DNA of 64,000 bases from Nocardia alni (GTDB lineage Bacteria > Actinomycetota > Actinomycetes > Mycobacteriales > Mycobacteriaceae), in the NCBI RefSeq assembly GCF_019038435.1, contig NZ_JAGPOX010000015.1, positions 1-64,000 on the forward strand, read 5' to 3'. Positions 1-64,000 of the stretch are shown here, in pieces. Each line of letters opens with the position of its first letter. Within the stretch, counting starts at the first letter, position 1. A model generated the notes under the pieces. It ran no database searches and was not told the DNA's origin. It saw only the letters and a program-made list of their open reading frames with translations. The position numbers and the translations under genes are program-made.

Positions 1-3000
1 CTGGTACGGAGGGGGCCGGGGCGTTGGTGCATCCGGGGTATGGATTCCTCAGTGAGAGTGCCGATTTCGCGCAGGAGTGCGCGAAGGCCGGGTTGGTTTT
101 CGTGGGTCCGGATCCGCAGGTGTTGCGGGTCTTCGGCGATAAGGTGGCCGCGCGTGCTGCGGCCGAGCTGGCCGGGGTCGGGGTGATCGCGGCTACCTCC
201 GCGTTGACGGTCGCCGAGGCGCTCGAGGCGATCACGGCGTTGTTGGCCGCGAATCCGGATGGGGTGATGGTCAAGGCCAGTGCGGGTGGTGGCGGGCGCG
301 GTATGCGGGTGGTGCACGATCCCGCGGAGATCACCGAGGCGTACGAGCAGTGCCGGGCCGAGGCGCGGGTGGGTTTCGGGGACGACACGGTGTACGCCGA
401 GGCGCTGGTGACCGGTGCGCGGCATATCGAGGTGCAGATCGTGGCCGATGGTGAGCGCGCGATCGCGTTGGGTGATCGGGATTGTAGTGTGCAGCGTCGT
501 CGGCAGAAAATGATCGAGGTGGCGCCGGCGCCGAATCTTCCTGCGGCGGTGCGGGAACGGTTGCATCGCGATGCGGTGGCGATCGCGGAGTCGGTGGGAT
601 GTCGCGGGGTGATCACCGTCGAATTCCTCGTTCGTGATGATCGGACCTGGTTCCTCGAGGTCAATCCGCGCCTCCAGGTCGAGCACACCGTCACCGAGGA
701 GGTGACCGGTGTCGACCTGGTGACGATCCAGTTCCGGCTGGCGCTCGGAGAGAGCCTCGCCGACCTGGACCTGCCCGTGGGATCTCGCGGGTATGCGATC
801 CAGGCTCGTGTGAACGCCGAAATCATCAGCGCGGCAGGCGACCCTCTGCCCAGCACGGGTGTGCTCACCCAGTTCGCCTCGCCCACCGGATCCGGGGTTC
901 GCGTGGATACCGCCGCCCATCCCGGCATGCGGCAGAGCGCTCGCTTCGATTCACTGCTTGCCAAGATCATCGCCCGGGGATCGTCGTATCCGGCCGCGCT
1001 GCAACGCTGTTCGGATGCGCTCGGGGAGACCGCGATCGTCGGCGTCGACACGAATATCGCGGTGTTGCGGGCGATTCTGGACACGCTGCCACGGACCGAT
1101 CCGGTCGATACCTCCTGGTTCGAGCGCAATCTCGATGAATTGCTCACTCACGCAGCAGAATACGGGCGCTTTCTGGCTGAATCGCCCGATACCCCGCCGA
1201 ATCCGTCCGGGGTTGCGGATGATCCTGAGCACGCCACGACCGAGCCTGGTGGGGGCAGCGGACTCGGCAATAGGGGAACGCGTGCTGACGAATCCACTGC
1301 CGATACGCATTCGGTGATCGGGGCTCGTGGAGCGGCGGATACTGACGTCGTGGTGACGCCTCCGAGGTCGGCGGTGCCCGACGAGGATGAGCGGGCGCTG
1401 CGGACGCCTATGGGGGCGACCGTGGTGAGTCTGACCGCGCCCGGTGTGGTGCTTGCTCCCGGGGCGGAAGTTGTTGTGCTCGAGGCGATGAAGATGCAGC
1501 ATGTGCTGCGGGCCGAGGGTGCGTTGCGGGTGGTGCGGCATCTCGTCGCGCCCGGCGATGTGGTCGATCCACATGATCCGCTGTTGGTCTGGGTCGATGC
1601 TGAGCACGACGGGGAGGAGGTCGCGGCGGCGGAGGTGGATCTGGATGCCGAGCGAGATGATCTGGCCGAGGTGCGGGGACGGCATGAAACCGCCGGGGAT
1701 GCGGTGCGGGTCGAGGCGGTGGCCAAGCGACATCGGTTGGGGCGGCGCACCGCTCGTGAGAACATCGGCGATCTGGTCGATGACGGCAGTTTCGTCGAGT
1801 ACGGCTCGCTGATGGTCGCGGCGCAACGAGCGCGGCGCAGTGCCGAGGATCTGATCGCCAACACCCCGGCCGACGGGCTGGTCGCGGGGGTCTCGACGAT
1901 CAATGCCGACCGTTTCGGGCAGGAGCGGGCGCGGGCGGTGGTGATGTCGTACGACTACACCGTGCTGGCCGGCACCCAGGGGGTGCGCAACCACGCCAAG
2001 ACCGACCGGATGTTGCACTTGGCGCACGAACAGCGCCTGCCGGTGGTGTTCTTCACCGAAGGCGGCGGCGGGCGGCCTGGTGACACCGACCACGGCGGCA
2101 TCTCGGGGCTGGATGTGACCACGTTCCGTGTGATGGGCGGGCTGTCGGGTCGAGTGCCGCTGATCGGCATCGTGTCCGGCCGGTGTTTCGCCGGAAACGC
2201 GGCGCTGCTGGGAATGTGCGACGTGGTGATCGCGACCCCCGACGCCAATATCGGCATGGGCGGGCCGGCAATGATCCAGGGCGGCGGCCTGGGCGTCTAC
2301 GCACCGGAGGACATCGGCCCGATCGAGGTGCAGCGCCGCAATGGGGTCGTTCATCTGGTGGCCGCCGACGAGGCCGAGGCCGTCGCGCTGGCCCGCGGCT
2401 ATCTGTCGTATTTCCAAGGCGTTCTGGATGATTGGAAAGACCCCGATCCTCGGCTGGCGCGGCATGTGGTGCCGCGGAATCGATTGCGAGCCTTCGATAT
2501 CCGAGCGGCGATCGAGGCCGTCGCCGATATCGGTTCGGTGCTGGAGCTGCGCCGCGACTGGGGCGTCGGCGTGGTGACCGCCCTGGTTCGAGTGCAGGGC
2601 CGGCCGTTCGGATTGATCGCCAATGACTGCCATCATCTCGGCGGCGCGATCGACGCACCCGCCGCCGACAAGCTGAGCGCATTTCTGCGATTGTGTGAGG
2701 CGCACGGACTGCCGATCGTATCGCTGTGTGACACACCGGGTTTCATGGTGGGGCCGGATGCGGAGAAGGATGCGACGGTCACCCGGTTCAGTCGGTTGTT
2801 CATCGATGCGGCCGCGCTGAGCGTCCCATTCGGCACCGTGATCGTGCGCAAGGGGTATGGGCTCGGCGCACAGGCTATGGCGGCCGGATCGTTTCGTGCG
2901 CCGCGTTTCGTCGTCGCCTGGCCCACCGGCGAAGTCGGCGGTATGGGGCTGGAAGGCGCTGTGCGGCTCGGATTTTCGAAGGAGCTGGCCGCCATCGAGG

Positions 3001-3146
3001 ATCCGCAGGCACGGCAGTCGGCCTATGAAAGCCTCGTCGAGGCGGCCTACGAGAGCGGCAAGGCGTTGACCGCGGCGACTGTCGGCGAATTGGATGACGT
3101 CATCGATCCGGCGGATACTCGCCGCTGGATTGCGACGCTGCGGTGA
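1..3146 (+). CDS. Single-chain biotin-dependent acyl-CoA carboxylase (BC-BCCP-CT), 5' partial
   Basis: Carboxylates an acyl-CoA using ATP, bicarbonate and protein-bound biotin. The frame is open from the first bases, so about 70 N-terminal residues lie outside the window; the TTG at 24 falls inside the conserved VHPGYGFLSE motif and is not a start. Domain order: ATP-grasp biotin carboxylase (KASAGGGGRGM near nt 270, EVNPRLQVEHTVTEE near nt 660), a variable linker, a biotinyl domain with EAMKM near nt 1485 (biotin on the Lys), then a full carboxyltransferase half (GFMVGPDAEKDA near nt 2740). All three activities in one chain of about 120 kDa match the long-chain acyl-CoA carboxylases known from mycobacteria rather than split Acc subunits. 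Substrate chain length cannot be read from sequence. Convergent with sdhB. Confidence 0.93.
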   Translation, partial: GTEGAGALVHPGYGFLSESADFAQECAKAGLVFVGPDPQVLRVFGDKVAARAAAELAGVGVIAATSALTVAEALEAITALLAANPDGVMVKASAGGGGRGMRVVHDPAEITEAYEQCRAEARVGFGDDTVYAEALVTGARHIEVQIVADGERAIALGDRDCSVQRRRQKMIEVAPAPNLPAAVRERLHRDAVAIAESVGCRGVITVEFLVRDDRTWFLEVNPRLQVEHTVTEEVTGVDLVTIQFRLALGESLADLDLPVGSRGYAIQARVNAEIISAAGDPLPSTGVLTQFASPTGSGVRVDTAAHPGMRQSARFDSLLAKIIARGSSYPAALQRCSDALGETAIVGVDTNIAVLRAILDTLPRTDPVDTSWFERNLDELLTHAAEYGRFLAESPDTPPNPSGVADDPEHATTEPGGGSGLGNRGTRADESTADTHSVIGARGAADTDVVVTPPRSAVPDEDERALRTPMGATVVSLTAPGVVLAPGAEVVVLEAMKMQHVLRAEGALRVVRHLVAPGDVVDPHDPLLVWVDAEHDGEEVAAAEVDLDAERDDLAEVRGRHETAGDAVRVEAVAKRHRLGRRTARENIGDLVDDGSFVEYGSLMVAAQRARRSAEDLIANTPADGLVAGVSTINADRFGQERARAVVMSYDYTVLAGTQGVRNHAKTDRMLHLAHEQRLPVVFFTEGGGGRPGDTDHGGISGLDVTTFRVMGGLSGRVPLIGIVSGRCFAGNAALLGMCDVVIATPDANIGMGGPAMIQGGGLGVYAPEDIGPIEVQRRNGVVHLVAADEAEAVALARGYLSYFQGVLDDWKDPDPRLARHVVPRNRLRAFDIRAAIEAVADIGSVLELRRDWGVGVVTALVRVQGRPFGLIANDCHHLGGAIDAPAADKLSAFLRLCEAHGLPIVSLCDTPGFMVGPDAEKDATVTRFSRLFIDAAALSVPFGTVIVRKGYGLGAQAMAAGSFRAPRFVVAWPTGEVGGMGLEGAVRLGFSKELAAIEDPQARQSAYESLVEAAYESGKALTAATVGELDDVIDPADTRRWIATLR

Positions 3147-3150
3147 ACCA

Positions 3151-3186
3151 CGGCCCCGACACAGTGATCCGTTGGGTGTGGGGCCG
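3151..3186. terminator. Hairpin between convergent genes
   Basis: CGGCCCC-g-ACAC pairs with GTGTGGGGCCG across a short loop, with one bulged G. It lies in the 51-nt gap between the stop codons of the carboxylase and sdhB, so it can serve both strands. No T-tract follows, which is usual in high-GC actinobacteria. Confidence 0.55.
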
Positions 3187-3197
3187 GGCCGATCGGG

Positions 3198-3941
3198 TCA
3201 GCGGTGCTTCCTGGCCGCGCGTAGGAAGTCGGCGTTCAGACGGCCGATGACGTCCTGGGGGATTTCCTTCGGGCACGCGGCGGTGCATTCGCCGGTGTTG
3301 GTGCAGCCGCCGAAGCCCAGCTCGTCGTGGGCCTCGAGCATGGCGACCACGCGGGAATAGCGTTCGGGCTGGCCTTGCGGGAGAAGGCCCAGGTGGGTGA
3401 CCTTGGCGGCGGTGAACAGCATGGCCGAACCGTTGGGGCAGGCGGCCACGCAGGCGCCGCAGCCGATGCATTCGGCGGCTTGGAATGCGTCGTCGGCGTC
3501 GGGTTTGGGCACGGGAATCGAATGGGCCTCGGGCGCGGTGCCGGTCGGTGCGGTGATGTAGCCGCCGGCTCGGATGATGGTGTCGAAGGCCGAGCGGTCG
3601 ACCACTAGATCCTTGACGACGGGAAATGCCCTGGCACGCCAAGGTTCTACGGTGATGGTCTCGCCGTCGGAGAACTTGCGCATATGCAATTGGCAGGTGG
3701 TCGTTGCCTTTTCGGGGCCGTGCGGTGTTCCGTCGATGACCAGTGAGCACATGCCGCAGATGCCCTCGCGGCAGTCGTGGTCGAAGGCGACGGGCTCCTC
3801 GCCCTCGCGCGTGAGTCGCTCGTTGAGGACGTCGAGCATCTCCAGAAACGAAGCGTCGGGGGAGATTTCGACCGGATAGTCGACCAGCCTGCCCGGAGTC
3901 CGCGGTCCATGTTGACGCCAGATGCGCAGTGTGAGCTTCAC
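3198..3941 (-). CDS. sdhB: Succinate dehydrogenase / fumarate reductase iron-sulfur subunit
   Basis: Carries electrons from the flavoprotein to the membrane quinone site. The 247-aa protein has the three expected cluster motifs: a ferredoxin-type [2Fe-2S] set ([11 protein letters not shown] with a later Cys at TTTCQ), then [12 protein letters not shown] for [4Fe-4S], and [12 protein letters not shown] for the third cluster. Start is GTG, preceded by GGAG about 6 nt away, 9 nt after the sdhA stop. It is last in the sdhCAB operon. Length and the three-gene C-A-B order match mycobacterial Sdh1 (Rv0249c-Rv0247c) rather than the four-subunit enzyme; that assignment is from recalled family knowledge. 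Confidence 0.95.
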
Positions 3942-3950
3942 GGCTGCTCC

Positions 3951-5882
<1,932 letters not shown>

Positions 5883-5884
5883 GA

Positions 5885-6577
5885 CTATTTCACCCATCCG
5901 ACGGTGACAGAGATCGGGACGGCCAGGAAGCCGATGACCAGCAGCGTCGAGACGACGGCCGCGAGCAGGTTGTAGCCGGTGGCGTTGCGGCCGTTGAGCA
6001 GGCCGAGAGTCTGTGCCGCACTGCGGATTCCGTGTCGCAGGTGCACGCCCACCAGGACCACGGCCACGACGTAGAACAGCGTGATGTACCACCGCGACGG
6101 CGTGAAATCGGCGACGACCTTGGCGTACGGCGTCGCCCCGCCACCGGCCGGGTTCACCGCGCCGACGGTCAGGTCCAGCAGATGCCAGACGATGAACACC
6201 GCGATGACGATTCCGCCGTATCGCATGGTGTGCACGGCATAACCGCTGGCGTGCGATTTCTTGCGGGCCGCGTATTTGACCGGCCTGGCCAGGTGCGCCG
6301 TGCGAGCCAGGGACACCGCCGACCACATGTGCCCGATCACGCTCGCGGTCAGCACGATCTCGATTCCGGTCAGCAACCATCGGTGCGGCAACGCGGGTTC
6401 GCCTATCGTGCGCAGCCAGGCGGCGTACTGGTCATAGTCGGACGCCCCCAGGAAGATCTTCAGATTCCCGGCCATGTGGGCGACCAGGTACAGCACGAGA
6501 ATGCCGCCGGTCACCGCCATCACGGCCTTTTTGCCGACCGTCGAGCGATACGGCGTAGAGAGTGCGAGAGCCACCAC
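5885..6577 (-). CDS. sdhC: Succinate dehydrogenase cytochrome b membrane anchor
   Basis: Anchors SdhAB to the membrane and carries haem and the quinone site. The 230-aa protein has five hydrophobic helices, as in the single-anchor (Bacillus/mycobacterial Sdh1) type. Histidines suited to axial haem ligation sit in helices: [35 protein letters not shown] and [10 protein letters not shown]. The first gene of sdhCAB; start is GTG at 6577 or the adjacent GTG at 6574, with only a weak ribosome site. A short inverted repeat (CCGGA, 7 nt, TCCGG) lies immediately upstream. Confidence 0.92.
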
Positions 6578-6763
6578 CGGAAAATATGTCCGGGCCGCTC
6601 ACCCGGTCCAAGTCCACGGCGATCTGGTGTCGATGGCTTCAGCCTATGGAGCGAGCTATGGCGGGAATTACTACAACGTGTAGAGGATTCGCCGCGTGAG
6701 GCGGTTCACAGGGGGACCACGTGGAATCGAAGTGCGTGATTCCATGGTCATACGCTATCGACT

Positions 6764-7723
6764 GTGCAGTTGCAGCAGTTGTCGTACTTCCTGGCCGTGG
6801 CGCGGACCAGGCACTTCACCCGGGCGGCCGAGGCGGTGGGCGTCGCGCAGCCCTCGCTGTCCAAACAGATCCAGGCGCTCGAGACCGAACTGGGCGCCGC
6901 GCTGTTCAGCCGCGCGCGGGGCAACATCACCCTCACCCCGGCCGGTGAAGCGCTGCTTCCGCTCGCCAACCGGATCCTCGCCGACGTGGACACCGCACGG
7001 CTCGAGGTGCAGGAACTCGCCGGGCTGCGGCGCGGCCGAGTCCGGCTCGGGGCAACCCCGTCGCTGTGCGCCGGACTGGTGGCCGACACCCTGCGGCGTT
7101 TCCGCGACACCTACCCCGGGATCAGGCTGGTGGTGGAGGAGGGCGGCTCCCGCGACCTGGTGCGGGATCTCACCAGGGGTGAGCTCGACCTGGCCCTGGT
7201 GATCCTGCCGCTGGCCACCGACACGCCCCTGGCCACCACCCCGATCCTGCACGAAAACCTCGCGGTCGCCGCGCGGGTGGACGACCACTCCCTGCCGGAC
7301 CGGCCCCACCTGCGCATCACCGACCTGCGGGACCGCCCGCTGGTGATGTTCCGGCCCGGATACGACCTGCGCGAGGCGACGATCGCGGCCTGCCGCCATG
7401 CCGGATTCGAACCCCGCTTCGCGGTCGAGGGCGGGGAGATGGACGCGGTCCTGCGGTTCGTGGAGGTCGGGCTCGGTGTGGCGGTCGTCCCGAGCATGGT
7501 CCTGGCCGGACGTCCGGGACTGCGCGGCACGCCGTTATCGCTGGACGGGCACGATTCGGGCACTCTGCGCCGCACGGTCGCGCTCGCCCATCGCAAGGAC
7601 GTCGCACCGACCCACGCCGCCACCGCTTTTCGCGCGACGCTGGAGAACTTCCTGCGCGCCGCGACCGCCGATCACAGCCTCCCGCCGGGCGTCGAAACCC
7701 TCCTCGACCCGACAGTTCGCTGA
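6764..7723 (+). CDS. LysR-family transcriptional regulator, divergent from sdhCAB
   Basis: A 319-aa LysR regulator: N-terminal winged helix-turn-helix (residues about 1-60; HFTRAAEAVGVAQPSLSKQI) and a periplasmic-binding-protein-like effector domain (from about residue 90, RGRVRLGATPS). GTG start at 6764. It is transcribed away from sdhC with a 186-bp gap, the standard arrangement for a LysR protein controlling its neighbour and itself, so control of sdhCAB is the natural inference. The ligand is unknown. A strong hairpin follows the stop codon. Confidence 0.9.
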   Translation: MQLQQLSYFLAVARTRHFTRAAEAVGVAQPSLSKQIQALETELGAALFSRARGNITLTPAGEALLPLANRILADVDTARLEVQELAGLRRGRVRLGATPSLCAGLVADTLRRFRDTYPGIRLVVEEGGSRDLVRDLTRGELDLALVILPLATDTPLATTPILHENLAVAARVDDHSLPDRPHLRITDLRDRPLVMFRPGYDLREATIAACRHAGFEPRFAVEGGEMDAVLRFVEVGLGVAVVPSMVLAGRPGLRGTPLSLDGHDSGTLRRTVALAHRKDVAPTHAATAFRATLENFLRAATADHSLPPGVETLLDPTVR

Positions 7724-7726
7724 TTC

Positions 7727-7759
7727 CCGCAGCGAGGATTACAGCGAAGCTCGCTGCGG
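7727..7759 (+). terminator. Hairpin terminator after the LysR gene
   Basis: Perfect 10-bp arms CCGCAGCGAG and CTCGCTGCGG with a 13-nt loop start 3 nt after the LysR stop and end 22 nt before the next ATG. No T-tract. It separates the regulator from the DUF885 gene. Confidence 0.6.
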
Positions 7760-7781
7760 CGCCGAGACGAACGAGGTAACA

Positions 7782-9464
7782 ATGGCGTCCATGGTTGCCG
7801 AGACATCACCGCGCATGATCGCCGATCGATACGTCGAGTCGATCGCCCAGCTGGATCCGCTCATCGCTGTGTCGCTGGGATTGGGTGATCCCGCCGATGA
7901 TCGGCTGCCGGACTACTCTCCCGCGGGTTACGACGCCACCGCCGGGCAGGCCCGTAAGACTCTGGCCGAGCTGGACGCGGCCGAGGTCGCCGACGACCCC
8001 GGCGAACAGCGATGTGCGAGTCTGCTGCGTGAACGCCTGACGGCCGAACTTGCGGTGCACGATGCCGGTGAGCACTTCCGCTCGATCCGAAACATCATGT
8101 CGCCCTTGGACGAGTTGCGGTCGATCTTCATGACGCTGCCCACCGAGACGCGAGAGGACTGGCGCAACATCAGCGCGCGGCTGGCGCGGATGCCCGAGGC
8201 CGTGCAGCGGTACAACGACACGCTGGTCGCCGGAGTCGGGCAGGGGCTGTTGTCCGCGCCCCGGCAGGTCACCACGGTGATCGAGCAGTTGGGCGCATGG
8301 CTGGAGGGCGACCGGCCCGGTGGGTGGTTCGGTGAATTCATCTCTCCCGCACCGGAATCCATGCGTTCGGAGCTGGAAGTCGGTGCGGTGGCCGCGGCCG
8401 GTGCGGTCGCCGGGATCCGTGACTGGTTGCGCACGGACTATCTGCCTGCCGCCGCCGAGGTCCCGGACGCGGCCGGCGAGGAACGCTATAGCCGCTGGGT
8501 GCGGTATTGGCTCGGCGCGGATCTGGATCTGCGGGACACCTACGAGTGGGGCTGGGAACAATTCCACGACCTGTCCGCGCAGATGCGCGGTGAGGCGCAG
8601 CGGGTTCTCCCCGGGGCGACGCCGAGCGAGGCGATGCGCTGGCTGGAGACCGACGGTCCGGCAATCGAGGGCGTCGAGCAGACGCGAATCTGGTTGCAGG
8701 CGCTCATGGATCGCGCCGTCGCCGATCTCGACGGTACTCATTTCGATCTGGCGGATCAGATCAAACGAGTGGAGTCGAGGATCGCCCCGGCCGGATCGGC
8801 AGCGGCCCCGTACTACACCGCACCCTCGCTCGACTTCTCCCGTCCGGGCCGCACCTGGTTGCCCACCCTGGGGCGCGACCGATTCCCGGTCTGGGATTTG
8901 GTGTCGACCTGGTACCACGAGGGCGTGCCCGGGCATCATCTGCAACTGGCGCAATGGAATTACCGCGCCGATTCGCTCTCGAAGTATCAGGTGAGCCTGG
9001 GTGGGGTGAGCGCGAACCTGGAGGGCTGGGCGCTGTATGCCGAGCGGCTGATGGATGAACTCGGCTATCTCACCGATCCCGGTCAGCGCCTGGGCTATTT
9101 GAACGCGCAGATGCTGCGCGCGTTGCGCGTCGTCCTCGATATCGGCATGCACCTGGAACTCGATTTTCCCGGCCACTCCCCGTATCTGCCCGGCGAACCG
9201 ATGCGGCCGGGCCCCGCTCGCGAATTCTTCGGCAGGAACTGCGGTGTGCCCGCCGCGATGCTGGACAGCGAGATAATCCGCTATCTGGGCTGGCCGGGCC
9301 AGGCGATCGGGTACAAGCTCGGTGAACGAGCCTGGCTGCGTGGGCGTGCCGCCGCCGAGGCGGCCGGGGGTGCGGCGTTCGACCTGAAATCCTGGCATAT
9401 GGCCGCGTTGTCCATGGGTTCCCTGGGCCTCGACGATCTGGAGCGTGAACTCGCCAAACTGTGA
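7782..9464 (+). CDS. DUF885-family metallopeptidase-like protein
   Basis: A 560-aa member of the DUF885 family, thought to be zinc peptidases but poorly characterised. The key motif is WYHEGVPGHHLQ (nt about 8912), an HE..PGHH metal site, followed downstream by ANLEGWALYAERL, where the Glu is a probable further ligand. No signal peptide or membrane segment is visible, so a cytoplasmic site is likely. The ATG at 7782 has GAGG about 7 nt upstream; a second ATG lies at 7791. The frame is open upstream into lysR but that extension shows no family features. Physiological substrate unknown. Confidence 0.85.
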   Translation: MASMVAETSPRMIADRYVESIAQLDPLIAVSLGLGDPADDRLPDYSPAGYDATAGQARKTLAELDAAEVADDPGEQRCASLLRERLTAELAVHDAGEHFRSIRNIMSPLDELRSIFMTLPTETREDWRNISARLARMPEAVQRYNDTLVAGVGQGLLSAPRQVTTVIEQLGAWLEGDRPGGWFGEFISPAPESMRSELEVGAVAAAGAVAGIRDWLRTDYLPAAAEVPDAAGEERYSRWVRYWLGADLDLRDTYEWGWEQFHDLSAQMRGEAQRVLPGATPSEAMRWLETDGPAIEGVEQTRIWLQALMDRAVADLDGTHFDLADQIKRVESRIAPAGSAAAPYYTAPSLDFSRPGRTWLPTLGRDRFPVWDLVSTWYHEGVPGHHLQLAQWNYRADSLSKYQVSLGGVSANLEGWALYAERLMDELGYLTDPGQRLGYLNAQMLRALRVVLDIGMHLELDFPGHSPYLPGEPMRPGPAREFFGRNCGVPAAMLDSEIIRYLGWPGQAIGYKLGERAWLRGRAAAEAAGGAAFDLKSWHMAALSMGSLGLDDLERELAKL

Positions 9465-9657
9465 TCATGCCATCGCGATCGCATCCGCGGCGACGCAGCG
9501 CCCGCCCCGGCTCCCCGCGGCGATGAACCGGTGAGAAGGGTTGGGGCCCTGCGACTTGCGTTCGAGTGACGCAAGTGCGGCGACCACATCGGATCCATCC
9601 TCTACCAGCGGGTATAGTACTGCGGTTAACCGTCCGATGAGCAGGTGAGGGCAAGTG

Positions 9658-11907
9658 ATGGCGATGGTGGAAGGTCGCGTCGCCATCGCCGATCGGTTCC
9701 TTCGACTGTGCGGTCGTCTCGTCGCCGTCGGCTACCTCGCCGATCTGGTGCTGATCCTGCCCGATCTGCAAGACCAGGCCGGGGTGGTCTCGGTGTGGTG
9801 GACGCCGTTCGCCCTCGTCGTCGCCTTCGTGCCCGGGCTCGGTGTGGGCGCGTTGAGTTTTCATCGCGATCCGGTGTGGATGCGGCGGGCCGCGGTGCTC
9901 GCGGCGGTGGGCTACCCGGTGACCATCGTGGCGTGGTTGGTCGCGTGGCATGGGGTCGCGCTGCATGCGGATGAGTGGCTGGCCGATATGCCCGCACTGG
10001 CAGGTCTGGCCGCGGCGGTCGTCTGGAGTGCCAGGACGACCCTGCTGATGCTCGCCGTCGACGCGGTGACGGCGACGATAATCAACTACAGCGGCCGGGC
10101 GCCCGAGGTCAACGTGCCCTTCGTGCCCGATCTGCTCTATGCCTACGGCTACAGTGCCCTGTTCGTCGCGGGCGTGCTGATGTTCATCCGAACCGGGCGG
10201 ATACTCGACACGATCCAGACCGATGCCTTCGAGGGCGCGGCCGCGGCGGCGGCCCTTCGCGGTCGCGCGGCCGAACGCGAGCGATTCGCCGCGCTGACCC
10301 ACGACTGGGTGATGTCCACGCTGCTCACCGCGGCGCGTGGCGGCGCCCGGGATACGGTGCGGCGGCAGGCACTGCGCGCGCTGAACTACCTCGACGATCT
10401 CGAGCATCCGTTCGGCAGAACGCTGGACGCACAGGACACCGCCGCTCGATTGAGTGCCGCGGTATCGCATATCGACTCGAACCTGCCGGTCACCGTCGGC
10501 GTCCAGGCCGGCGCCGACCGATGGGGATTCCCCGCCGCGGCGGTGAGCGTCACCGCCGCGGCGACCGGCGAGGCGGTCCGGAACAGCTTGCGGCACGCGG
10601 GATCCGCCGCCCACCGGCACATCGATATTCACATCGACGGCGACGGCTTCCAGGTCGTCGTCGCCGACGATGGCGTCGGCTTCGACACCACCGTGGCCCG
10701 TCCGGACCGGCTCGGCATCGCGGTGAGCATCGAGGCCAGGATGCGACAGCTGGACGGCGGCGCCTCCTCGGTAATCTCCCGGCCCGGCGCGGGGGCCACG
10801 GTCCGGCTGAGCTGGTCGGGCCCGATGATCGATCGCCGCACGGTGCTGGAGGAACACGGCGGGCCGGACGCGAAACCCCCTGCCCCGCTGGGCATGCGAA
10901 CCCTGCTCGGGCTGCGCACACCCGCGGCGTGGGTGATGGTCGGGTGCTTCCTGGTCGCCTACGCCGTCTCTTTCGCCGCAACCCCGGCGCTGTTCTCCGA
11001 TCCGTGGCAGACCGTGGCCTGCCTCGTCCTCACCGCGTGTGCGGCGGGAGCGGTGCTGGCCGTGCCGGGCGACCCGCCGCCGCTCGGGGTGTCACTCGCC
11101 ATCCTCGTGGCGGGCGGTCCGGCGCCGTACGCGATCGTCTCCACCGTGGTATCGATGTCGGACAATACGACCGTGCAGGAGTGGGCGCTCGGCTCGGCCT
11201 CGGCCGTGTGCACCTTCATGTGCCTGCGCGGCCGTGTCGGTCTCGCCTGGCTCGCCATCCTGGTCGTCTTCGCCGAATTCACGATGGCCAACGGCTTGCT
11301 GGCGCACGGCGCACGAGGGTTCGATATCCCTTTTCTCTATCTCGCGCCGCTGCTCGCCGCGACGTTCTTCGCTCGTATCATCCGCCCGGTCGCCAGCACG
11401 ATCCTGGACCTGCGCGAGGAAACCCTGCACCGGATCGCCGCCGAAGCGGCCGACGCGGCGGTCGTCGCCGAGCGAGACCGGCAACTGCATCGGCTCGGCG
11501 CGCTCACCCGGCCCCTGCTGGAACTGCTGGCCGGTCCCGAACCCATCGACGCCATGCGCGACGAGTGCGCACTCCAGGAAGCCGAGTTGCGCGACGCGCT
11601 GCGAGCTCCCCAGCTCGCCCTGCCGCCCGTCGTCGCCGCCGCACGCGCCGCCCGTCGCCGCGGCGTCCAGGTCCTGCTCTACGACGAACACGGACTCGAC
11701 GACGTCACCCCGATCATCCGGCGCCGCGTCCACACGCAGGCCGTCACCGAACTGGACCGCGCCCGAGACGGATCGGTGATCGTCAGGATTCAACGCCCCG
11801 GCCGTCAGCCGCTGGTGACGATCGTCGCCAACGGATCGGACGGCACCCGCCGCGCCGAACTCGACCAGCAGGCCCGGCCGGTGGGCCAGTCCTGGGAATC
11901 CGACTAG
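9658..11907 (+). CDS. Orphan histidine-kinase-like membrane protein with two tandem halves
   Basis: A 749-aa protein. First half: several membrane helices (about residues 10-190), a helical stretch AAERERFAALTHDWVMS that occupies the place of the DHp phospho-acceptor helix, and a HATPase_c domain with an N box (EAVRNSLRHAG), G1 box (VVADDGVGFD) and a glycine-rich loop (SRPGAGATV). Second half: a new membrane block (about residues 430-570) followed by another coiled helical region (AAVVAERDRQLHRL) and a soluble domain without recognisable ATP-binding boxes. This looks like an internal duplication in which the second catalytic domain degenerated. ATG at 9658 is favoured by GAGGG 6 nt upstream; GTG 9655 is the alternative. 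No response regulator lies beside it. Confidence 0.75.
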   Translation: MAMVEGRVAIADRFLRLCGRLVAVGYLADLVLILPDLQDQAGVVSVWWTPFALVVAFVPGLGVGALSFHRDPVWMRRAAVLAAVGYPVTIVAWLVAWHGVALHADEWLADMPALAGLAAAVVWSARTTLLMLAVDAVTATIINYSGRAPEVNVPFVPDLLYAYGYSALFVAGVLMFIRTGRILDTIQTDAFEGAAAAAALRGRAAERERFAALTHDWVMSTLLTAARGGARDTVRRQALRALNYLDDLEHPFGRTLDAQDTAARLSAAVSHIDSNLPVTVGVQAGADRWGFPAAAVSVTAAATGEAVRNSLRHAGSAAHRHIDIHIDGDGFQVVVADDGVGFDTTVARPDRLGIAVSIEARMRQLDGGASSVISRPGAGATVRLSWSGPMIDRRTVLEEHGGPDAKPPAPLGMRTLLGLRTPAAWVMVGCFLVAYAVSFAATPALFSDPWQTVACLVLTACAAGAVLAVPGDPPPLGVSLAILVAGGPAPYAIVSTVVSMSDNTTVQEWALGSASAVCTFMCLRGRVGLAWLAILVVFAEFTMANGLLAHGARGFDIPFLYLAPLLAATFFARIIRPVASTILDLREETLHRIAAEAADAAVVAERDRQLHRLGALTRPLLELLAGPEPIDAMRDECALQEAELRDALRAPQLALPPVVAAARAARRRGVQVLLYDEHGLDDVTPIIRRRVHTQAVTELDRARDGSVIVRIQRPGRQPLVTIVANGSDGTRRAELDQQARPVGQSWESD

Positions 11908-12072
11908 TATTCGTTTCGGCTCCAGCGATGTAACGGTTCGTACGTTTATCCCACTCAATGGAAACTCTCTCGCGTTCGCGGTACCGCAGTCACACACTCT
12001 GACCGGTTTTGTGCTCCATAGGCCGACGTGTCGCCCACGCGCCGATTCGGCGAATCGACAGGAGAAAGCGCA

Positions 12073-14091
12073 ATGGCCAGAATCGCACTGAGTATCGTGC
12101 ATCACGCGAATCAGCTCATGATCACCGACGGCTACAGTCACCGGGACGGAATCTCCGAGGTCTGTGCGGGCTATCTGGATGTTCTGGAATTGCATCGCGC
12201 ATACGAGGTCCCGATGTCATTGCATCTGTCGGGGACGTTGCTCGAGACGATGCTGTGGCACCGGCCCGATCAGTTCGCCAGAATCCGGAATTTCGTCGGC
12301 GGCAAGGGAATGGAGTTGGTGGGCGGGACCTACTCGGAACCGATCATGCCGACGCTCTCACCTGCGATGAATCGGCTGCAACTGACCACGGCGGCGGATC
12401 TCATGATCGAGCACTTCGGGATGGAGGCGGCGGCGATACGGACCGCGTGGCTGCCCGAGCGGGTATGGTCGCCGGAGCTGTTCGACATATTCACCGATCC
12501 CGCAATGCGGTGCGGTCCCTATCGCCGTGTACTGGTGGACGATCGCATACTCACGACGCCGGATGCCGGCCCGGTCGGTCCTTTCCGCTGGAAAGACCGG
12601 AACCGCCCGCCGGTGTATCGCTCGGGCATGGTCGATCCGGAATCGCTGCGACCACGCACGGTGGTAGCCGGTGAGCGGAGATTGACGATGGTGCCGATCT
12701 GCTCGTATCTGCGATACCTGTTTCCACCTCGCTCGGACCGGCAATGGAATTTTCTGTTGAAAATGCTTGCCGACCTTGCCGCCCGCGCCGCTGAAGGAGA
12801 AAATATCCTACTGGTCTACGCCGACGACATGGAACGTTCGGCAGGGGTCGGTGGCTGGGAATCGGCGATTGCCGACTACGAGCGATTATTGGCGTGGCTG
12901 GCAACCAGTGAGCTCATCGAACTCGTCGAGCTGGACTCCTGGCTGGACCGGCATCACTTCACCGAGCGCGGTCCGATTCCCGCGGGCTCGTATCACGAAC
13001 TCGAGATCGACTGGGCCGCGGGCTCGGACTTCACCGGCTGGTCCCGCGACCCGAAGTGGGTTCCGTATGCCGAGCTGCTGGAGTCGGTGGAATCCACGAT
13101 CCGCGAGGCACGGCGAGAGCTGGCCTGGCATCGCGGCGCGTGCGAGCTGCTCGTCCTGGCCTATCGCCTGCTGATGATCGGACAGCACGAAACCGCTTGG
13201 CGCGATCCGGTATTCGGCTGTCTGGACGGATCGCGGCGGCATCTGGCGCCGTGGGTGCGGGCCACCGCGGCACACGCCGCCCTGGCCCGGCCCCTGGTCG
13301 CCGCGGCGCACTGGGCGGCCGGCGGCGGCTGCGCTCCGCGTGCCGAGCAGGTGGACATCGACGGCGACGGTGAGAGCGAACTGGTGCTCGCCGGCGATCG
13401 GTTCTGGTGTGTGGTCTCTCCCCGATGGGGAGCTCGGCTCACCCTCATGTGTCACCGCGACAGCTCCGGCTGCTCGCTGGTGGTGGGGAATCCCGCCGAT
13501 GATTGGAACTACCAGGAGGAATTGCACCGGTTCATGGACCTGCCCGCCGCACACCCCGGCGCCCTGACCGATCGCGACAACCCTCATGACGAATGGTTCC
13601 CCCGGCAAACGCACTGTTCGGAAGGCGCCGTCGTCGACCTGTACCGGCCGGGTGATACCGCGTGGGGCCGCCGCTACGCGCTGCTGGACGGGATACCGGG
13701 CCTGGTGGTCTGCCTGCGAGGGATGGAACCCGGCCGCACCCTCGACAACTTCCTGACCCCGGATTATCTGAATGCCCTGTCCAGTGGAGATCGTGGAATT
13801 GCGGTCGGGGGCAGTTGCTTTGCCGGTCGCCGGTACGGAAACCGGTCCAGTTGGGTCGGTTTCGACCCCGACCAGGTCACCGTCGCGGTGGATGGCGAAA
13901 CTGCCGCAGGGCATGGACATCTCATCGGACTGTCACTGACCGGCACGCATGCCGAGATGATCATCGGGGCCGGGCCTGTCACCGATGAACAGGTCGCGAC
14001 CTGGCTGCGGGAAGCACGGAGGCTCGTGGATATCGAGTTCGGGCGCGAATCCGCCGGGGAACCGGATGCCTTGGCGGGCGAGACCCGATGA
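12073..14091 (+). CDS. Glycoside hydrolase family 57-like protein
   Basis: A 672-aa protein with GH57 motifs on a predicted (beta/alpha)7 barrel: VHHANQL (residues 9-15), KGMELVGGTYSEPIMP (78-93), WLPERVWSPEL (126-136; Glu129 is in the nucleophile position) and LVYADDMERSAG (247-258; an Asp here is the likely acid/base). The C-terminal half (from about residue 400) is a beta-rich domain. GH57 enzymes act on alpha-glucans (amylase, branching, 4-alpha-glucanotransferase) or alpha-galactosides; the specificity is not readable. No signal peptide, so intracellular. ATG at 12073 has GGAGAAAG 5 nt upstream; the open frame extends 15 codons further with no ribosome site. Confidence 0.82.
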   Translation: MARIALSIVHHANQLMITDGYSHRDGISEVCAGYLDVLELHRAYEVPMSLHLSGTLLETMLWHRPDQFARIRNFVGGKGMELVGGTYSEPIMPTLSPAMNRLQLTTAADLMIEHFGMEAAAIRTAWLPERVWSPELFDIFTDPAMRCGPYRRVLVDDRILTTPDAGPVGPFRWKDRNRPPVYRSGMVDPESLRPRTVVAGERRLTMVPICSYLRYLFPPRSDRQWNFLLKMLADLAARAAEGENILLVYADDMERSAGVGGWESAIADYERLLAWLATSELIELVELDSWLDRHHFTERGPIPAGSYHELEIDWAAGSDFTGWSRDPKWVPYAELLESVESTIREARRELAWHRGACELLVLAYRLLMIGQHETAWRDPVFGCLDGSRRHLAPWVRATAAHAALARPLVAAAHWAAGGGCAPRAEQVDIDGDGESELVLAGDRFWCVVSPRWGARLTLMCHRDSSGCSLVVGNPADDWNYQEELHRFMDLPAAHPGALTDRDNPHDEWFPRQTHCSEGAVVDLYRPGDTAWGRRYALLDGIPGLVVCLRGMEPGRTLDNFLTPDYLNALSSGDRGIAVGGSCFAGRRYGNRSSWVGFDPDQVTVAVDGETAAGHGHLIGLSLTGTHAEMIIGAGPVTDEQVATWLREARRLVDIEFGRESAGEPDALAGETR

Positions 14092-14320
14092 GTGGCCGAG
14101 ACCACGCTATCGAAGCTCCTTGCCGGGTACGCCCGACCGTGGTGAGCGCCGACGGGCGTGAGTGCCGAGTCGCCGAACACCACTGTGGCTGCTGACCTGG
14201 TATTTCCTACTCAGCGGGACGGGGGCTCAGGTCCTGTGCGCGACCCCATAGTATGAATCGGGGTGCGTCACGGGTCGCGTATCGCCACGACCCATCTGTC
14301 GATGACGACAGGAGGAGAAC
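14092..14320. other. Intergenic stretch without recognised genes
   Basis: Between the GH57 gene and the 104-aa gene. The sequence CATAGTATGAAT about 60 nt before the next start could hold a -10 element. Nothing else recognised. Confidence 0.4.
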
Positions 14321-14635
14321 ATGGCGCTGTCCCTCATGCCGGGGGTCCGAATCTTCAGTGCCGTCGATACGACGGAGTTCGTCGTGGTGCGAGCGCCGGC
14401 CGAGCCGATCGAGCTGATCATCGGCGGGGCCCCGGCGGCGCTCTCTCCGGCGGCAAGGCCCTGGACCGCGAAGGTTTCCGCGCCCGCCAACAGCGGCACG
14501 GCGCTCGGCAGGCGGTACGTCAACCTCACGGAAACCATCGAATTACTCTGTGCCAAGTCCGGTTTCGGTATGCCCGTTATCGCGGGAGAGGTGCTGAGGA
14601 TCAAACAGGCCGCGCCACTTTTCGCTTCGGACTGA
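14321..14635 (+). CDS. Conserved ~100-aa protein of an actinobacterial family found near acyl-CoA ligases
   Basis: A 104-aa protein with GGAGGAGAAC directly before the ATG. The pattern PGVRIFSAVDTTEFVVVRAP...GGAPAAL...ALGRRYVN...IELLCAKSG recalls small actinobacterial proteins of about this length that I remember next to acyl-CoA synthetases and that usually carry Cys in the first motif and before the GG. Here those Cys appear as Val and Ile, leaving only the Cys in LLCAKSG. The next gene downstream is an acyl-CoA synthetase, which supports the family recall. No biochemical function is known to me. Confidence 0.6.
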   Translation: MALSLMPGVRIFSAVDTTEFVVVRAPAEPIELIIGGAPAALSPAARPWTAKVSAPANSGTALGRRYVNLTETIELLCAKSGFGMPVIAGEVLRIKQAAPLFASD

Positions 14636-14869
14636 TCTGCGGTGCCGTCGGGTACCGCGTCGGCGGCACGGTACCGCTCGCCGAGCGGCGATCCAGTGTG
14701 CGCTGGTGTCTCGGTTGCCGAGTTGCCGCGCTTCCGGTGAGCGGAAGAACGGCACGGGGATGCGCAGCGGGAGTTTTGATATCGAATTATGAATCGTCCG
14801 GTGGAAGTCTCGGAGTTGGCGTCGTTTCGGTTGCGTGACAGCCGATCACACGTGTGGGGGGTGTGATCC

Positions 14870-16357
14870 GTGCATCTGTCCGCATTGATCGAGATGATCG
14901 AGTCGGGATTCGCCGATCGCGAGCTGCTGGGCGATTCCGGGCGCCGCGTGACGGGCGCCGGGCTCGGGGCGCTTGTCGGTCGCGCGGCGGTGACATTGCA
15001 TGGACACCGGGCGCTGGTGTACGCGGGAGAGAACCATCCGCTGCTGCCGGTGGCCCTGCTGGCCGCGGCACGCGCCGGGGTGCCGTTCGTGCCGGTGAAC
15101 TACCGGCTGGACGACGCCGCGCTCAACGCGCTCGTGGCCCGGCAGCCCGAGGCTCTGGTGCTGGCCGACGCCGCGACTGCACCGCGCATCGCCGCGGGTG
15201 CGAACGTGCTGGTCTTCGACCGGTGGCTGGAGCGACTTCCCGCCGCTGAGCCGCCGGTCGAGGCCCTGTTCGACGAGGACGACGTGGCGGTCGTGCTGTA
15301 CACGAGCGGGACGACCTCGACCCCGAAGGCGGCCCTGCTGCGGCATCGCCACCTGATGGCCTACCTGTTGAACACGGTCGAATTCGGCAGCGCCACAACC
15401 GAAGAGGCGGTACTGGTGTCCGTTCCGCCGTACCACATAGCGGGTGTGGCGAATATGCTGTCGAATCTGTTCGCGGGGCGGCGGCTGGTCTACCTGCGCG
15501 CCTTCGACCCGCAGACGTGGCTCGCCGCGGTCGGGGAGCAGGCGGTGACCTCCGCGATGGTGGTGCCGACGATGCTCGCGCGGATCGTGGACGCGGTCGT
15601 CGCCCGCGGGCCCGGCGCCGCGGCGGTTCCCACGCTGCGATCACTGTCGTACGGCGGCGCGAAGATCTCCGAAAGGGTGTTGCGCGAAGCGCTTACACGC
15701 TTCCCGGAGGTCGGGTTCGTCAACGCCTACGGCCTGACCGAGACAGCGTCCACGATCGCCGTGCTCGGCCCCGAGGACCACCGTGCCGCCCTCGACTCGC
15801 CCGACCCGCTGGTTCGCGCACGACTGTTCTCGGCCGGACAGGTGCTGCCCACGGTCGAGATCGAGGTGCGTGACGAACACGGTCGCGTGCTGGCGCCGGG
15901 CGAGTCGGGCATCGTCTTCCTGCGCGGCGAGCAGATCTCCGGCGAATACGCCACCGGCAGCCTGCTCGACGCGCGCGGCTGGTTCTGCACCCGCGATCTG
16001 GGCCGCGTGGACGCCGAGGGCTATCTGTACATCGAGGGCCGCGCCGACGACACGATCATCCGGGGCGGGGAGAACATCGCCCCGGCGGAGATCGAGGAGG
16101 TGCTGCTGTCCCATCCGGCCGTCGCCGAGGTCTGTGTGGTCGGCCCGCCCAGCCAGGAGTGGGGGCAGACGCTGGCCGCGGCGGTCGTGCTGCGGCCGGG
16201 CGCAGCCGTCACCGGCGACGAACTACGCGAACTCGTGCGCACTCGTTTACGCGGCGCGAAGACGCCCGAGACGGTCGTGTTCCGGGAGTCGTTGCCGCAC
16301 ACCGACACCGGCAAACTGCTGCGCCGCGCCGTACTCGCGGACCTCACTGCGGGCTGA
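14870..16357 (+). CDS. AMP-dependent acyl-CoA synthetase/ligase
   Basis: Activates a carboxylic acid to its acyl-CoA through an acyl-adenylate. The 495-aa protein has all ANL-superfamily motifs: P-loop-like YTSGTTSTPKAALL, YGLTETAS, a GWFCTRDLG hinge Asp region, GRADDTIIRGGENIAP, and a C-terminal TDTGKLLRR with the adenylation Lys. GTG start at 14870. The small conserved protein upstream (gap 234 nt) is a probable functional partner. The acid substrate cannot be told; the compact length is typical of short or medium acyl, aromatic or dicarboxylic acid ligases. Confidence 0.88.
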   Translation: MHLSALIEMIESGFADRELLGDSGRRVTGAGLGALVGRAAVTLHGHRALVYAGENHPLLPVALLAAARAGVPFVPVNYRLDDAALNALVARQPEALVLADAATAPRIAAGANVLVFDRWLERLPAAEPPVEALFDEDDVAVVLYTSGTTSTPKAALLRHRHLMAYLLNTVEFGSATTEEAVLVSVPPYHIAGVANMLSNLFAGRRLVYLRAFDPQTWLAAVGEQAVTSAMVVPTMLARIVDAVVARGPGAAAVPTLRSLSYGGAKISERVLREALTRFPEVGFVNAYGLTETASTIAVLGPEDHRAALDSPDPLVRARLFSAGQVLPTVEIEVRDEHGRVLAPGESGIVFLRGEQISGEYATGSLLDARGWFCTRDLGRVDAEGYLYIEGRADDTIIRGGENIAPAEIEEVLLSHPAVAEVCVVGPPSQEWGQTLAAAVVLRPGAAVTGDELRELVRTRLRGAKTPETVVFRESLPHTDTGKLLRRAVLADLTAG

Positions 16358-16540
16358 ACCAACCGTTCAAGGTCGATCATGACGTAGTGCCGGATCCCGC
16401 TGGCATACACGGCCGTTGGGAGTTGTCAGTGATCCGTCGCCTGAGCAAGGTCGAGATCTGGTGGAACATGAGACAATCGGGAAATCCGCGCCGGCCAGTT
16501 CCCGGCGCCGAGCCGATGGTGTAGACGAGGTGGTCGAGAT

Positions 16541-17728
16541 CTATTCGGTCCTGCTGAATGGTGACCGGGGGAGTTTTTGGTTGACAGCGTGGTCGCCGAT
16601 GATGCGGGCCTTGTAGATCGACGGGTTGTGCGAGGAGATGGTCCGGGCGTTGCGCCAGTGCCGGTCCAGGGCGAGGTCGGCGTCCACGGCCGATGCGCTG
16701 GCGGCGTCGAACAGCAGCCATGTGGCCTCGCCGACGAGCCGGGAGTTGATCACCTGCACGGTGGCCGATTCGATGACGATATCGGTGAGGTTCGTGGCGC
16801 CCGCCGCGTAGCGATCGATGGTGGCGGCCAGGGCTGCGACGTTGGCGCGGGCGGTGTAGCCCCGCGCGATCACTTCCCCGACGGTGGCGAGCACCTGCGG
16901 ATCGTTCTGTGGTTGCGGCGACGGGGCCAGTGGATAGGTTCTGGTGCGGTGGCGCACGATCTCGGCGAGATCCTCACCGGCACGGCGGGCGATGCCTGCC
17001 TGGGTGGCCGAATGGACGAACTGGTAGAAGGCGTTGAGGTAGGCGTCCACGTCGGCGTCGGTGCGGGCGAAGACGTGCCCTGGACTTACCGGCACGTTGT
17101 CGAAAACTGTTGTACCGCTGGCAGTGTGGCGCTGGCCGAAACCGTTCCAGTCGTCGGTGACGGTGACGCCGGGGTCATCGGCGCGCACGACGGCTTCGGC
17201 GTAGCCCTGCTCGACCGGGACCAGGACGTTGATCCAGTCGGCATAGAGGCTGCCGGTGGTGTAGTACTTCGTGCCCGAAACTCGCAGAGCCTGACCGGAT
17301 GTGGTCAGCCTGGTGTCGCCGTCGACCAGGGAGGTCGCGCCGGGCGTGGGCTGCGCCGGCGCCTTGACCGAGGCCGCGGGGCCGAACAGTTCGCCACGAC
17401 CCGCGGCGCTCAGCAACTCCTCGCGGCCCTCGCCGGGTGCTTGCAGACGCAGGAATTCCACGAATCCGAGGTGCCCGCGCACGATTTGGGTGAGGTTGGA
17501 GTCGGCAGCGGCCACCTCGACGAGCAGTTCGGCCAGATCGGTGACGCTGCCGTCGGCGCCACCGAATTCGATGGGCACGCGCAGCGCTCCGATCCCGGCC
17601 TCGATGAGGCTACGCACCAGGGGTTCGGGTGAGATGTTCCGGCGCTCACGGTCAGTGGCCTCCGCACGGGCCTCAGCGGCCACGGCGATGACATGTTCGC
17701 GGATCGTCCTGACACTGCGTTCGCTCAT
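16541..17728 (-). CDS. Acyl-CoA dehydrogenase-fold flavoprotein, SfnB/DszC-like
   Basis: A 395-aa protein with the acyl-CoA dehydrogenase fold (RVPIEFGGADGS in the N-terminal helical domain; SGTKYYTTGSLYADWI in the beta domain; a C-terminal helical domain). This group includes flavin-dependent monooxygenases acting on organosulfur compounds (DszC, SfnB) that use FMNH2 supplied by a reductase. It is last in a six-gene operon with a peptide/nickel-type ABC transporter and an NtaA/DszA-like monooxygenase; the ATG at 17728 overlaps the ATPase stop as ATGA. The context favours monooxygenation of an imported sulfur compound over beta-oxidation. No flavin reductase gene is in the operon. Confidence 0.78.
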   Translation of the reverse strand: MSERSVRTIREHVIAVAAEARAEATDRERRNISPEPLVRSLIEAGIGALRVPIEFGGADGSVTDLAELLVEVAAADSNLTQIVRGHLGFVEFLRLQAPGEGREELLSAAGRGELFGPAASVKAPAQPTPGATSLVDGDTRLTTSGQALRVSGTKYYTTGSLYADWINVLVPVEQGYAEAVVRADDPGVTVTDDWNGFGQRHTASGTTVFDNVPVSPGHVFARTDADVDAYLNAFYQFVHSATQAGIARRAGEDLAEIVRHRTRTYPLAPSPQPQNDPQVLATVGEVIARGYTARANVAALAATIDRYAAGATNLTDIVIESATVQVINSRLVGEATWLLFDAASASAVDADLALDRHWRNARTISSHNPSIYKARIIGDHAVNQKLPRSPFSRTE

Positions 17729-19434
17729 ACGCCGATGCTCTCCTGATTGTCGATGCGGGTGTTGTGCAGCCGGGCGTATTCGAGCCGGGGCAGCGAGGCG
17801 AGCAGCCGTTGGGTGTAGGGCTCGCGGGGGTCGGTGAAGATCCGATCGGCGCCGCCCTGTTCGACCGCCCGTCCGGCCTGCATGACCAGGACCCGGTCGC
17901 TCATGTGGTGGATGACGCCCAGATCGTGGGAGATGAACAGATAGCTCAGGCCGAGCTGGTCCTGCAGATCGGTGAGCAGGTCGAGGATCTGGGCCTGAAC
18001 CGAGACGTCGAGCGCGGAGACTGCCTCGTCCAGGACGATGATCTCCGGGCCGGTGGCCAGGGCGCGGGCGATGGCGACGCGCTGACGCTGCCCGCCCGAC
18101 AGGGTGGCCGGCCGGGCGTCGATCTGTTTCTCGCCCAGGCCGACGACATCCAGGAGGGTCAGTGCGCGGGGCCGCGGTCGGCGCGCATGCGCGGGATCGC
18201 CGAGCCGGATGGCATCGGTGAGGATGCGGGCGACGGTCCAGCGGGGGTCGAAGGAGCTGAGCGGGTCTTGGTAGACAACCGATATCGCGCGCCGGATGCG
18301 CCGTTGCTCGGCGTTGTCGCCCTGCGGCCGGGGCGTGCCGCGATAACGGATCTCGCCGCTGTCGGGGGTGACCAGCGACAGCGCGATCCGCGCCAAAGTG
18401 CTTTTGCCGGAGCCGGATTCGCCGACGACGCCCAGGGTTTCGCCGCGCGCCAGCTCGAAGGAGACGTCGTCGACGACGGTGCGGGTGACGCGGTCGGGCC
18501 CGCGATAAGACTTCACCACATGGCGGGCCTCCAGCAGGATCTCGCCGGGATCGGTTGTGCGGCTGGGACTGTCGGGGAACAGCGTGGCCGCGGTGTGCAC
18601 GGCCGGGCCACGAGTCAGGCGCATGCCTTTCGTATGCTCGCTCGGTACGGCATCGATCAGTTGCCGGGTGTACGGGTGGCGAGGATCGGCCAGGACGTCG
18701 GCCGCGGGGCCGGACTCCACGATCCGCCCGCCCTGCATCACCAGGATGTCGTCGGCGAGTTGGGCGACGACGGCGAGGTCGTGGCTGATGAGCACCACCC
18801 CCGTCCCCGCGTCGAGCAACTCCTTCAACACGCCCAGGACCTGCGCCTGAACGGTGACGTCGAGTGCGGTGGTCGGCTCGTCGGCGACGACGATATCGGG
18901 ACCGAGGGCGATCGCGGAGGCGATGAGCGCGCGCTGGCGCAGGCCACCGGAGAGTTCGCCGGGGCGCTGCCGGGCCCGGAGCGCCGGCTCGGGCACGCCG
19001 ACCCGCCCGAGCAGTTCCCACACCTTGTTCCGGCGGGCGGTGCGCCCGAGGCGCTCGTGCAGGCTGATGCTTTCGCCGATCTCGGCGCCGACCGGTCGCA
19101 GCGGGTCGAGGGAGACCAGGGCGTCCTGCAGAATGAATCCGATACGGGTACCGCGGATTCGCTGCCATCGTCGCTCGGTCGCGCCGAGCAGATCTTCGCC
19201 GTGCAGGGTGAGCGCGTCGGCCTCGACGATCGCGTTGTCTCCGGCGAGCCCGAGCACTGTGCGTGCGGTGACGCTCTTGCCGGAGCCGGACTCGCCGACC
19301 AGGGCCAGGCAGCGCCCGGGCCGCAGCCGGAAGGACAGGTCGTGGACCACCGGCACGGTATCTCCGTGCCGGGAACGGAAACCCACGCGCAGGCGCTCGA
19401 CGTGCAATCCGCGGTCGGTGTCGGGGGTGGACAT
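17725..19434 (-). CDS. ABC transporter, two fused peptide/nickel-type ATPase domains
   Basis: Drives uptake through the two permeases upstream. The 569-aa protein is a head-to-tail fusion of DppD- and DppF-type ATPases. Domain 1: [34 protein letters not shown]. Domain 2: [40 protein letters not shown]. In domain 2 the usual DEP after Walker B is DEA, and domain 1 has LSGGLRQR, both mild deviations. Start ATG 19434 shares one base with the permease stop (TGATG). It is 3' coupled to the SfnB-like gene. Peptide-type transporters also carry nickel and organosulfur compounds; the neighbours point to the latter. Confidence 0.9.
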
Positions 19435-20288
19435 CAGGCGGTGATCCCTTCTGCGCGGTCCTGGAGATAGCGGCCGATCTGTGTGACACCCAGGGCGACC
19501 AGCACGATCGCGATACCGGGGAACACCTCCAGCCACCAGGCGGACAGGATCTCGGTCCTGCCCTCGTTGAGCAGCACGCCCCATTCGGATGCGGGCGCGG
19601 CGACGCCGAGTCCGAGAAACGACAGCCCGGATGCCCAGACCACGCACTGGCCGATGCCGAGGGTGAACAGGGCCAGCAGCGGACGCAGTGTGTTGGGGGC
19701 GATGTGCTGGATGAAGATGGTGCGCCGGGTATGGCCCAGGGCGCGCGCGGCTTCGACATATCCCGAATCGCGCACCCCGAGCGCCTGTGCCCGGATCAGC
19801 CGCGCGTAGCCGGGGGCGGTGCCGACGCCGACGGCGATGACGAGGCTTTGCGCGGACGGCCCGAGCAGCGTCACCAGCAGCAGTGACAGCAGCAGGGTGG
19901 GGAACGCGAGCATGATCTCCAGGACGCGATTGACCGGTTCGGCCAGTACGCGCGGCCCGATCCCGGCGGCGAAGCCGAGGACCGCGGCGATGACCAGTCC
20001 GACCGCGATCGCGCCGACTCCGATGGACAGCGATTCGCCTGCGCCCCAGATGATTCGGCTGTACAGGTCGCGGCCGGCATCGTCGGTGCCGAGCAGATGG
20101 GTCAGCGAGGGCGGTTGGAGTACGTGGTCGAGGTCGGTGTGCAGCGGGGGATCGGTGGACAGGAGTCCCGGGCGCACCGCGGCGACGACGAAGAACAGCG
20201 TGACCAGCCCGGATGCCGCGATGATCGTCGGCGGGCGGGTGCGTCGCGTCCGGCGCGCGGGTGACGGCAGGGTCGCGGGTGCGCTCAT
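19434..20288 (-). CDS. ABC transporter permease, DppC type
   Basis: Second membrane subunit of the importer (284 aa). An N-terminal hydrophobic segment follows an Arg-rich tail; LGTDDAGRDLYSRIIWGA is the classic OppC/DppC N-terminal motif, and EAARALGHTRRTIFIQHIAPN is the EAA loop that contacts the ATPase. Start ATG 20288 overlaps the upstream permease stop as ATGA, and its own stop overlaps the ATPase start. These overlaps show tight translational coupling in the operon. Confidence 0.92.
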   Translation of the reverse strand: MSAPATLPSPARRTRRTRPPTIIAASGLVTLFFVVAAVRPGLLSTDPPLHTDLDHVLQPPSLTHLLGTDDAGRDLYSRIIWGAGESLSIGVGAIAVGLVIAAVLGFAAGIGPRVLAEPVNRVLEIMLAFPTLLLSLLLVTLLGPSAQSLVIAVGVGTAPGYARLIRAQALGVRDSGYVEAARALGHTRRTIFIQHIAPNTLRPLLALFTLGIGQCVVWASGLSFLGLGVAAPASEWGVLLNEGRTEILSAWWLEVFPGIAIVLVALGVTQIGRYLQDRAEGITA

Positions 20289-21286
20289 CGACGGGCCTCC
20301 AGTCGCGGGTCGACGATCACATAGACGACGTCGATCACCAGATTGATCAGGATGTAGGCGAAACTGATCAAGATCACGATCCCGGATACGACGGGAAAGT
20401 CCTTGGAGGTCACGGCGCTGACCAGGACGTTGCCCAGTCCGGGCCTGGCATAGACGGCCTCGACGAGCACGGCGCCGGACAGCAGGCTGCCCATCGCCCA
20501 GCCGGTGAGGGTGATGCCGGGAATCAGGGAGTGCCGCAGGACATGTCGGGCCCGCACTCCGGCGTCGCTCATTCCGCGTGAACGCGCGGTGAGGGCGAAC
20601 GGCTGCCCGATGGCGCGGTCGAATTCCGCGCGGGTGGCCTGCCCGAGAAATCCGGCGAGCGGGATGGCCAGGGTGATCACCGGCAGCACGGTGCCCGCGA
20701 GGTTCGTGCCGCCGATCACCGGGAACCATCGCAGATGGATGGCCAGCACGATGAGCAGCAGTACGCCTACCCAGTACTGGGGCAGGGCCGCGGTGACGGT
20801 TTCGACGATCGACCCGACGGTGGCGGCGCGGCCGCGGCGGCCGGCGGTGAGCAGGGTCCACGGCACCGTGAGCACCCATGCGAGTACGAGTGCGGCCACG
20901 GCGAGGATGAGGGTGGGCGCGATCTGCTCACCGATGACGTCGGCGACCGGGCGCTGCAGTTGCAGTGACTGACCGAAGTCGCCGTGCAGCAGACCGGACA
21001 AGTAGTTCCAGTACTGGACGAGAATGGGCCGGTCGAACCCGTATTCGGCGTTGATCGGCGCCAGTTCGGCAGGGGTGCGCTGGATGGTCTGGCCGGATCG
21101 GATGTTCAGCAGGATGGTCGCGCGGTCGCCGGGGAGCACCGAAAGTACCAGGAAGGTGACGGTGATGGTGCCCCACAGCACGAAGATCGCCGAGGCGATG
21201 CGTGTCAGGGCGGCGCGCACGATGGCGCCGGCTCGACGCGGTGGCGCCGTTTCGACCGGTGCGGCCGATGCGATGGTGACGGTCAT
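20285..21286 (-). CDS. ABC transporter permease, DppB type
   Basis: First membrane subunit of the importer (333 aa). One N-terminal helix (ASAIFVLWGTITVTFLVLSV) precedes a periplasmic loop with YGFDRPILVQYWNYLSGLLH, typical of OppB/DppB, and five further helices. The EAA loop reads TARSRGMSDAGVRARHVLRH. Start ATG 21286 overlaps the stop of the binding protein as ATGA. Confidence 0.92.
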   Translation of the reverse strand: MTVTIASAAPVETAPPRRAGAIVRAALTRIASAIFVLWGTITVTFLVLSVLPGDRATILLNIRSGQTIQRTPAELAPINAEYGFDRPILVQYWNYLSGLLHGDFGQSLQLQRPVADVIGEQIAPTLILAVAALVLAWVLTVPWTLLTAGRRGRAATVGSIVETVTAALPQYWVGVLLLIVLAIHLRWFPVIGGTNLAGTVLPVITLAIPLAGFLGQATRAEFDRAIGQPFALTARSRGMSDAGVRARHVLRHSLIPGITLTGWAMGSLLSGAVLVEAVYARPGLGNVLVSAVTSKDFPVVSGIVILISFAYILINLVIDVVYVIVDPRLEARR

Positions 21287-22914
21287 GACGGCTCCACGAG
21301 ATAGGCGTCGCTGAATACGGGCAGCCCGTTGCCGCTGTCCTGCCAGACGCCTCTGAGGTTGTGCCCGACGGTGAGGTTGTAGGTGTAGTCGTACAGACCC
21401 ACGGCGACGGCCTGGTTCTGGAACCAGTTCTGCAGGGCGTCGTATTTGCGGGCGCGCTCGGCCGGATCGGGATCGCGTTGGGCATCGAGTATTTGCGCTT
21501 CGATCCGCGGGTCGTCGAAGAACGCGGTGTTGTTTCCGTTGGGCGCGTTCGGCTTACCGGCCTTGTAGGTGATGTAGAGAATGCTCGGGGACGGCCACAC
21601 CCAGTAGCCGAAGCTGATCTCCTCCTGGTCCGGCTGGGAGTAGGCGCCGCCGAACTGCTGTGTCTGCGTCAGCGGGATGAGTTGCAGTTCGATCCCGACC
21701 TGCCGCACCTCGTCCTGGATGATCTGCACGACGGTGGATCCGTCGGGCGTGATGATCGACCCGAGGCCGTAGGGCAGTCTGGCTCGTAGGACCTGACCGT
21801 TCTTCATGCGGTAGCCGTCCTTGTCGCGCTGGGTCCACCCGGCGTCGTCGAGGAGTTTGTTCGCCGCGGCGGGGTCGTAGGGCAGGCTGCTGTCGACGTT
21901 GAGGTAGTCGGGGGTGGATTCGCTCAGTGAGCCGTTGCTCTCGAACGGCACCGACCCTTTGAAGACCGCCGCGGCGATTCTGGTGCGGTCGATGGCGTGG
22001 ACGAATGCCTGGCGGATGCGGGGATCGGTGAACGGCCCCTGAGCGGTGTTGAAGGTGAGGCTCTGCGGACGGCCCGTGGCGACGAAGTTCAGGACGTGGT
22101 AATCGCGGTTGGCGGTCCGCCACTGTGTCGGGGGGATGTCGTAGACGGCGTCGGCCTGGCCGGTGAGCAGCGAGCCCCAGCGGGTAGTGGCGTCGGGCAC
22201 GAACTTCCAGACAAGCCGCTTCTCGTAGGCCGGTCCCTGATGCAGGGCGTTGGCCGGGGCCGAGTTGTAGGCGTCGTTGCGGACGAAGTCGATCTCCTGC
22301 CCGTGTTTCCACTGCTGCACGATCCACGGGCCGGTGCCCACGGGAGCCGTGCAGTTCTGTGCGGCGGTATGTTCGGTCAGCGCCTTGGGGGATTGAATAC
22401 CGAAGTGGCCGTTGGCGAGTTCGTTGAATATCTCCGGGTTGGGTTCGCTCAGTCGCAGTGTGACGGTGTAGTCATCGACGGCTTGGGCGCCGGTCAGGAA
22501 GGCGTAACTCACCCAGCCGAGATTTTTCAGCCAGTAGTGGACGTTGGCGACCACGGAGTTGGCGTCGAACGGGGTTCCGTCGGTGAAACGAACGTCGTGC
22601 CGCAGCGAAAAGGTGACCGCTTCACGGTCGGGCGAGACCTGCCAGGACGTGGCCAGCCACGGCTTGATGGCTCCGTGGTCGTAGCTGACCAGCGAGTCGA
22701 AGACCTGGCGTGCCAGATATGCCTGCTGCACCCATCCACCCCACAGGCACGGGGGTTCCTGATAGTGGGCGTAGGTGATGGTGCCGTTGTCGACCCGGTG
22801 GGTCGGTCCGGAAACCGTTGCGGGGCTGCCGCATCCGGCGATCACCATGGCGGTGAGCAGCAGTGTCGCGGCGAGCGCGCCCGCGCGTCGCCCGTGTCGT
22901 ACCGGGGATCTCAC
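21283..22914 (-). CDS. Substrate-binding lipoprotein of the ABC importer (SBP_bac_5 family)
   Basis: Captures the substrate outside the membrane. A GTG start at 22914 overlaps the monooxygenase stop as GTGA and gives 543 aa with a short basic tail, a hydrophobic stretch and the lipobox VIAGC, so it is a lipoprotein. The body is the OppA/NikA/DppA type (VRFTDGTPFDANSV; GTGPWIVQQW; DPRIRQAFVHAIDR). The frame is open 57 codons further upstream, but that extension lacks sense as a signal peptide and lies inside the monooxygenase gene. Confidence 0.92.
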   Translation of the reverse strand: MRSPVRHGRRAGALAATLLLTAMVIAGCGSPATVSGPTHRVDNGTITYAHYQEPPCLWGGWVQQAYLARQVFDSLVSYDHGAIKPWLATSWQVSPDREAVTFSLRHDVRFTDGTPFDANSVVANVHYWLKNLGWVSYAFLTGAQAVDDYTVTLRLSEPNPEIFNELANGHFGIQSPKALTEHTAAQNCTAPVGTGPWIVQQWKHGQEIDFVRNDAYNSAPANALHQGPAYEKRLVWKFVPDATTRWGSLLTGQADAVYDIPPTQWRTANRDYHVLNFVATGRPQSLTFNTAQGPFTDPRIRQAFVHAIDRTRIAAAVFKGSVPFESNGSLSESTPDYLNVDSSLPYDPAAANKLLDDAGWTQRDKDGYRMKNGQVLRARLPYGLGSIITPDGSTVVQIIQDEVRQVGIELQLIPLTQTQQFGGAYSQPDQEEISFGYWVWPSPSILYITYKAGKPNAPNGNNTAFFDDPRIEAQILDAQRDPDPAERARKYDALQNWFQNQAVAVGLYDYTYNLTVGHNLRGVWQDSGNGLPVFSDAYLVEPS

Positions 22915-24323
22915 AACTGGGACGCCGCGTGCGCGCCGAGCGCGACCGTATGCGCTCGGTGGGTGCTGTGGATCGCGTCGCCGTCGCGGAAGAGCTTGTC
23001 GCGCAACGTTCCCGGATGATATTCGCGCTGGGCCAGACCGCGTTGCTGTAACACCGGGACGACATGGTCGACCCATTCGTCCCACCAGCCCAGGGTGGTG
23101 ATCGGGACCACGTTGAATCCGTCGACGCCCGCATCGGCCCAGCGCTGGACCTCGTCGGCGATTTGTTCGGGCGTCCCGGCGAACCGGCCGGGCCGCAGTG
23201 CGTGCTGCAGGAGGTAGTCGCCCCAGGTGACCGGTGTGCCGTTGCCGTGGTCGGCGTCGGCGGCCGCGCGCAGTATGGAGCGCACGTGCTCGCCGACCGA
23301 GGCGCGTTCGCGCAGTTCGGCGAGTGTGGTGGTGGGGTCGATGCTGAAGAAATCGATTCCGCTGCCACCGCTGTAGAACGCCTGCAGGGCCGTGAAATCG
23401 GTATTGTCGAACAGGTATTGCTGTTTGCGCTTGGCCTCGGCCTCGGTCGATCCGATGACGGCCGCCAATTGCACGATCTTCTTCAGTGACTTCGGATCGC
23501 GGCCCTCGGCGCGGGCGAGATCGTCGAGGATCGCGATATCGCGTCGCGCGGTCTCCGGGGTATCGGACGGCAGGAATGTGACTTCCGCGTTGCGTATCGC
23601 GAATTCGCGCCCGGCACGGGAATTTCCTGCCTGGAACAGTACCGGGGTGCGTTGTGGTGACGGTTCCACGATATGCGGGCCGGCGACTCGGTATCGCTTT
23701 CCTACGTGATCGATTCGGTGAATTTTTTGCGGGTCGAAGAATCGGTTCGTTGCCGGATCGTGCAGGACGGCGCCGTTCTCCCAGGATTTCTCCCAGAGTT
23801 TATAGGCGACGTCGACGTACTCCTGCGCCCACTCGTACCGCTCGTCGTGGCCGACGATGTCGTCGTGCCCGAAGTTCTGGAATCCGTTGCGCAGGTAGGA
23901 GGTTACGATGTTCCAGGCGACCCGGCCGTTGGTGAAGTGGTCGAGCGAGGAGAGTTGGCGGGCGAAGGCGAACGGGTGCGCCTGGATGATATTGCTCGTA
24001 ACCGCGATGCCGAGGTGTTCGGTGACCAAACCGAGCGCCGAGACGATGGTGATCGGGTCGGGTTCGGGGAATTGCGATCCGGCACGAATGGATGCGGTGC
24101 CGTCGCCGTATTCGAGATCGTAGACGCCGGAGACATCGGCGATGAACAGAGTGTCGAAACGTCCGCGCTCCAGCGTCTTCACCACGTCGACGTACGGTTC
24201 GAGTTTCGAGTACCCGTACTGTACCTGTCCCTCGGGTGTGCGCCAGTAACCATGGCTGTGGTGGTTCGGAGTCAAATGCAGAAAGGCGTTGTACAGCAAT
24301 TCGCGCGGCACTCGTACACTCAA
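22911..24323 (-). CDS. FMN-dependent LLM-class monooxygenase, NtaA/SnaA/DszA family
   Basis: Uses reduced FMN and O2, probably to oxidise or cleave the imported compound. The 470-aa length and motifs (LTPNHHSHGYWR, FDTLFIADVSG, GRVAWNIVTS, GFQNFGHDD, VLFQAGNSRAGREFA) are those of the nitrilotriacetate/dibenzothiophene-sulfone monooxygenase group. It is first in the six-gene operon. The start is uncertain: TTG 24323 or GTG 24311, neither with a clear ribosome site. Its pairing with an SfnB/DszC-like protein and an importer is typical of alternative sulfur-source loci. Confidence 0.88.
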   Translation of the reverse strand: MSVRVPRELLYNAFLHLTPNHHSHGYWRTPEGQVQYGYSKLEPYVDVVKTLERGRFDTLFIADVSGVYDLEYGDGTASIRAGSQFPEPDPITIVSALGLVTEHLGIAVTSNIIQAHPFAFARQLSSLDHFTNGRVAWNIVTSYLRNGFQNFGHDDIVGHDERYEWAQEYVDVAYKLWEKSWENGAVLHDPATNRFFDPQKIHRIDHVGKRYRVAGPHIVEPSPQRTPVLFQAGNSRAGREFAIRNAEVTFLPSDTPETARRDIAILDDLARAEGRDPKSLKKIVQLAAVIGSTEAEAKRKQQYLFDNTDFTALQAFYSGGSGIDFFSIDPTTTLAELRERASVGEHVRSILRAAADADHGNGTPVTWGDYLLQHALRPGRFAGTPEQIADEVQRWADAGVDGFNVVPITTLGWWDEWVDHVVPVLQQRGLAQREYHPGTLRDKLFRDGDAIHSTHRAHTVALGAHAASQL

Positions 24324-24655
24324 TTCGCTAGGCTAACTAAACAACTCCGGAACGGTAGCACCGGGCGGAAGCGCCTCGGAATACTTTTAATCAGAAGGTT
24401 CGAAAATGCCCTTCCGGGCGGATATCACGCGCTTCTCGCGGGGTTGATCTGCGTGTTTCCTTTCATGCTTACCTGTCTCTGCGGCAGGTTCGGGGCGAGG
24501 AGCTCGCAGGGAGCGGGCCGAGCCTCGTGCCAGCCTGATAACTGCACCAAGGTAAATCATAAGTTAGCAAACATGCACTTGATGCATGCGCTGACTGCGG
24601 CTTGACTGGAGATGTCGCGGAATTCGCGGCAGGGGAATCGAGCGAGGAGACGGCG
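24324..24655. other. Regulatory gap between the sulfur-type operon and the phosphatase-like gene
   Basis: A divergent promoter region of 332 nt. It contains an AT-richer patch (about 24330-24400) before the monooxygenase and an inverted repeat at 24572-24588. No gene seen. Confidence 0.6.
24572..24588. promoter_or_regulatory. Inverted repeat, candidate operator
   Basis: CATGCA and TGCATG are perfect complements around a 5-nt spacer (CTTGA), set in AT-rich sequence of the divergent intergenic region. It could bind a dimeric regulator of either neighbour. No cognate regulator is assigned. Confidence 0.4.
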
Positions 24656-25447
24656 ATGGGTTCGTACGGTGAGATGTTGCCCGCGGTGGTGGACGCCACC
24701 CGGCGGGCGGGGAAAAGCCTACTGCGGCAGTATGATCCGGATTCTCGTCCGGCCGATCGGGCCGCGATGTTCCAGATCGGGACGGCGATCGAGGACTCGG
24801 CGTTGTCAGTGCTGAAGGAAGTGCTCGACGATGCGCACCCGGGCATCGGGTGGTTCGATGAGGATCGGGACGGTGTCGACGTGCCGTCGGGGGAATGGTG
24901 GATCGTCGACGGTGTCGAGGGCGCGGTGAATTTCGTGCATGGCCTGCCGGAGTGGGGGCTGATCATCACGCTGGTCAGTGACGGTGTGCCGAAGTTGGCC
25001 GTGGTGAGCCGGCCGGTTGACGACGTGATCTACACGGCAGTCGAAGGCGAGGGTGCGTACCGCGACGGTCGAGCCCTGAGCGTCTCGCGGAAAACGGGGC
25101 TGGACGCGGCGATCGCGACGGCATCCCAGGCCGGCAACAGCCCTCGGGTGCACGAGCGATTCGGGCGTGCCTTCGCTGTCATGTCCGATCGGGCGATGTT
25201 GGTGCGCAACACGGTTCCGACGATGTTCCCGATGCTGGATGTGGCCGCGGGGCATTACGACCTGTTCTGGCAGTACGACCCGGACCTCCCCGGCACTGTG
25301 GCGGGGACGCTGCTGGCGACCGAAGCCGGCGCCGTGGTCAGTACTGTGTCGGGTGCGCCGTGGCGTATCGACAGCACGGATGTGCTGGTCGCGGCCCCTG
25401 GGGTGCACGCGGCCGCGCTCGAGGCGCTGGCGGAGGTCGGGCAGTGA
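24656..25447 (+). CDS. Inositol-monophosphatase-like protein with altered metal site
   Basis: A 263-aa member of the Mg-dependent phosphatase superfamily (inositol monophosphatase, fructose bisphosphatase, PAP phosphatase). WWIVDGVEGAVNFVHGLPEWG matches the DPIDGTxNFxxGxP motif, but the usual D-P-x-D-G-T is changed to I-V-D-G-V-E-G-A, and the C-terminal WDxAAG motif reads DLPGTVAGTL. Some metal ligands therefore look replaced and activity is doubtful. ATG 24656 has GAGGAGA upstream. It is coupled (GTGA overlap) to the NAD(P)-binding gene. Proximity to the sulfur-type operon would fit a PAP phosphatase, but nothing in the sequence shows this. Confidence 0.7.
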   Translation: MGSYGEMLPAVVDATRRAGKSLLRQYDPDSRPADRAAMFQIGTAIEDSALSVLKEVLDDAHPGIGWFDEDRDGVDVPSGEWWIVDGVEGAVNFVHGLPEWGLIITLVSDGVPKLAVVSRPVDDVIYTAVEGEGAYRDGRALSVSRKTGLDAAIATASQAGNSPRVHERFGRAFAVMSDRAMLVRNTVPTMFPMLDVAAGHYDLFWQYDPDLPGTVAGTLLATEAGAVVSTVSGAPWRIDSTDVLVAAPGVHAAALEALAEVGQ

Positions 25448-26061
25448 CCACGGTGACCATCCTCGGAGCCTCCGGTGGGGTCGGACTCGAACTCACCCGC
25501 CAGGCGATCGCCCGCGACTATGACGTGGTGGCCCTGTGCCGTCATCCCGAGCGCATCGAGGTTGCGGATCCCCGGCTCACCCGTGTCGCGGTGGACGTCC
25601 TGGATCGTGATGCGATCTCGTCCGCTCTCGACGGTCGGGGAATTGTCTTGTCGGCTTTGGGAACAGCCGAGGGGGAAAAGCCCGGGGTGTTGAGTGCCGG
25701 AGCGGGGGCGATCACCGCCGCGGCGCCGGAGCGGATCGTCTCGATCGGTGCGCTCGGCACGGGTGGGTCCGCGGCGGTTGCCGGGTTCGTGACCCGGAAC
25801 CTGCTGGGCCTGCTGATGCGGGCCGAATTGCCGGACAAGGTCGGCGCGGATTCGGCCATCCTCGCCGCGGGCGGGACGGTGATGCACGCCGGGCCGCTCA
25901 CCAAAGGACCGGTCAGTCCCACCCGGCGCACGGTGCCGCTGGATCAGACTCCGTGGCGGCTGTTTCCGGCCGCGGTCAGCCGGGCGACCGTCGCCGCGGC
26001 CATGCTCGACGCCGTCCAGGACGGCCCCCGCGGGCAGATCATGGTTCCGCTGCCTCGTTGA
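25444..26061 (+). CDS. NAD(P)-binding Rossmann protein (NmrA/SDR-a type)
   Basis: A 205-aa protein with an N-terminal Rossmann motif (TILGASGGVGLELTRQAI) and the short atypical-SDR layout (RIVSIGALGTGG). The catalytic YxxxK of classical SDRs is absent, as expected for NmrA-like oxidoreductases or redox sensors. GTG 25444 overlaps the phosphatase-like stop, so the two are co-translated. The 3' end overlaps the convergent LysR gene by 23 nt. Substrate unknown. Confidence 0.8.
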   Translation: MTTVTILGASGGVGLELTRQAIARDYDVVALCRHPERIEVADPRLTRVAVDVLDRDAISSALDGRGIVLSALGTAEGEKPGVLSAGAGAITAAAPERIVSIGALGTGGSAAVAGFVTRNLLGLLMRAELPDKVGADSAILAAGGTVMHAGPLTKGPVSPTRRTVPLDQTPWRLFPAAVSRATVAAAMLDAVQDGPRGQIMVPLPR

Positions 26062-26947
26062 CCGCCAGGGCGTCGCGGCAGTGCGTGCGCAGCCAGATGT
26101 GCGCTGGATCGGTGTCGTATCGGCTGTGCCAGGACAGCACGACCGGTACGGCGGGCAGGTCGAGGCCGAGTGGCTGTGTGCGCAAACCGAGTTCGTCGCA
26201 CGCGGGCGCACAGGCGTCGCGTGCGACGACGGTGACGACATCGCCCTGCGCGGCCGCACGCAGGGCGATCGCGCTGGACGGCAGCGCCGCGACCACCCGG
26301 CGCCGCAGCCCGCGCTCGGCCAGGGCGGCATCCACACCGTCCCGCAGCCGACCGCGGCGCGAGACGATCACATGATCGGCGGCGGCGAACCGTTCGGGCG
26401 TGAATTCCCGAGCCAGCGAGTGGCTTTCCCGGAACACCGCGACCAACTCGTCGTGCCCGACAACCTCGTGACTGATCTGCGGTGAGGACGGCGCCGCCGA
26501 CCCGACATCCAGATCGACCCGCCCCCGGGACAGGTCCGGAGTATCGACGGCGGACTCGGACAGGAAACGCAGGCTCAACCCCGGCGCGTCGACCACCGCG
26601 GTAGCCGACAACGCCACGTACAGCCTGCCGACCAGCGCATCATGACACTGAATCGTGAACGTGCGCCGCAACGTCCCCAGATCCAGAGTGTTCGCCGGCG
26701 ACAACACATCCCCCACCCGCCGCACCAACTCCCGCACCTCGTCCCGGATCGCCAACGCCCGCGGCGTCGGCACCATGGTGCGCCCGGTCCGCACCAGAAT
26801 GTCATCCCCGGTCGACCTCCGAATCCTGCTCAACGTCCGGCTCATCGCCGGCGCCGACAGATGCAACCGCTCAGCAGCGGCCTGCACACTGTTCTCCTCC
26901 AACAGAGCATCCAACGCAGTAAGCAGATTCAGATCCACATGCACCAC
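26039..26947 (-). CDS. LysR-family transcriptional regulator
   Basis: A 302-aa LysR protein of the NodD/LinR-like group that starts VDLNLLTALDALLEENSVQ. Helix-turn-helix at about residues 18-40 (AAERLHLSAPAMSRTLSRI) and an effector domain from about residue 92. Start is one of two adjacent GTG codons at 26947/26944. It is convergent with the phosphatase/Rossmann pair; the target is not obvious from position. Confidence 0.88.
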   Translation of the reverse strand: MVHVDLNLLTALDALLEENSVQAAAERLHLSAPAMSRTLSRIRRSTGDDILVRTGRTMVPTPRALAIRDEVRELVRRVGDVLSPANTLDLGTLRRTFTIQCHDALVGRLYVALSATAVVDAPGLSLRFLSESAVDTPDLSRGRVDLDVGSAAPSSPQISHEVVGHDELVAVFRESHSLAREFTPERFAAADHVIVSRRGRLRDGVDAALAERGLRRRVVAALPSSAIALRAAAQGDVVTVVARDACAPACDELGLRTQPLGLDLPAVPVVLSWHSRYDTDPAHIWLRTHCRDALAVNEAAEP

Positions 26948-27155
26948 GGTAATCCGAGCAGCCCGCCAATTGCGCCCCGAGTCCTACGAGCGCCACCTCC
27001 ACGGTCCGGCGGGCTCGCCGGCCGCTCACGTCCGCTCAGGACGATCCCCAGCTCCGGACGGGCCCGTTCTCGGGGATCGGTAAGCCGGCGCAGTTGCGGC
27101 ACCAGCTATCTGGCCACTGGTCGCGCCGGATTACCCAGGAACACCGCCGACGACG

Positions 27156-27443
27156 TCAGGACCGCCCGCTTCTGATATCCGCCAGTTGTTTGGTCGCCTC
27201 ATCGAGGCGCCGATACTTTTCTTCGGTGCTGTACCCGTCGTAGTGATTGTCGCCAGGGGGGACATGATCGAAGAGATGGAGATCCCGGGGCCTGACATGC
27301 CAGCCTGCGGGACCGGTGGGCAGCCACACGGTGACGACCGTAGGTGCGTCGGGCTCATCCGGATCGGATACCAGCACGCTGGGGTAGATGGCGGCGAGGT
27401 GAGCCACCAGATGCGCCCGCTCCCGGTAGATGTGGTCGCACAT
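27156..27443 (-). CDS. Conserved hypothetical protein of 95 aa
   Basis: The ATG at 27443 has GGAGG about 6 nt upstream. [14 protein letters not shown] and [13 protein letters not shown] recall a small family I remember from actinobacterial mobile elements and prophage-like regions, in which WHI/V-x-PRD and TTEEKYER are conserved. No function known. It lies just downstream of the toxin-immunity genes with a 102-nt gap and may be part of the same accessory block. Confidence 0.6.
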
Positions 27444-27545
27444 GATCGGCCTCCGCCGCTATGAACGATTGACAATGACACAGTTCCAGCGTGACATCGC
27501 AAGGTGTACATCTCGAACAGCCTCGCGTTTCGCTTTGAGATTTAA

Positions 27546-27992
27546 TTACAGATTGAGATCCGATTTAATTATCCCCGCACGCTTCAGTCTGCTGATGCTC
27601 ACCCAAATATCGTCCTCGGGCGGAAAGTGAAATTCGAGGTCGTCCAATTCTAATGTATTCTCGACGACTGTGCATAATTGGGCGACCGCTTCGGGGTTCT
27701 CGAACCAATAATCCTCGGGAATATTCAATACTGCCACAAGTAGGTCGCCTGGGTAGAAGTCACCCTCTGCCAGAGGGTTTTCCTCGACGATATCGAGCGC
27801 TCGAGGTGCGAGAACAGCAAGGCCTTCGCGCTGCCCCAGCATAATTCGCAAATCTTCAACACTGAGCCGACTGATCGGCTTGCGGCGCAAGGAGTGCACC
27901 GACTTTATCAGGCGCGTGGCATCGGGCGGTGGATCAGGCCAAGCTTTGCCCTCCACCTGCTCGAGACTCTGGTTCATGATGGCGTCGTCCAT
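27546..27992 (-). CDS. Contact-dependent-inhibition-type immunity protein
   Basis: A 148-aa acidic protein that should neutralise the toxin encoded upstream. PPDATRLIKSVHSLRRKPI, LSVEDLRIMLGQREGL and NPLAEGDFYPGDLLVAVL are the recurring motifs of CdiI-type immunity proteins as I recall them. ATG 27992 has GAGGAGAT directly upstream; the frame is open 32 codons further but that overlaps the toxin end. It starts 28 nt after the toxin stop, the usual toxin-immunity order. Lower GC content and AT-ending codons set it apart from neighbouring genes, a sign of transfer. Confidence 0.85.
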   Translation of the reverse strand: MDDAIMNQSLEQVEGKAWPDPPPDATRLIKSVHSLRRKPISRLSVEDLRIMLGQREGLAVLAPRALDIVEENPLAEGDFYPGDLLVAVLNIPEDYWFENPEAVAQLCTVVENTLELDDLEFHFPPEDDIWVSISRLKRAGIIKSDLNL

Positions 27993-28020
27993 ATCTCCTC
28001 GTGAGGTCTCTTTTGCTACT

Positions 28021-29400
28021 CTATCGCGGTACGAATTGCTCACTGTGGTCGAGTAATCGGCTGGCCTCGGATAGCTCGTCTTCGACAAGCGGACGTTCCT
28101 GATCGGATAGACCTGGCCAACTGAGGCGCTTGTTCAGTTGAGCGATCCGTTTTATCAGACCGGTTTGTGCGTTCTTCACCTCGTCGACGTGGTCCCATGG
28201 TGTGCCATCCGGCTTCCGGGCGACGACTTCGCCCTTCAGTTCGCGACGTGCGGCATCGAGGTCCCTGTCTGTCAGGTGCTCCTTGATCCGGTCCGTCGGA
28301 GTTGGTTGCCCCGCCTTGTCCGCCTCTCCGGTGTCCGCCGTGCTGCTACCACCACTGTCAGCGCTGGTGGTGGCTACGATGAGGGCTTGGATGGCGAGGA
28401 GTTGGGCGTCGGCTTTGGTGAATTGGCTGATGGCGCTGAAGGTTTCGCTGCCCTCGGCGAGGAGGGAGGGGAAGGTGCTGGTGGCGATGTCGCTGCTGAT
28501 GGCGGTGGCGGCTGTGGTGACTTCGGCGTCGGTGGCTGCGCCCGCCAGGCCGGCTTCTTCGCCGGTGGCTGCGGCGCCGAGGCCGTCGGTGGCGAGGACG
28601 GTGACGCACCACAGGGCGGCGAAGGCGACGACGGTTGCGCCGATGGCGATCAGGGCTTGGTTGCGGTCGTGGCTGAGGGTGGTGCGCAGGGATTGGAGTT
28701 GGTCGCGGTGGGCGCTGACGGCGGTGGCGAGGGAGTTCGAGGCTCGGGCGAGGTGGTCGGCGGCTGTGGACAGGGTGGTGAGGTGGTCCTGGATCGCGGT
28801 CAGGTGGGGGTCGATGGTGGCGGTGTCGGTGAAGGTGTCGCGGAGTTGTTTGATGTGGCCTGCGGCGTTGGTGATGGCGTCGTGGTGGGCGCAGGCGGTC
28901 CAGGCGTCGTGTGTGGCGGTGAGTTTGCCGAGGTCGCCGTTGGGGACGGGGTGGGTGATCTTGGCGAACAGGCCGTGCAGGGGGCCTTCGTCGAGGCCGG
29001 GGCGAGTGTCGCCGGATTTCGCCGAGGGTGGGGGTGTGAGACCGGATTTGATCAGTGGTTCGGTGGCGGGGCTGGGTTTGTCGGGTGCGGGGCCCTTGGT
29101 CGGGTTGGTGTCGGCGTTGTAGTTGGCGATGTCCCAGTTGTATCCGGCCGCGTTCAGGACGTCACCGAAGTGTTGCAGCGCGTTGGTGTAGGTGGTGAAC
29201 GATTGGTGGAAGTCCTCGACCTGGGTGTCGTAGGGGGTGGTCCAGGTCTGCACGCCGCTGTAGTTCCCGGCCATGCCGGGGTTGTCGTGTAAGGCGTTGT
29301 GCAGGGCCAGGAATGGGAGGACTGTCTGGTCGGCGAGCAGGCTGAGCGATTTCGCGGCGGCGTAATAGGTGTGTGGGTCGAGTTTGATGGTGGGGGCCAC
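28021..29400 (-). CDS. Type VII-secreted polymorphic toxin with Ntox28-like C-terminal domain
   Basis: A 459-aa effector. N-terminal about 100 residues: helical WXG100/LXG-like targeting domain. Middle: Pro/Thr-rich linker, coiled helices, and a hydrophobic Ala-rich stretch (about 247-310; IAIGATVVAFAALWCVTVLA). C-terminal about 90 residues: HLTDRDLDAARRELKGEVV, KPDGTPWDHVDEV, LSEASRLLDHSEQFVPR, matching polymorphic toxin type 28 (Ntox28) as I remember it; related domains in E. coli CdiA are reported as RNA-cleaving toxins. GTG start at 29400, 4 nt after the WXG100 stop. The toxin domain has much lower GC and different codon use from the Ala/Thr-rich N-terminal part, which fits modular exchange. 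Confidence 0.85.
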   Translation of the reverse strand: MAPTIKLDPHTYYAAAKSLSLLADQTVLPFLALHNALHDNPGMAGNYSGVQTWTTPYDTQVEDFHQSFTTYTNALQHFGDVLNAAGYNWDIANYNADTNPTKGPAPDKPSPATEPLIKSGLTPPPSAKSGDTRPGLDEGPLHGLFAKITHPVPNGDLGKLTATHDAWTACAHHDAITNAAGHIKQLRDTFTDTATIDPHLTAIQDHLTTLSTAADHLARASNSLATAVSAHRDQLQSLRTTLSHDRNQALIAIGATVVAFAALWCVTVLATDGLGAAATGEEAGLAGAATDAEVTTAATAISSDIATSTFPSLLAEGSETFSAISQFTKADAQLLAIQALIVATTSADSGGSSTADTGEADKAGQPTPTDRIKEHLTDRDLDAARRELKGEVVARKPDGTPWDHVDEVKNAQTGLIKRIAQLNKRLSWPGLSDQERPLVEDELSEASRLLDHSEQFVPR

Positions 29401-29404
29401 GGCG

Positions 29405-29701
29405 TCAGCCGTTCAGCATGGTGCCGTTGATGTCTACCGCGTGGGTGTAGTGGCCGTGCGCGTCACGGGCGGCGTGGGTGGCGTCGGTGACTCCTCGGGT
29501 GAATTCTCGTGCGCCGGTGATCCATTGGGTGTGGGCCTGGGTGTAGGCCTGTGCGGCGGCGCCTTCCCAGCTGCCCTCGCGCAGGGTGTGGATGCGGCGG
29601 TCGATCTCGTCGAAGGTGTCGGTGAGGAATCCGGTCAGGTTTCTCAGGTGGGCCACGACCTGGTCGAGGTGTTCGAGATCGACGCCGTATTCGTCGGTCA
29701 C
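29405..29701 (-). CDS. WXG100-family protein (EsxA/B-like)
   Basis: A 98-aa helical hairpin protein with the WxG turn in REGSWEGAAAQAY. WXG100 proteins pair as heterodimers and guide substrates to the type VII (ESX) secretion machine. GTG start 29701 overlaps the upstream WXG100 stop (GTGA), and the toxin starts 4 nt after its stop, so the three are one translational unit. No ESX core component is in the window. Confidence 0.9.
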   Translation of the reverse strand: MTDEYGVDLEHLDQVVAHLRNLTGFLTDTFDEIDRRIHTLREGSWEGAAAQAYTQAHTQWITGAREFTRGVTDATHAARDAHGHYTHAVDINGTMLNG

Positions 29702-30015
29702 AGGTTCAGGCTCGAGATGTGCGTCGCTGTTCGGTTGTCGCGGTCGCGGTAGTTGGTCGCGGTGATGCCGAGTTTCTGGGCCATGTCGGTCAGGGCGTCG
29801 ATGATCTGGTTACCGCCGTCCGCGCATTCGTGCCAGCCCTGGCCGAATGTGGTTGCGGCGCTGCCGGTCCAAGACCCAGAGGTCAAGGCTTCGACCTCAC
29901 GGCCCGTGGCTGCCAGCGCCGAGCGCAGGTTTTCCGCGGCACTGTAGATATATCGGCCGATTGCGGCGACGTCCTCGGGCACCACTGCAAGGTTCGGACC
30001 CCCACTCCCGCTCAT
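29698..30015 (-). CDS. WXG100-family protein, partner of the next gene
   Basis: A 105-aa protein with WxG turn in SGSWTGSAATTFGQGW and flanking helices. It is first in the toxin operon and probably forms the heterodimer with the 98-aa WXG100 protein. ATG at 30015; no strong ribosome site seen. Likely role: targeting or chaperoning the toxin for ESX export. Confidence 0.9.
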   Translation of the reverse strand: MSGSGGPNLAVVPEDVAAIGRYIYSAAENLRSALAATGREVEALTSGSWTGSAATTFGQGWHECADGGNQIIDALTDMAQKLGITATNYRDRDNRTATHISSLNL

Positions 30016-30033
30016 ACGCAGGCACTTTACCAG

Positions 30034-30429
30034 TTATGGTGGCGGTGCGGTCGGGGGATGGATGGCTGGGTTGAATCTTGTGCCGGTGAGGTGGGAGGTG
30101 AGGGGGCCTCGGGTGGGGGTTCCGGTTGGTTCGTAGAACATTGCGGTTGCGGAGCCGGTGAATTCGTTGTCGCGCATGGTTAATTCGAAGCGGACGATTC
30201 CTTTGTGTATCGCGTCCGGATTCTTTCGGTCGACGGTGAATTCCAGGAACGCTCCCGATACTTGTGGTCCGTCGGCGTGCCAGGCGCCCATGCCGTTGCT
30301 ATCGCTGGTGGTGCGGTTTCCGTGGTCCGGATTCGACTGGAGCATGGTGCCGTCCGCATGGAATGTCATGACGTGGTATTCGAATGGTGCGCCTTCGGCG
30401 TGGACTTCCCAGACTCCTACGATGCTCAT
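30034..30429 (-). CDS. Lipocalin-like small protein
   Basis: A 131-aa beta-rich protein (VGVWEVHAEGAPFEYHVMTF; FHADGTMLQSNPDHG; GSATAMFYEP) resembling lipocalin-like proteins in secondary-metabolite and catabolic loci. ATG 30429 overlaps the aminotransferase stop as ATGA, so it is third in an operon with a cupin and a PLP enzyme. It may bind the small molecule made or used by the pathway. Ends with a PPTAPPP tail. Confidence 0.65.
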   Translation of the reverse strand: MSIVGVWEVHAEGAPFEYHVMTFHADGTMLQSNPDHGNRTTSDSNGMGAWHADGPQVSGAFLEFTVDRKNPDAIHKGIVRFELTMRDNEFTGSATAMFYEPTGTPTRGPLTSHLTGTRFNPAIHPPTAPPP

Positions 30430-31604
30430 GACGCCTTGCACAGGGCAGCCAACAGTTCTATGCCACTGTCGATCTCGGAGTTCGGCACGTTCGCGAAGCT
30501 CAGGCGGATTCCGTTGCGCGGCGCGTCGGCGTCGGCATAGAACGTCGCGCCGGGCAGGAACGCCACTCCGGCGTCCAATGCCGGAACGATGAGTGCGTCG
30601 GCGTCGAAATCGCCAGGGCCCTCGATCCATACGAACATTCCGCCCTCGGGTTCGCTCCAGGAGAAGCCGGGAGGCAGATACTTTCCGAGCGCGGTGGTGA
30701 GCGTCGCCAGCTTCAGCGCATAGCTTTCCACGGTCCGTGTCACGTGCGCCGCGCCTGTCGCACTGCCGAGGAAGGTGGCGGCGATCGCCTGGTTGAAGGT
30801 CGAGGTCTGCATATCGATGCCTTGCTTCAGGGCAAGGACGTGGTCCAAGAGATCGAGCGGCATCGCCGCGATACCGATTCGCAGTGCCGGCGCAAGGGTT
30901 TTCGACAACGACGTGATGTACACGGTGTTGTGCGGCGCGCTCGCCCAGAAGGCCGGCACTGGCTCGCCCCGGTACCGCAGCTCGACGTACACGTCGTCCT
31001 CCACCACCATGACGCCGTGCCGGATGATCACTTCGCTCACCTGCCGGCGGCGCTCGGTCGGCATGGTGCGGCCGGTCGGGTTCTGGAAGGTCGGCAGGAG
31101 ATAGACGAAGGCGGTATTGTGTTGTGCCAGTGCGGCATCCAGTGCCTCGGGTCGGATGCCGTACGCGTCGGACTCGACTCCGACGACGATCGCGCCGTGA
31201 CTGCGGAACACCTTCATCGCGGGACCGTAGGTCGGGGTTTCCACGAGCACCACGGCGCCCGGGTCGAGCAGCGCCATGCACACGTTGTGCAAGGCGCCCG
31301 ATCCGCCCGTCGCAATGTGCAGCTGGTCCGGCGAGCACGTTACCCCGCGTCCCGCGAGCAGCGTCTGCGCTTTGTCGAGTAGTGGCGGAAATCCCCGGGT
31401 CGACCCGTACTGCAACATCGAATTCCCGTACTCCGCAAACGCATCGGCCGTCAGCGAGGCGACGAGTTCGCCGGGCAGCAGTGCCGGATCCGGCGCACCG
31501 ACGGCGAACGAGATCACGTCGGGACGGCGGGACAACGCCGCGAACATATCGTCTATCGGTCCACTGCTCACCGCGGCGCCGCCCCGGCTTATTTTGGTGA
31601 TCAC
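30426..31604 (-). CDS. PLP-dependent aminotransferase, class I/II (LysN/MocR-core type)
   Basis: A 392-aa fold-type I aminotransferase. The Schiff-base Lys is in SLSKTLAPALRIG; the PLP-phosphate and substrate features include LPTFQNPTGRTMP and a final RLSFANV with the carboxylate-binding Arg. There is no N-terminal GntR DNA-binding domain, so it is an enzyme rather than a MocR regulator; the closest family is 2-aminoadipate/kynurenine-type aminotransferases. ATG 31604 overlaps the cupin stop. The amino donor and acceptor are unknown. Confidence 0.87.
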   Translation of the reverse strand: MITKISRGGAAVSSGPIDDMFAALSRRPDVISFAVGAPDPALLPGELVASLTADAFAEYGNSMLQYGSTRGFPPLLDKAQTLLAGRGVTCSPDQLHIATGGSGALHNVCMALLDPGAVVLVETPTYGPAMKVFRSHGAIVVGVESDAYGIRPEALDAALAQHNTAFVYLLPTFQNPTGRTMPTERRRQVSEVIIRHGVMVVEDDVYVELRYRGEPVPAFWASAPHNTVYITSLSKTLAPALRIGIAAMPLDLLDHVLALKQGIDMQTSTFNQAIAATFLGSATGAAHVTRTVESYALKLATLTTALGKYLPPGFSWSEPEGGMFVWIEGPGDFDADALIVPALDAGVAFLPGATFYADADAPRNGIRLSFANVPNSEIDSGIELLAALCKAS

Positions 31605-32065
31605 AGGCCGGCGCTCACCGGTGTGAGCTGCTGGCGCAGCCGTGCCACAACGTCCACCACTGGGGCGTCGTATTCCGGGGTCAGCACGACGTCGTCGTTG
31701 AACATGGGGTCGGTGCGCATTTCCACCGCGACCAGATCGTCGGTTTTACTGAGATTTACCGCAACATGCACCACCCCCGCAGGGATATAGATGAATTCAC
31801 CCGGCCCGTGGAGATACGGCGTCAATTCCGGCCCGATGAGCGTCGCCGCCCTTCCGCGCATACACACGACGACGATCTCACTGTCGGCGTGGTAGTGGGC
31901 CTGTGACACCTTCCCTCCGGCCATGTTCACCATCCCGGCTGAAATGCCTTGGCTCCCACAGGTTTCCCTGGTGATGCAGGGTATCAGATGCTGCCCTTGG
32001 CGTCCGATCTTCTCTGTGACATCGGCTGCTGCGATCACTCGCACAGCCTGTGAAATTCCATCCAT
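31601..32065 (-). CDS. Cupin-domain protein
   Basis: A 154-aa single-domain cupin with the first motif around QAHYHADSEIVVVCMRG (His ligands and Glu) and the second around GEFIYIPAGVVHVAVN. It may be a metal-dependent isomerase, dioxygenase or a small-molecule binding protein. First gene of the cupin-aminotransferase-lipocalin operon, with coupled stops and starts. Lower GC than its neighbours. An inverted repeat lies in its promoter region. Confidence 0.82.
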   Translation of the reverse strand: MDGISQAVRVIAAADVTEKIGRQGQHLIPCITRETCGSQGISAGMVNMAGGKVSQAHYHADSEIVVVCMRGRAATLIGPELTPYLHGPGEFIYIPAGVVHVAVNLSKTDDLVAVEMRTDPMFNDDVVLTPEYDAPVVDVVARLRQQLTPVSAGL

Positions 32066-32110
32066 GGGACACCTTGTGTTGCTCGGTCGATATGGATGAA
32101 AAGTAAGCCA

Positions 32111-32126
32111 TTCTCACTGTTGAGAA
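32111..32126. promoter_or_regulatory. Palindrome upstream of the cupin operon
   Basis: TTCTCA and TGAGAA flank a 4-nt spacer (CTGT), 46 nt before the cupin start, in an AT-rich patch that probably holds the promoter. A candidate repressor site. Confidence 0.4.
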
Positions 32127-32157
32127 AACATTTGTACTTTTCCAGGTTACCGATCCG

Positions 32158-33417
32158 CTACCGTCCGAATCGCGTATTCGCCCAGGCCAGTGCGTCGTTC
32201 GCGCTCGCGGCGAGCAGGCCGCGGTGGTCGACGCCCGGATAGTTGCGGTACTCGACCGGCTGTCCGGTCAGCCGTTGCCGCGCGACCATGGCGTCGGTGG
32301 CCGTGGGTGCGACGGTGGTGTCGGCGCGGCCCTGTAGTACCAGTAGGGGAGTGGAGAAGGCCAGGTTGCTGGGCTCGTTGGCATCGAGGATCCGGGTGAG
32401 CGCCGAAACGTCGGCGCCCGGGCGCAACACCTGGGACAGCGGGAGATCGCCCCACGAATTCGATTCGCGCAGTTGGTCGATGCAGCGGTTGTCCGCTTGT
32501 GGCAGCATCGCCGATGCTGCCGGAGTCAGGTACCGGGCCGGGTCGGTCGGGGCGATCGTCTGAGCGCCCCGGATGAACAACGGCATGAACGACACGGCGC
32601 CTTGTCCGATACTGCCCGTCGACGCGGCGAGACCGGCATTCGCCGCGAGTGCCGAGGCGCGGATACCCAGGCCGATGTGTGAAGCCGGAGCCATTGCCAC
32701 CGCGCCGAGCAGGTGCAATTGCGGTGCCCACTGCTGGGAGTGCGCGTCGGCGAACACCGCCGCCTGGCCACCCTGCGAATGACCCATTGCCACCCAGCGG
32801 GAGCCGATCGCTGGGTCGACGGCGCGGGCGGCCAGCGCCATATCCGCGACGGCTCGCTGTTCGGCGTCGCCGATCAGGTAGCCGTGCCGGGCGATACCGC
32901 CGGAACCTTGGCTGGTGCCCAGACCTTGGTAGTCGGTCGCGGCGACCGCGTAGCCCGCGGCGACGAACCGCGTCAGCATGGCCCGTTGCAGCGAGATGTA
33001 GTCGTGGTCGAGGAAAGAGGGGCCGGTGTCTCGCGATGGGGCGCAGATATCGGCGACGCCGGCGGTTCCGTGGGCGTAGGAGATCAGCGGCCACCCGCCG
33101 ACGGGGGCGGTGCCCTGGGGGATCGCCAGTGTCCCCGACACCGCGACCGGTTGTCCCCGCAGGTCCACCGACCGGTACAGCATCAGGTAGTTGTGGGCGC
33201 CGGGGATGCCCGGATCGCCGTTGATGGGTCGCGTCCAGATCGCCGAGCCGTGGGTACCGGCAACGAGATCTGCTGGCGGATAGTAGAAACCGAGCCCGCC
33301 CGGGGCAGCCGGCGTGGCGTCGGCGGTCGTAGCGGGAATACCCACGGCGATGGTGATCGCCATCGCCGCTCCCGCGATCGCAGCTCGTGTACGCCGCCGG
33401 TCCGCCTGTGCCGCCAT
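32158..33417 (-). CDS. Secreted lipase, LIP family
   Basis: A 419-aa alpha/beta hydrolase exported by a Sec signal peptide (RRRTRAAIAG, a hydrophobic core to about residue 28, cleavage near TTADATP). The nucleophile elbow is GHSQGG (nt about 32780), with ISYAHGTAG as the oxyanion region and a C-terminal GVDHRG His. Architecture and length are those of secretory triacylglycerol lipases and esterases (LIP family) frequent in Nocardia and mycobacteria. Probably releases fatty acids from external lipids. Confidence 0.88.
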   Translation of the reverse strand: MAAQADRRRTRAAIAGAAMAITIAVGIPATTADATPAAPGGLGFYYPPADLVAGTHGSAIWTRPINGDPGIPGAHNYLMLYRSVDLRGQPVAVSGTLAIPQGTAPVGGWPLISYAHGTAGVADICAPSRDTGPSFLDHDYISLQRAMLTRFVAAGYAVAATDYQGLGTSQGSGGIARHGYLIGDAEQRAVADMALAARAVDPAIGSRWVAMGHSQGGQAAVFADAHSQQWAPQLHLLGAVAMAPASHIGLGIRASALAANAGLAASTGSIGQGAVSFMPLFIRGAQTIAPTDPARYLTPAASAMLPQADNRCIDQLRESNSWGDLPLSQVLRPGADVSALTRILDANEPSNLAFSTPLLVLQGRADTTVAPTATDAMVARQRLTGQPVEYRNYPGVDHRGLLAASANDALAWANTRFGR

Positions 33418-33529
33418 TGCCGAGCCTCCGCAGTCGTGGTTGAACGGGGTGGTCCGCTCGCGGCGGTATCCGGAACGCTACAAGATCATCGGCAGGGTTG
33501 CGGCGGTCCTGTCCGGGTGTCGCCTATTT

Positions 33530-34144
33530 TCACCAGCCCTGTTGTGTCGCAGCGGTGACACGGACGGGGTCGGCGTCGGCGAGCAGTTCCAGCAGTAGAC
33601 CGCGAATCAGAGCCAGCGAGCGAGTGGCGCGGGCCTGAGCCACGTCGATGGGTACGCCGGGCAGGTGGCGGAGCAGCAAATCCTTCCAGTCGTTGATGGA
33701 TTCGGTGGCGAAGCCCGCCCAGGGGCCTGGATCGTGGCCGACCGATCGCAGGAACGCCTCGTAGTTCAGCCGTGTCATCGCTCGCTGCTCCGGCGCCGAC
33801 AACCACTCCCATATCCTTTGCGCCGCAGCGCCATAGGTGTCCTCCCCGACGGGATCGACCGTTTCCAGCACGGCCGTCATCTGGGTGATGTCCCGGTGCC
33901 GGGCGTGGGCCAGCACCTCGCGGATCAACTGATCCTTGCTGCCGAACAGATACAGGAGCACTCGCGGGCTGCTGCCGACCGCTGCGGCCAGCGTCCGCAG
34001 CGATACCCCGGCCAGACCGTGATCGAGAGCGTAGCCGTAGCACGCCGCCAGCAATTCGATCCGGCGGGCCGAGGGGACGGGCTGGACATGAGCCGGGGGC
34101 GCGCCTTGGTCGTTCCGCACATCCCGACGATACGATACGCTCAC
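33530..34144 (-). CDS. TetR-family regulator
   Basis: A TetR repressor of about 204 aa: HTH LAGVSLRTLAAAVGSSPRVLLYLFGSKDQLI, then an all-helical ligand domain. The GTG at 34144 lies in the right edge of a perfect 24-bp palindrome; GTG 34120 is the alternative start if the palindrome is untranslated. It is divergent from an SDR gene, with the palindrome in between, so it most likely represses that gene and itself. Confidence 0.85.
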   Translation of the reverse strand: MSVSYRRDVRNDQGAPPAHVQPVPSARRIELLAACYGYALDHGLAGVSLRTLAAAVGSSPRVLLYLFGSKDQLIREVLAHARHRDITQMTAVLETVDPVGEDTYGAAAQRIWEWLSAPEQRAMTRLNYEAFLRSVGHDPGPWAGFATESINDWKDLLLRHLPGVPIDVAQARATRSLALIRGLLLELLADADPVRVTAATQQGW

Positions 34145-34164
34145 TGAAACAACTGTTTCAGTGA
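34141..34164. promoter_or_regulatory. Perfect palindromic operator for the TetR/SDR pair
   Basis: TCACTGAAACA and TGTTTCAGTGA are exact complements separated by AC. It sits between the divergent TetR and SDR genes and spans their probable starts of transcription. Size and symmetry fit a TetR dimer site. Confidence 0.85.
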
Positions 34165-34176
34165 AGGTTGGCCGAA

Positions 34177-34938
34177 GTGACCAGCACGTCTCCATTCACA
34201 CTTACCGGCCGTACGGCGCTGATCACCGGATCGGCGCGCGGGTTGGGCCTGGAGATGGCCCACAGCATGGCGGTGGCAGGCGCCCGGGTGATCGTCAATG
34301 GTCGATCCCAGGACGCACTCGCCGCATCGGTCGCGAAACTGCGCGCCGACGGCCTGGATGCCATATCGGCCGCCTTCGACGTGACCGATCCGGAGGCAAC
34401 CCGGCGGGCCCTGGACGACCTCGGCCCCATCGACGTGCTTGTCAACAACGTCGGGCACCGCGACCGCCGCGGCCTGGGCGATCTTCCGCCGGAAGGCCTG
34501 ACGCGGCTGTTCCACACCAACGTCACCTCGGCCTACCAGCTCAGCCGTCTGATCGCCCAGGATTTGATCACCCGAGAGACGCCGGGCCGGATCATCAACA
34601 TCTCCTCGGTCATCGGCCAGCTCGGCCGCGCGGGCGACATCGCCTACAGCGTCGTGAAGGCGGCCCTCGACGGACTGACCCGAAGTCTCGCAGCCGAATT
34701 GGGCACCCACCACATCACTGTCAACTCGGTGGCGCCCGGTCCGTTCGCGACCGAAGCCAACGCCGGGATGCTGCACGATTCCGCCTTCACCCAATTCCTG
34801 GCGGACCGAACGGCATTCGGCCGCTGGGGCCGGCCGGGCGAGATTGCCGGGATCGTCACCTTTCTCGCCGGTGAATCCGCCAGCTTCATCACCGGACAGA
34901 CGTTCAATGTGGACGCGGGGATGACCATCCTGTTCTGA
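34177..34938 (+). CDS. Short-chain dehydrogenase/reductase
   Basis: A classical SDR of about 253 aa: cofactor motif TGSARGLG, NNVG structural motif, active-site Ser in INISSVIG, and YxxxK in AYSVVKAAL. The C-terminal FITGQTFNVDAG is typical. GTG 34177 has GAAGG 9 nt upstream, better than TTG 34168, whose ribosome site would be too close. It is closest in style to gluconate 5-dehydrogenase / 3-oxoacyl reductase groups; substrate unknown. Controlled by the adjacent palindrome and TetR. Confidence 0.87.
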   Translation: MTSTSPFTLTGRTALITGSARGLGLEMAHSMAVAGARVIVNGRSQDALAASVAKLRADGLDAISAAFDVTDPEATRRALDDLGPIDVLVNNVGHRDRRGLGDLPPEGLTRLFHTNVTSAYQLSRLIAQDLITRETPGRIINISSVIGQLGRAGDIAYSVVKAALDGLTRSLAAELGTHHITVNSVAPGPFATEANAGMLHDSAFTQFLADRTAFGRWGRPGEIAGIVTFLAGESASFITGQTFNVDAGMTILF

Positions 34939-34946
34939 GTCGACGC

Positions 34947-35333
34947 TTACGGCGACTGCTGTGTGATCGGAGGCGCCGCCGCCTCGATATGTTCGGCGAA
35001 AGCTATTGTCCGGCGGAGGGCTTCCTGTGCCTGCGTCAGCTCGGTTACCCGTTGGTCGATTCGGGTCAGCTGGGTACGCAGTGTTTCGAGGATTCCGGGG
35101 CAGGGGCGCAGCGATCCGTCGGATAGCGCGCAAGGCATGACCTGGCGAATCAGTCGAATCGAGAGCCCGGCGGCCAGCAGCGTTCGGATTCGGGTGACGA
35201 TGCTTTCGGCGGTGTCGTCGTAGTCGCGGTACCCGTTCGCTCTGCGATATGCGGTCAGCAATCCCGCGCTTTCGTAGTAGCGCAGTTGCCGCTCGGTGGT
35301 GCCGGTGCGTTCGGCCAGTTCACCGATCAGCAT
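34947..35333 (-). CDS. MerR-family regulator
   Basis: A 128-aa MerR regulator: winged HTH MLIGELAERTGTTERQLRYYE, conserved GYRDYDD, a long dimerisation helix and CPG near residue 75. ATG 35333 has GGAG about 10 nt upstream; the 14-codon upstream extension is unlikely. The SDR ends 8 nt before its stop (convergent), and the amidohydrolase is divergent, 95 nt away. It lacks the metal Cys pattern of CueR/MerR, so it probably senses an organic ligand. Confidence 0.88.
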   Translation of the reverse strand: MLIGELAERTGTTERQLRYYESAGLLTAYRRANGYRDYDDTAESIVTRIRTLLAAGLSIRLIRQVMPCALSDGSLRPCPGILETLRTQLTRIDQRVTELTQAQEALRRTIAFAEHIEAAAPPITQQSP

Positions 35334-35428
35334 GGGGCCGTGCTCCTGTTCGTGTTGACCTTGTCGCTGTGACAACGTTCAACACTGCTTCCGTCGCTGT
35401 ATTCCGCGGCCCGACAGGAGGCAATTCC

Positions 35429-36206
35429 TTGATCATCGACGCCCATAGTCATGTGCACGATCCGGTGCGGACGCATCTGAAACTGTTGGACGAGGCCGGG
35501 GTGGACCGTGCGGTTCTGTTCGCCACTCGACCGCATCCGGAGCGGGCAGATTTCGCTTCGCACCGAGATGGGCGCGCTTACTGCCGCGCTCGGGGGTGGC
35601 GGGAAGGACGAGAGCGTCTATCGCTCGGCGTGGCAGGAATTGGACGCCGCGCTGGCGGCATACCCGGATCGTTTCATCGGTTTCGGGACCGTGCGCCTGG
35701 ATCTGCCCGCAAAGGAGGTCGAAGCTTATGTCGAGCGTGAAGTAGTAGGCCGGGGATTGCGGGGTATCGGAGAATTGACGCCGCCGCCGGGCCGAGCCGC
35801 GCTGATCGAGCCGGTCCTGCGAGCTTCGGCGGAGCACGGGGGACTACCGGTGGTGGTACACGGATTCGCCCCGACCACGCAGGAGGATCTGCGGATATTG
35901 GCCAGTCTCGCCCGCCGCTATCGACGCGTACCACTGGTGATCAGCCAACTCGGCGGGCTCAACTGGCTATCGGCGATCGAATTGGTTCGGGAGAACCCCA
36001 ATATGTACATCGAACTGTCCACGGCCCCCGTGGTGTTCGCAGTTCGGTTCGCGATCAAGGAGGTTCCCGAGCGCGCGGTGTTCGGCTCGGATGCTCCGTA
36101 TGGGGATCCTGTCCTGGCGCGGGTCGCGGTGGAACGGGACACGCCCCCGGGTGAACTGCGTGATCGCGTCCTGGGCAATACTCTCGCGGAGCTCCTGGAT
36201 CTCTGA
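35429..36206 (+). pseudogene. Amidohydrolase (PF04909 type) broken by a frameshift
   Basis: Two overlapping frames together encode one metal-dependent amidohydrolase. The first starts at TTG 35429 behind AGGAGG and reads LIIDAHSHVHDP...VLFATRPHPERA (the HxH metal motif). The family then expects an LR-x-EM stretch, found in the +1 frame (SLRTEMGALTAALGGG) from about nt 35550, which continues to the normal end with VVHGFAP, VISQLGG and VFGSDAPYGDP (metal Asp). A single surplus base near 35540-35556 explains the break. Either a real inactivating mutation or a sequencing error. Confidence 0.8.
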
Positions 36207-36564
36207 TGCGCGCGGTCGACGTCCTCTGCTGAGCGCCGAGCGGCAATTTCTCCTGTCATTCGGCGCGGGCCAGGATCGCTTGCGCGTTCTGGGCGATCCG
36301 CGGACGAGCGAGCGCCTCCGTGATGTCGGGCTCTGCCGGTCCGGGCCGACCGGGATCAGCAGGTTTCGCAACTCGTTCAGCGGTTTGCCGAGTGTTTTCG
36401 GGATGATTACCCGGTCGACCAATTCCGACATTGCGACGTCCGGACCGATGTCCGCGGAGGGGTATTACCCGACTTTCCGTGGAGATGTGCCGCCATGTCG
36501 CAGCGCGCATTATCGCGCATTAGGTGTCGTGATGACCCTGATTGTCCTGGATGGCGTTGGAGAC

Positions 36565-36608
36565 CACCCGCCTGCCGGTTGACCGGCTGGGCAACCGGCA
36601 GGCGGGTG
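36565..36608. terminator. Perfect 16-bp hairpin
   Basis: CACCCGCCTGCCGGTT and AACCGGCAGGCGGGTG are exact complements around a 12-nt loop. It is about 190 nt upstream of lsr2 with no T-tract on either strand. Probably a terminator isolating lsr2 from upstream transcription; the distance from the amidohydrolase end (about 360 nt) leaves its partner gene unclear. Confidence 0.5.
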
Positions 36609-36760
36609 TGCCGCCGACACAACCGATGTGCCGGGGGCAACGCCTTGGCGGCGCTCGTATGGAAAACGACCATGATCACTGGTAGCGGGTTTGCGGATGG
36701 TCCACCCTCGGCTCCATAAGGCAATAGGATGACTTTACCCAGGGGGCACTCATGCGATGT

Positions 36761-36790
36761 TTGGCGCATCCGGCCGGGAAATGCTAGATT
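36761..36790 (+). promoter_or_regulatory. lsr2 promoter, probably giving a leaderless transcript
   Basis: TTGGCG, 18 nt, then TAGATT. The TAnnnT element ends 6 nt before the ATG at 36797, and no ribosome-binding site precedes the ATG, so transcription should begin at or next to the start codon. Confidence 0.6.
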
Positions 36791-36796
36791 AGCGCA

Positions 36797-37153
36797 ATGG
36801 CAAAAAAGACGTTGGTGGAAACCTTCGATGATGTGTCAGGCGATCGAATCGACACCCAAATTGTACCGGATCCTACGATCACATTCGCGATAGACGGCGT
36901 GGAATACGAGATCGACCTCGGCGCCAAGAATCGCGACAAGTTCTATGCGATATTCGAGCCGTATGTCCAGGCAGCCCGAAAGGTTGGCGGACGCGCTCGC
37001 CGCACCTCCGCGGCCGCGCCCAAGCCCTCGGGGCTGAGCAAAGTCGAGATTGTGAAGATTCGCGACTGGGCCCAAGAGGAAGGCCTCAAAGTCTCGGCCC
37101 GGGGCCGTCTGCCGAAGGAACTGGTCGACGCATACCAGAAACGGAACTCCTGA
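36797..37153 (+). CDS. lsr2: Lsr2 nucleoid-associated protein
   Basis: A 118-aa Lsr2, the actinobacterial H-NS analogue that bridges AT-rich DNA and silences foreign genes. N-terminal dimerisation beta-sheet (VETFDDVSGDRIDTQIV; FAIDGVEYEIDLGAKN), basic linker, and a C-terminal DNA-binding domain with the minor-groove ARGRLPKELVDAY motif. The MAKKTLVETFDD-like start and length are close to the family norm. It could act on the low-GC toxin locus nearby, though Lsr2 works genome-wide. Confidence 0.95.
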   Translation: MAKKTLVETFDDVSGDRIDTQIVPDPTITFAIDGVEYEIDLGAKNRDKFYAIFEPYVQAARKVGGRARRTSAAAPKPSGLSKVEIVKIRDWAQEEGLKVSARGRLPKELVDAYQKRNS

Positions 37154-37171
37154 TCCCGATCGCGGCCGCCG

Positions 37172-37198
37172 CTGCCTGGCCCCGACGGTGTCAGGCAG
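37172..37198 (+). terminator. Hairpin after lsr2
   Basis: CTGCCTG and CAGGCAG pair across a 13-nt loop, starting 18 nt after the lsr2 stop. No T-tract. Confidence 0.4.
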
Positions 37199-37390
37199 AG
37201 CGGGTCAGCCGGATCGGTACGCGGAAGCGGTGAGACCGTGGTCGACGCACAGTGACTTCGCGAACGTGCGGATAGTGAAGACCTGGGCCCGGCGGTTCGT
37301 CGCCGATCTCGACGCAGCGCCGCCGACCTTCGAGAAACTTGTCGGCGCCCCAGCGGATCTCAGATTCCCTTCGAACGGGCCGAACTCGCC

Positions 37391-37720
37391 GTGATCGGTG
37401 TTTTCGTGATCATCGCCGGCTCACCCGAACAGGCCGACCGATACCGCACGACGATAGGCCCGGTGATCGTCGATGAGATGGTCCAGTTGATCGTCGAGTT
37501 CGCCACATGCGCGACCACGATCAGTGGGGGTCCCTATGACGGCGAAACCGGACGATTCGTCTATATCCGTCACTTCGATGGAACGGACGTCGAAGTACGT
37601 GCAATGGTCACCCCGGGTACGAACCCGAGTACTCGGCCCGAACACCTGACAGGCGGCTGTCGTCCGCACCGCCCGAAACTACTGCGGGGTCTCCGGCCGA
37701 GTATCAGCAGGTGCCCGTGA
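37391..37720 (+). CDS. Hypothetical protein, possibly a remnant
   Basis: A 109-codon frame with GC-rich third positions and protein-like sequence (GVFVIIAGSPEQADRYRTTI; GRFVYIRHFDGTDVEVRAM). GTG start, no clear ribosome site. A second frame (37188-37394) ends with a GTGA overlap at its start, so the two may be pieces of an older gene. No family recognised. The rest of 37154-37845 shows nothing else. Confidence 0.3.
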   Translation: MIGVFVIIAGSPEQADRYRTTIGPVIVDEMVQLIVEFATCATTISGGPYDGETGRFVYIRHFDGTDVEVRAMVTPGTNPSTRPEHLTGGCRPHRPKLLRGLRPSISRCP

Positions 37721-37845
37721 CAGGTCTACCCGTGGTGGTCTCGCTCGTGCGCCCGGGGGAGGGGTGGGGTCGTGGTCTCTCGTCGGGTCGACGGGGAACG
37801 CGCCGCAGAGCTGGCCATCCGCGGCCCTGCGTCCCCTGAAAAGCA

Positions 37846-37873
37846 AGAAACCCGCGCCGTTGCGCGGGTTTCT
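37846..37873 (-). terminator. cspA terminator
   Basis: Perfect 12-bp arms AGAAACCCGCGC and GCGCGGGTTTCT with a 4-nt loop, 18 nt after the cspA stop. Read on the minus strand it is followed by T-rich TTGCTTTTC, so this is a canonical intrinsic terminator. Confidence 0.9.
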
Positions 37874-37891
37874 GTTCAGGTCAGCCAGCTA

Positions 37892-38095
37892 CTAGATGGC
37901 GCGGACCTGCTGGGCCTGCGGGCCCTTCTTACCTTGGCCGATCTCGAATTCGACACGCTGTCCCTCGTCGAGGGACTTGAACCCGGACCCGGAAATCTCG
38001 GAGTAGTGGACGAAAACGTCGGGGCCGCCACCGTCTTGCGCGATGAACCCGAAGCCCTTTTCGCCGTTAAACCACTTCACACTGCCTTGCGTCAT
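37892..38095 (-). CDS. cspA: Cold-shock protein
   Basis: A 67-aa single cold-shock domain, an RNA chaperone binding single-stranded nucleic acid. RNP1 is KGFGFI and RNP2 is VFVHYS, both intact; starts [15 protein letters not shown]. Length is that of CspA/CspB proteins. A canonical terminator follows. The longer, AT-richer leader before the ATG (38096 to about 38170) is typical for csp genes. Confidence 0.96.
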
Positions 38096-38322
38096 TACTT
38101 TTCTTGTTACTTTCCTGTAGTGAGCCGAGCGATCGATCTGTTCAACAACCCGTACTCGCCCTCAATCATGCCACATTCCGGCGCAGTCTCCCAAAAGCGT
38201 GCTGTAGCACACACCCGGTCCGCGTGGGAGCGGGGACCGAGCCGCCCCCCAGGTTGGCGAACTCGCCGGTCGGAACTGGGGCTCGATTGGCTGTGAGCCT
38301 GATCCAGGAGGAGGATACAGGT

Positions 38323-38496
38323 ATGGATGATGAATATCCGCCGTCGCCGAGCCTGTTCAGCCATAGCGACGGCCCCCTCGACACCACCCCGGCGACCGCC
38401 GCGGTGAGCCGCCCGGTGTTCAGCAATGCCGTTCGGTCCGGCGTCCCGATGCCGGACGATGGAACCTCCACCGCCGCAGTTGGCGGCGATCACTGA
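38323..38496 (+). CDS. Small hypothetical protein, 57 aa
   Basis: The ATG at 38323 has a strong GGAGGAGG about 8 nt upstream. The product (starts MDDEYPPSPSLFSHSDGPLD, ends TSTAAVGGDH) is acidic, Pro/Ser/Thr-rich and probably disordered. No Cys and no recognisable leader-core pattern. Not recognised; the ribosome site is the main support. Confidence 0.4.
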   Translation: MDDEYPPSPSLFSHSDGPLDTTPATAAVSRPVFSNAVRSGVPMPDDGTSTAAVGGDH

Positions 38497-39112
38497 GCCT
38501 GGTCGGCGCGACACCGCGCCCACCCGAATATTCCGAGCCGGGGGTGGCTCGTATCAGCCCGCCGTGAAGGTCGTGGCGTAGCAGTTCACGTAGGGACGTC
38601 CGGATCGCCGTACGATGTCTGCCATGAGTTCGTCGGTGGCGTGGCGGACACCGTGCAGGTCAGCGGGTGGGAAATAGCGCGGGCGCACAGCAATCCCGGC
38701 CACGGCGGTGATGGCCGGATTCAGGCCGGATCGGTGTAGACCTGCCGGACGGCCTCGATGATCCGGCGGTCGACGTCGGCGTCACGCGGGCGGCCGCGTC
38801 CCTGCGCCGGTGTTTCCGGGCGCACGGTGTGCACCGGCTCGCGGGCACCAGCAGTGCGTGCCGGCTTCACCGGTTCCCTGCCCCCATGCGCCCTCCACAG
38901 TGGTCCACGATCCGAATCGGGGGTACCGACAGCGGCGACAACCGCTCGACCACGCCTGTCTTCGCGGGACGTCGTCAAGGGCCGCTGCGGGGATGTTGTC
39001 CGGGCGTTGTCACCCGCGAGCGCGTCGGCCCGGCGAAACCGCCGGTCCCACCGTGAGCCATCGCTTCGGCGAGTGCGTCCGCGGGCCGCACTTGTGGCGA
39101 GATCTCGCGGCG
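38497..39112. other. Gene-poor stretch holding a decayed TetR gene
   Basis: 616 nt between the small hypothetical gene and the thiolase end. Apart from the TetR remnant at 38554-38825 I see no coding signal. Confidence 0.55.
38554..38825 (-). pseudogene. TetR-family remnant
   Basis: From GTG 38825 the minus strand reads a TetR-like N-terminus (QGRGRPRDADVDRRIIEAVR then QVYTD) that stops at 38721. In another frame the reading resumes as NPAITAVAGIAVRPRYFPP (the HTH region) and runs with good codon use to a stop at 38554 (ending VNCYATTFTAG). The ligand-binding domain is missing. A truncated, frameshifted regulator. Confidence 0.5.
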
Positions 39113-40318
39113 TCAGACCCCAGCCTTCTCCAGAATGTGCACGCCGCAGGCGGATCCGAGCCCGATCACATGGGCGAGCCCGACCGTGGCGCCCTCGATC
39201 TGCCGCTGCCCCGCCTCACCGCGCAGGTGCGTGGCGACCTCCCAGATATTGGCGATGCCGGTGGCGCCGATCGGATGCCCCTTGGATTCGAGCCCACCGG
39301 AGACGTTGACCGGAGTCCGGCCGTCGCGCCAGGTGGCCCCGGACTTGAAGAAGTCGACGGCGTTGCCCGGCTCGCACAGCATCAGGTTGTCGTAGTGCAC
39401 GAGTTCGGCGGTGGCGAAGCAGTCGTGCAGTTCGACCAGGTCGAGATCGTCCGGTGCGACGCCGGCCTGTTCGTAGGCGGTCTGTGCGGCGTTGCGAGTG
39501 AGGGTGTTGACGTTGGGCAGGATCTGGCACGCCTCCTCGTAGGGATCGGTGGTCAGGACCGAGGCCGAGATCTTGATCGCCCGCCGGCGCTGTTCGAGAG
39601 ACAGCGTGCGCAGTCGCTCGCCGCTGACCACGACCGCGGCCGCCGCGCCGTCGGTGTTGGCCGAGCACATGGGCCGGGTGTTGGGGTAGGCGATCATCAC
39701 ATCGCCCATGATCTGCTCGAGCGTCAGCCGCTTCTGGTACGCGGCAAGCGGGTTCAGGGTCGAATGCGCGTGGTTCTTCTCGGAGATGCGCGCGAACAGT
39801 TCGAAATCGGTTCCGCCGTATTTGTGTTCGTACTCGAGACCGATCTGGGCGAAGACGCCGGGCATCGTGTCGGTGCCGATGCGGCCGTCCAGCGGCTCGA
39901 TCGCACCGAAGCGTCCCGAACGGGTCCAGGTCTCGGCGCGCGGCGGCTTCGCGGATACCCCGAGAAGTCCGGCGCCGGAGAGTTTTTCGACGCCGACGGC
40001 GAGGCCGAAGTCGCATTCGCCCGCCTTGATGGCCATGATCGCGGTGCGCAGCGCGGTGGCGCCGGTGGCGCACGCGTTGGAGACGTTGTAGACCGGGATG
40101 CCGGTCTGGCCGATCTGCTTCTGCAACTGCTGCCCGAGCCCGGTCTGGGCGTACATGAGATTGCCCGAGGCCAGCACACCGATCCTGTCCATGGTGACCC
40201 CGGCGTCGGCGAGAGCGCCCTGGGCCGCCTCGCTGGCCAGGTCGACCAGGTCCTTGTCCTTGTGCTTGGCGAATTTGGTCATGTGGATGCCGAGGATCCA
40301 CACGGAGTCGACGCTCAT
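39113..40318 (-). CDS. Thiolase-fold lipid-transfer protein (SCP-x/Ltp type)
   Basis: A 401-aa thiolase-superfamily protein: Cys in NACATGATAL, ELHDCFATAEL, and GGLESKGHPIGATG. These are lipid-transfer/SCP-x thiolase features rather than degradative FadA features. In steroid degradation similar proteins (Ltp2) pair with a DUF35 protein (ChsH2) and act as retro-aldolases on side-chain acyl-CoAs. The DUF35 gene here lies directly upstream with a 2-nt gap, so the two probably form such a complex. ATG 40318. Last gene of the minus-strand catabolic operon. Confidence 0.85.
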   Translation of the reverse strand: MSVDSVWILGIHMTKFAKHKDKDLVDLASEAAQGALADAGVTMDRIGVLASGNLMYAQTGLGQQLQKQIGQTGIPVYNVSNACATGATALRTAIMAIKAGECDFGLAVGVEKLSGAGLLGVSAKPPRAETWTRSGRFGAIEPLDGRIGTDTMPGVFAQIGLEYEHKYGGTDFELFARISEKNHAHSTLNPLAAYQKRLTLEQIMGDVMIAYPNTRPMCSANTDGAAAAVVVSGERLRTLSLEQRRRAIKISASVLTTDPYEEACQILPNVNTLTRNAAQTAYEQAGVAPDDLDLVELHDCFATAELVHYDNLMLCEPGNAVDFFKSGATWRDGRTPVNVSGGLESKGHPIGATGIANIWEVATHLRGEAGQRQIEGATVGLAHVIGLGSACGVHILEKAGV

Positions 40319-40320
40319 AT

Positions 40321-40776
40321 CTATGCTCCGATCGGTTCGAATCCGAAGCCCACGCCGACCGAGCCGGTGGCGTCGGCGCCGATGGGGAAGGTGGTCAGGC
40401 GAACCTTCAGCCCGGGTTTGACGCGGTCGCTGGTGGGTTCGATGTTGACGAGGTTGGCGCGCACGCTGGTGCCGTCGCAGTCGACGACCGCGGGAACGTA
40501 CGGCACCTCGACGCCGGGCGCCGCCACCATGACGATGGAGAAGGTCCGGACCGTGCCCTCGGTCGCGATGTCCACCGAATCGAATTCGGTCCCGAAGCAT
40601 TTCGCGCAGGCGTTGCGCCGGTCGAAGAACCGGGCCCCGCACTGCCGGCAGCGATTGGCCACCAGGTGCGGCGCGGGTTCGAGCGCCAGGTAGTCGACCA
40701 GCGGGATCTCTGCCGGTGCGGAGCTCGTGCCGCCCTCTGTCGATGAAGTCATGGTTTCTCGGCTTTCTCGTGTCAT
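40321..40776 (-). CDS. DUF35 OB-fold protein with zinc ribbon
   Basis: A 151-aa protein: zinc ribbon CRQCGARFFDRRNACAKC (residues about 43-60) followed by an OB fold (GTVRTFSIV; VPAVVDCDG; VRLTTFPIG). Such proteins bind acyl-CoA and partner thiolase-fold enzymes. ATG 40776 overlaps the FadE stop as ATGA; ATG 40752 is the other option. Its pairing with the Ltp-like gene suggests a heteromeric aldolase or thiolase. Confidence 0.88.
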   Translation of the reverse strand: MTRESRETMTSSTEGGTSSAPAEIPLVDYLALEPAPHLVANRCRQCGARFFDRRNACAKCFGTEFDSVDIATEGTVRTFSIVMVAAPGVEVPYVPAVVDCDGTSVRANLVNIEPTSDRVKPGLKVRLTTFPIGADATGSVGVGFGFEPIGA

Positions 40777-42026
40777 CGGGTTCCCCTGCTGCGGGGCACC
40801 TCCCGGAACGGGAGGTTGGGGTCGGGCGCCGATTCCCGCGGCATGCCGAGCACCCGCTCGCTGATCACGTTGCGGGCCATCTCGGTGGTGCCGCCGCCGA
40901 TCGTGGACACCTGCCGCATGAGGAACGACTCACCGGCCGCGGCGGCGGTGTGCTCGTCCTGGTCCCATACCGCGCCGCCGGATCCGGCGATCTCGAAAGC
41001 GATTGCCGCGGCGCGCACATGGGTGACGCCGCCGAACAGCCTGCCGATGGCCGCGGCCTGATGGGAGAGTTTCCCGGACCGCACGCCGGTGGTGATGCGC
41101 TCTTGCAGGGCGCGGCTCACCAGTTCGAGGGTGTGCGCCTCGCCGATCAGGTCACGGATGCGGGGATCGTCCAGAACGCCTGCGTCGGAGGCGATCCGGG
41201 CGGGCGAGGTCGTGATGCCCGCCCGCGCGGTCCCGACCGGATAGGTGACGTAGGGGGAGTTCAACAGCATGCGCTCGTGGAACATCCACCGGGTGCCGAC
41301 GGTCCATCCGTCGTCGATCTTGCCGACCCGGTCGGTGTCGGGAACTCGCACATCGGTGATGAATTCCTGGCAGAAGTCCTTGGCGCCGTTGAGCATTTCG
41401 ATCTGGTGCACCTCGACGCCCGGCTGATGGATGGGCAGGATGAACACCGTCAGCCCGCGATGTTTCGGCACATCCCAGTTGGTGCGCGCCAGGCACAGCG
41501 CCCAGTCCGACCACCACGCGCCCGTGGTCCAGATCTTGGCGCCGTTGAGCACCCAGTCCTCACCGTCGCGGACCGCGGTGGTCAGCGCGGCCGCCACGTC
41601 GGAGCCTCCGGATGGTTCGGACAGGAACTGCATCCAGAGTTCCTCGCCGCGCAGCATGGCCGGAATGTGCTGCTTCTTCTGCGCCTCGGTACCGAATTCC
41701 AGCAGTACCGCCGCGCAGGGGGACATGGTCGGGGCCTGGAACCGGCTGGGGTATTCGTATCCGGACAGCTCCTCGTTGAAGGCGTGCTGGTGCGCGGCGG
41801 TCAAGCCCTGGCCGCCGTAGTTGGCGGGAATCGCGATTCCGGCGAATCCGGCCTCGTAGAGCGCGCGCTGGAGCGCGCGGTCGGCGGCGACCGCGGCCAA
41901 CTGCTCCTCGCGCGGGACATTGTGCAGCCCGGCGGCCGTCTCCGGCACGTACGGGCCCAGGTTGTCGCGGATCCACGTGCGAGCCCGCAGCCGGAAGTCC
42001 TCGATGTCCTCGATGTCGACGCTCAT
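40773..42026 (-). CDS. Acyl-CoA dehydrogenase (FadE), first of a pair
   Basis: A 417-aa flavoprotein. IPANYGGQGLT, FLSEPSGGSDVAA (flavin/substrate loop), GAKIWTTGAWWSDWAL and a C-terminal STIGGGTTEMARNVISERVLG are diagnostic. ATG 42026 overlaps the stop of the second FadE (ATGA). Adjacent, coupled FadE pairs in mycobacteria and Rhodococcus form alpha2beta2 heterotetramers in steroid side-chain oxidation, with FAD shared across the interface; that arrangement is inferred here. The long N-terminal helical part resembles the FadE subunits for bulky acyl-CoAs. Confidence 0.9.
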   Translation of the reverse strand: MSVDIEDIEDFRLRARTWIRDNLGPYVPETAAGLHNVPREEQLAAVAADRALQRALYEAGFAGIAIPANYGGQGLTAAHQHAFNEELSGYEYPSRFQAPTMSPCAAVLLEFGTEAQKKQHIPAMLRGEELWMQFLSEPSGGSDVAAALTTAVRDGEDWVLNGAKIWTTGAWWSDWALCLARTNWDVPKHRGLTVFILPIHQPGVEVHQIEMLNGAKDFCQEFITDVRVPDTDRVGKIDDGWTVGTRWMFHERMLLNSPYVTYPVGTARAGITTSPARIASDAGVLDDPRIRDLIGEAHTLELVSRALQERITTGVRSGKLSHQAAAIGRLFGGVTHVRAAAIAFEIAGSGGAVWDQDEHTAAAAGESFLMRQVSTIGGGTTEMARNVISERVLGMPRESAPDPNLPFREVPRSRGTR

Positions 42027-43156
42027 GCCAGTCCTTCCTGCTCCACGAGACGGTCGGCGATCAGCTGCCGGTGGTCGGCGGGCGTCCCGTACAGGCCGCG
42101 GTTGACCGCGGCCCGGCGCAGGAACAGATGCAGGTCGTGCTCGAAGGTCAGGCCGATGCCGCCGTGCAACTGCACGCAGTCCTGCAGCAGTTCCACGCCG
42201 TGCACGCCGATGAAGGCCTTGGCCGCGCCGACCAGTTCGGCCGCATCCGCGGCCCGCGTGTCCAGGGCCGTGGCCGCGGCGTCGGCGATGGCGTGCGCCG
42301 CCTCCAGCCACGACTTCAGGTCCGCGAAGCGATGTTTCAACGCCTGGTAGGACGCCAGGGGCCGGCCGAAGGAATATCGGTCCGCGGCCCACTCCATCGT
42401 CATCTCGAAGCCGGTCTGCATCGCGCCGACGGTTTCCGCGCACTGTCCGGCCAGCGCGAGCTGCGTCTGCCGCTCGATCTGCCGGTCGGCACCGCCGATC
42501 GTGCCGACCACGGCATCGGCGGGGATCCGGACGTTCTGGAAGGTGACGGTGGCGAACCGGCGGGTGAGGTCGAGCGAATTCAGCGGTGTGATGGATACGC
42601 CCGGGGCGTCCGCGGGCACGAGCACCTGGGTGAGAGCCTCGCCAATGCGCCCGGTGACCAGCAGGTAGCGAGCCGAACCGGCATATTCCACCGGGCGTTT
42701 CACGCCGTCGAGGACCAGGTCCGTGCCGTCCCGGCGGATGGTCAGATTCACCGCGCCGAACCCGTCGCGGGTCATCGGCTCGGTGTGGCACCACGTGCCG
42801 ATCGCGTTGCCCGCCACCAGTTCTCCGACGACCGTCGGATGAGTTCCGGTGTCCCGCAACGCCGCCGCAACGACGTTCGCCGGAATCAACGGCCCCGGCG
42901 CGGCATGCCGCCCGAATTCGTAGGCGACGAGGGTGAATTCGGCGACCGGGCGACCGCTGATGGTGCCACCGCCGACCGCCTCGTCGACCAGCAGCGATAC
43001 CCAGCCGAGTTCGGCGCCGCGCCGCCAGTACTCCGGATCGAATCCGGCCTCGGTGTGCCGCAACCGCCGTATTTCGTCGGCGGGAACCTGACCGCGCAGG
43101 AACTTTTCGGTCGTCGCCCGGAAGAACTCCTGATCGGCCGTCACATCCAACAGCAC
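42023..43156 (-). CDS. Acyl-CoA dehydrogenase (FadE), second of the pair
   Basis: A 377-aa flavoprotein partner: GWVSLLVDEAVGGGTISG, WCHTEPMTRDG, DRYSFGRPLASYQALKHRFAD and QLHGGIGLTFEHDLHLFLRR. GTG 43156 has GAAGGGAA about 7 nt upstream. The catalytic Glu of short-chain FadEs (before the GG-x-G near the C-terminus in one subunit) is not evident in both partners, in line with a heteromeric enzyme where only one subunit supplies it. Coupled downstream to the first FadE. Confidence 0.88.
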   Translation of the reverse strand: MLLDVTADQEFFRATTEKFLRGQVPADEIRRLRHTEAGFDPEYWRRGAELGWVSLLVDEAVGGGTISGRPVAEFTLVAYEFGRHAAPGPLIPANVVAAALRDTGTHPTVVGELVAGNAIGTWCHTEPMTRDGFGAVNLTIRRDGTDLVLDGVKRPVEYAGSARYLLVTGRIGEALTQVLVPADAPGVSITPLNSLDLTRRFATVTFQNVRIPADAVVGTIGGADRQIERQTQLALAGQCAETVGAMQTGFEMTMEWAADRYSFGRPLASYQALKHRFADLKSWLEAAHAIADAAATALDTRAADAAELVGAAKAFIGVHGVELLQDCVQLHGGIGLTFEHDLHLFLRRAAVNRGLYGTPADHRQLIADRLVEQEGLA

Positions 43157-43196
43157 GGGTTGATTCCCTTCGCCGCCACCCGGGCCCGGACGGGTG

Positions 43197-44555
43197 TCAT
43201 TCGGCGTCCGATCGCCCCGCGGTGACCGGCGCGGCGAGGCCCTGTTCGTCGCACATCCGCTGCAGGCGGTCCAGGGTTTCCTCCAGACCCGCGCCCAGCC
43301 GGGGCCCGGGTGTGAAACTCGCCGGTAGATGACGCATGCCCTGAATGACCCCGATGGTGTCGTAATGTACGGCGCCGTCCGGATCGCAGACGAAATCCGG
43401 CATCCGGTCGAGCACCGCCGTGAGCATCCGCTTGAAGACCGTGCGGGCCACGTTGGATCCGATACAGCGGTGGACACCGAGCCCGAAGCTGTAGTGACGG
43501 TTGCCCTTACGATCCAGGATCACCGTATCCGGATCTTCGAAGACCTGGGGATCGCGGTTCGCCATCGCCCACGACAGCCACAGGCGCTCGCCCTCCTTGA
43601 ACTGCTGCCCGGCCATCTCGCAGTTCTCCGAGACCGTCCGCCCGTCGCCGGGCGCGGGTGTGAAGAAACGCAGGAATTCCTCGGTGGCCGAGTCGAGCAG
43701 CAGATCCCTTTCCCGGCTGAGCGTTTCGCGCTCACCGGGGTGCTGCGACAACCATTCGAGCGAATGCGCCGTGAGCGCGGTGGTCGTGTCGAAACCGCCG
43801 CCGATGAGCAGACCGAGCTGTCCGAGCAGATCGAGCTCCGTCGCGGGCTCGCCATCGATCCGCATGCGTACCATGGCATCGATCAGGCCGGGCCGGGGCT
43901 GCTCGCGGATTTCGTACAGGTTCTGCATGAGGTCCGTGCCCATGGTCATGTGCAGTTCCTGGACCCGCTGTATTTCGGGAGAGTCCGGTGGCGTGTACAC
44001 CGAGGCGTGCGCCGCCTCGTTGTAGATCTCCCAATTCTTCAGCGGCACACCGAGCATGGCCAGAGTGAGCACGGCCGGGACGATATTGGCCAGCTCGTCG
44101 ACGAAATCGATCCGGCCGGATTCGATCTTCTCGTCGAGGCTTGCGCGGACTACCTCGTCGATGAACGGAACCCAGCGGCTCACCGCGGCGGGTGAGAGGT
44201 ACGGGTTGAGCACCGACCGATACAACCGGTGCTCGGGATCGTCCATTTCCAGGATTCCGTTGCGGATCGGCATGGCGGCCTGGCCCGAGGGAATGGTGAT
44301 GCCCTGGTAGGCGGGGCGCTCCCCGGTCAGGTCGCGATCATTGGATACGTAGGGGCAGCGGGCGAGTTCGAACACCTCACGGTTGCCGGCCGCGACCCAG
44401 TGGCCGCCGTAGGTCTCGGTCCACGCGACCGGACACTTCTCCTGCATATCCTTGGTGATCGTCTCGAATTGGCGCCGATACTCCGGGGTGTGCCGGTCGA
44501 AGTGGTAGCTGCGCCGCGGGGTATCGGATTCCGTTGCTGTGCCAGGATTGTTCAC
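43197..44555 (-). CDS. Cytochrome P450
   Basis: A 452-aa soluble bacterial P450. I-helix oxygen-activation motif GGGFDTTTAL, ExxR in TEEFLRFF, and haem-binding FGLGVHRCIGSNVAR with the thiolate Cys. N-terminal RRSYHFDRHTPEYRRQFE is typical of actinobacterial CYPs acting on terpenoid or steroid-like substrates. GTG 44555. Its place between the CaiB transferase and FadE genes suggests it hydroxylates a ring or side chain so that acyl-CoA formation and oxidation can follow. Redox partners are not encoded nearby. Confidence 0.92.
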   Translation of the reverse strand: MNNPGTATESDTPRRSYHFDRHTPEYRRQFETITKDMQEKCPVAWTETYGGHWVAAGNREVFELARCPYVSNDRDLTGERPAYQGITIPSGQAAMPIRNGILEMDDPEHRLYRSVLNPYLSPAAVSRWVPFIDEVVRASLDEKIESGRIDFVDELANIVPAVLTLAMLGVPLKNWEIYNEAAHASVYTPPDSPEIQRVQELHMTMGTDLMQNLYEIREQPRPGLIDAMVRMRIDGEPATELDLLGQLGLLIGGGFDTTTALTAHSLEWLSQHPGERETLSRERDLLLDSATEEFLRFFTPAPGDGRTVSENCEMAGQQFKEGERLWLSWAMANRDPQVFEDPDTVILDRKGNRHYSFGLGVHRCIGSNVARTVFKRMLTAVLDRMPDFVCDPDGAVHYDTIGVIQGMRHLPASFTPGPRLGAGLEETLDRLQRMCDEQGLAAPVTAGRSDAE

Positions 44556-44622
44556 TGCGGTGTTCCAATTCTTCGGTCGAATATGGTAGTCGTACCGTTG
44601 CTGCGGCCCTGACGAGAGCCGA

Positions 44623-45834
44623 TCACGTCACCGCTCCCGCGGTCTTCAGTGCGACGATGCGATCCCAGTCCATGCCGAGTTCCCGCAGGATCTCGTCGGT
44701 CTGGGCGGCGAATTCCGGTCCCGGAGCCAGATCCGGTGCGGTGACATCGAATTGGACCGGACTCGAGACCAATCGGAGTTCACCGGCCGTCCGGATGTAC
44801 TCGTTGGCCTGGATCTGCGGATCGTCGAGCACCTGCAGGGCGTCCTGAACGGGTGCCCACGGACCGGCCAGGGTGCTGAGGCGTCCGGTCCATTCGCCCA
44901 GGGTCCGGCCGCCGATCGCCTCCTTCAGGATCTCGACAGCCTCGTCGGTGTGCTCGGCGATCGAGGCGACGGTCTCGAAGCGTGGGTCGTCGGCCAGGTC
45001 CGGCCGATCGATGTGGCGGCACACGTCGGCCCAGAACTTGGTGGGCTGCAACATCACGAACGACAGATGCCGCCCGTCCTTGGTGGCGTACACGCCGACC
45101 AGCGGATTGGCCATAGCCCCGTGTGAGCCGGTCGGGCCGGCCAGCAGCGGCTCGCCCGCGTAGGCGGACAACGCGATGGTGTGGCCCATCGACCACAGGC
45201 CACTGGACAGCAGCGAGACGTCGACGACGGAAGGCTCACCGGTGCGTTCGCGCTTGACCAGGGCCGCCGCGATTCCGCCGGCCAGATTCGTGCCGGAGAT
45301 GGTGTCACCGAACGCGGGTCCGGGCGGTCCGATCATGCCCTCGATATCGGGCGGGGTGATCGTCGCGGCGACGCCGCCGCGGCACCAGTAGGCCGTCATG
45401 TCGTAGCCGCCCCTGTCGGATTCGGCGCCGCGCGGACCCAGGCCGCTGCCGCGAGCGTAGACGATGGCCGGATTGACCGCCCGGATGTGCTCGACGTCGA
45501 TGCCGAATCTGGTTCGCGCCGAGGGCAGGAAGCTGGTGAGGAATACGTCCGCGGTCTTGGCCAGCTCGTAGATGACCTCTTGCCCTTCGGGTTTGGACAT
45601 ATCGATGCCGACGCTGCGCTTACCCCGGTTCGCGTGTTCGATGTTCGGGTTCGGGTCGCCCTCCACGACGAAGGCGCCGATCCGGCGCAGGCCGCGCTGC
45701 GGGTCGCCGGTGACGGCGTGCTCGACCTTGATCACCTCGGCGCCCCAGTCGGCGAGCACCGCGCCCGCCGACGGGACGAACCCGTACATGGCGACCTCCA
45801 GGACGCGAAATCCCTCCAGTGGCCTGCTCATCAT
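44623..45834 (-). CDS. CaiB/BaiF-family (class III) CoA-transferase
   Basis: Moves CoA between acyl-CoA and a free acid. The 403-aa protein has LEGFRVLEVAMYGFVPSAG, LADWGAEVIKVEH, NRGKRSVGIDMSKPEG and, in the active-site region, SDRGGYDMTAYWCRGG, where the Asp is the expected catalytic residue. ATG 45834 with GGAG 6 nt upstream. First gene of the minus-strand catabolic operon and divergent from a TetR gene, which probably regulates it. Confidence 0.9.
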   Translation of the reverse strand: MMSRPLEGFRVLEVAMYGFVPSAGAVLADWGAEVIKVEHAVTGDPQRGLRRIGAFVVEGDPNPNIEHANRGKRSVGIDMSKPEGQEVIYELAKTADVFLTSFLPSARTRFGIDVEHIRAVNPAIVYARGSGLGPRGAESDRGGYDMTAYWCRGGVAATITPPDIEGMIGPPGPAFGDTISGTNLAGGIAAALVKRERTGEPSVVDVSLLSSGLWSMGHTIALSAYAGEPLLAGPTGSHGAMANPLVGVYATKDGRHLSFVMLQPTKFWADVCRHIDRPDLADDPRFETVASIAEHTDEAVEILKEAIGGRTLGEWTGRLSTLAGPWAPVQDALQVLDDPQIQANEYIRTAGELRLVSSPVQFDVTAPDLAPGPEFAAQTDEILRELGMDWDRIVALKTAGAVT

Positions 45835-46267
45835 CGTGTGCTCCAGTGCGTGTGTCGGTGAGTGCCGTGACGGGGGGCTGGTGCGTGACGGGTGGGATGG
45901 TGGGTGGCCTCCGGGCTGCGATTGTGACGACGCCCACTATATCGAATTACCTTATCGTAAGTGCTTTCCGCAAGGGATTCGGCGAAAGTCCCAGGAGGTG
46001 TGCCTGTGGTTCTGGTGGTGTGGGATCCCCGTGCCGCGCACGGGATCGTGGTGCCGGCCGGAGAAATAGAAATAGTTACCGTAAGTCATTACTGTATAGT
46101 CGGTCAGTACACCGGCCGGGTCGTGACCCGGGCCGTCTCCCGCACTTCACGGGTCCGGATCGACAGGGATGCACCCGATGGAGGCGGATTCACCTGCGAC
46201 AAGACTGCTACGTTCGATCACCACGGCATGTTCGATGACAACGGAATCGCTTACCGGAAGGATAATT
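45835..46267. other. Divergent regulatory region, 433 nt
   Basis: Separates the CoA-transferase operon from the TetR gene. AT-richer than its surroundings, it holds three related boxes listed separately and a -10-like TATAGT at 46095. No gene recognised. Confidence 0.55.
45946..46260. promoter_or_regulatory. Three related TTACC..AAG boxes
   Basis: ATTACCTTATCGTAAG (45946-45961), TTACCGTAAG (46076-46085) and TTACCGGAAG (46251-46260). The last overlaps the ribosome site of the TetR gene. CTTATCGTAAG is itself a short palindrome. They could be sites for the TetR protein controlling both divergent units. Confidence 0.4.
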
Positions 46268-47008
46268 GTGCGCCAGGAGTCGAGCGGTACTCGGACGCCG
46301 CGGCGGCAGCGTCGCGAGCGTGGTTCGATCACCGTCGATGAGATCGTGAACGGTGCGTTCGGCCTGGCCGCTGAGGTGTCGGTGGAGAAGCTCAGCATGC
46401 CGGCGCTGGCACGACGGCTGGACGTCGGGGTCACGAGCATCTACTGGTACTTCCACAGCAAGGATCAACTGCTGGAGTCCATGCGCGACCGTGCGCTCGA
46501 ACAGTACGAGATCGCACTGCCGTTCACCGGCACGGGCGCCTGGTACGAACGCCTGCGCGATCACTTCATGGAGATGCGAAAGCTGTTCCGGGACAACCCG
46601 GTACTGTGTGATCTCCTGATCATGCACACCGCCTCGTACGGCGCCCATCCGAGCCGTGTCGCGTTCGAGCGGCTCGAGGCCATCTTCGCCACGCTCGTGC
46701 GGGCGGGTTTCAGCCCGCAGGACGCACTGGAGACGTACTACTCACTCGCCGGGCACAGCCGGGGTTTCGCGATGCTGGAGCGCAGCGAGGGGCTCGACAC
46801 GGCGGTCGGGGTGCAGATGATCCCGCCGATCGATCAGAACGCCATGCCCATCCTGGCGAAATTCGTCGCGGAGGGACATAGTCTCAGCCTCGTGCAGGAC
46901 CGCGTCTACGAGGCCGGGCTGGACGCATTGCTCGACCGGGCCAAGCAGGTACTGAAGTCATCGAAGAGGGCTCAGGCGCCGCGAGCGGGGGGCTCCCGCG
47001 ATGAGTGA
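46268..47008 (+). CDS. TetR-family regulator of the catabolic island
   Basis: A 246-aa TetR regulator. GTG 46268 is preceded by GGAAGG at 6 nt; the open frame extends 33 codons upstream without a better site. HTH: VEKLSMPALARRLDVGVTSI then YWYFHSKDQLLE. The C-terminal domain is helical (LERSEGLDTAVGVQM). It is divergent from the CoA-transferase operon and upstream of the thioesterase-FadE-thiolase genes, so it may control both arms. Confidence 0.88.
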   Translation: MRQESSGTRTPRRQRRERGSITVDEIVNGAFGLAAEVSVEKLSMPALARRLDVGVTSIYWYFHSKDQLLESMRDRALEQYEIALPFTGTGAWYERLRDHFMEMRKLFRDNPVLCDLLIMHTASYGAHPSRVAFERLEAIFATLVRAGFSPQDALETYYSLAGHSRGFAMLERSEGLDTAVGVQMIPPIDQNAMPILAKFVAEGHSLSLVQDRVYEAGLDALLDRAKQVLKSSKRAQAPRAGGSRDE

Positions 47009-47111
47009 TCGGCGGGCCGGGCCGGCAGGACGTTCGCCCGGGCGACGGCGAAGGCCACCCGGTCGAGCTCTCGGAGGGAAATAACGTTCTCAATTTCGGT
47101 AGCGCTATTAT

Positions 47112-47142
47112 GCCGATGCTAGAATGACATTCTAGCATCGGC
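47112..47142. promoter_or_regulatory. Perfect 31-bp palindrome
   Basis: GCCGATGCTAGAATG and CATTCTAGCATCGGC are exact complements around a single A. It lies 104 nt after the TetR stop and 54 nt before a promoter-like element. It could be a TetR-type operator or a terminator for the TetR gene; no T-tract is present. Confidence 0.6.
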
Positions 47143-47196
47143 CGGCGGCGACCGTACCGGTAGTCGCCGAATCGCTCGATGCTGGAACGGTATTTG

Positions 47197-47225
47197 TTAC
47201 AGTATGGCTATCGGTTGGATATACC
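47197..47225 (+). promoter_or_regulatory. Candidate promoter of the thioesterase gene
   Basis: TTACAG, exactly 17 nt, then TATACC. The -10 ends 49 nt before the ATG at 47275. Match to the sigma-70 consensus is partial. Confidence 0.35.
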
Positions 47226-47274
47226 GTATCCGCGAGGGCGGTATGAGCGGAGCGCGACGAGAGATGATCGAGAT

Positions 47275-48156
47275 ATGACCATAGATTCGGGTCACGTGCT
47301 GTGGTCGGTGGACGGACTGCTGGGTTTGTTCGATGCGGCGCCCGCGGGCGACGATCGGTTCACCGGCGAGACCGGACTGGCCGGCGAGGACGACCGTCAG
47401 GTCGTCGAGGGAACCCAGGTGCTGGCGCAGGCGATCGTCGCCGGTGCGAAACGGTTCCAGGGCAAGTCGATCCGCTCGGCGTACGCGGTGTTCGCCCGCG
47501 CGGTCCTGGTGGGCGAACCGGTCGAGCTCTCCGTCGACGTCGTTCACGAGGGCCGGTCGATGGCGACCGCCGTGATCACCGCTCGGCAGAACGGCAAGTC
47601 CTGTGTCACCGTGACCCTGCTGGCAGATGTTCCGTCCGCCGACGTCATCCGCCACCACGCGGCGCGCCCCGATGTCGGCGCGCCCGCCGACGCGAACCTC
47701 GCATCGATGCCGATGAGCGGGCGTGAAGTGCGGTTCGTCGGCGTGCAGAACATCAACAGTCCCGATGAGGTCGGCCCGCCGGAGTTGCACGCCTGGCTGC
47801 ATTACGACTCCACCCCCGCCCGGGACGATCTGGCCAAGGCGCTGCTCGCCTATTTCACCGGACATCTGGCCATCTCGACGACGATGCGGGCGCATCCCGG
47901 AATCGGCACCGCCCAAGCGCATCTCACGGTGTCCACCGCACCGATGACCATCAGCGTCAGCTTCCACGAACCCGTCTCCTGGGACGGCTGGCTGCTCTAC
48001 ACCCACGAGAGCACCCAGGTCGGCGCCGGCATGTCCTACGTTCGCGGCACCGTGCACACCGAACAGGGCGAGCTGATCGCCTCGTTCACCCAGGAGGGGC
48101 TCATCCGCCCGCTGCGCCGAACCGATAGCACAATCGAGGAGCGTGCACGCCTGTAG
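47275..48156 (+). CDS. Acyl-CoA thioesterase-like double-hotdog protein
   Basis: A 293-aa TesB-type protein: [20 protein letters not shown] and [26 protein letters not shown] with [16 protein letters not shown] are typical of the N- and C-terminal hotdog halves. It would hydrolyse acyl-CoA esters and recover CoA when the pathway stalls. ATG 47275 with a weak GAGAT site; the frame is open upstream. First gene of the plus-strand arm of the catabolic island. Confidence 0.8.
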
Positions 48157-48288
48157 CCCGGAAGCGGTTCGGGCACAACGAGGATCCCCAGTCGCGGTAC
48201 AGCGCCACCGGGCGGCGTGGCTGCCGGATTCGGCGGCCGAGCCGGCACAGCGGCTGCGGGACGCCTGAAACTACCGAGGTGATCCGTG

Positions 48289-48750
48289 ATGTCCGTATTC
48301 CGATTGGCTGTGATGCTTCCGCCGGCCGCCGATGTCGACGAGGCCTCGCGCACCGCCGCCGGTCTCGACCGGGTGTCCAAGGGCGGTTCAGCCTCGGTCT
48401 GGGCGTCAGCGGTCCGCAGGTCGTCGAGGGATGGCACGGCGTTGCCTACGACGCGCCGCTGGGCCGGACCCGGGACGTGATCGAGATCTGCCGCAAGGTC
48501 TGGCGCCGGGAGCGCCTGGAACACGACGGCGCCCGCTACCGCATTCCGCTGCCCGGCGGGACCGGACTCGGCAAGCCGCTGAAGATCGTCGAGCGGCCCT
48601 TGCGCTCCGAGATACCCATCTATGTCGCCGCTTTGGGCCCGGTTGGCCGCCTGCCGCGAACGCGGCGTGACCGTTGTCCAGGTGACGCCGGTCGGCGACG
48701 ATCCGGTGTGTGATCTGCGTCGGTTCCGCGAGATCCTCGACGACTGCTGA
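48289..48750 (+). pseudogene. LLM-class (F420-type) oxidoreductase remnant
   Basis: Three pieces of one gene in different frames. A short N-terminus ([20 protein letters not shown]) runs directly into [11 protein letters not shown], skipping most of the first half. The next frame gives [35 protein letters not shown] and [10 protein letters not shown], which is the core of actinobacterial F420-dependent LLM oxidoreductases. A third frame gives the end, [15 protein letters not shown] then LRRFREILDDC, with TGA at 48748-48750. Internal deletions plus frameshifts make it non-functional. Confidence 0.8.
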
Positions 48751-48761
48751 TGGGAGCAACA

Positions 48762-49958
48762 ATGAGCAAGCTCTGTGCCACAGAGGGTTTGACCGATGTG
48801 CAGCGCGACATTCTGAGCGCTGTGCGGAAGTTCGTCGACAATCAGATCCTGCCCGTCGCGACCAGGCTCGAGCACGACGACGAGTATCCGAGCGAGATCG
48901 TCGAGCAGATGAAGGATCTGGGCATCTTCGGGCTCACCATCCCCGAGGAGTACGGCGGGCTCGGTGAATCGCTGCTCACGTATGCCCTTGTCGTCGAGGA
49001 GATCTCGCGCGGGTGGATGAGCGTGAGCGGGATAATCAACACCCACTTCATCGTCGCCTACCTGCTGTTGCAGCACGGTACGAGTGCGCAGAAGCAGGAG
49101 TATCTGCCGCGGATGGCGACAGGTGAGGTGCGCGGCGCGTTCTCGATGAGCGAACCGGATCTCGGTTCGGACGTCAGCGCGATCAAGACGACCGCGACCC
49201 CGACCGGCGACGGGTACTCGATCACCGGCCGCAAGATGTGGTTGACCAACGGCGGTTCCGCCAACCTCGTCGCGGTGCTGGTGCGCACCCCCGAGGGCCA
49301 GGACAAGCCGCATCGCAACCTGACCACGTTCCTGGTGGAGAAGGAGCCCGGATTCGGCGAGATCGCGGAGGGAATCATGATTCCCGGCAAGATCGAGAAG
49401 ATGGGCTACAAGGGGGTCGACACCACCGAGCTTCTGTTCGACGATTACCGGATCGCCGCCGATCGGATTCTCGGTGGTGTGCCGGGCCGTGGCTTCTACC
49501 AGATGATGGACGGAGTGGAGGTCGGGCGCGTCAACGTCGCCGCCCGCGCGGCCGGTGTCGCCAACAGGGCCTTCGAACTCGGCGTCTCCTATGCCCAGCA
49601 GCGCCGGACCTTCGGTAAGCGGATCGCCGATCACCAGGCGATTCTTTTCCGTCTCGCGGAGATGGGAACCAAGGTCGAGGCGGCACATCAGATGGTCGTG
49701 CGCGCCGCGCGGATCAAGGACGCCGGTAATCGCAACGATCTCGAGGCGGGGATGGCGAAATATCTCGCTTCCGAATATTGCCGCGACGTCGTCGAGGATT
49801 CCTTCCGTATCCATGGTGGATACGGCTTCGCCAAGGAGTTCGAGATCGAGCGGCTGTATCGCGAGGCGCCCATGCTGCTGATCGGTGAGGGCACCGCCGA
49901 TATCCAGCGCATGATCATCGGCCGGCGTCTGCTCGAGGACTACGCGCTGCCGAGCTGA
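48762..49958 (+). CDS. Acyl-CoA dehydrogenase (FadE)
   Basis: A 398-aa FadE of the ordinary homotetrameric type: IPEEYGGLGES, FSMSEPDLGSDVSAIKT, WLTNGGSANL, RRTFGKRIADHQAI and IHGGYGFAKEFEIERLYREA, with Glu in the IGEGTADIQRMII segment. ATG 48762 has GGGAG 5 nt upstream; ATG 48750, sharing a base with the stop of the LLM remnant, would add four residues. Introduces the alpha-beta double bond in an acyl-CoA; followed by a thiolase. Confidence 0.92.
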   Translation: MSKLCATEGLTDVQRDILSAVRKFVDNQILPVATRLEHDDEYPSEIVEQMKDLGIFGLTIPEEYGGLGESLLTYALVVEEISRGWMSVSGIINTHFIVAYLLLQHGTSAQKQEYLPRMATGEVRGAFSMSEPDLGSDVSAIKTTATPTGDGYSITGRKMWLTNGGSANLVAVLVRTPEGQDKPHRNLTTFLVEKEPGFGEIAEGIMIPGKIEKMGYKGVDTTELLFDDYRIAADRILGGVPGRGFYQMMDGVEVGRVNVAARAAGVANRAFELGVSYAQQRRTFGKRIADHQAILFRLAEMGTKVEAAHQMVVRAARIKDAGNRNDLEAGMAKYLASEYCRDVVEDSFRIHGGYGFAKEFEIERLYREAPMLLIGEGTADIQRMIIGRRLLEDYALPS

Positions 49959-49996
49959 TCCTGTTGCCGCCGAATATATTTCGAAGGAAGTGCACG

Positions 49997-51208
49997 ATGC
50001 GTGACGCGGTGATCTGCGAGCCATTACGGAGTCCGGTCGGCGGTTACGGGGGCATGTTCAAAGATGTGCCTGCCGCCGACCTCGCCAGTTCCGTTCTTCG
50101 AGAACTAATGCGGCGCACCGGAATAGACGGTTCGGATGTCGACGATGTGCTGTTCGGTCAGTGCTATCCGAACGGTGAGGCGCCGGCGATCGGTCGAGTC
50201 GCCGCACTCGACGCCGGGCTGCCGGTGACGGTTCCCGGCCTGCAGCTCGATCGGCGCTGCGGTTCGGGACTGCAGGCGGTCATCGATGCCGCGATGCGGG
50301 TGCAGACCGGTATCTGCGATCTGGTGATCGCCGGCGGCGCGGAAAGTATGAGCCAGGCCGAGCACTACGCGCTGGGACTTCGCTTCGGGCTGCGCGGTGA
50401 GTCGACGGCCCTGGCCGATCGCATCGGCCGCGGCCGGGTCACCGCGGGCGGCAAACACTATCCGGTGCCCGGCGGCATGCTCGAGACCGCCGAGAACCTG
50501 CGCAAGGAGTACTCGATCACCCGGGAGGCCCAGGACGAACTCGCGCTGACCTCCCATCGCCGCGCGGTGGCCGCGCAGCAGGACGGCCGATTCGCGCAGG
50601 AGATCGTCCCGATCACGGTGTCGACCAGGAGGGGCGAGGTCGAGCACGACCGCGACGAACATCCCAGGCCCGACGCGTCGATCGAATCGTTGTCCGCGCT
50701 GAAGGCGGTGCGCCGCAAGGCCGATGCGGAATCGACGGTAACCGCGGGGAACGCCAGCGGTCAGAACGACGGCGCGGCCGCGTGCATCGTGACCACGCGG
50801 GACAAGGCGGAGCAGCACGGGCTCCGGCCGCTGGCGCGCCTGGTGACCTGGGGGGTCGCCGGTGTCGAACCGTCCAGAATGGGCATCGGCCCGGTGCCGT
50901 CGTCGCAGGCCGCGCTGGCGCGGGCGGGCTTGGAGCTGAAGGATATCGACCTGATCGAGCTCAACGAGGCGTTCGCGGCACAGGTTCTCGCGTGCACCAG
51001 CGCGTGGGGACTCACCGCGGGCGACTTCGATCGGCTCAACGTGAACGGTTCGGGGATCTCGCTGGGCCATCCGGTCGGGGCGACCGGTGTGCGGATCCTC
51101 ACCACCATGCTGCGCGAACTCGACCGCCGTGCACAGCGTTTCGCCTTGGAGACGATGTGTATCGGTGGCGGGCAGGGGCTTGCGGCGATCTTCGAGCGGA
51201 TCACCTGA
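49997..51208 (+). CDS. Thiolase (acetyl-CoA C-acyltransferase, FadA type)
   Basis: A 403-aa degradative thiolase: nucleophile Cys in QLDRRCGSGLQAV, NEAFAAQ with the catalytic His region, GSGISLGHPVGATG, and the second Cys in METMCIGGGQG (reads LETMCIGGGQG). ATG 49997 with GAAGGAAG about 7 nt upstream. Cleaves 3-oxoacyl-CoA to acetyl-CoA. No hydratase or hydroxyacyl dehydrogenase gene lies in this arm, so those steps are supplied from elsewhere. Confidence 0.93.
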   Translation: MRDAVICEPLRSPVGGYGGMFKDVPAADLASSVLRELMRRTGIDGSDVDDVLFGQCYPNGEAPAIGRVAALDAGLPVTVPGLQLDRRCGSGLQAVIDAAMRVQTGICDLVIAGGAESMSQAEHYALGLRFGLRGESTALADRIGRGRVTAGGKHYPVPGGMLETAENLRKEYSITREAQDELALTSHRRAVAAQQDGRFAQEIVPITVSTRRGEVEHDRDEHPRPDASIESLSALKAVRRKADAESTVTAGNASGQNDGAAACIVTTRDKAEQHGLRPLARLVTWGVAGVEPSRMGIGPVPSSQAALARAGLELKDIDLIELNEAFAAQVLACTSAWGLTAGDFDRLNVNGSGISLGHPVGATGVRILTTMLRELDRRAQRFALETMCIGGGQGLAAIFERIT

Positions 51209-51282
51209 CCGGCATTGTCGGGGTCGGGGTTGGGCCGACTGCGCCAGCTGGATCGATTCGTGCCGAGGCCGCGCACGGTCCG

Positions 51283-51888
51283 TCAGCGCCATGCCCAGAC
51301 GGGCTGCTCCAGGTCGGCGACGCGGGTGACGCGCTGGTGCAGCATGATCTCCCGGAACTGGTAGAGGATCGCACCGGTCGGCGCGTGCAGCAGCCGGTCC
51401 AGCAGCGGCAGTTGGATGACCGGCCGATCGGACTCGGGTATGTCCAGGAAACGCGGCTCCACATCGAGATCGGTGACCGGAATCCGGAACACCTCGGCCA
51501 CTTCGGCCGGATTGGGTGACAGTGTGGGCTCGTCGCCGATCCACACCACGACGGGCGTCATCACATAGCCGGATCGGGTGGGGTAGTCGTCCAGCAGGCC
51601 GAGAACCTGCTCACGCTCGGCCGTGATGCCGAGTTCCTCGTGCAATTCACGCAGCGCCGCGGCGACTGCGTCCTCGCCGGTGTCGAATCGGCCGCCGGGC
51701 AAGGCGAATTGGCCGGGGTGGTCGCGGAGTTCGGAGGTGCGCCTGGTCAGCCAGAACGTCAAGCGGCCGTGCTCCTCGCTCAGTGCGATGGCCACCGCGG
51801 CCGCACGCCGTCCGTCCAGGGGGGCGGCGATCCGGTCGAAACTCGCCAGCTGCGCGACCAACCCGGCCGACTGATCTGAGAACACCAT
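51283..51888 (-). CDS. Nudix hydrolase, CoA-pyrophosphatase type
   Basis: A 201-aa Nudix protein with the full box GGRFDTGEDAVAAALRELHEELGI and, upstream, LTFWLTRRTSELRDHPGQFALPG, which matches the UPF0035 signature of CoA pyrophosphatases. It would cut CoA or oxidised CoA to phosphopantetheine derivatives, fitting an acyl-CoA-rich locus. The start is uncertain: ATG 51888 (used) or ATG 51936. Convergent with the thiolase. Confidence 0.87.
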   Translation of the reverse strand: MVFSDQSAGLVAQLASFDRIAAPLDGRRAAAVAIALSEEHGRLTFWLTRRTSELRDHPGQFALPGGRFDTGEDAVAAALRELHEELGITAEREQVLGLLDDYPTRSGYVMTPVVVWIGDEPTLSPNPAEVAEVFRIPVTDLDVEPRFLDIPESDRPVIQLPLLDRLLHAPTGAILYQFREIMLHQRVTRVADLEQPVWAWR

Positions 51889-52107
51889 CAGTCGCACGAT
51901 ACCGATGTGCTCGAAGGGCGGACTGGCCCAGCCCATCCGTGGTGGTCGGCGATATGATTGATGATCACTCGAATGTCCTCCTCGACCGGACCCGGTCGTA
52001 TACGCCACCGCCGGTGGCCCGCGAGTCTATGGTGCACCCGTGCCAAATACTTTACATTGTTAGATAACCGCTCCGACACCGACCCGACGACTGGAGGACA
52101 CTGACGG

Positions 52108-52725
52108 ATGGGACGTCCGAAGGTCCCCCTGGTGGATCGCGAGGAAGTGATCACGAAGGCGCTGGACATCATCGACAGGGATGGGCTCGAGGCGCTGAGC
52201 CTGCGTCGGCTCGGCACCGAACTCGGCGTGACCGGTGCGGCGCTCTACCACCACTTCGCGGACAAGGAGGAGATCCTGCGCGGCGTGGTCGAGACGGTGC
52301 TCGCGCGTGAGGTGATTCCCCGGATCCCCGGCGGCACGTGGGAGCAGTACGTGGTCGAGTCGGTGACGCGCTATCGCACCTCCCTGCTCACGCACCCGAA
52401 CGCCGCTCCGCTCATGCAGCCCGGCGCCGGGCGCGTACTCGTCAATATCCCGCGCGAGTACATCGTGACCATGATGCTCGAGTCCGGAGTGCCCAAGCGG
52501 CTGTGCTATCCGATCATCGACAGCATGGAGACCATGGCCTACGGCGCGGCGATGATGAACCTCCGGCGCCTGCCACTGCACGAACGACTCGGACTGCGCG
52601 GCCAGGGCGAGCAGCCCAATCTCGAAAAGGTCGTCCGCGCGACGCCGAAGGCCGCCGAGCGGCTGTTCCAGCTCGAGCTGGAGGCCCTGCTCACCGGGTG
52701 GAAGGTCCTCATCGCCAACGGCTGA
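52108..52725 (+). CDS. TetR-family regulator with TetR_C-type domain
   Basis: A 205-aa regulator beginning GRPKVPLVDREEVITKALDI; HTH LSLRRLGTELGVTGAALYHHFADKEEI (shown in part) and a C-terminal domain of the tetracycline-repressor type. ATG 52108 with GGAGGACA about 8 nt upstream. It precedes the amidohydrolase gene by 257 nt on the same strand and may regulate it or the wider island. A GTTAGATAAC palindrome lies about 40 nt before its start. Confidence 0.88.
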   Translation: MGRPKVPLVDREEVITKALDIIDRDGLEALSLRRLGTELGVTGAALYHHFADKEEILRGVVETVLAREVIPRIPGGTWEQYVVESVTRYRTSLLTHPNAAPLMQPGAGRVLVNIPREYIVTMMLESGVPKRLCYPIIDSMETMAYGAAMMNLRRLPLHERLGLRGQGEQPNLEKVVRATPKAAERLFQLELEALLTGWKVLIANG

Positions 52726-52791
52726 AAACCTTGTGCGGGCACGGATCTTCGTGTTCCGGCCGAACGCCCCAGGTCATCGGTCTGTTCGTGG

Positions 52792-52804
52792 TTAACGACG
52801 TTAA
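52792..52804. promoter_or_regulatory. Short palindrome between TetR and amidohydrolase genes
   Basis: TTAACG and CGTTAA around one A, in an AT-richer patch 178 nt upstream of the amidohydrolase start. Candidate operator only. Confidence 0.3.
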
Positions 52805-52914
52805 TGGTGTCTCTGTAAAGTCCCCTCGTCTCCGCAGCTCACGGCGCATGCGCCCCTGCATGTCTTCGCGAATTCCCCACGCCGACAGCAACTTTTGTCG
52901 ATTTCGCAGATAAC

Positions 52915-52942
52915 TAGACAGTGTTTAATTTAGTGCTATCGT
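52915..52942 (+). promoter_or_regulatory. Candidate promoter of the amidohydrolase gene
   Basis: TAGACA (5 of 6 to the -35 consensus), 16 nt, then TATCGT. It ends 40 nt before the ATG at 52983, in the only AT-rich part of the gap. Confidence 0.45.
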
Positions 52943-52982
52943 GAGGATACAGAGATCCACGAGTTGCCCGGAGGTAACGGTC

Positions 52983-54218
52983 ATGTCCAGGAAGTTGGAC
53001 TTCCCGGTGTTCGACGCCGACAACCACATGTACGAGACCACGGACGCGTTCACCAAGTACCTGCCGAGCAGTCATGCCGGCCTGGTGAAGTACGTCCAGG
53101 TCAACGGCCGCACCAAGATCGCGTTGCGGAACGTCATCAGCGAGTACATCCCCAACCCGACCTTCAACAAGGTCGCCCCTCCCGGTGCGCAGGAGGTCGA
53201 GTTCAAGCTGAAGAATCCGGCGTCCCGGACCAAGGCGCCGAAGGAGGGCGACAAGGTCCTCGCCGACCCGCCCAGGTACATCGAGGCGCTGCCGGGCTTC
53301 TTCAATCCCAAGGATCGGCTCGAGCTCATGAACGAGCTGAGCATCGACCGCGCGCTGATGTGGCCCACGCTGGCCAGCCTGCTGGAGGAGCGCCTCGCCG
53401 ACGACGCGGAGGCGACGCACACCGTCGTGCACGCGCTGAACGAGTGGATGTTCGAGCACTGGTCGTACGAGTACGAGGGGCGGATCTTCCCGACGCCGGT
53501 CATCACGCTGCCGATCGTCGACGAGGCGATCCGCGAGTTCGATCGCGTGGTGGAGCGGGGTGCGCGTGTGATCCTGATCCGCCCCGCCCCGGTGCCGGAT
53601 CTCAAGGGCGCCCGCCGCTCGTTCGCGCTGCCGGAGTTCGATCCGTTCTGGAAGCGCGTCGAGGAATCCGGCGTGCTGGTCGGTATGCACGCCTCCGATG
53701 ACGGATACCAGCGCTACATCAACGAGTGGGAGGGCAACCAGGGGGAGTACCTGCCGTTCGGCCACGAGACGAACGGATTCCGCGAGATCCTGCACGCGCA
53801 GACGCGCGGGATCACCGACGTGGTCTCCTCGATCATCGGCCACGGGCTGGCCACGCGGTTCCCGAAGCTGCGGTTCATGCCGGTGGAGAACGGCAGTTCG
53901 TGGGTGCGGCCCCTGGTCGACACCCTGCAGCGGGTCTACGAGCGCACACCGCATGCGTTCGCCGAGGATCCGATGGTGGCATTCCAGCGCTCGATCATCG
54001 TGCATCCGTTCCACGAGGAGGATGTGCTCGGTCTGGTCGACACGGTCGGCTCCGACAACGTCGTCTTCGGTTCCGACTACCCGCACCCCGAGGGTCTGTT
54101 CGACCCGGTCACATGGGTCGACGAACTCGACGAGCTGAAGCTCGAGGACCGCAAGAAGATCATGGGCGGCAACCTGGCCAAGCTGATGGGTGTGGACCCC
54201 GAGGCCAAGGCCGTCTGA
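52983..54218 (+). CDS. Amidohydrolase family 2 metal-dependent hydrolase
   Basis: A 411-aa PF04909 hydrolase or decarboxylase: FDADNHMYE (first metal motif; the usual DxH is D-x-D-x-H here), MHASDDGYQRY (His), ENGSSWV and VFGSDYPHPEG (metal Asp). ATG 52983 with GGAGGTAAC 5 nt upstream. Proteins of this subgroup are common in actinobacterial steroid, terpenoid and aromatic loci, often of unknown substrate; hydrolysis or decarboxylation of a ring-opened intermediate is a reasonable guess. Ends the catabolic island. Confidence 0.88.
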   Translation: MSRKLDFPVFDADNHMYETTDAFTKYLPSSHAGLVKYVQVNGRTKIALRNVISEYIPNPTFNKVAPPGAQEVEFKLKNPASRTKAPKEGDKVLADPPRYIEALPGFFNPKDRLELMNELSIDRALMWPTLASLLEERLADDAEATHTVVHALNEWMFEHWSYEYEGRIFPTPVITLPIVDEAIREFDRVVERGARVILIRPAPVPDLKGARRSFALPEFDPFWKRVEESGVLVGMHASDDGYQRYINEWEGNQGEYLPFGHETNGFREILHAQTRGITDVVSSIIGHGLATRFPKLRFMPVENGSSWVRPLVDTLQRVYERTPHAFAEDPMVAFQRSIIVHPFHEEDVLGLVDTVGSDNVVFGSDYPHPEGLFDPVTWVDELDELKLEDRKKIMGGNLAKLMGVDPEAKAV

Positions 54219-54340
54219 CACCGCGCGCGGACAAGTGGGGCATGCCGTCCGGGCGGCATCGCCCCATTGTTCATCGCGCGTCCGGCCGGTGCCGGTCATC
54301 CGGCGGGTGACTGGTACCGTCGAATCTGCCGCGGGACACT

Positions 54341-54450
54341 ACCGCGGCCGATGAGGCGCAGCGAAGTCCGGTGTGAATCCGGCACTGTCCCGCAACGGTG
54401 AACCCCCTCGGGGGCGAGTCCGGTCGCCTGAGCCTCATCGTCGGCACAGG
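54341..54450 (+). promoter_or_regulatory. Cobalamin riboswitch
   Basis: The B12-box core is clear: GGTGTGAATCCGGCACTGTC followed by CCGCAACGGTGA, and the closing stem GATGAGGC (54350-54357) pairs with GCCTCATC (54432-54439). It lies upstream of a nickel/cobalt permease gene, a standard cobalamin-riboswitch target. A hairpin over the ribosome site (54510-54536) is the probable expression platform. Confidence 0.93.
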
Positions 54451-54509
54451 TCCTCGGATGAAGGGCGTTCGTGTGGACGCGACAACTGTTGTCCCGGTAG
54501 AACTCTCCG

Positions 54510-54536
54510 CATCCTCCCTGTCTGATCGGGAGGATG
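54510..54536 (+). promoter_or_regulatory. Hairpin sequestering the ribosome-binding site
   Basis: CATCCTCCC and GGGAGGATG are exact complements around a 9-nt loop. The right arm contains the GGGAGG ribosome-binding site of the permease, whose GTG starts 5 nt later at 54541. This would block translation when cobalamin is bound upstream. Confidence 0.75.
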
Positions 54537-54540
54537 GGCA

Positions 54541-55665
54541 GTGACAAGAACCGTCTCCGCGTGGCGGACGCTCCGCGCGAACCTGAACAGGGCGGAACAA
54601 ACCAGGCTGGGCGGGATGGCCCTGATAATCCTGGCGATGAACCTTTTCGGCTGGGGCATTTTCGTGCTCGCCATCATGCCCCACCACTTCCATTACAACG
54701 GCCTGGGTATCGGCCTCGGGGTGGCGTTCACCGCCTGGACGCTCGGCGCCCGGCACGCTTTCGACGCCGACCATATCTCGGCGATCGACAATGTCACCCG
54801 CAAACTGATGGCCGAGGGCAAACGGCCCCTGGGCACCGGGTTCTTCTTCGCCCTGGGCCATTCCTCGATCCTGGTCGCCGTCGGCGCGGGCATCGTGATC
54901 GCCACCAAGGCCGTCTACGGGGCGATGGTCGACCCGAACTCCACCTACGAGACCATCGGCGGCACCATCGGCACCAGTGCCGCGGCGCTGTTCCTGTACC
55001 TGATCGCGCTGCTGAACCTGGTGGTCCTGGCGGGCATCGTCAAGATCTTCCGATCCATGCGGCGCGGCCTGATGGACGAGCGGGAACTCGAGCGCCAGCT
55101 GCAGAACCGCGGTCTGATGTACCGGTTCTTCCGGCGCTGGATGAACTCGATCACCAAGACCCGGCACATGTTCCTGGTCGGCGTGGTGTTCGGCCTCGGC
55201 TTCGATACCGCCACCGAGGTACTGCTGCTCGCCGCGACCGCCGCCGCGGCCACCCAGGGCCTGCCCTGGTACGCGGTGCTGGCGCTGCCGCTGCTGTTCG
55301 CCGGCGGCATGACCCTGTTCGACACCGTCGACGGCATGTTCATGAACGTCGCCTACGGCTGGGCCTTCGCCAAACCCGTGCGCAAGGTGTACTACAACAT
55401 GATCGTCACCGGCTTGTCGATCTTCGTCGCGTTCGTGATCGGCACCATCGAGCTGTGCCAGGTCCTGTCCCAGGAACTCGACCTCGATGGGCCCTTCTGG
55501 AACTTCATGAACAACTTCGACATCAACAAGGCGGGATTCACCATCGCGGGGATGTTCGTGGTCGTCTGGATGGTCGCGGTCGCGGTCTGGCGGTTCGGCC
55601 GCCTGGAAGACCGCTGGACCGCCCGCGCTACCGAGCCGTCCGTGGAACCATCCACGGACACATAG
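54541..55665 (+). CDS. Nickel/cobalt permease, NicT/HoxN family
   Basis: A 374-aa membrane transporter with eight predicted helices. The signature ARHAFDADHISAIDN in helix 2 binds the metal, and FFFALGHSSIL and LGFDTATEVLLL complete the family motifs. GTG 54541 is set by the GGGAGG ribosome site. Control by a cobalamin riboswitch indicates that cobalt for B12 is the main cargo. The C-terminus is short and polar. Convergent with purU, 18 nt apart. Confidence 0.95.
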   Translation: MTRTVSAWRTLRANLNRAEQTRLGGMALIILAMNLFGWGIFVLAIMPHHFHYNGLGIGLGVAFTAWTLGARHAFDADHISAIDNVTRKLMAEGKRPLGTGFFFALGHSSILVAVGAGIVIATKAVYGAMVDPNSTYETIGGTIGTSAAALFLYLIALLNLVVLAGIVKIFRSMRRGLMDERELERQLQNRGLMYRFFRRWMNSITKTRHMFLVGVVFGLGFDTATEVLLLAATAAAATQGLPWYAVLALPLLFAGGMTLFDTVDGMFMNVAYGWAFAKPVRKVYYNMIVTGLSIFVAFVIGTIELCQVLSQELDLDGPFWNFMNNFDINKAGFTIAGMFVVVWMVAVAVWRFGRLEDRWTARATEPSVEPSTDT

Positions 55666-55683
55666 CGACTCGTATCGTCGCGG

Positions 55684-56571
55684 CTAACGGAAAACGACCG
55701 TGCGAGCGCCGTCGAGCAGCACCCGATTATCGGTATGCCACCGGACCGCCCGGGCGAGGGCCCGGCATTCGTTGTCCCGGCCGAGCGCGGTGACCTGATC
55801 CGCGGACAGAGAATGGTCGATGCGGGCCACTTCCTGCTCGATGATCGGGCCTTCGTCCAGATCGGCGGTGACGTAGTGGGCGGTCGCTCCGATGAGCTTC
55901 ACTCCGCGCTCGTGGGCCCGCTGGTAGGGCCGGGCACCCTTGAAGCTGGGCAGTATCGAGTGGTGGATATTGATCGCACGCCCCTCCAGCGTGTGGCACA
56001 GATCGACGGACAGGATCTGCATGTACCGGGCGAGCACGATCAGGTCCACATCCAGGTCGGCGATCAGTTCCAGCAGTCGAGCCTCGGCGTCGGCCCTGGT
56101 CTCGGGGGTGACGGGCACGTGATGGAACGGCACCCCGAAGTTGTCCGCCAGCACCCCGAGATCGGGATGGTTGGATACGACGGCGGACACGACGATGTTC
56201 AGTGCGCCGGTCGAGGCGCGGTAGAGCAGATCGTTGAGGCAGTGCCCGTATTTGCTCACCATGATCAGCACACGTTGCGGATCCGCGGCTCGAGTCAGCC
56301 GCCACGACATCGTCAGGGCGCCCGCGACCGAGGCGAAGCCCTGCCGCAACTCGGGTAGGTCCGGCGCGTGGCCGTAGACGTGCTCGAACTGCACGCGCAT
56401 GAACAACCGGGCCTGTGTGGGGTCACGGAATTGCTGGCTCTCGGTGATCGTGCAGCGGTGGTCGGCCAGAAAGCGGGCCACCGCCAGCACGATCCCGGGC
56501 TGGTCCGGGCAGGAGAGAGTGAGCACCAGCCCGGCGCCGGGCTGCCCGATCACGCTGATCTCTCCGGCCAT
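55684..56571 (-). CDS. purU: Formyltetrahydrofolate deformylase
   Basis: Hydrolyses 10-formyl-THF to formate and THF. The 295-aa protein has an N-terminal ACT domain (LTLSCPDQPGIVLAVARFL) and a formyltransferase-like domain with NIHHSILPSFKGARPYQRA, GATAHYVTADLDEGPII (catalytic Asp) as in PurU. ATG 56571 lies inside the 3' end of the MetF-like gene (22-nt overlap), so they are coupled. With the demethylase and MetF-like genes it would recycle THF and vent surplus one-carbon units as formate. Confidence 0.93.
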   Translation of the reverse strand: MAGEISVIGQPGAGLVLTLSCPDQPGIVLAVARFLADHRCTITESQQFRDPTQARLFMRVQFEHVYGHAPDLPELRQGFASVAGALTMSWRLTRAADPQRVLIMVSKYGHCLNDLLYRASTGALNIVVSAVVSNHPDLGVLADNFGVPFHHVPVTPETRADAEARLLELIADLDVDLIVLARYMQILSVDLCHTLEGRAINIHHSILPSFKGARPYQRAHERGVKLIGATAHYVTADLDEGPIIEQEVARIDHSLSADQVTALGRDNECRALARAVRWHTDNRVLLDGARTVVFR

Positions 56572-57446
56572 TCCGGTGTGGGAGAGGACGCCAGTCCTGT
56601 GAGCTGCCGCTGCCACGCGACGGTCACCTCGACCTGGTTGAACGTGAACATGTGCAGGCCTTCGATATCGAACTCCTCGGCGAGCAGCCGCTCGCCCATG
56701 TCCAGCAGCAGATCCTGCGGGGCGTAGGAGCGGCCCAGTAGCAGGCTGCCGACCATTCCGTGCTGCTTGGTCAAATACCGAATGGACTGGCCCACTCCGA
56801 TCCGAAGCGACAGTTCCGCCAGTTTCGTCGTCTTGATCGGTGCGGCCAGACCTATGCGCAGTGGCAGCAGGACCCCGGCCACCCGTATCTGCTCGATCCA
56901 GTCCATCAGCGCGGCGCTGTCGAAGCACAGCTGGCTGACCATGTAGTCGGCGTGGACCTGTTTATCGAGCAGTGCCTCCAGCAGGTCAGTGTCCGGAATC
57001 TTCGGGTGGCCCTCCGGGTAGCATCCGACGCCGATGCGCTCCAGCCCATGAGCGAATCCGGACAACGCGTCGAGTATCTCGGCAGCTGAGGAGAACTTGC
57101 CCAACGGCTCGTCCGCGTCGCCACCGATCACATACAGGTCGTTCACGCCCAAATCGACGACGCGGGACACGAATCGGCGCAACGATTGTTCGTCCCGGAC
57201 CATCCTCGCCGCCAGATGCGGCACCACGCGGTAGCCATCGGCAACCGTCGTGGTGGCATATTCCAGCGTCCGTTCGAGCCCGAACTTCGGTGAGCACGTG
57301 ATCGTTACCGTGGATCCCGTCGGCGCCGCCCGCACCTTTTCTCGCGCACCTTCGAGTGGAATCACCTCCAGCGACGCGGATGCGATCAAATCGGTTATGC
57401 GCTGGTGTATTTGTGTGCCGATGGCATCGCAGGGATTTTCGGTCAT
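56550..57446 (-). CDS. Methylenetetrahydrofolate reductase-like protein
   Basis: A 298-aa MetF-family TIM barrel: TITCSPKFGLERTLEYA (start of the barrel), VVPHLAARMVRD, NDLYVIGGDAD, VGCYPEGHPKIPD and MVSQLCFDSAAL, all recognisable MetF motifs. It interconverts 5,10-methylene- and 5-methyl-THF. ATG 57446 with GAGAG upstream; TTG 57467 is less likely. In Sphingobium a metF gene accompanies ligM to process 5-methyl-THF made by O-demethylation; the same logic fits here. Confidence 0.87.
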   Translation of the reverse strand: MTENPCDAIGTQIHQRITDLIASASLEVIPLEGAREKVRAAPTGSTVTITCSPKFGLERTLEYATTTVADGYRVVPHLAARMVRDEQSLRRFVSRVVDLGVNDLYVIGGDADEPLGKFSSAAEILDALSGFAHGLERIGVGCYPEGHPKIPDTDLLEALLDKQVHADYMVSQLCFDSAALMDWIEQIRVAGVLLPLRIGLAAPIKTTKLAELSLRIGVGQSIRYLTKQHGMVGSLLLGRSYAPQDLLLDMGERLLAEEFDIEGLHMFTFNQVEVTVAWQRQLTGLASSPTPEWPERSA

Positions 57447-57529
57447 GACACTCTCTTTCTGAACCAAGCCATGTGTCGCCGGGCGTGCGGCGCGGAGCTC
57501 TGGGCGGACCAGGGCGATGCGGCGGATCG

Positions 57530-58888
57530 CTAGACCAGCGGCCGGGTGCTCACGACCGCCCGGACTTCTCTGAGGGCGTGCGGCTCGACGGTGGGACGCA
57601 GGCGGGCTCCCTCGGGGTCGCCCCAGACCACGGTGACCTCGGTGCCGTCGACGGCCTGTTCCTCATCGATCATGGCGAGGGAGGACCACGTTCCGGCGTT
57701 GACGGTGTAGCCGGTGCGGTTCGAGATGCCCGCCACCCGGCCGTCGTGCATGACCACGTCGTACTGGAAGGTGGCGTAGACCGCGTAGGGGGTCTGCAGG
57801 TGCTTGGGCCGGTCCTGTTCGGGCGAGTACAGAGCGTCGCCGAGGAGGCGGGTGACGTCCTCGCGGTTCCAGCGCAGCCAAACCTTCCGCCGGTGCGGTT
57901 CGGCCTGGATCCGCCGTAGCGCGTCGGCGCCGATGAAGTCGTGGTCGAACTTGATCACGTTCGCGTAGCCGAGGTCGTAGGGCGTCGGCACGTAGTCGTT
58001 GATGTCGTCCGAGGCGAAGCTGCCTCCCAGGGATGCGCCGGCCTCGAATCCCTTGGCGGGCAGCCACTGTCGGTAGGCCTTCATGGCATCGCCGGCGTAG
58101 ATGCCGGGCACGGGCAGGCCCAGCCAGCCCGACTCCAGCGCTGTGGTGGAGTACGCGATCGCCCCGCCCTGCCGCAGGCCATACTGCTCGCCCGCGGAAA
58201 GCAGCGCCTCCAGGACCCGCGGCCCGGACTCCCGGGGCCCCCAGATCTCCAGACCGGTCATCTCCTGTCCGGGGACGCCCACCATGGTGTGGTTGAGCGC
58301 CTGAACCTCGATTCCGGCGATGTCGAAGGCGCCGATGGTGAAAAACTTGATCCGCGGAAGAGGGGCGCCGTGTGCGGCCGAGACGATTTCGAGGGCACGG
58401 GGTCCCTGGACCTGATAGCGGAACAGCAGGCGCTCGCCCGGGTTGGCCAGCGCGCTTTCGTCGCGACTGATCGCGATATCGTAACCGCCCCGCTCGGCCT
58501 GAAAGGAGACCCAGTTCGCGGCGCAGGGGCCGCCCACGATGCTGACCTTCTCCTCGCTCAGCCCGAACAGGATCGCGTCGCCGACGTACTGGCCGTCGGG
58601 GTTGCACACGATGATCTGCTTGGCCTTCCTCGCCCCGAAGGTGGCGAAGCTGTTGACCGCCACGTCGCTCAGCAGCTGCCGCACGCCGGGGCCCTCGAAG
58701 TAGACATCGGTCATGTGCTGGGACTGGTCGAATATTACGGCGGTCTCATGCCAGGACCTCTGCTCGTCCTGCCACGTGGTGAACTGAGGCGGAATGGGAA
58801 ACGGGGCAGCGCCGGCCCGCGAGGTGCGCAGCATATTCACCGCCCCGCCGGCCTCGGCGATCTTGTCTTCAAGACTCTCGATGGCCAT
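57530..58888 (-). CDS. Tetrahydrofolate-dependent demethylase, LigM/DesA-like (GcvT fold)
   Basis: Transfers a methyl group from its substrate to THF. The 452-aa protein closely follows LigM/DesA (vanillate and syringate O-demethylases) as I recall them: VNMLRTSRAGAAPF, WHETAVIFDQSQHMTD, GARKAKQIIVCNPDG, RYQVQGPRALEI, LESGWLGLPVPGIYAGD, GGSFASDDINDY, KFDHDFIGADAL and TVEPHALREVRAVVS. ATG 58888. GcvT-fold N-demethylases are a further possibility. It heads a demethylase-metF-purU unit whose upstream region is shared with the PrdB-like gene (58899-58966). Confidence 0.88.
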   Translation of the reverse strand: MAIESLEDKIAEAGGAVNMLRTSRAGAAPFPIPPQFTTWQDEQRSWHETAVIFDQSQHMTDVYFEGPGVRQLLSDVAVNSFATFGARKAKQIIVCNPDGQYVGDAILFGLSEEKVSIVGGPCAANWVSFQAERGGYDIAISRDESALANPGERLLFRYQVQGPRALEIVSAAHGAPLPRIKFFTIGAFDIAGIEVQALNHTMVGVPGQEMTGLEIWGPRESGPRVLEALLSAGEQYGLRQGGAIAYSTTALESGWLGLPVPGIYAGDAMKAYRQWLPAKGFEAGASLGGSFASDDINDYVPTPYDLGYANVIKFDHDFIGADALRRIQAEPHRRKVWLRWNREDVTRLLGDALYSPEQDRPKHLQTPYAVYATFQYDVVMHDGRVAGISNRTGYTVNAGTWSSLAMIDEEQAVDGTEVTVVWGDPEGARLRPTVEPHALREVRAVVSTRPLV

Positions 58889-58898
58889 ATCGGAAACG

Positions 58899-58966
58899 TT
58901 ATTAGCCGCGCCGCATCCGGCCGAGTCGCTGGCCGAAGGCGTAAGTGCCAGTTAGCGAACCGTGGT
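58899..58966 (-). promoter_or_regulatory. Conserved promoter/operator region of the demethylase, copy A
   Basis: 68 bp that match 63326-63393 at 56 positions with no gaps. On the minus strand it reads from the last codons of the AraC gene to a TAATAA element about 15 nt before the demethylase start. The longest identical block is TGGCCGAAGGCG. Confidence 0.75.
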
Positions 58967-60025
58967 GGCGTCCCCGGAACGCAGTGTCGTGGCGGGCCTG
59001 ACGCCGAATCGCTCGACGTAGCCGGCCGCGAACCGGCCGGCATGCCAGAAGCCCCAGCGGCACGCGACCTCGGTGACCGTGGTGCCGTCTCCAGGAGTGG
59101 CACGCCGAAGGTCCTCGTGGGCGCGCATCAGTCGCTGGTCCCGGACGAACTCGCGCGGCGTCTTACCCAGTTCCTTGCGAAAGCCCAGCTCGAGCGACCG
59201 GACGGTGACGCCCGCCGCACGGGCGAGGGCGGGGATCGTCCAGATGGCCTGTTCCTCGGCCGACACCAGGTCGACCGCCTCGCGGACGACGCGCCGGCCC
59301 GGCCGCGTCCCCTGGCCCAGCAGCCTGGCCCGGTAGTTGTGGTCCAGTCCGAGCAGCACAGCCAAGAGGACCTGCTCCTCGAGGCGGCGCGTGACCACCG
59401 GGGGAAGGGGGGAATCCGGGTCCTTCTCGTCGTAACTGGCGGCCAGCAGTTCGGCTGCCCCGGACAGCGACCGGCGCGCCGGCCCGGCGATCGGGCCCGT
59501 CTGGACCCGCAGGTCCGGGGGCGGCGACTCCATGAGCAGGTTCCCGAGCGCGAGTTCGACCGCGTGCCAGTCGACGCGCACCGTGAGTACCGACGCCCGA
59601 TCGCTCCACTGCGCGTGCAAGGCGTCCCGCGAGTACGTGACACCCGCCGTTTCCCCAGGCACGATGTCGAACTCGCGACCTTGATGCCGCATGTGCACCT
59701 GGCCGGAGACCGGGAGAAGGATCGCCAGGTAGTCACGGCGCGAAGGTAGCGGAACGTCCACGGCGACGTCGGTGCCGTACGTCAGGTACAGCAGGGAGGT
59801 GGAGTGAACCCCGACCGAGCGGCAGGTGGCCTCGAATCGGTCATCGTGGTCGCGCACCACCAACTGGTTCGTGGACAGGACGCCGGCCGTCAGGACCGAA
59901 GCCTCGGCGGGGTCCTTGGTGCGGTAGCGCTCGTAGGCGTGCAATGGCCCGTCGCCGCGGCTCGGGGCGGACACTGGAAAACCGGGACCCGTCGAGCTGG
60001 AAGTCATTTGATCGACGTCTGTCAC
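58952..60025 (-). CDS. AraC-family transcriptional regulator
   Basis: A 357-aa regulator with an AraC_binding_2-like N-terminal domain (LPSRRDYLAILLPVSGQVHM; FDIVPGETAGVTYS) and a C-terminal double HTH (IPALARAAGVTVRSLELGFR; TVTEVACRWGFWHAGRFAAG). GTG 60025 is preferred over 60031/60034 because GAGG stands 8 nt before it and because the sequence then matches the start of the PrdB-like gene (MTDVDQ...PGFPV). It sits just upstream of the demethylase unit and is the likely activator of the whole cluster. Confidence 0.88.
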   Translation of the reverse strand: MTDVDQMTSSSTGPGFPVSAPSRGDGPLHAYERYRTKDPAEASVLTAGVLSTNQLVVRDHDDRFEATCRSVGVHSTSLLYLTYGTDVAVDVPLPSRRDYLAILLPVSGQVHMRHQGREFDIVPGETAGVTYSRDALHAQWSDRASVLTVRVDWHAVELALGNLLMESPPPDLRVQTGPIAGPARRSLSGAAELLAASYDEKDPDSPLPPVVTRRLEEQVLLAVLLGLDHNYRARLLGQGTRPGRRVVREAVDLVSAEEQAIWTIPALARAAGVTVRSLELGFRKELGKTPREFVRDQRLMRAHEDLRRATPGDGTTVTEVACRWGFWHAGRFAAGYVERFGVRPATTLRSGDATTVR

Positions 60026-60199
60026 GGTCATCACCTCGGAAGGAAACGGTCCAATGCGTTCGGGAAGCCGGGAAGCGTTCGGCCACTGGATCTTTGAACC
60101 AGGAGACTACAGCGCGTAGCCGTATACCGAGACTGTACTCCGTCGGAGCCGCGCCTCCCGGTTTGTTCCCGCCCGATGACGGCGGCCACCTCGATCTCG

Positions 60200-60575
60200 T
60201 GGTCGAACGCGGCGCGCTAGGTAGACCAGGTGCATTCCGGCGTCCACGACAAGGTTCTCGCCGTTGACACCCGGGTAGGTCAACAGGAAGGGCACGGTTG
60301 CGACGATGTCGTCGGGAGCGGGCAGCCGTTTGACCGGCGTGCGCTGGCGCCTCGAAGAACTCGGCGAGGACCGGGTCGGCGTTGTCGATTGCCTCGGTTC
60401 CATCGACCGAGTCGGGCATGACGGCGTTCACGCGCACCGGAGCGATCTCGACCGCGAGTGAGTTGACCAGGCCGAGGATTGCGGACTTGGCCATCGACAT
60501 CGTCGTGGACCCCGGTGCGGCTCGGCCGGTTCGAACCCCAGGCCGCGCGCTCCGCCGATGACGAGGAGGTGTGCG
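60200..60575 (-). pseudogene. Short-chain dehydrogenase remnant
   Basis: Directly after the FAD monooxygenase stop the minus strand reads an SDR cofactor motif (HLLVIGGARGLG), then jumps to the active-site helix in another frame (SMAKSAILGLVNSLAVEIAP and on to VRVNAVMPD), and after a further frame change to the C-terminus (VKRLPAPDDIVATVPFLL; ENLVVDAGMHLVYL). The central 100 or so residues are deleted. The gene was part of the cluster and is now dead. Confidence 0.8.
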
Positions 60576-60576
60576 T

Positions 60577-62079
60577 CTAGGACGCCGGCACGGTGGTCGG
60601 CAGCAGCGTGGTCGCGAGTGTGGCGACCAGGGCGTCCAGTTCGGTCGCGTTGCCGGCGGCGCCGAAAAGGTATCGATCGGGCCGCACGATCACGGCCGCT
60701 GCTCCCAGACCGGTCACCCAGTCCCGGACCTCCCCGGAGAACTCGTCGAGGACATGGGTGCCGAGCGACTCGAGCAGCGCCTTGGTCCGGTCGGTGGTCC
60801 CGGACAGGACCGCGGGATCTCCCACCACGGCGAAGCGGTAGCCCACGACGTCGTCGAGGAGCCGGCCGCTCGCTGTCCTCGGCTGGGCGCTCAGCGTTCC
60901 GGCGAGTTCGTTCGTATCGCCCCGGACACCTGGGCCCAGACGCGGGCGCAACGCCTCGGCCCGGAGCACGGGCGGGTCTTCCTCCGACGCCACCAGGGCC
61001 TCGATCTTGTTCGCCAGCAGCGCGGACAGCGTCGTATACGCGTCCACATGCGGTCGGCGCTCGGTCTCGTAGGTGTCCAGCAGATCGATCGGCGAGTCGC
61101 CCCGAACCACCCGGCCGAGCTTCCACCCGAGATTCGTGGCGTCCCGGATGCCGGAACACATCCCCTGCCCCAGGTGGGGCGGCATGGTGTGGGCGGAATC
61201 CCCGGCGAGCAGGACCCGGCCGGCGCGCCACGGGCTGGCCGTGAGCGACCGCCACTCGTAGACGTCGCAGCGGAGCATCCGGTACTCGTCCGGGCTGAAC
61301 CACGGCGACAGTACTTCGTAAGCCTTCTCGGTCCGGGCGAAGGCGGCCGAATCGTCGTCCGGGCGAAGCATCAGCTCGAACCGCAGGCGAGGCCCGGCGA
61401 TCCGCGTGAACGTCAAGGGATTTCGGATCGCGCCCTGGATGAAGGCATCGCGGCCGGGGGGAAGATTGTCCTTGGTGACGAGCGGAATGATGTCGACGAT
61501 CAGTGAGCGGTGGGTCGCCTGGTGATCGATCTGCGTGCTGCCCATGTACTCGCGCACCCCCGATCTGGCGCCGTCGCAGCCCACCACGAATGACGCCCTG
61601 ATCCGGCGATCCTGGCGGGTGGCGATCTCGCGGAGGTTCACCAGTACGCGGTCGCGCGCGTCCTCCAGCCCCGTGACCTCCCAGCCGAAGTACGTGCCGG
61701 CCTCGGCGTAGTTGTGGGCGTGACCGCGCAACACGGCCTCGAAGTCGGGCTGGTGGAACATGTAGTCCGACTGCCACCCCTGCTCGGTGAGGCCCCGGTT
61801 CATAGCCATTTGCATCACGATGCGCCACTCGGAGTCGTAGTGGCGGTAGGTGCCCACCAGCGAGAAGGTCTTCTCCAGGTGCTGCACCCCCAGTGTCTGG
61901 AACGCCCTCATCGTCTCGTCGTCGACATGCGTCGCACGCGGACGGGCCATCGGCATCCGGCCGCGGTCGATGACGGCGATCCGGAGACCCTCCAGCTCGA
62001 GGAGACGACCGAGCGCTAGACCTGTTGTCCCGCAGCCAATTACGGCGACATCGACATCGCCGTCGACTGTGCTGTTCAT
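60577..62079 (-). CDS. FAD-dependent aromatic-ring-type monooxygenase (MhpA/PheA group)
   Basis: A 500-aa class A flavoprotein hydroxylase: N-terminal VIGCGTTGLALGRLL, the DG motif in VVGCDGARSGVRE, and GD motif LAGDSAHTMPPHLGQGMCSG. Layout and length are those of 3-(3-hydroxyphenyl)propionate hydroxylase and similar phenol hydroxylases. ATG 62079 with GAGAAGGG about 6 nt upstream. In the cluster it would hydroxylate the substrate before or after demethylation. The downstream SDR is decayed. Confidence 0.88.
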   Translation of the reverse strand: MNSTVDGDVDVAVIGCGTTGLALGRLLELEGLRIAVIDRGRMPMARPRATHVDDETMRAFQTLGVQHLEKTFSLVGTYRHYDSEWRIVMQMAMNRGLTEQGWQSDYMFHQPDFEAVLRGHAHNYAEAGTYFGWEVTGLEDARDRVLVNLREIATRQDRRIRASFVVGCDGARSGVREYMGSTQIDHQATHRSLIVDIIPLVTKDNLPPGRDAFIQGAIRNPLTFTRIAGPRLRFELMLRPDDDSAAFARTEKAYEVLSPWFSPDEYRMLRCDVYEWRSLTASPWRAGRVLLAGDSAHTMPPHLGQGMCSGIRDATNLGWKLGRVVRGDSPIDLLDTYETERRPHVDAYTTLSALLANKIEALVASEEDPPVLRAEALRPRLGPGVRGDTNELAGTLSAQPRTASGRLLDDVVGYRFAVVGDPAVLSGTTDRTKALLESLGTHVLDEFSGEVRDWVTGLGAAAVIVRPDRYLFGAAGNATELDALVATLATTLLPTTVPAS

Positions 62080-62092
62080 ATCGCCCTTCTCC

Positions 62093-62353
62093 TCAGCCGA
62101 GGCTGAACTTGTCGGTGAGCAGGCTGAAGTTGAGCTGGACGGTTCCCTCGTTTCTTATCCCCTGGAGGGTTATGGCTGGTTCGTAAACGGCGACATGGGA
62201 TTTCAACGTCCGATTGGTGACCGCCTCCAGGACGGTGAGGCCGCCGGTTTCGGCCACGGTCACAAAGGGGGCCGAGACCCAGAGCGCTCCGTCATTCCAC
62301 CGGGGACCTTCGCCCAGGGTTAGTCCGGCGCTGTACAGGGTGATGCCTCCACC
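62093..62353 (-). other. Open frame continuing past the TGA of the PrdB-like gene
   Basis: After the TGA at 62356-62354 the same frame stays open for 86 codons to a TGA at 62095. Sequence is protein-like: LYSAGLTLGEGPRWNDGALW, VAETGGLTVLEAVTNRTL, GTVQLNFSLLTDKFSLG. The opening resembles the start of SMP-30/gluconolactonase proteins, the rest does not. There is no ATG, GTG or TTG near its start; GGTGGAGG precedes a CTG at 62338. It could be a readthrough or selenocysteine extension, a separate gene with a rare start, or a remnant. Confidence 0.55.
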
Positions 62354-63283
62354 TCAGCAGGCACACCGGATGGCGAACTCACGCTCGTTCCCACCACCCA
62401 AGACCTGCTTGTGGGCCTTCGCATTCGCCAAGGCGGCGCCGCGGATCGCGTTGTCGGTGCGGTAGAGGTCCGCGACGAGGTCTTCCCAGTCCCGGTTGCC
62501 GTCCGCGGCCCACTGGAACGGCAGCCGCTTCAGCGCCCAGTCCGGTCCGGCCTGCTCGGCGTGTTGCAGTGCGGCCGTGACGATCTCGCGTTGCTGGGCT
62601 CTTTCTCGCGGCCGGCCGGCCGGACAGCCCAGCGGGAAGTCGAGGAAGGAGGCGCGCGGCGGCTTCAGGTGGGTTGCCTGCTTGTAGAGGGTGGTGATGC
62701 TGGCGGTCGGGACTCCCCGTCGTTCGATCGCGCGGGCCAGGACCCCGAAGGCCACGTGGCACTGCGGGCAGAACGGCACGGTCAGCACCAGGTCGGCGCC
62801 CATGGCGGTGAATTCCTCGGCGATCCGGGGAGCCACCTCGGTCGCCAGCTCGTCGAACTGGCTGATCGAGCCGACCATCGACACGGCGTTGTCCGCGTAC
62901 CGGCCGATCACGCCGTCGCGTTCCAGGTCGAGCATGGTGTCCCTGGGGTAGGCCACGTTGGGGTCGGCGAGGGCGAAGGCGCGGATCGGCGTCATGTGCG
63001 CGATCAGCACGTCGTCCAGTTCGCGCTCCCTGGGCAGCAGCCGGTACGACAGATCGCTGTGCTGCCCGAGTCGCGGCTGGTCCGGGAAGTAGGCGCCGCA
63101 GGAGACGAGCAGCCCGATCGTGGCCTCACGCAACGGAACCCGCAGCGGTGTCAGTTCGGGGGCATCGAAATCCGGCAGCGGCTCGGGCTCTATACCCAGC
63201 ACGTTCTTGAGCAGCTTGTCCGGGTCGAACACCGGGAAGCCGGGGCTTTCGAGGCCGGAAGCGATCTGATCGACATCTGTCAT
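62354..63283 (-). CDS. PrdB/GrdB-family reductase-like protein, cysteine form
   Basis: A 309-aa relative of the selenoprotein B subunits of D-proline and glycine/sarcosine/betaine reductases. Matching blocks against PrdB: HSDLSYRLLP, LERDGVIGRYADNAVSMVG, and LVLTVPFCPQCHVAFGVLAR then RRGVPTAS, where Cys172 replaces the selenocysteine of U-G-T-C-H and Cys175/His176 are kept. LDFPLGCPAGRP is a further family motif. ATG 63283 with GAGGAGAG upstream. These enzymes are known from amino-acid-fermenting anaerobes; here it neighbours an FAD monooxygenase and a THF demethylase, so the substrate and electron donor must differ. Confidence 0.8.
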   Translation of the reverse strand: MTDVDQIASGLESPGFPVFDPDKLLKNVLGIEPEPLPDFDAPELTPLRVPLREATIGLLVSCGAYFPDQPRLGQHSDLSYRLLPRERELDDVLIAHMTPIRAFALADPNVAYPRDTMLDLERDGVIGRYADNAVSMVGSISQFDELATEVAPRIAEEFTAMGADLVLTVPFCPQCHVAFGVLARAIERRGVPTASITTLYKQATHLKPPRASFLDFPLGCPAGRPRERAQQREIVTAALQHAEQAGPDWALKRLPFQWAADGNRDWEDLVADLYRTDNAIRGAALANAKAHKQVLGGGNEREFAIRCAC

Positions 63284-63325
63284 GGTTCTCTCCTCGGAAA
63301 GAAAGCGGCCGAATATGATCGAACT

Positions 63326-63393
63326 TTATTAGCCGTGCCACCTCCCACCGAGCCGTTGGCCGAAGGCGCAGGTGTCAGTTGGCGAACCGCGGT
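63326..63393 (-). promoter_or_regulatory. Conserved promoter/operator region of the PrdB-like gene, copy B
   Basis: 68 bp matching copy A (58899-58966) at 56 of 68 positions, 43 nt upstream of the PrdB-like ATG. On the minus strand the distal end and the bases before it read RAAATPRSKAGTAVR, similar to the AraC C-terminus RPATTLRSGDATTVR, so it appears to be the 3' end of a lost AraC paralogue plus the promoter. Confidence 0.7.
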
Positions 63394-63495
63394 CCCGGCC
63401 TTGGACCGCGGTGTCGCGGCGGCCCGGGACTCAACTCGGCTGCACTGATCTCGGCTGGCTGGTTGCGGGGATGTCGGTGGCCACTGCTTCGGGCG

Positions 63496-64000
63496 CTACG
63501 GTTGAGGTTCCCGAAAGACTTGTCGCGGTGTCTTGTCCGGGCGTAGCCCGCGCCAGACAGGGTGCCGCAGTCTGCCGTCGCTGGTCCATTCGGTGAACGA
63601 CACCTCGCCGACCAGGCGGGGTTCGACCCAGATGGCGTCGGGAACGTCGGCCTCGACGGTCGGTGTTCTGCGTTGCAGCGGTTCGAGTTTCGCCTTCAGG
63701 TCATCGAGCGCCGCTCGAGTGAACCCGGTGCCGACGTTGCCGATATAGATCAATTGTCCGGTGTCGTCGTGGATTCCCATGAGCAACGAGCCGATGTGTC
63801 CGGTCCGGCGTCCGGCGCCCGGCCGCCAACCGGTGATCACGATTTCCTGCTCGTGGACGTTCTTCACCTTGGTCCACAACGGGCTGCGTCGCCCGGGGAG
63901 GTAGGGGCTGTCGAGTCGCTTACACACAATCCCTTCGAGCCCAAGGCGTTTGGATTCTGCGAGCACCTCGGCGCCGGGCCCGTGCAGCCGGGGTGGTACC
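63496..64000 (-). CDS. ATP-dependent DNA ligase, C-terminal part (LigC/LigD type), partial
   Basis: The frame is open to the window edge, so only about 168 C-terminal residues are seen. They contain ligase motif IV (LGLEGIVCKRLDSPY), motif V (PLWTKVKN) and an OB-fold domain ending RLVGEVSFTEWTSDGRLRHP then GLRPDKTPRQV, typical of the ligases of bacterial end joining. The GTG at 63966 is internal. Whether polymerase and nuclease domains (LigD) precede it lies outside the window. It has no visible link to the demethylase cluster. Confidence 0.9.
   Translation of the reverse strand, partial: VPPRLHGPGAEVLAESKRLGLEGIVCKRLDSPYLPGRRSPLWTKVKNVHEQEIVITGWRPGAGRRTGHIGSLLMGIHDDTGQLIYIGNVGTGFTRAALDDLKAKLEPLQRRTPTVEADVPDAIWVEPRLVGEVSFTEWTSDGRLRHPVWRGLRPDKTPRQVFREPQP

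Follow-up and report, generated by a model that had tools for sequence, protein, structure and literature searches.

Introduction

PrdB of D-proline reductase is an anaerobic selenium enzyme. The sections of the GOS survey used here (PMC2398784) place PrdB-like proteins among the most abundant marine selenoprotein families, with 235 Sec and 110 Cys forms. In the fluoroacetate reductase FarB/FarE of Cloacibacillus, according to the part of PMC10838667 used here, the partner protein is without the pyruvoyl-forming cysteines and FarB is implicated in C-F cleavage. Our search of the open-access literature found no report of the reaction of aerobic PrdB-like proteins and no paper joining such a protein with a LigM-type demethylase. 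Here, we describe a cluster in 64,000 nucleotides of Nocardia alni DNA (the window) that encodes both. Tentatively, and at a little below an even chance, we read it as a horizontally moving, AraC-regulated aerobic methoxyaromatic cluster, partly decayed in this genome, in which the PrdB-like protein (Prd) would act as a standalone thiol reductase.

Results

The window encodes a cysteine-containing relative of PrdB

The genes named in the original prediction, which encode Prd, a flavin monooxygenase (FMO), an AraC regulator and LigM/DesA-like, MetF and PurU proteins, are all present on the minus strand (Table 1). FMO scored 419.1 bits against NF004829 (cut-off, 390) and PurU scored 328.9 bits against TIGR00655 (cut-off, 285.95), placing both within these families. 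The MetF-like protein belongs to PF02219 (41.7 bits; cut-off, 24) and, at 55.9 bits, fell below the equivalog cut-off of 293.7 for TIGR00676.

Table 1. Features of the cluster and their positions in the window
Feature	Position	Strand	Basis
prd, PrdB-like protein (Prd), 309 aa	62354..63283	-	TIGR04483 and PF07355 profile matches
Promoter-type element 5' of prd	63321..63388	-	68-bp stretch common to ligM upstream and other genomes
SMP-30/gluconolactonase remnant	62180..62344	-	tblastn with L003 protein; junction sequence
YCII-like gene remnant (tail)	62099..62152	-	tblastn match in locus L001, converted to window coordinates
Class A FAD monooxygenase (FMO), MhpA-like, 500 aa, ORF intact	60577..62079	-	NF004829
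SDR remnant, three pieces	60224..60577	-	tblastn against L003 SDR
AraC-family regulator	58952..60034	-	Pfam AraC_binding_2 and HTH_18
Promoter-type element, second copy, 5' of ligM	58894..58961	-	Likeness to prd upstream copy
LigM/DesA-like tetrahydrofolate-dependent O-demethylase, 452 aa	57530..58888	-	Profiles and LigM structures
MetF-like methylenetetrahydrofolate reductase	56550..57467	-	PF02219
PurU formyltetrahydrofolate deformylase	55684..56550	-	TIGR00655

A profile search, which had been proposed as a test of the kinship of Prd, assigned the protein to PrdB/GrdB and not to an unrelated family. Prd scored 105.3 bits against TIGR04483 PrdB (E 3e-30), below the equivalog cut-off of 300, and 22.8 bits against PF07355 GRDB, marginally above the gathering score of 22; the latter membership is backed by the active-site alignment with PrdB relatives. 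The motif FCPQCH (C172-P-Q-C175-H) has its CxxC at the conserved UxxC/CxxC position and, as predicted from the U-G-T-C-H active site of PrdB, aligned with a TGA codon lying in frame in Peptoclostridium PrdB (AG-TGA-GTCH) and, in actinobacterial relatives, with TGA or TAG codons that are likewise in frame. Cys172 is the equivalent of the selenocysteine position in these relatives; its codon is TGC, and Prd does not have the active-site selenocysteine of D-proline reductase. Together, the profile matches and the alignment support membership of the PrdB/GrdB superfamily. The C-terminal tail of Prd reads C307-A-C309, and such a CxC occurs in five of nine aligned proteins, all five belonging to the Prd subfamily.

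AlphaFold2 modeling of Prd from a 6-sequence alignment gave a mean pLDDT of 39. Among solved structures, a sequence search gave no convincing match (best E 2) and a profile search none. A scan of viral contigs for Prd relatives matched 13 stretches, of which 0 were confirmed. Kinship with Asp/Glu racemases or maleate isomerases was rejected after profile comparison with four racemase-type proteins from the window's genome (probability 0.4%, both profiles being shallow).

The LigM/DesA-like demethylase

The LigM-like protein matched the LigM structure 5x1i (E 5e-118), with a full-length match also to 5tl4, and scored 485.7 bits against the DesA model and 458 bits against the LigM model, below the respective cut-offs of 800 and 580. 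Tyr246, which we take to be the equivalent of the catalytic Tyr247 of LigM, is invariant in the cluster homologues (5/5). The position of LigM Arg122, presumably the site holding the substrate carboxylate, is occupied by glycine (Gly120) in all five. Because glycine replaces Arg122, the substrate may be different from vanillate.

Related clusters in other genera carry ring-cleavage genes

The neighborhood is not confined to this genome. The PrdB-like gene co-occurs with the demethylation genes, as the original prediction proposed to look for, in Catenulispora (two species), Amycolatopsis and Streptomyces, with nearly the same gene set across genera and with 85-87% identity between Prd proteins; FMO is 82-86% identical in four relatives. 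The fuller of these clusters additionally encode a VOC extradiol-type dioxygenase, two FAH-family hydrolases, an SMP-30-type lactonase, a YCII-like protein and an SDR. Not all of them are complete, since FMO is absent at the cluster in L003 and PurU is apparently frameshifted in L005. Variation is greater among the demethylation genes than in the core: LigM of L004 is 61% identical to its counterparts and the window MetF and PurU are 54-69% identical to theirs, as against 81-86% for Prd, FMO and VOC of L004. Prd has the lowest dN/dS range in the cluster (0.14-0.25 in 15/15 pairs), and dS between genera appears low.

Maleylpyruvate isomerases carry out a thiol-based cis-trans isomerization that depends on mycothiol or glutathione, and Prd could likewise use a thiol to isomerize the ring-cleavage product from cis to trans, the trans isomer feeding a FAH-family hydrolase. 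The gene order Prd-FAHa-VOC in the fuller clusters is that of the usual isomerase/hydrolase/dioxygenase trio, FAHa is closest in the PDB to a putative HpcE protein, and no alternative isomerase was recognized among the annotated cluster genes. However, VOC-FAHa pairs elsewhere in these genomes are without Prd, VOC-FAHa modules without Prd can include an FMO, and the window, the second Catenulispora locus (L002) and the remnant L064 keep Prd beside FMO without VOC or FAHa, Prd lying directly 5' of FMO in the latter two. Redox chemistry is also suggested by the CxxC, which has Sec in relatives, and by the CxC at the C-terminus, and the shallow profiles showed no relation to racemase-type proteins. 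We consider an isomerase decidedly unlikely.

The position of Prd next to FMO bears on a different proposal. In chlorophenol pathways, quinones made by flavin monooxygenases need thiol or NADH reductases, and Prd could be a reductive dehalogenase acting on a chlorinated methoxyphenol, with Cys172 taking the halogen from the ring or from an FMO-made chloroquinone. The consulted part of PMC10838667, which implicates a GrdB-like protein in breaking a carbon-halogen bond, is in keeping with this. However, we recognized neither a halide transporter nor any other gene for dehalogenation among the cluster genes and nothing indicates a halogenated substrate, and we give dehalogenation little credence.

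Partial decay of the cluster in the window

The original prediction treated the window as a whole system. Fuller clusters exist elsewhere, and the copy in the window is partly decayed, because the lactonase, YCII-like and SDR genes survive as remnants only. These remnants, absent from that prediction, lie in the Prd-FMO and FMO-AraC intervals. In the lactonase remnant, residues 1-26 adjoin residues 244-272; the YCII-like remnant comprises residues 122-139 and was sub-threshold in the whole-window search; and the SDR remnant retains residues 28-45, 155-218 and 224-261, with 76-89% identity to the L003 SDR. The first ~20 residues of AraC and the DNA upstream resemble the 5' end of prd (79% over 118 bp of the L002 prd start). 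The VOC dioxygenase and both FAH hydrolases were not found in the window; a VOC paralogue (59%) is encoded elsewhere in the window's genome. Since the dioxygenase and both FAH hydrolases are absent and the SDR and lactonase genes are broken, this copy may no longer serve growth.

The decay could go further, such that the cluster is a dead relic in this genome and Prd, FMO and the rest are simply not yet broken. Three genes reduced to remnants and three more not found in the window would fit, as would the AraC start fused from prd-like DNA and the frameshifted prd remnant in genome G929. However, six genes are still open, the two upstream elements reach the scores seen in the fuller clusters, and the window Prd and FMO have dN/dS values of 0.16-0.29 against their orthologues, bearing in mind that such pairwise values cannot tell when constraint was lost. 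On balance, we find a dead relic somewhat unlikely. Such a state of the window copy would be compatible with the other readings of the intact cluster's function.

A shared upstream element suggests one regulon

A promoter-type element is located 5' of prd and 5' of ligM in 5/5 genomes. A matrix built on columns 1-36 of 10 sites was scanned against 1.03 Mb of collected loci, overlapping copies included. Away from the prd and ligM upstream sites, only three hits scored above 15 (15.8, 18.6 and 23.0), and cluster loci with shuffled bases gave 0 hits in 0.74 Mb. The 23.0 match lies ~180 bp 5' of metF in Streptomyces (L041), and the prd site of L005 scores 37.6; both sites are outside the matrix set. 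Because the element is common to the upstream regions of prd and ligM, and occurs in weaker form before Streptomyces metF, the prd and ligM halves look like one regulon, and we infer that the cluster's AraC protein regulates it. These results support a cluster for methyl-group catabolism, of which the PrdB-like gene is a conserved and, it appears, co-regulated part.

A pyruvoyl partner was not matched in the genomes searched

A search for the pyruvoyl partner PrdA/GrdE (PF09338) gave a match in 0/7 genomes, compared with 4/4 control genomes or records expected to carry it, although a very divergent partner could escape this search. Because PrdA/GrdE was not found in any of the seven, proline- and betaine-type amine chemistry is disfavored, and the result speaks against classical amine reduction of this kind by Prd. 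An N- or O-methylated substrate of an aerobic pathway had been proposed. Because ring-cleavage genes sit in the fuller clusters, the substrate is more likely to be a methoxylated aromatic than a betaine. Betaine and proline betaine were set aside as substrates in view of these genes and of the lack of a PrdA/GrdE match in the seven genomes.

PrdB-like proteins occur in varied neighborhoods

Profile search (E 1e-20) detected PrdB-like proteins in at least 65 of 396 genomes sampled from across the phylum to which the window belongs, and a class-level search with a single sequence (E 1e-10) did so in at least 2 of 394; both are lower bounds, as five candidates were scored per genome, and the different queries and thresholds make the fractions not comparable. 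No constant partner was seen in the neighborhoods of distant relatives (L021-L030, L043, L044, L060-L066, L098-L103), where genes were called by a GC3 script and neighbors outside the Pfam/NCBIfam runs were judged by eye. Since the other actinobacterial PrdB-like proteins examined have varied neighborhoods without the cluster genes, the function of the family need not be aromatic.

Many Sec/Cys UxxC proteins are antioxidants. Prd might accordingly be an accessory protein for quinone or peroxide detoxification or redox sensing, traveling with the monooxygenase and not catalyzing a pathway step, which would suit a family that is found in many actinobacteria with no constant neighborhood among those examined. 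However, the dN/dS range of Prd is the lowest in the cluster and prd is the first gene after the shared element; an accessory role seems to us improbable.

Discussion

Under our preferred reading of a methoxyaromatic cluster with Prd as a thiol reductase, the LigM-like enzyme would transfer the O-methyl group to tetrahydrofolate, and the MetF-like protein and PurU, with a presumed housekeeping FolD, would convert methyl-tetrahydrofolate to formate and free tetrahydrofolate. FMO would hydroxylate the phenol released by demethylation. In the fuller clusters, the VOC dioxygenase would then cleave the ring, and the FAH-family hydrolases, lactonase and SDR would complete the breakdown. Cys172 of Prd may attack an electrophilic carbon or quinoid intermediate arising from demethylation or hydroxylation, with Cys175 resolving the adduct to a disulfide and the CxC tail delivering electrons. 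What we infer here is transfer between genera, the order of steps, the class of substrate and all of the chemistry of Prd. Gene content, conservation, the shared element, recurrence, decay, the Cys/Sec equivalence and the missing PrdA/GrdE match were computed.

A more specific reading, which we hold to be unlikely, is that Prd is the first member of an oxygen-tolerant, pyruvoyl-free PrdB/GrdB class that reductively removes a substituent from an aromatic or quinoid intermediate. The substituent could be a halogen, hydroxyl or methoxyl, and the CxxC site and CxC electron tail would be the tools. If true, this would be, to our knowledge, the first pathway role for aerobic PrdB-like proteins. The cluster gives one PrdB-like subfamily a candidate regulon whose substrate class can be guessed, and does so in strains with culture-collection names; PrdB-like function is therefore testable.

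Compared with known systems, the LigM-like protein is akin to LigM/DesA in its full-length match and in retaining the presumed Tyr247 equivalent, and differs in scoring below the equivalog cut-offs, in having Gly for Arg122 and in its actinobacterial host. The marine selenoproteins of PMC2398784 are, like Prd, UxxC proteins of the same Pfam family; the sections used here give no pathway for them, whereas Prd is a Cys form in a conserved catabolic context. FarB, in the part of PMC10838667 used here, resembles Prd in belonging to the GrdB family and in being linked to a substrate other than an amine. Unlike Prd, FarB/FarE is anaerobic, contains Sec, includes FarE as a partner and, by prediction, feeds into the glycine reductase system. 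Prd differs from PrdB in having Cys for Sec, a length of ~300 aa with a C-terminal CxC tail, an aerobic catabolic setting, a score far under the equivalog cut-off and no PrdA/GrdE partner found in seven genomes. It shares with PrdB/GrdB (TIGR04483, PF07355) a profile match spanning residues 42-260 and the nucleophile position, second Cys and His of U/CxxCH, and with Peptoclostridium PrdB the aligned residues H96, D107, P113, R184, P209-R210, G219 and G223.

Prd and the demethylation genes recur together

The original prediction described six genes in which a tetrahydrofolate (THF) demethylation set accompanies a protein (Prd; motif FCPQCH) resembling D-proline reductase PrdB. This arrangement was borne out, with all six genes open and on the minus strand. 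The family assignments also matched: PurU and the FAD monooxygenase exceeded their family cut-offs, but in profile searches the other scores fell below the equivalog cut-offs for PrdB (300), DesA (800), LigM (580) and MetF (294). The component proteins are members of known families; no description of the cluster was found in the literature searched. A NicT nickel transporter gene (54541-55665) is convergent with purU, with no connection to the cluster seen.

Genes of the cluster in the window, with profile scores
Gene	Position	Strand	State	Profile score
prd (PrdB-like)	62354-63283	minus	open	PrdB model 105 bits
FAD monooxygenase	60577-62079	minus	open	above model cut-off
araC	58952-60034	minus	open	
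ligM-like demethylase	57530-58888	minus	open	DesA 486, LigM 458
metF-like	56550-57467	minus	open	MetF model 56
purU	55684-56550	minus	open	above model cut-off

A scan of genome contigs recovered five close prd loci at 85-87% identity. Catenulispora pinisilvae yielded two; the others came from C. pinistramenti, Amycolatopsis saalfeldensis and Streptomyces sp. NRRL F-5126, with a single locus apiece. Four of these loci (L003-L006, with adjoining stretches L020, L041 and L042) carried prd, two FAH-family hydrolases (FAHa and FAHb), an extradiol-type dioxygenase (VOC), an SMP-30-type lactonase, a YCII-like gene and an SDR gene, together with araC, ligM, metF and purU in varied orientations. The monooxygenase was present in three of these, L003 being without it, and purU of the Streptomyces locus L005 (19995-20713) had an apparent frameshift between residues 215 and 253. 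In the fifth, L002 (Catenulispora; 4.6-kb contig), the monooxygenase directly followed prd. The pairing of prd with demethylation genes is therefore not confined to the window genome.

The window copy is rearranged and partly decayed

In the window, residues 1-26 and 244-272 of the lactonase remained, along with a tail of the YCII-like gene and three pieces of the SDR gene, and the 64 kb gave no match to FAHa, VOC or FAHb; a genome search for VOC returned a 59% paralogue elsewhere. The first ~20 codons of araC and the DNA upstream resembled a prd start (79% over 118 bp against that of L002), as if araC had been fused in frame to prd-like DNA. The window therefore holds a rearranged, partly decayed copy. 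That the cluster is a dead relic in this genome is one of the main rival readings, with these losses on one side and six open genes on the other. Two further remnants came to light: L064, from C. pinistramenti, and, in genome G929, a prd broken by a frameshift. Each of the five cluster genomes also had an extra VOC dioxygenase (58-60% identical; loci L034, L035, L036, L037, L038 and L039), adjoined by a FAHa homologue at five of the six loci; Prd was absent from all six.

Searching with window Prd alone (E 1e-10) gave matches in 2/201 genomes of its own family, 11/298 of its order, at least 2/394 of its class, 8/249 of the Amycolatopsis family and 3/245 of the Catenulispora order. A nine-sequence profile (E 1e-20) matched at least 65/396 genomes across the phylum, a fraction not comparable with those of the single-query search. 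Synonymous divergence of prd was 0.31-0.48 between genera and 0.25-0.26 between the two Catenulispora species; together with a sporadic occurrence, such divergence tentatively suggests that the cluster moved horizontally between genera. The dN/dS ratio was 0.14-0.25 in all 15 prd pairs and 0.23-0.29 in all 10 monooxygenase pairs. The Amycolatopsis LigM was only 61-62% identical to the other cluster LigM proteins, and window MetF and PurU only 54-69% identical to their counterparts, so the core has stayed more constant than the demethylation part, which was swapped or recruited on more than one occasion; we take this as support for a methylated substrate.

A shared upstream element

A 68-bp element (GGTTCGCTAACTGGCAC...CTTCGGCCAGCGACTCGG...TAACGT) preceded prd and ligM alike in four copies (window, L003, L004 and L006); one further example lay ahead of prd in L002 and another ahead of ligM in L005. 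A weight matrix was built from the first 36 columns of these ten sites, which were picked by eye and do not count as independent evidence. Outside this training set, the matrix recovered the prd site of L005 (37.6 bits) and, some 180 bp ahead of metF in Streptomyces (L041), a lower-scoring one (23.0); these two sites are independent evidence for the element. The only other hits above 15 scored 15.8 and 18.6 (1.03 Mb of loci, including overlapping copies of the same stretches), and no such hit came from 0.74 Mb of base-shuffled cluster loci. The shared element makes the prd and ligM halves a candidate single regulon, and the AraC protein may bind it.

Prd is a cysteine form of a Sec/Cys family

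Cys172 of window Prd aligned exactly with the in-frame TGA of Peptoclostridium PrdB and of the actinobacterial relatives L026 and L028. Most of the phylum matches listed had an in-frame TGA, which may lie at the same site. Six genes (L022, L023, L024, L025, L029 and L031) from four genomes of family f16 had an in-frame TAG at the Cys172 position, consistent with UAG-coded selenocysteine as reported from Geodermatophilaceae (PMC5330540), the family to which f16 probably corresponds. Window Prd is therefore a Cys form of a Sec/Cys family. C172, P173, C175 and H176 were invariant across nine aligned members. A C-terminal CxC (RCAC or RCNC), possibly an electron relay, was found in window Prd, three close relatives and a relative from the same taxonomic family (G124; 45-46% identical), and was absent from the remaining four, all more distant. 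In G124 (L021:8373-9860), neighbours of the 46% relative include a TetR-like gene, judged by eye, and a gene scoring close to the deazaflavin-dependent nitroreductase family cut-off.

No constant neighbours of distant relatives were seen in the neighbourhoods examined. Through the cluster, this orphan Sec/Cys family becomes accessible to experimental test. In three genomes of the Amycolatopsis family (f14; L062, L063 and L066), a different PrdB-like form was joined to a PrdA-like half in PrdA-PrdB-type fusions of ~650-710 aa, with CGSCH (Cys) at the active site in L062 and L063. On Haematobacter plasmid pOT1-1 (L044:7072-10807), a PrdB-like gene comes after one that carries a class III aminotransferase annotation (~900 aa) and adjoins a cobalamin gene run.

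Proposed pathway and comparison with known reductases

LigM-type enzymes transfer O-methyl groups to THF, and MetF, FolD and PurU oxidize the bound methyl group to formate; class A flavin monooxygenases hydroxylate phenols, and extradiol dioxygenases cleave the ring ahead of hydrolysis by FAH-family enzymes. By analogy, the LigM-like demethylase would pass a substrate O-methyl group to THF for conversion to formate by the MetF-like protein, FolD and PurU, and the monooxygenase would hydroxylate a phenol for extradiol cleavage and FAH hydrolysis. All five cluster LigM homologues kept the tyrosine corresponding to LigM Tyr247 and had glycine at the position of Arg122, the residue assigned to holding the substrate carboxylate; if that assignment holds, a substrate other than a benzoate is possible.

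Prd may act on an electrophilic intermediate beside the monooxygenase step: Cys172 would be the nucleophile and Cys175 the thiol that resolves the adduct, and the CxC tail would serve as a relay. Among the main rivals, Prd would instead be a thiol-dependent enzyme that isomerizes the product of ring cleavage, or an accessory protective protein.

PF09338, the family of the pyruvoyl partner PrdA/GrdE, was matched in none of seven genomes searched, the window's included, although a very divergent partner could escape; the positive control matched in 4/4 (three genomes and one record, each of which should carry the partner). Most probably, window Prd needs no pyruvoyl group. The original prediction was supported in part: the cluster recurs and Prd belongs to the Sec/Cys family. 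The lack of a PF09338 match speaks against Schiff-base amine chemistry. Prd, with no PF09338 partner detected, differs in this from D-proline and glycine reductase, which use that chemistry with a pyruvoyl group. Another main rival is that Prd is a reductive dehalogenase. Fluoroacetate reduction sets a precedent for non-amine substrates in the GrdB family, the reductase role there having been inferred from operon induction and comparative growth data (PMC10838667).
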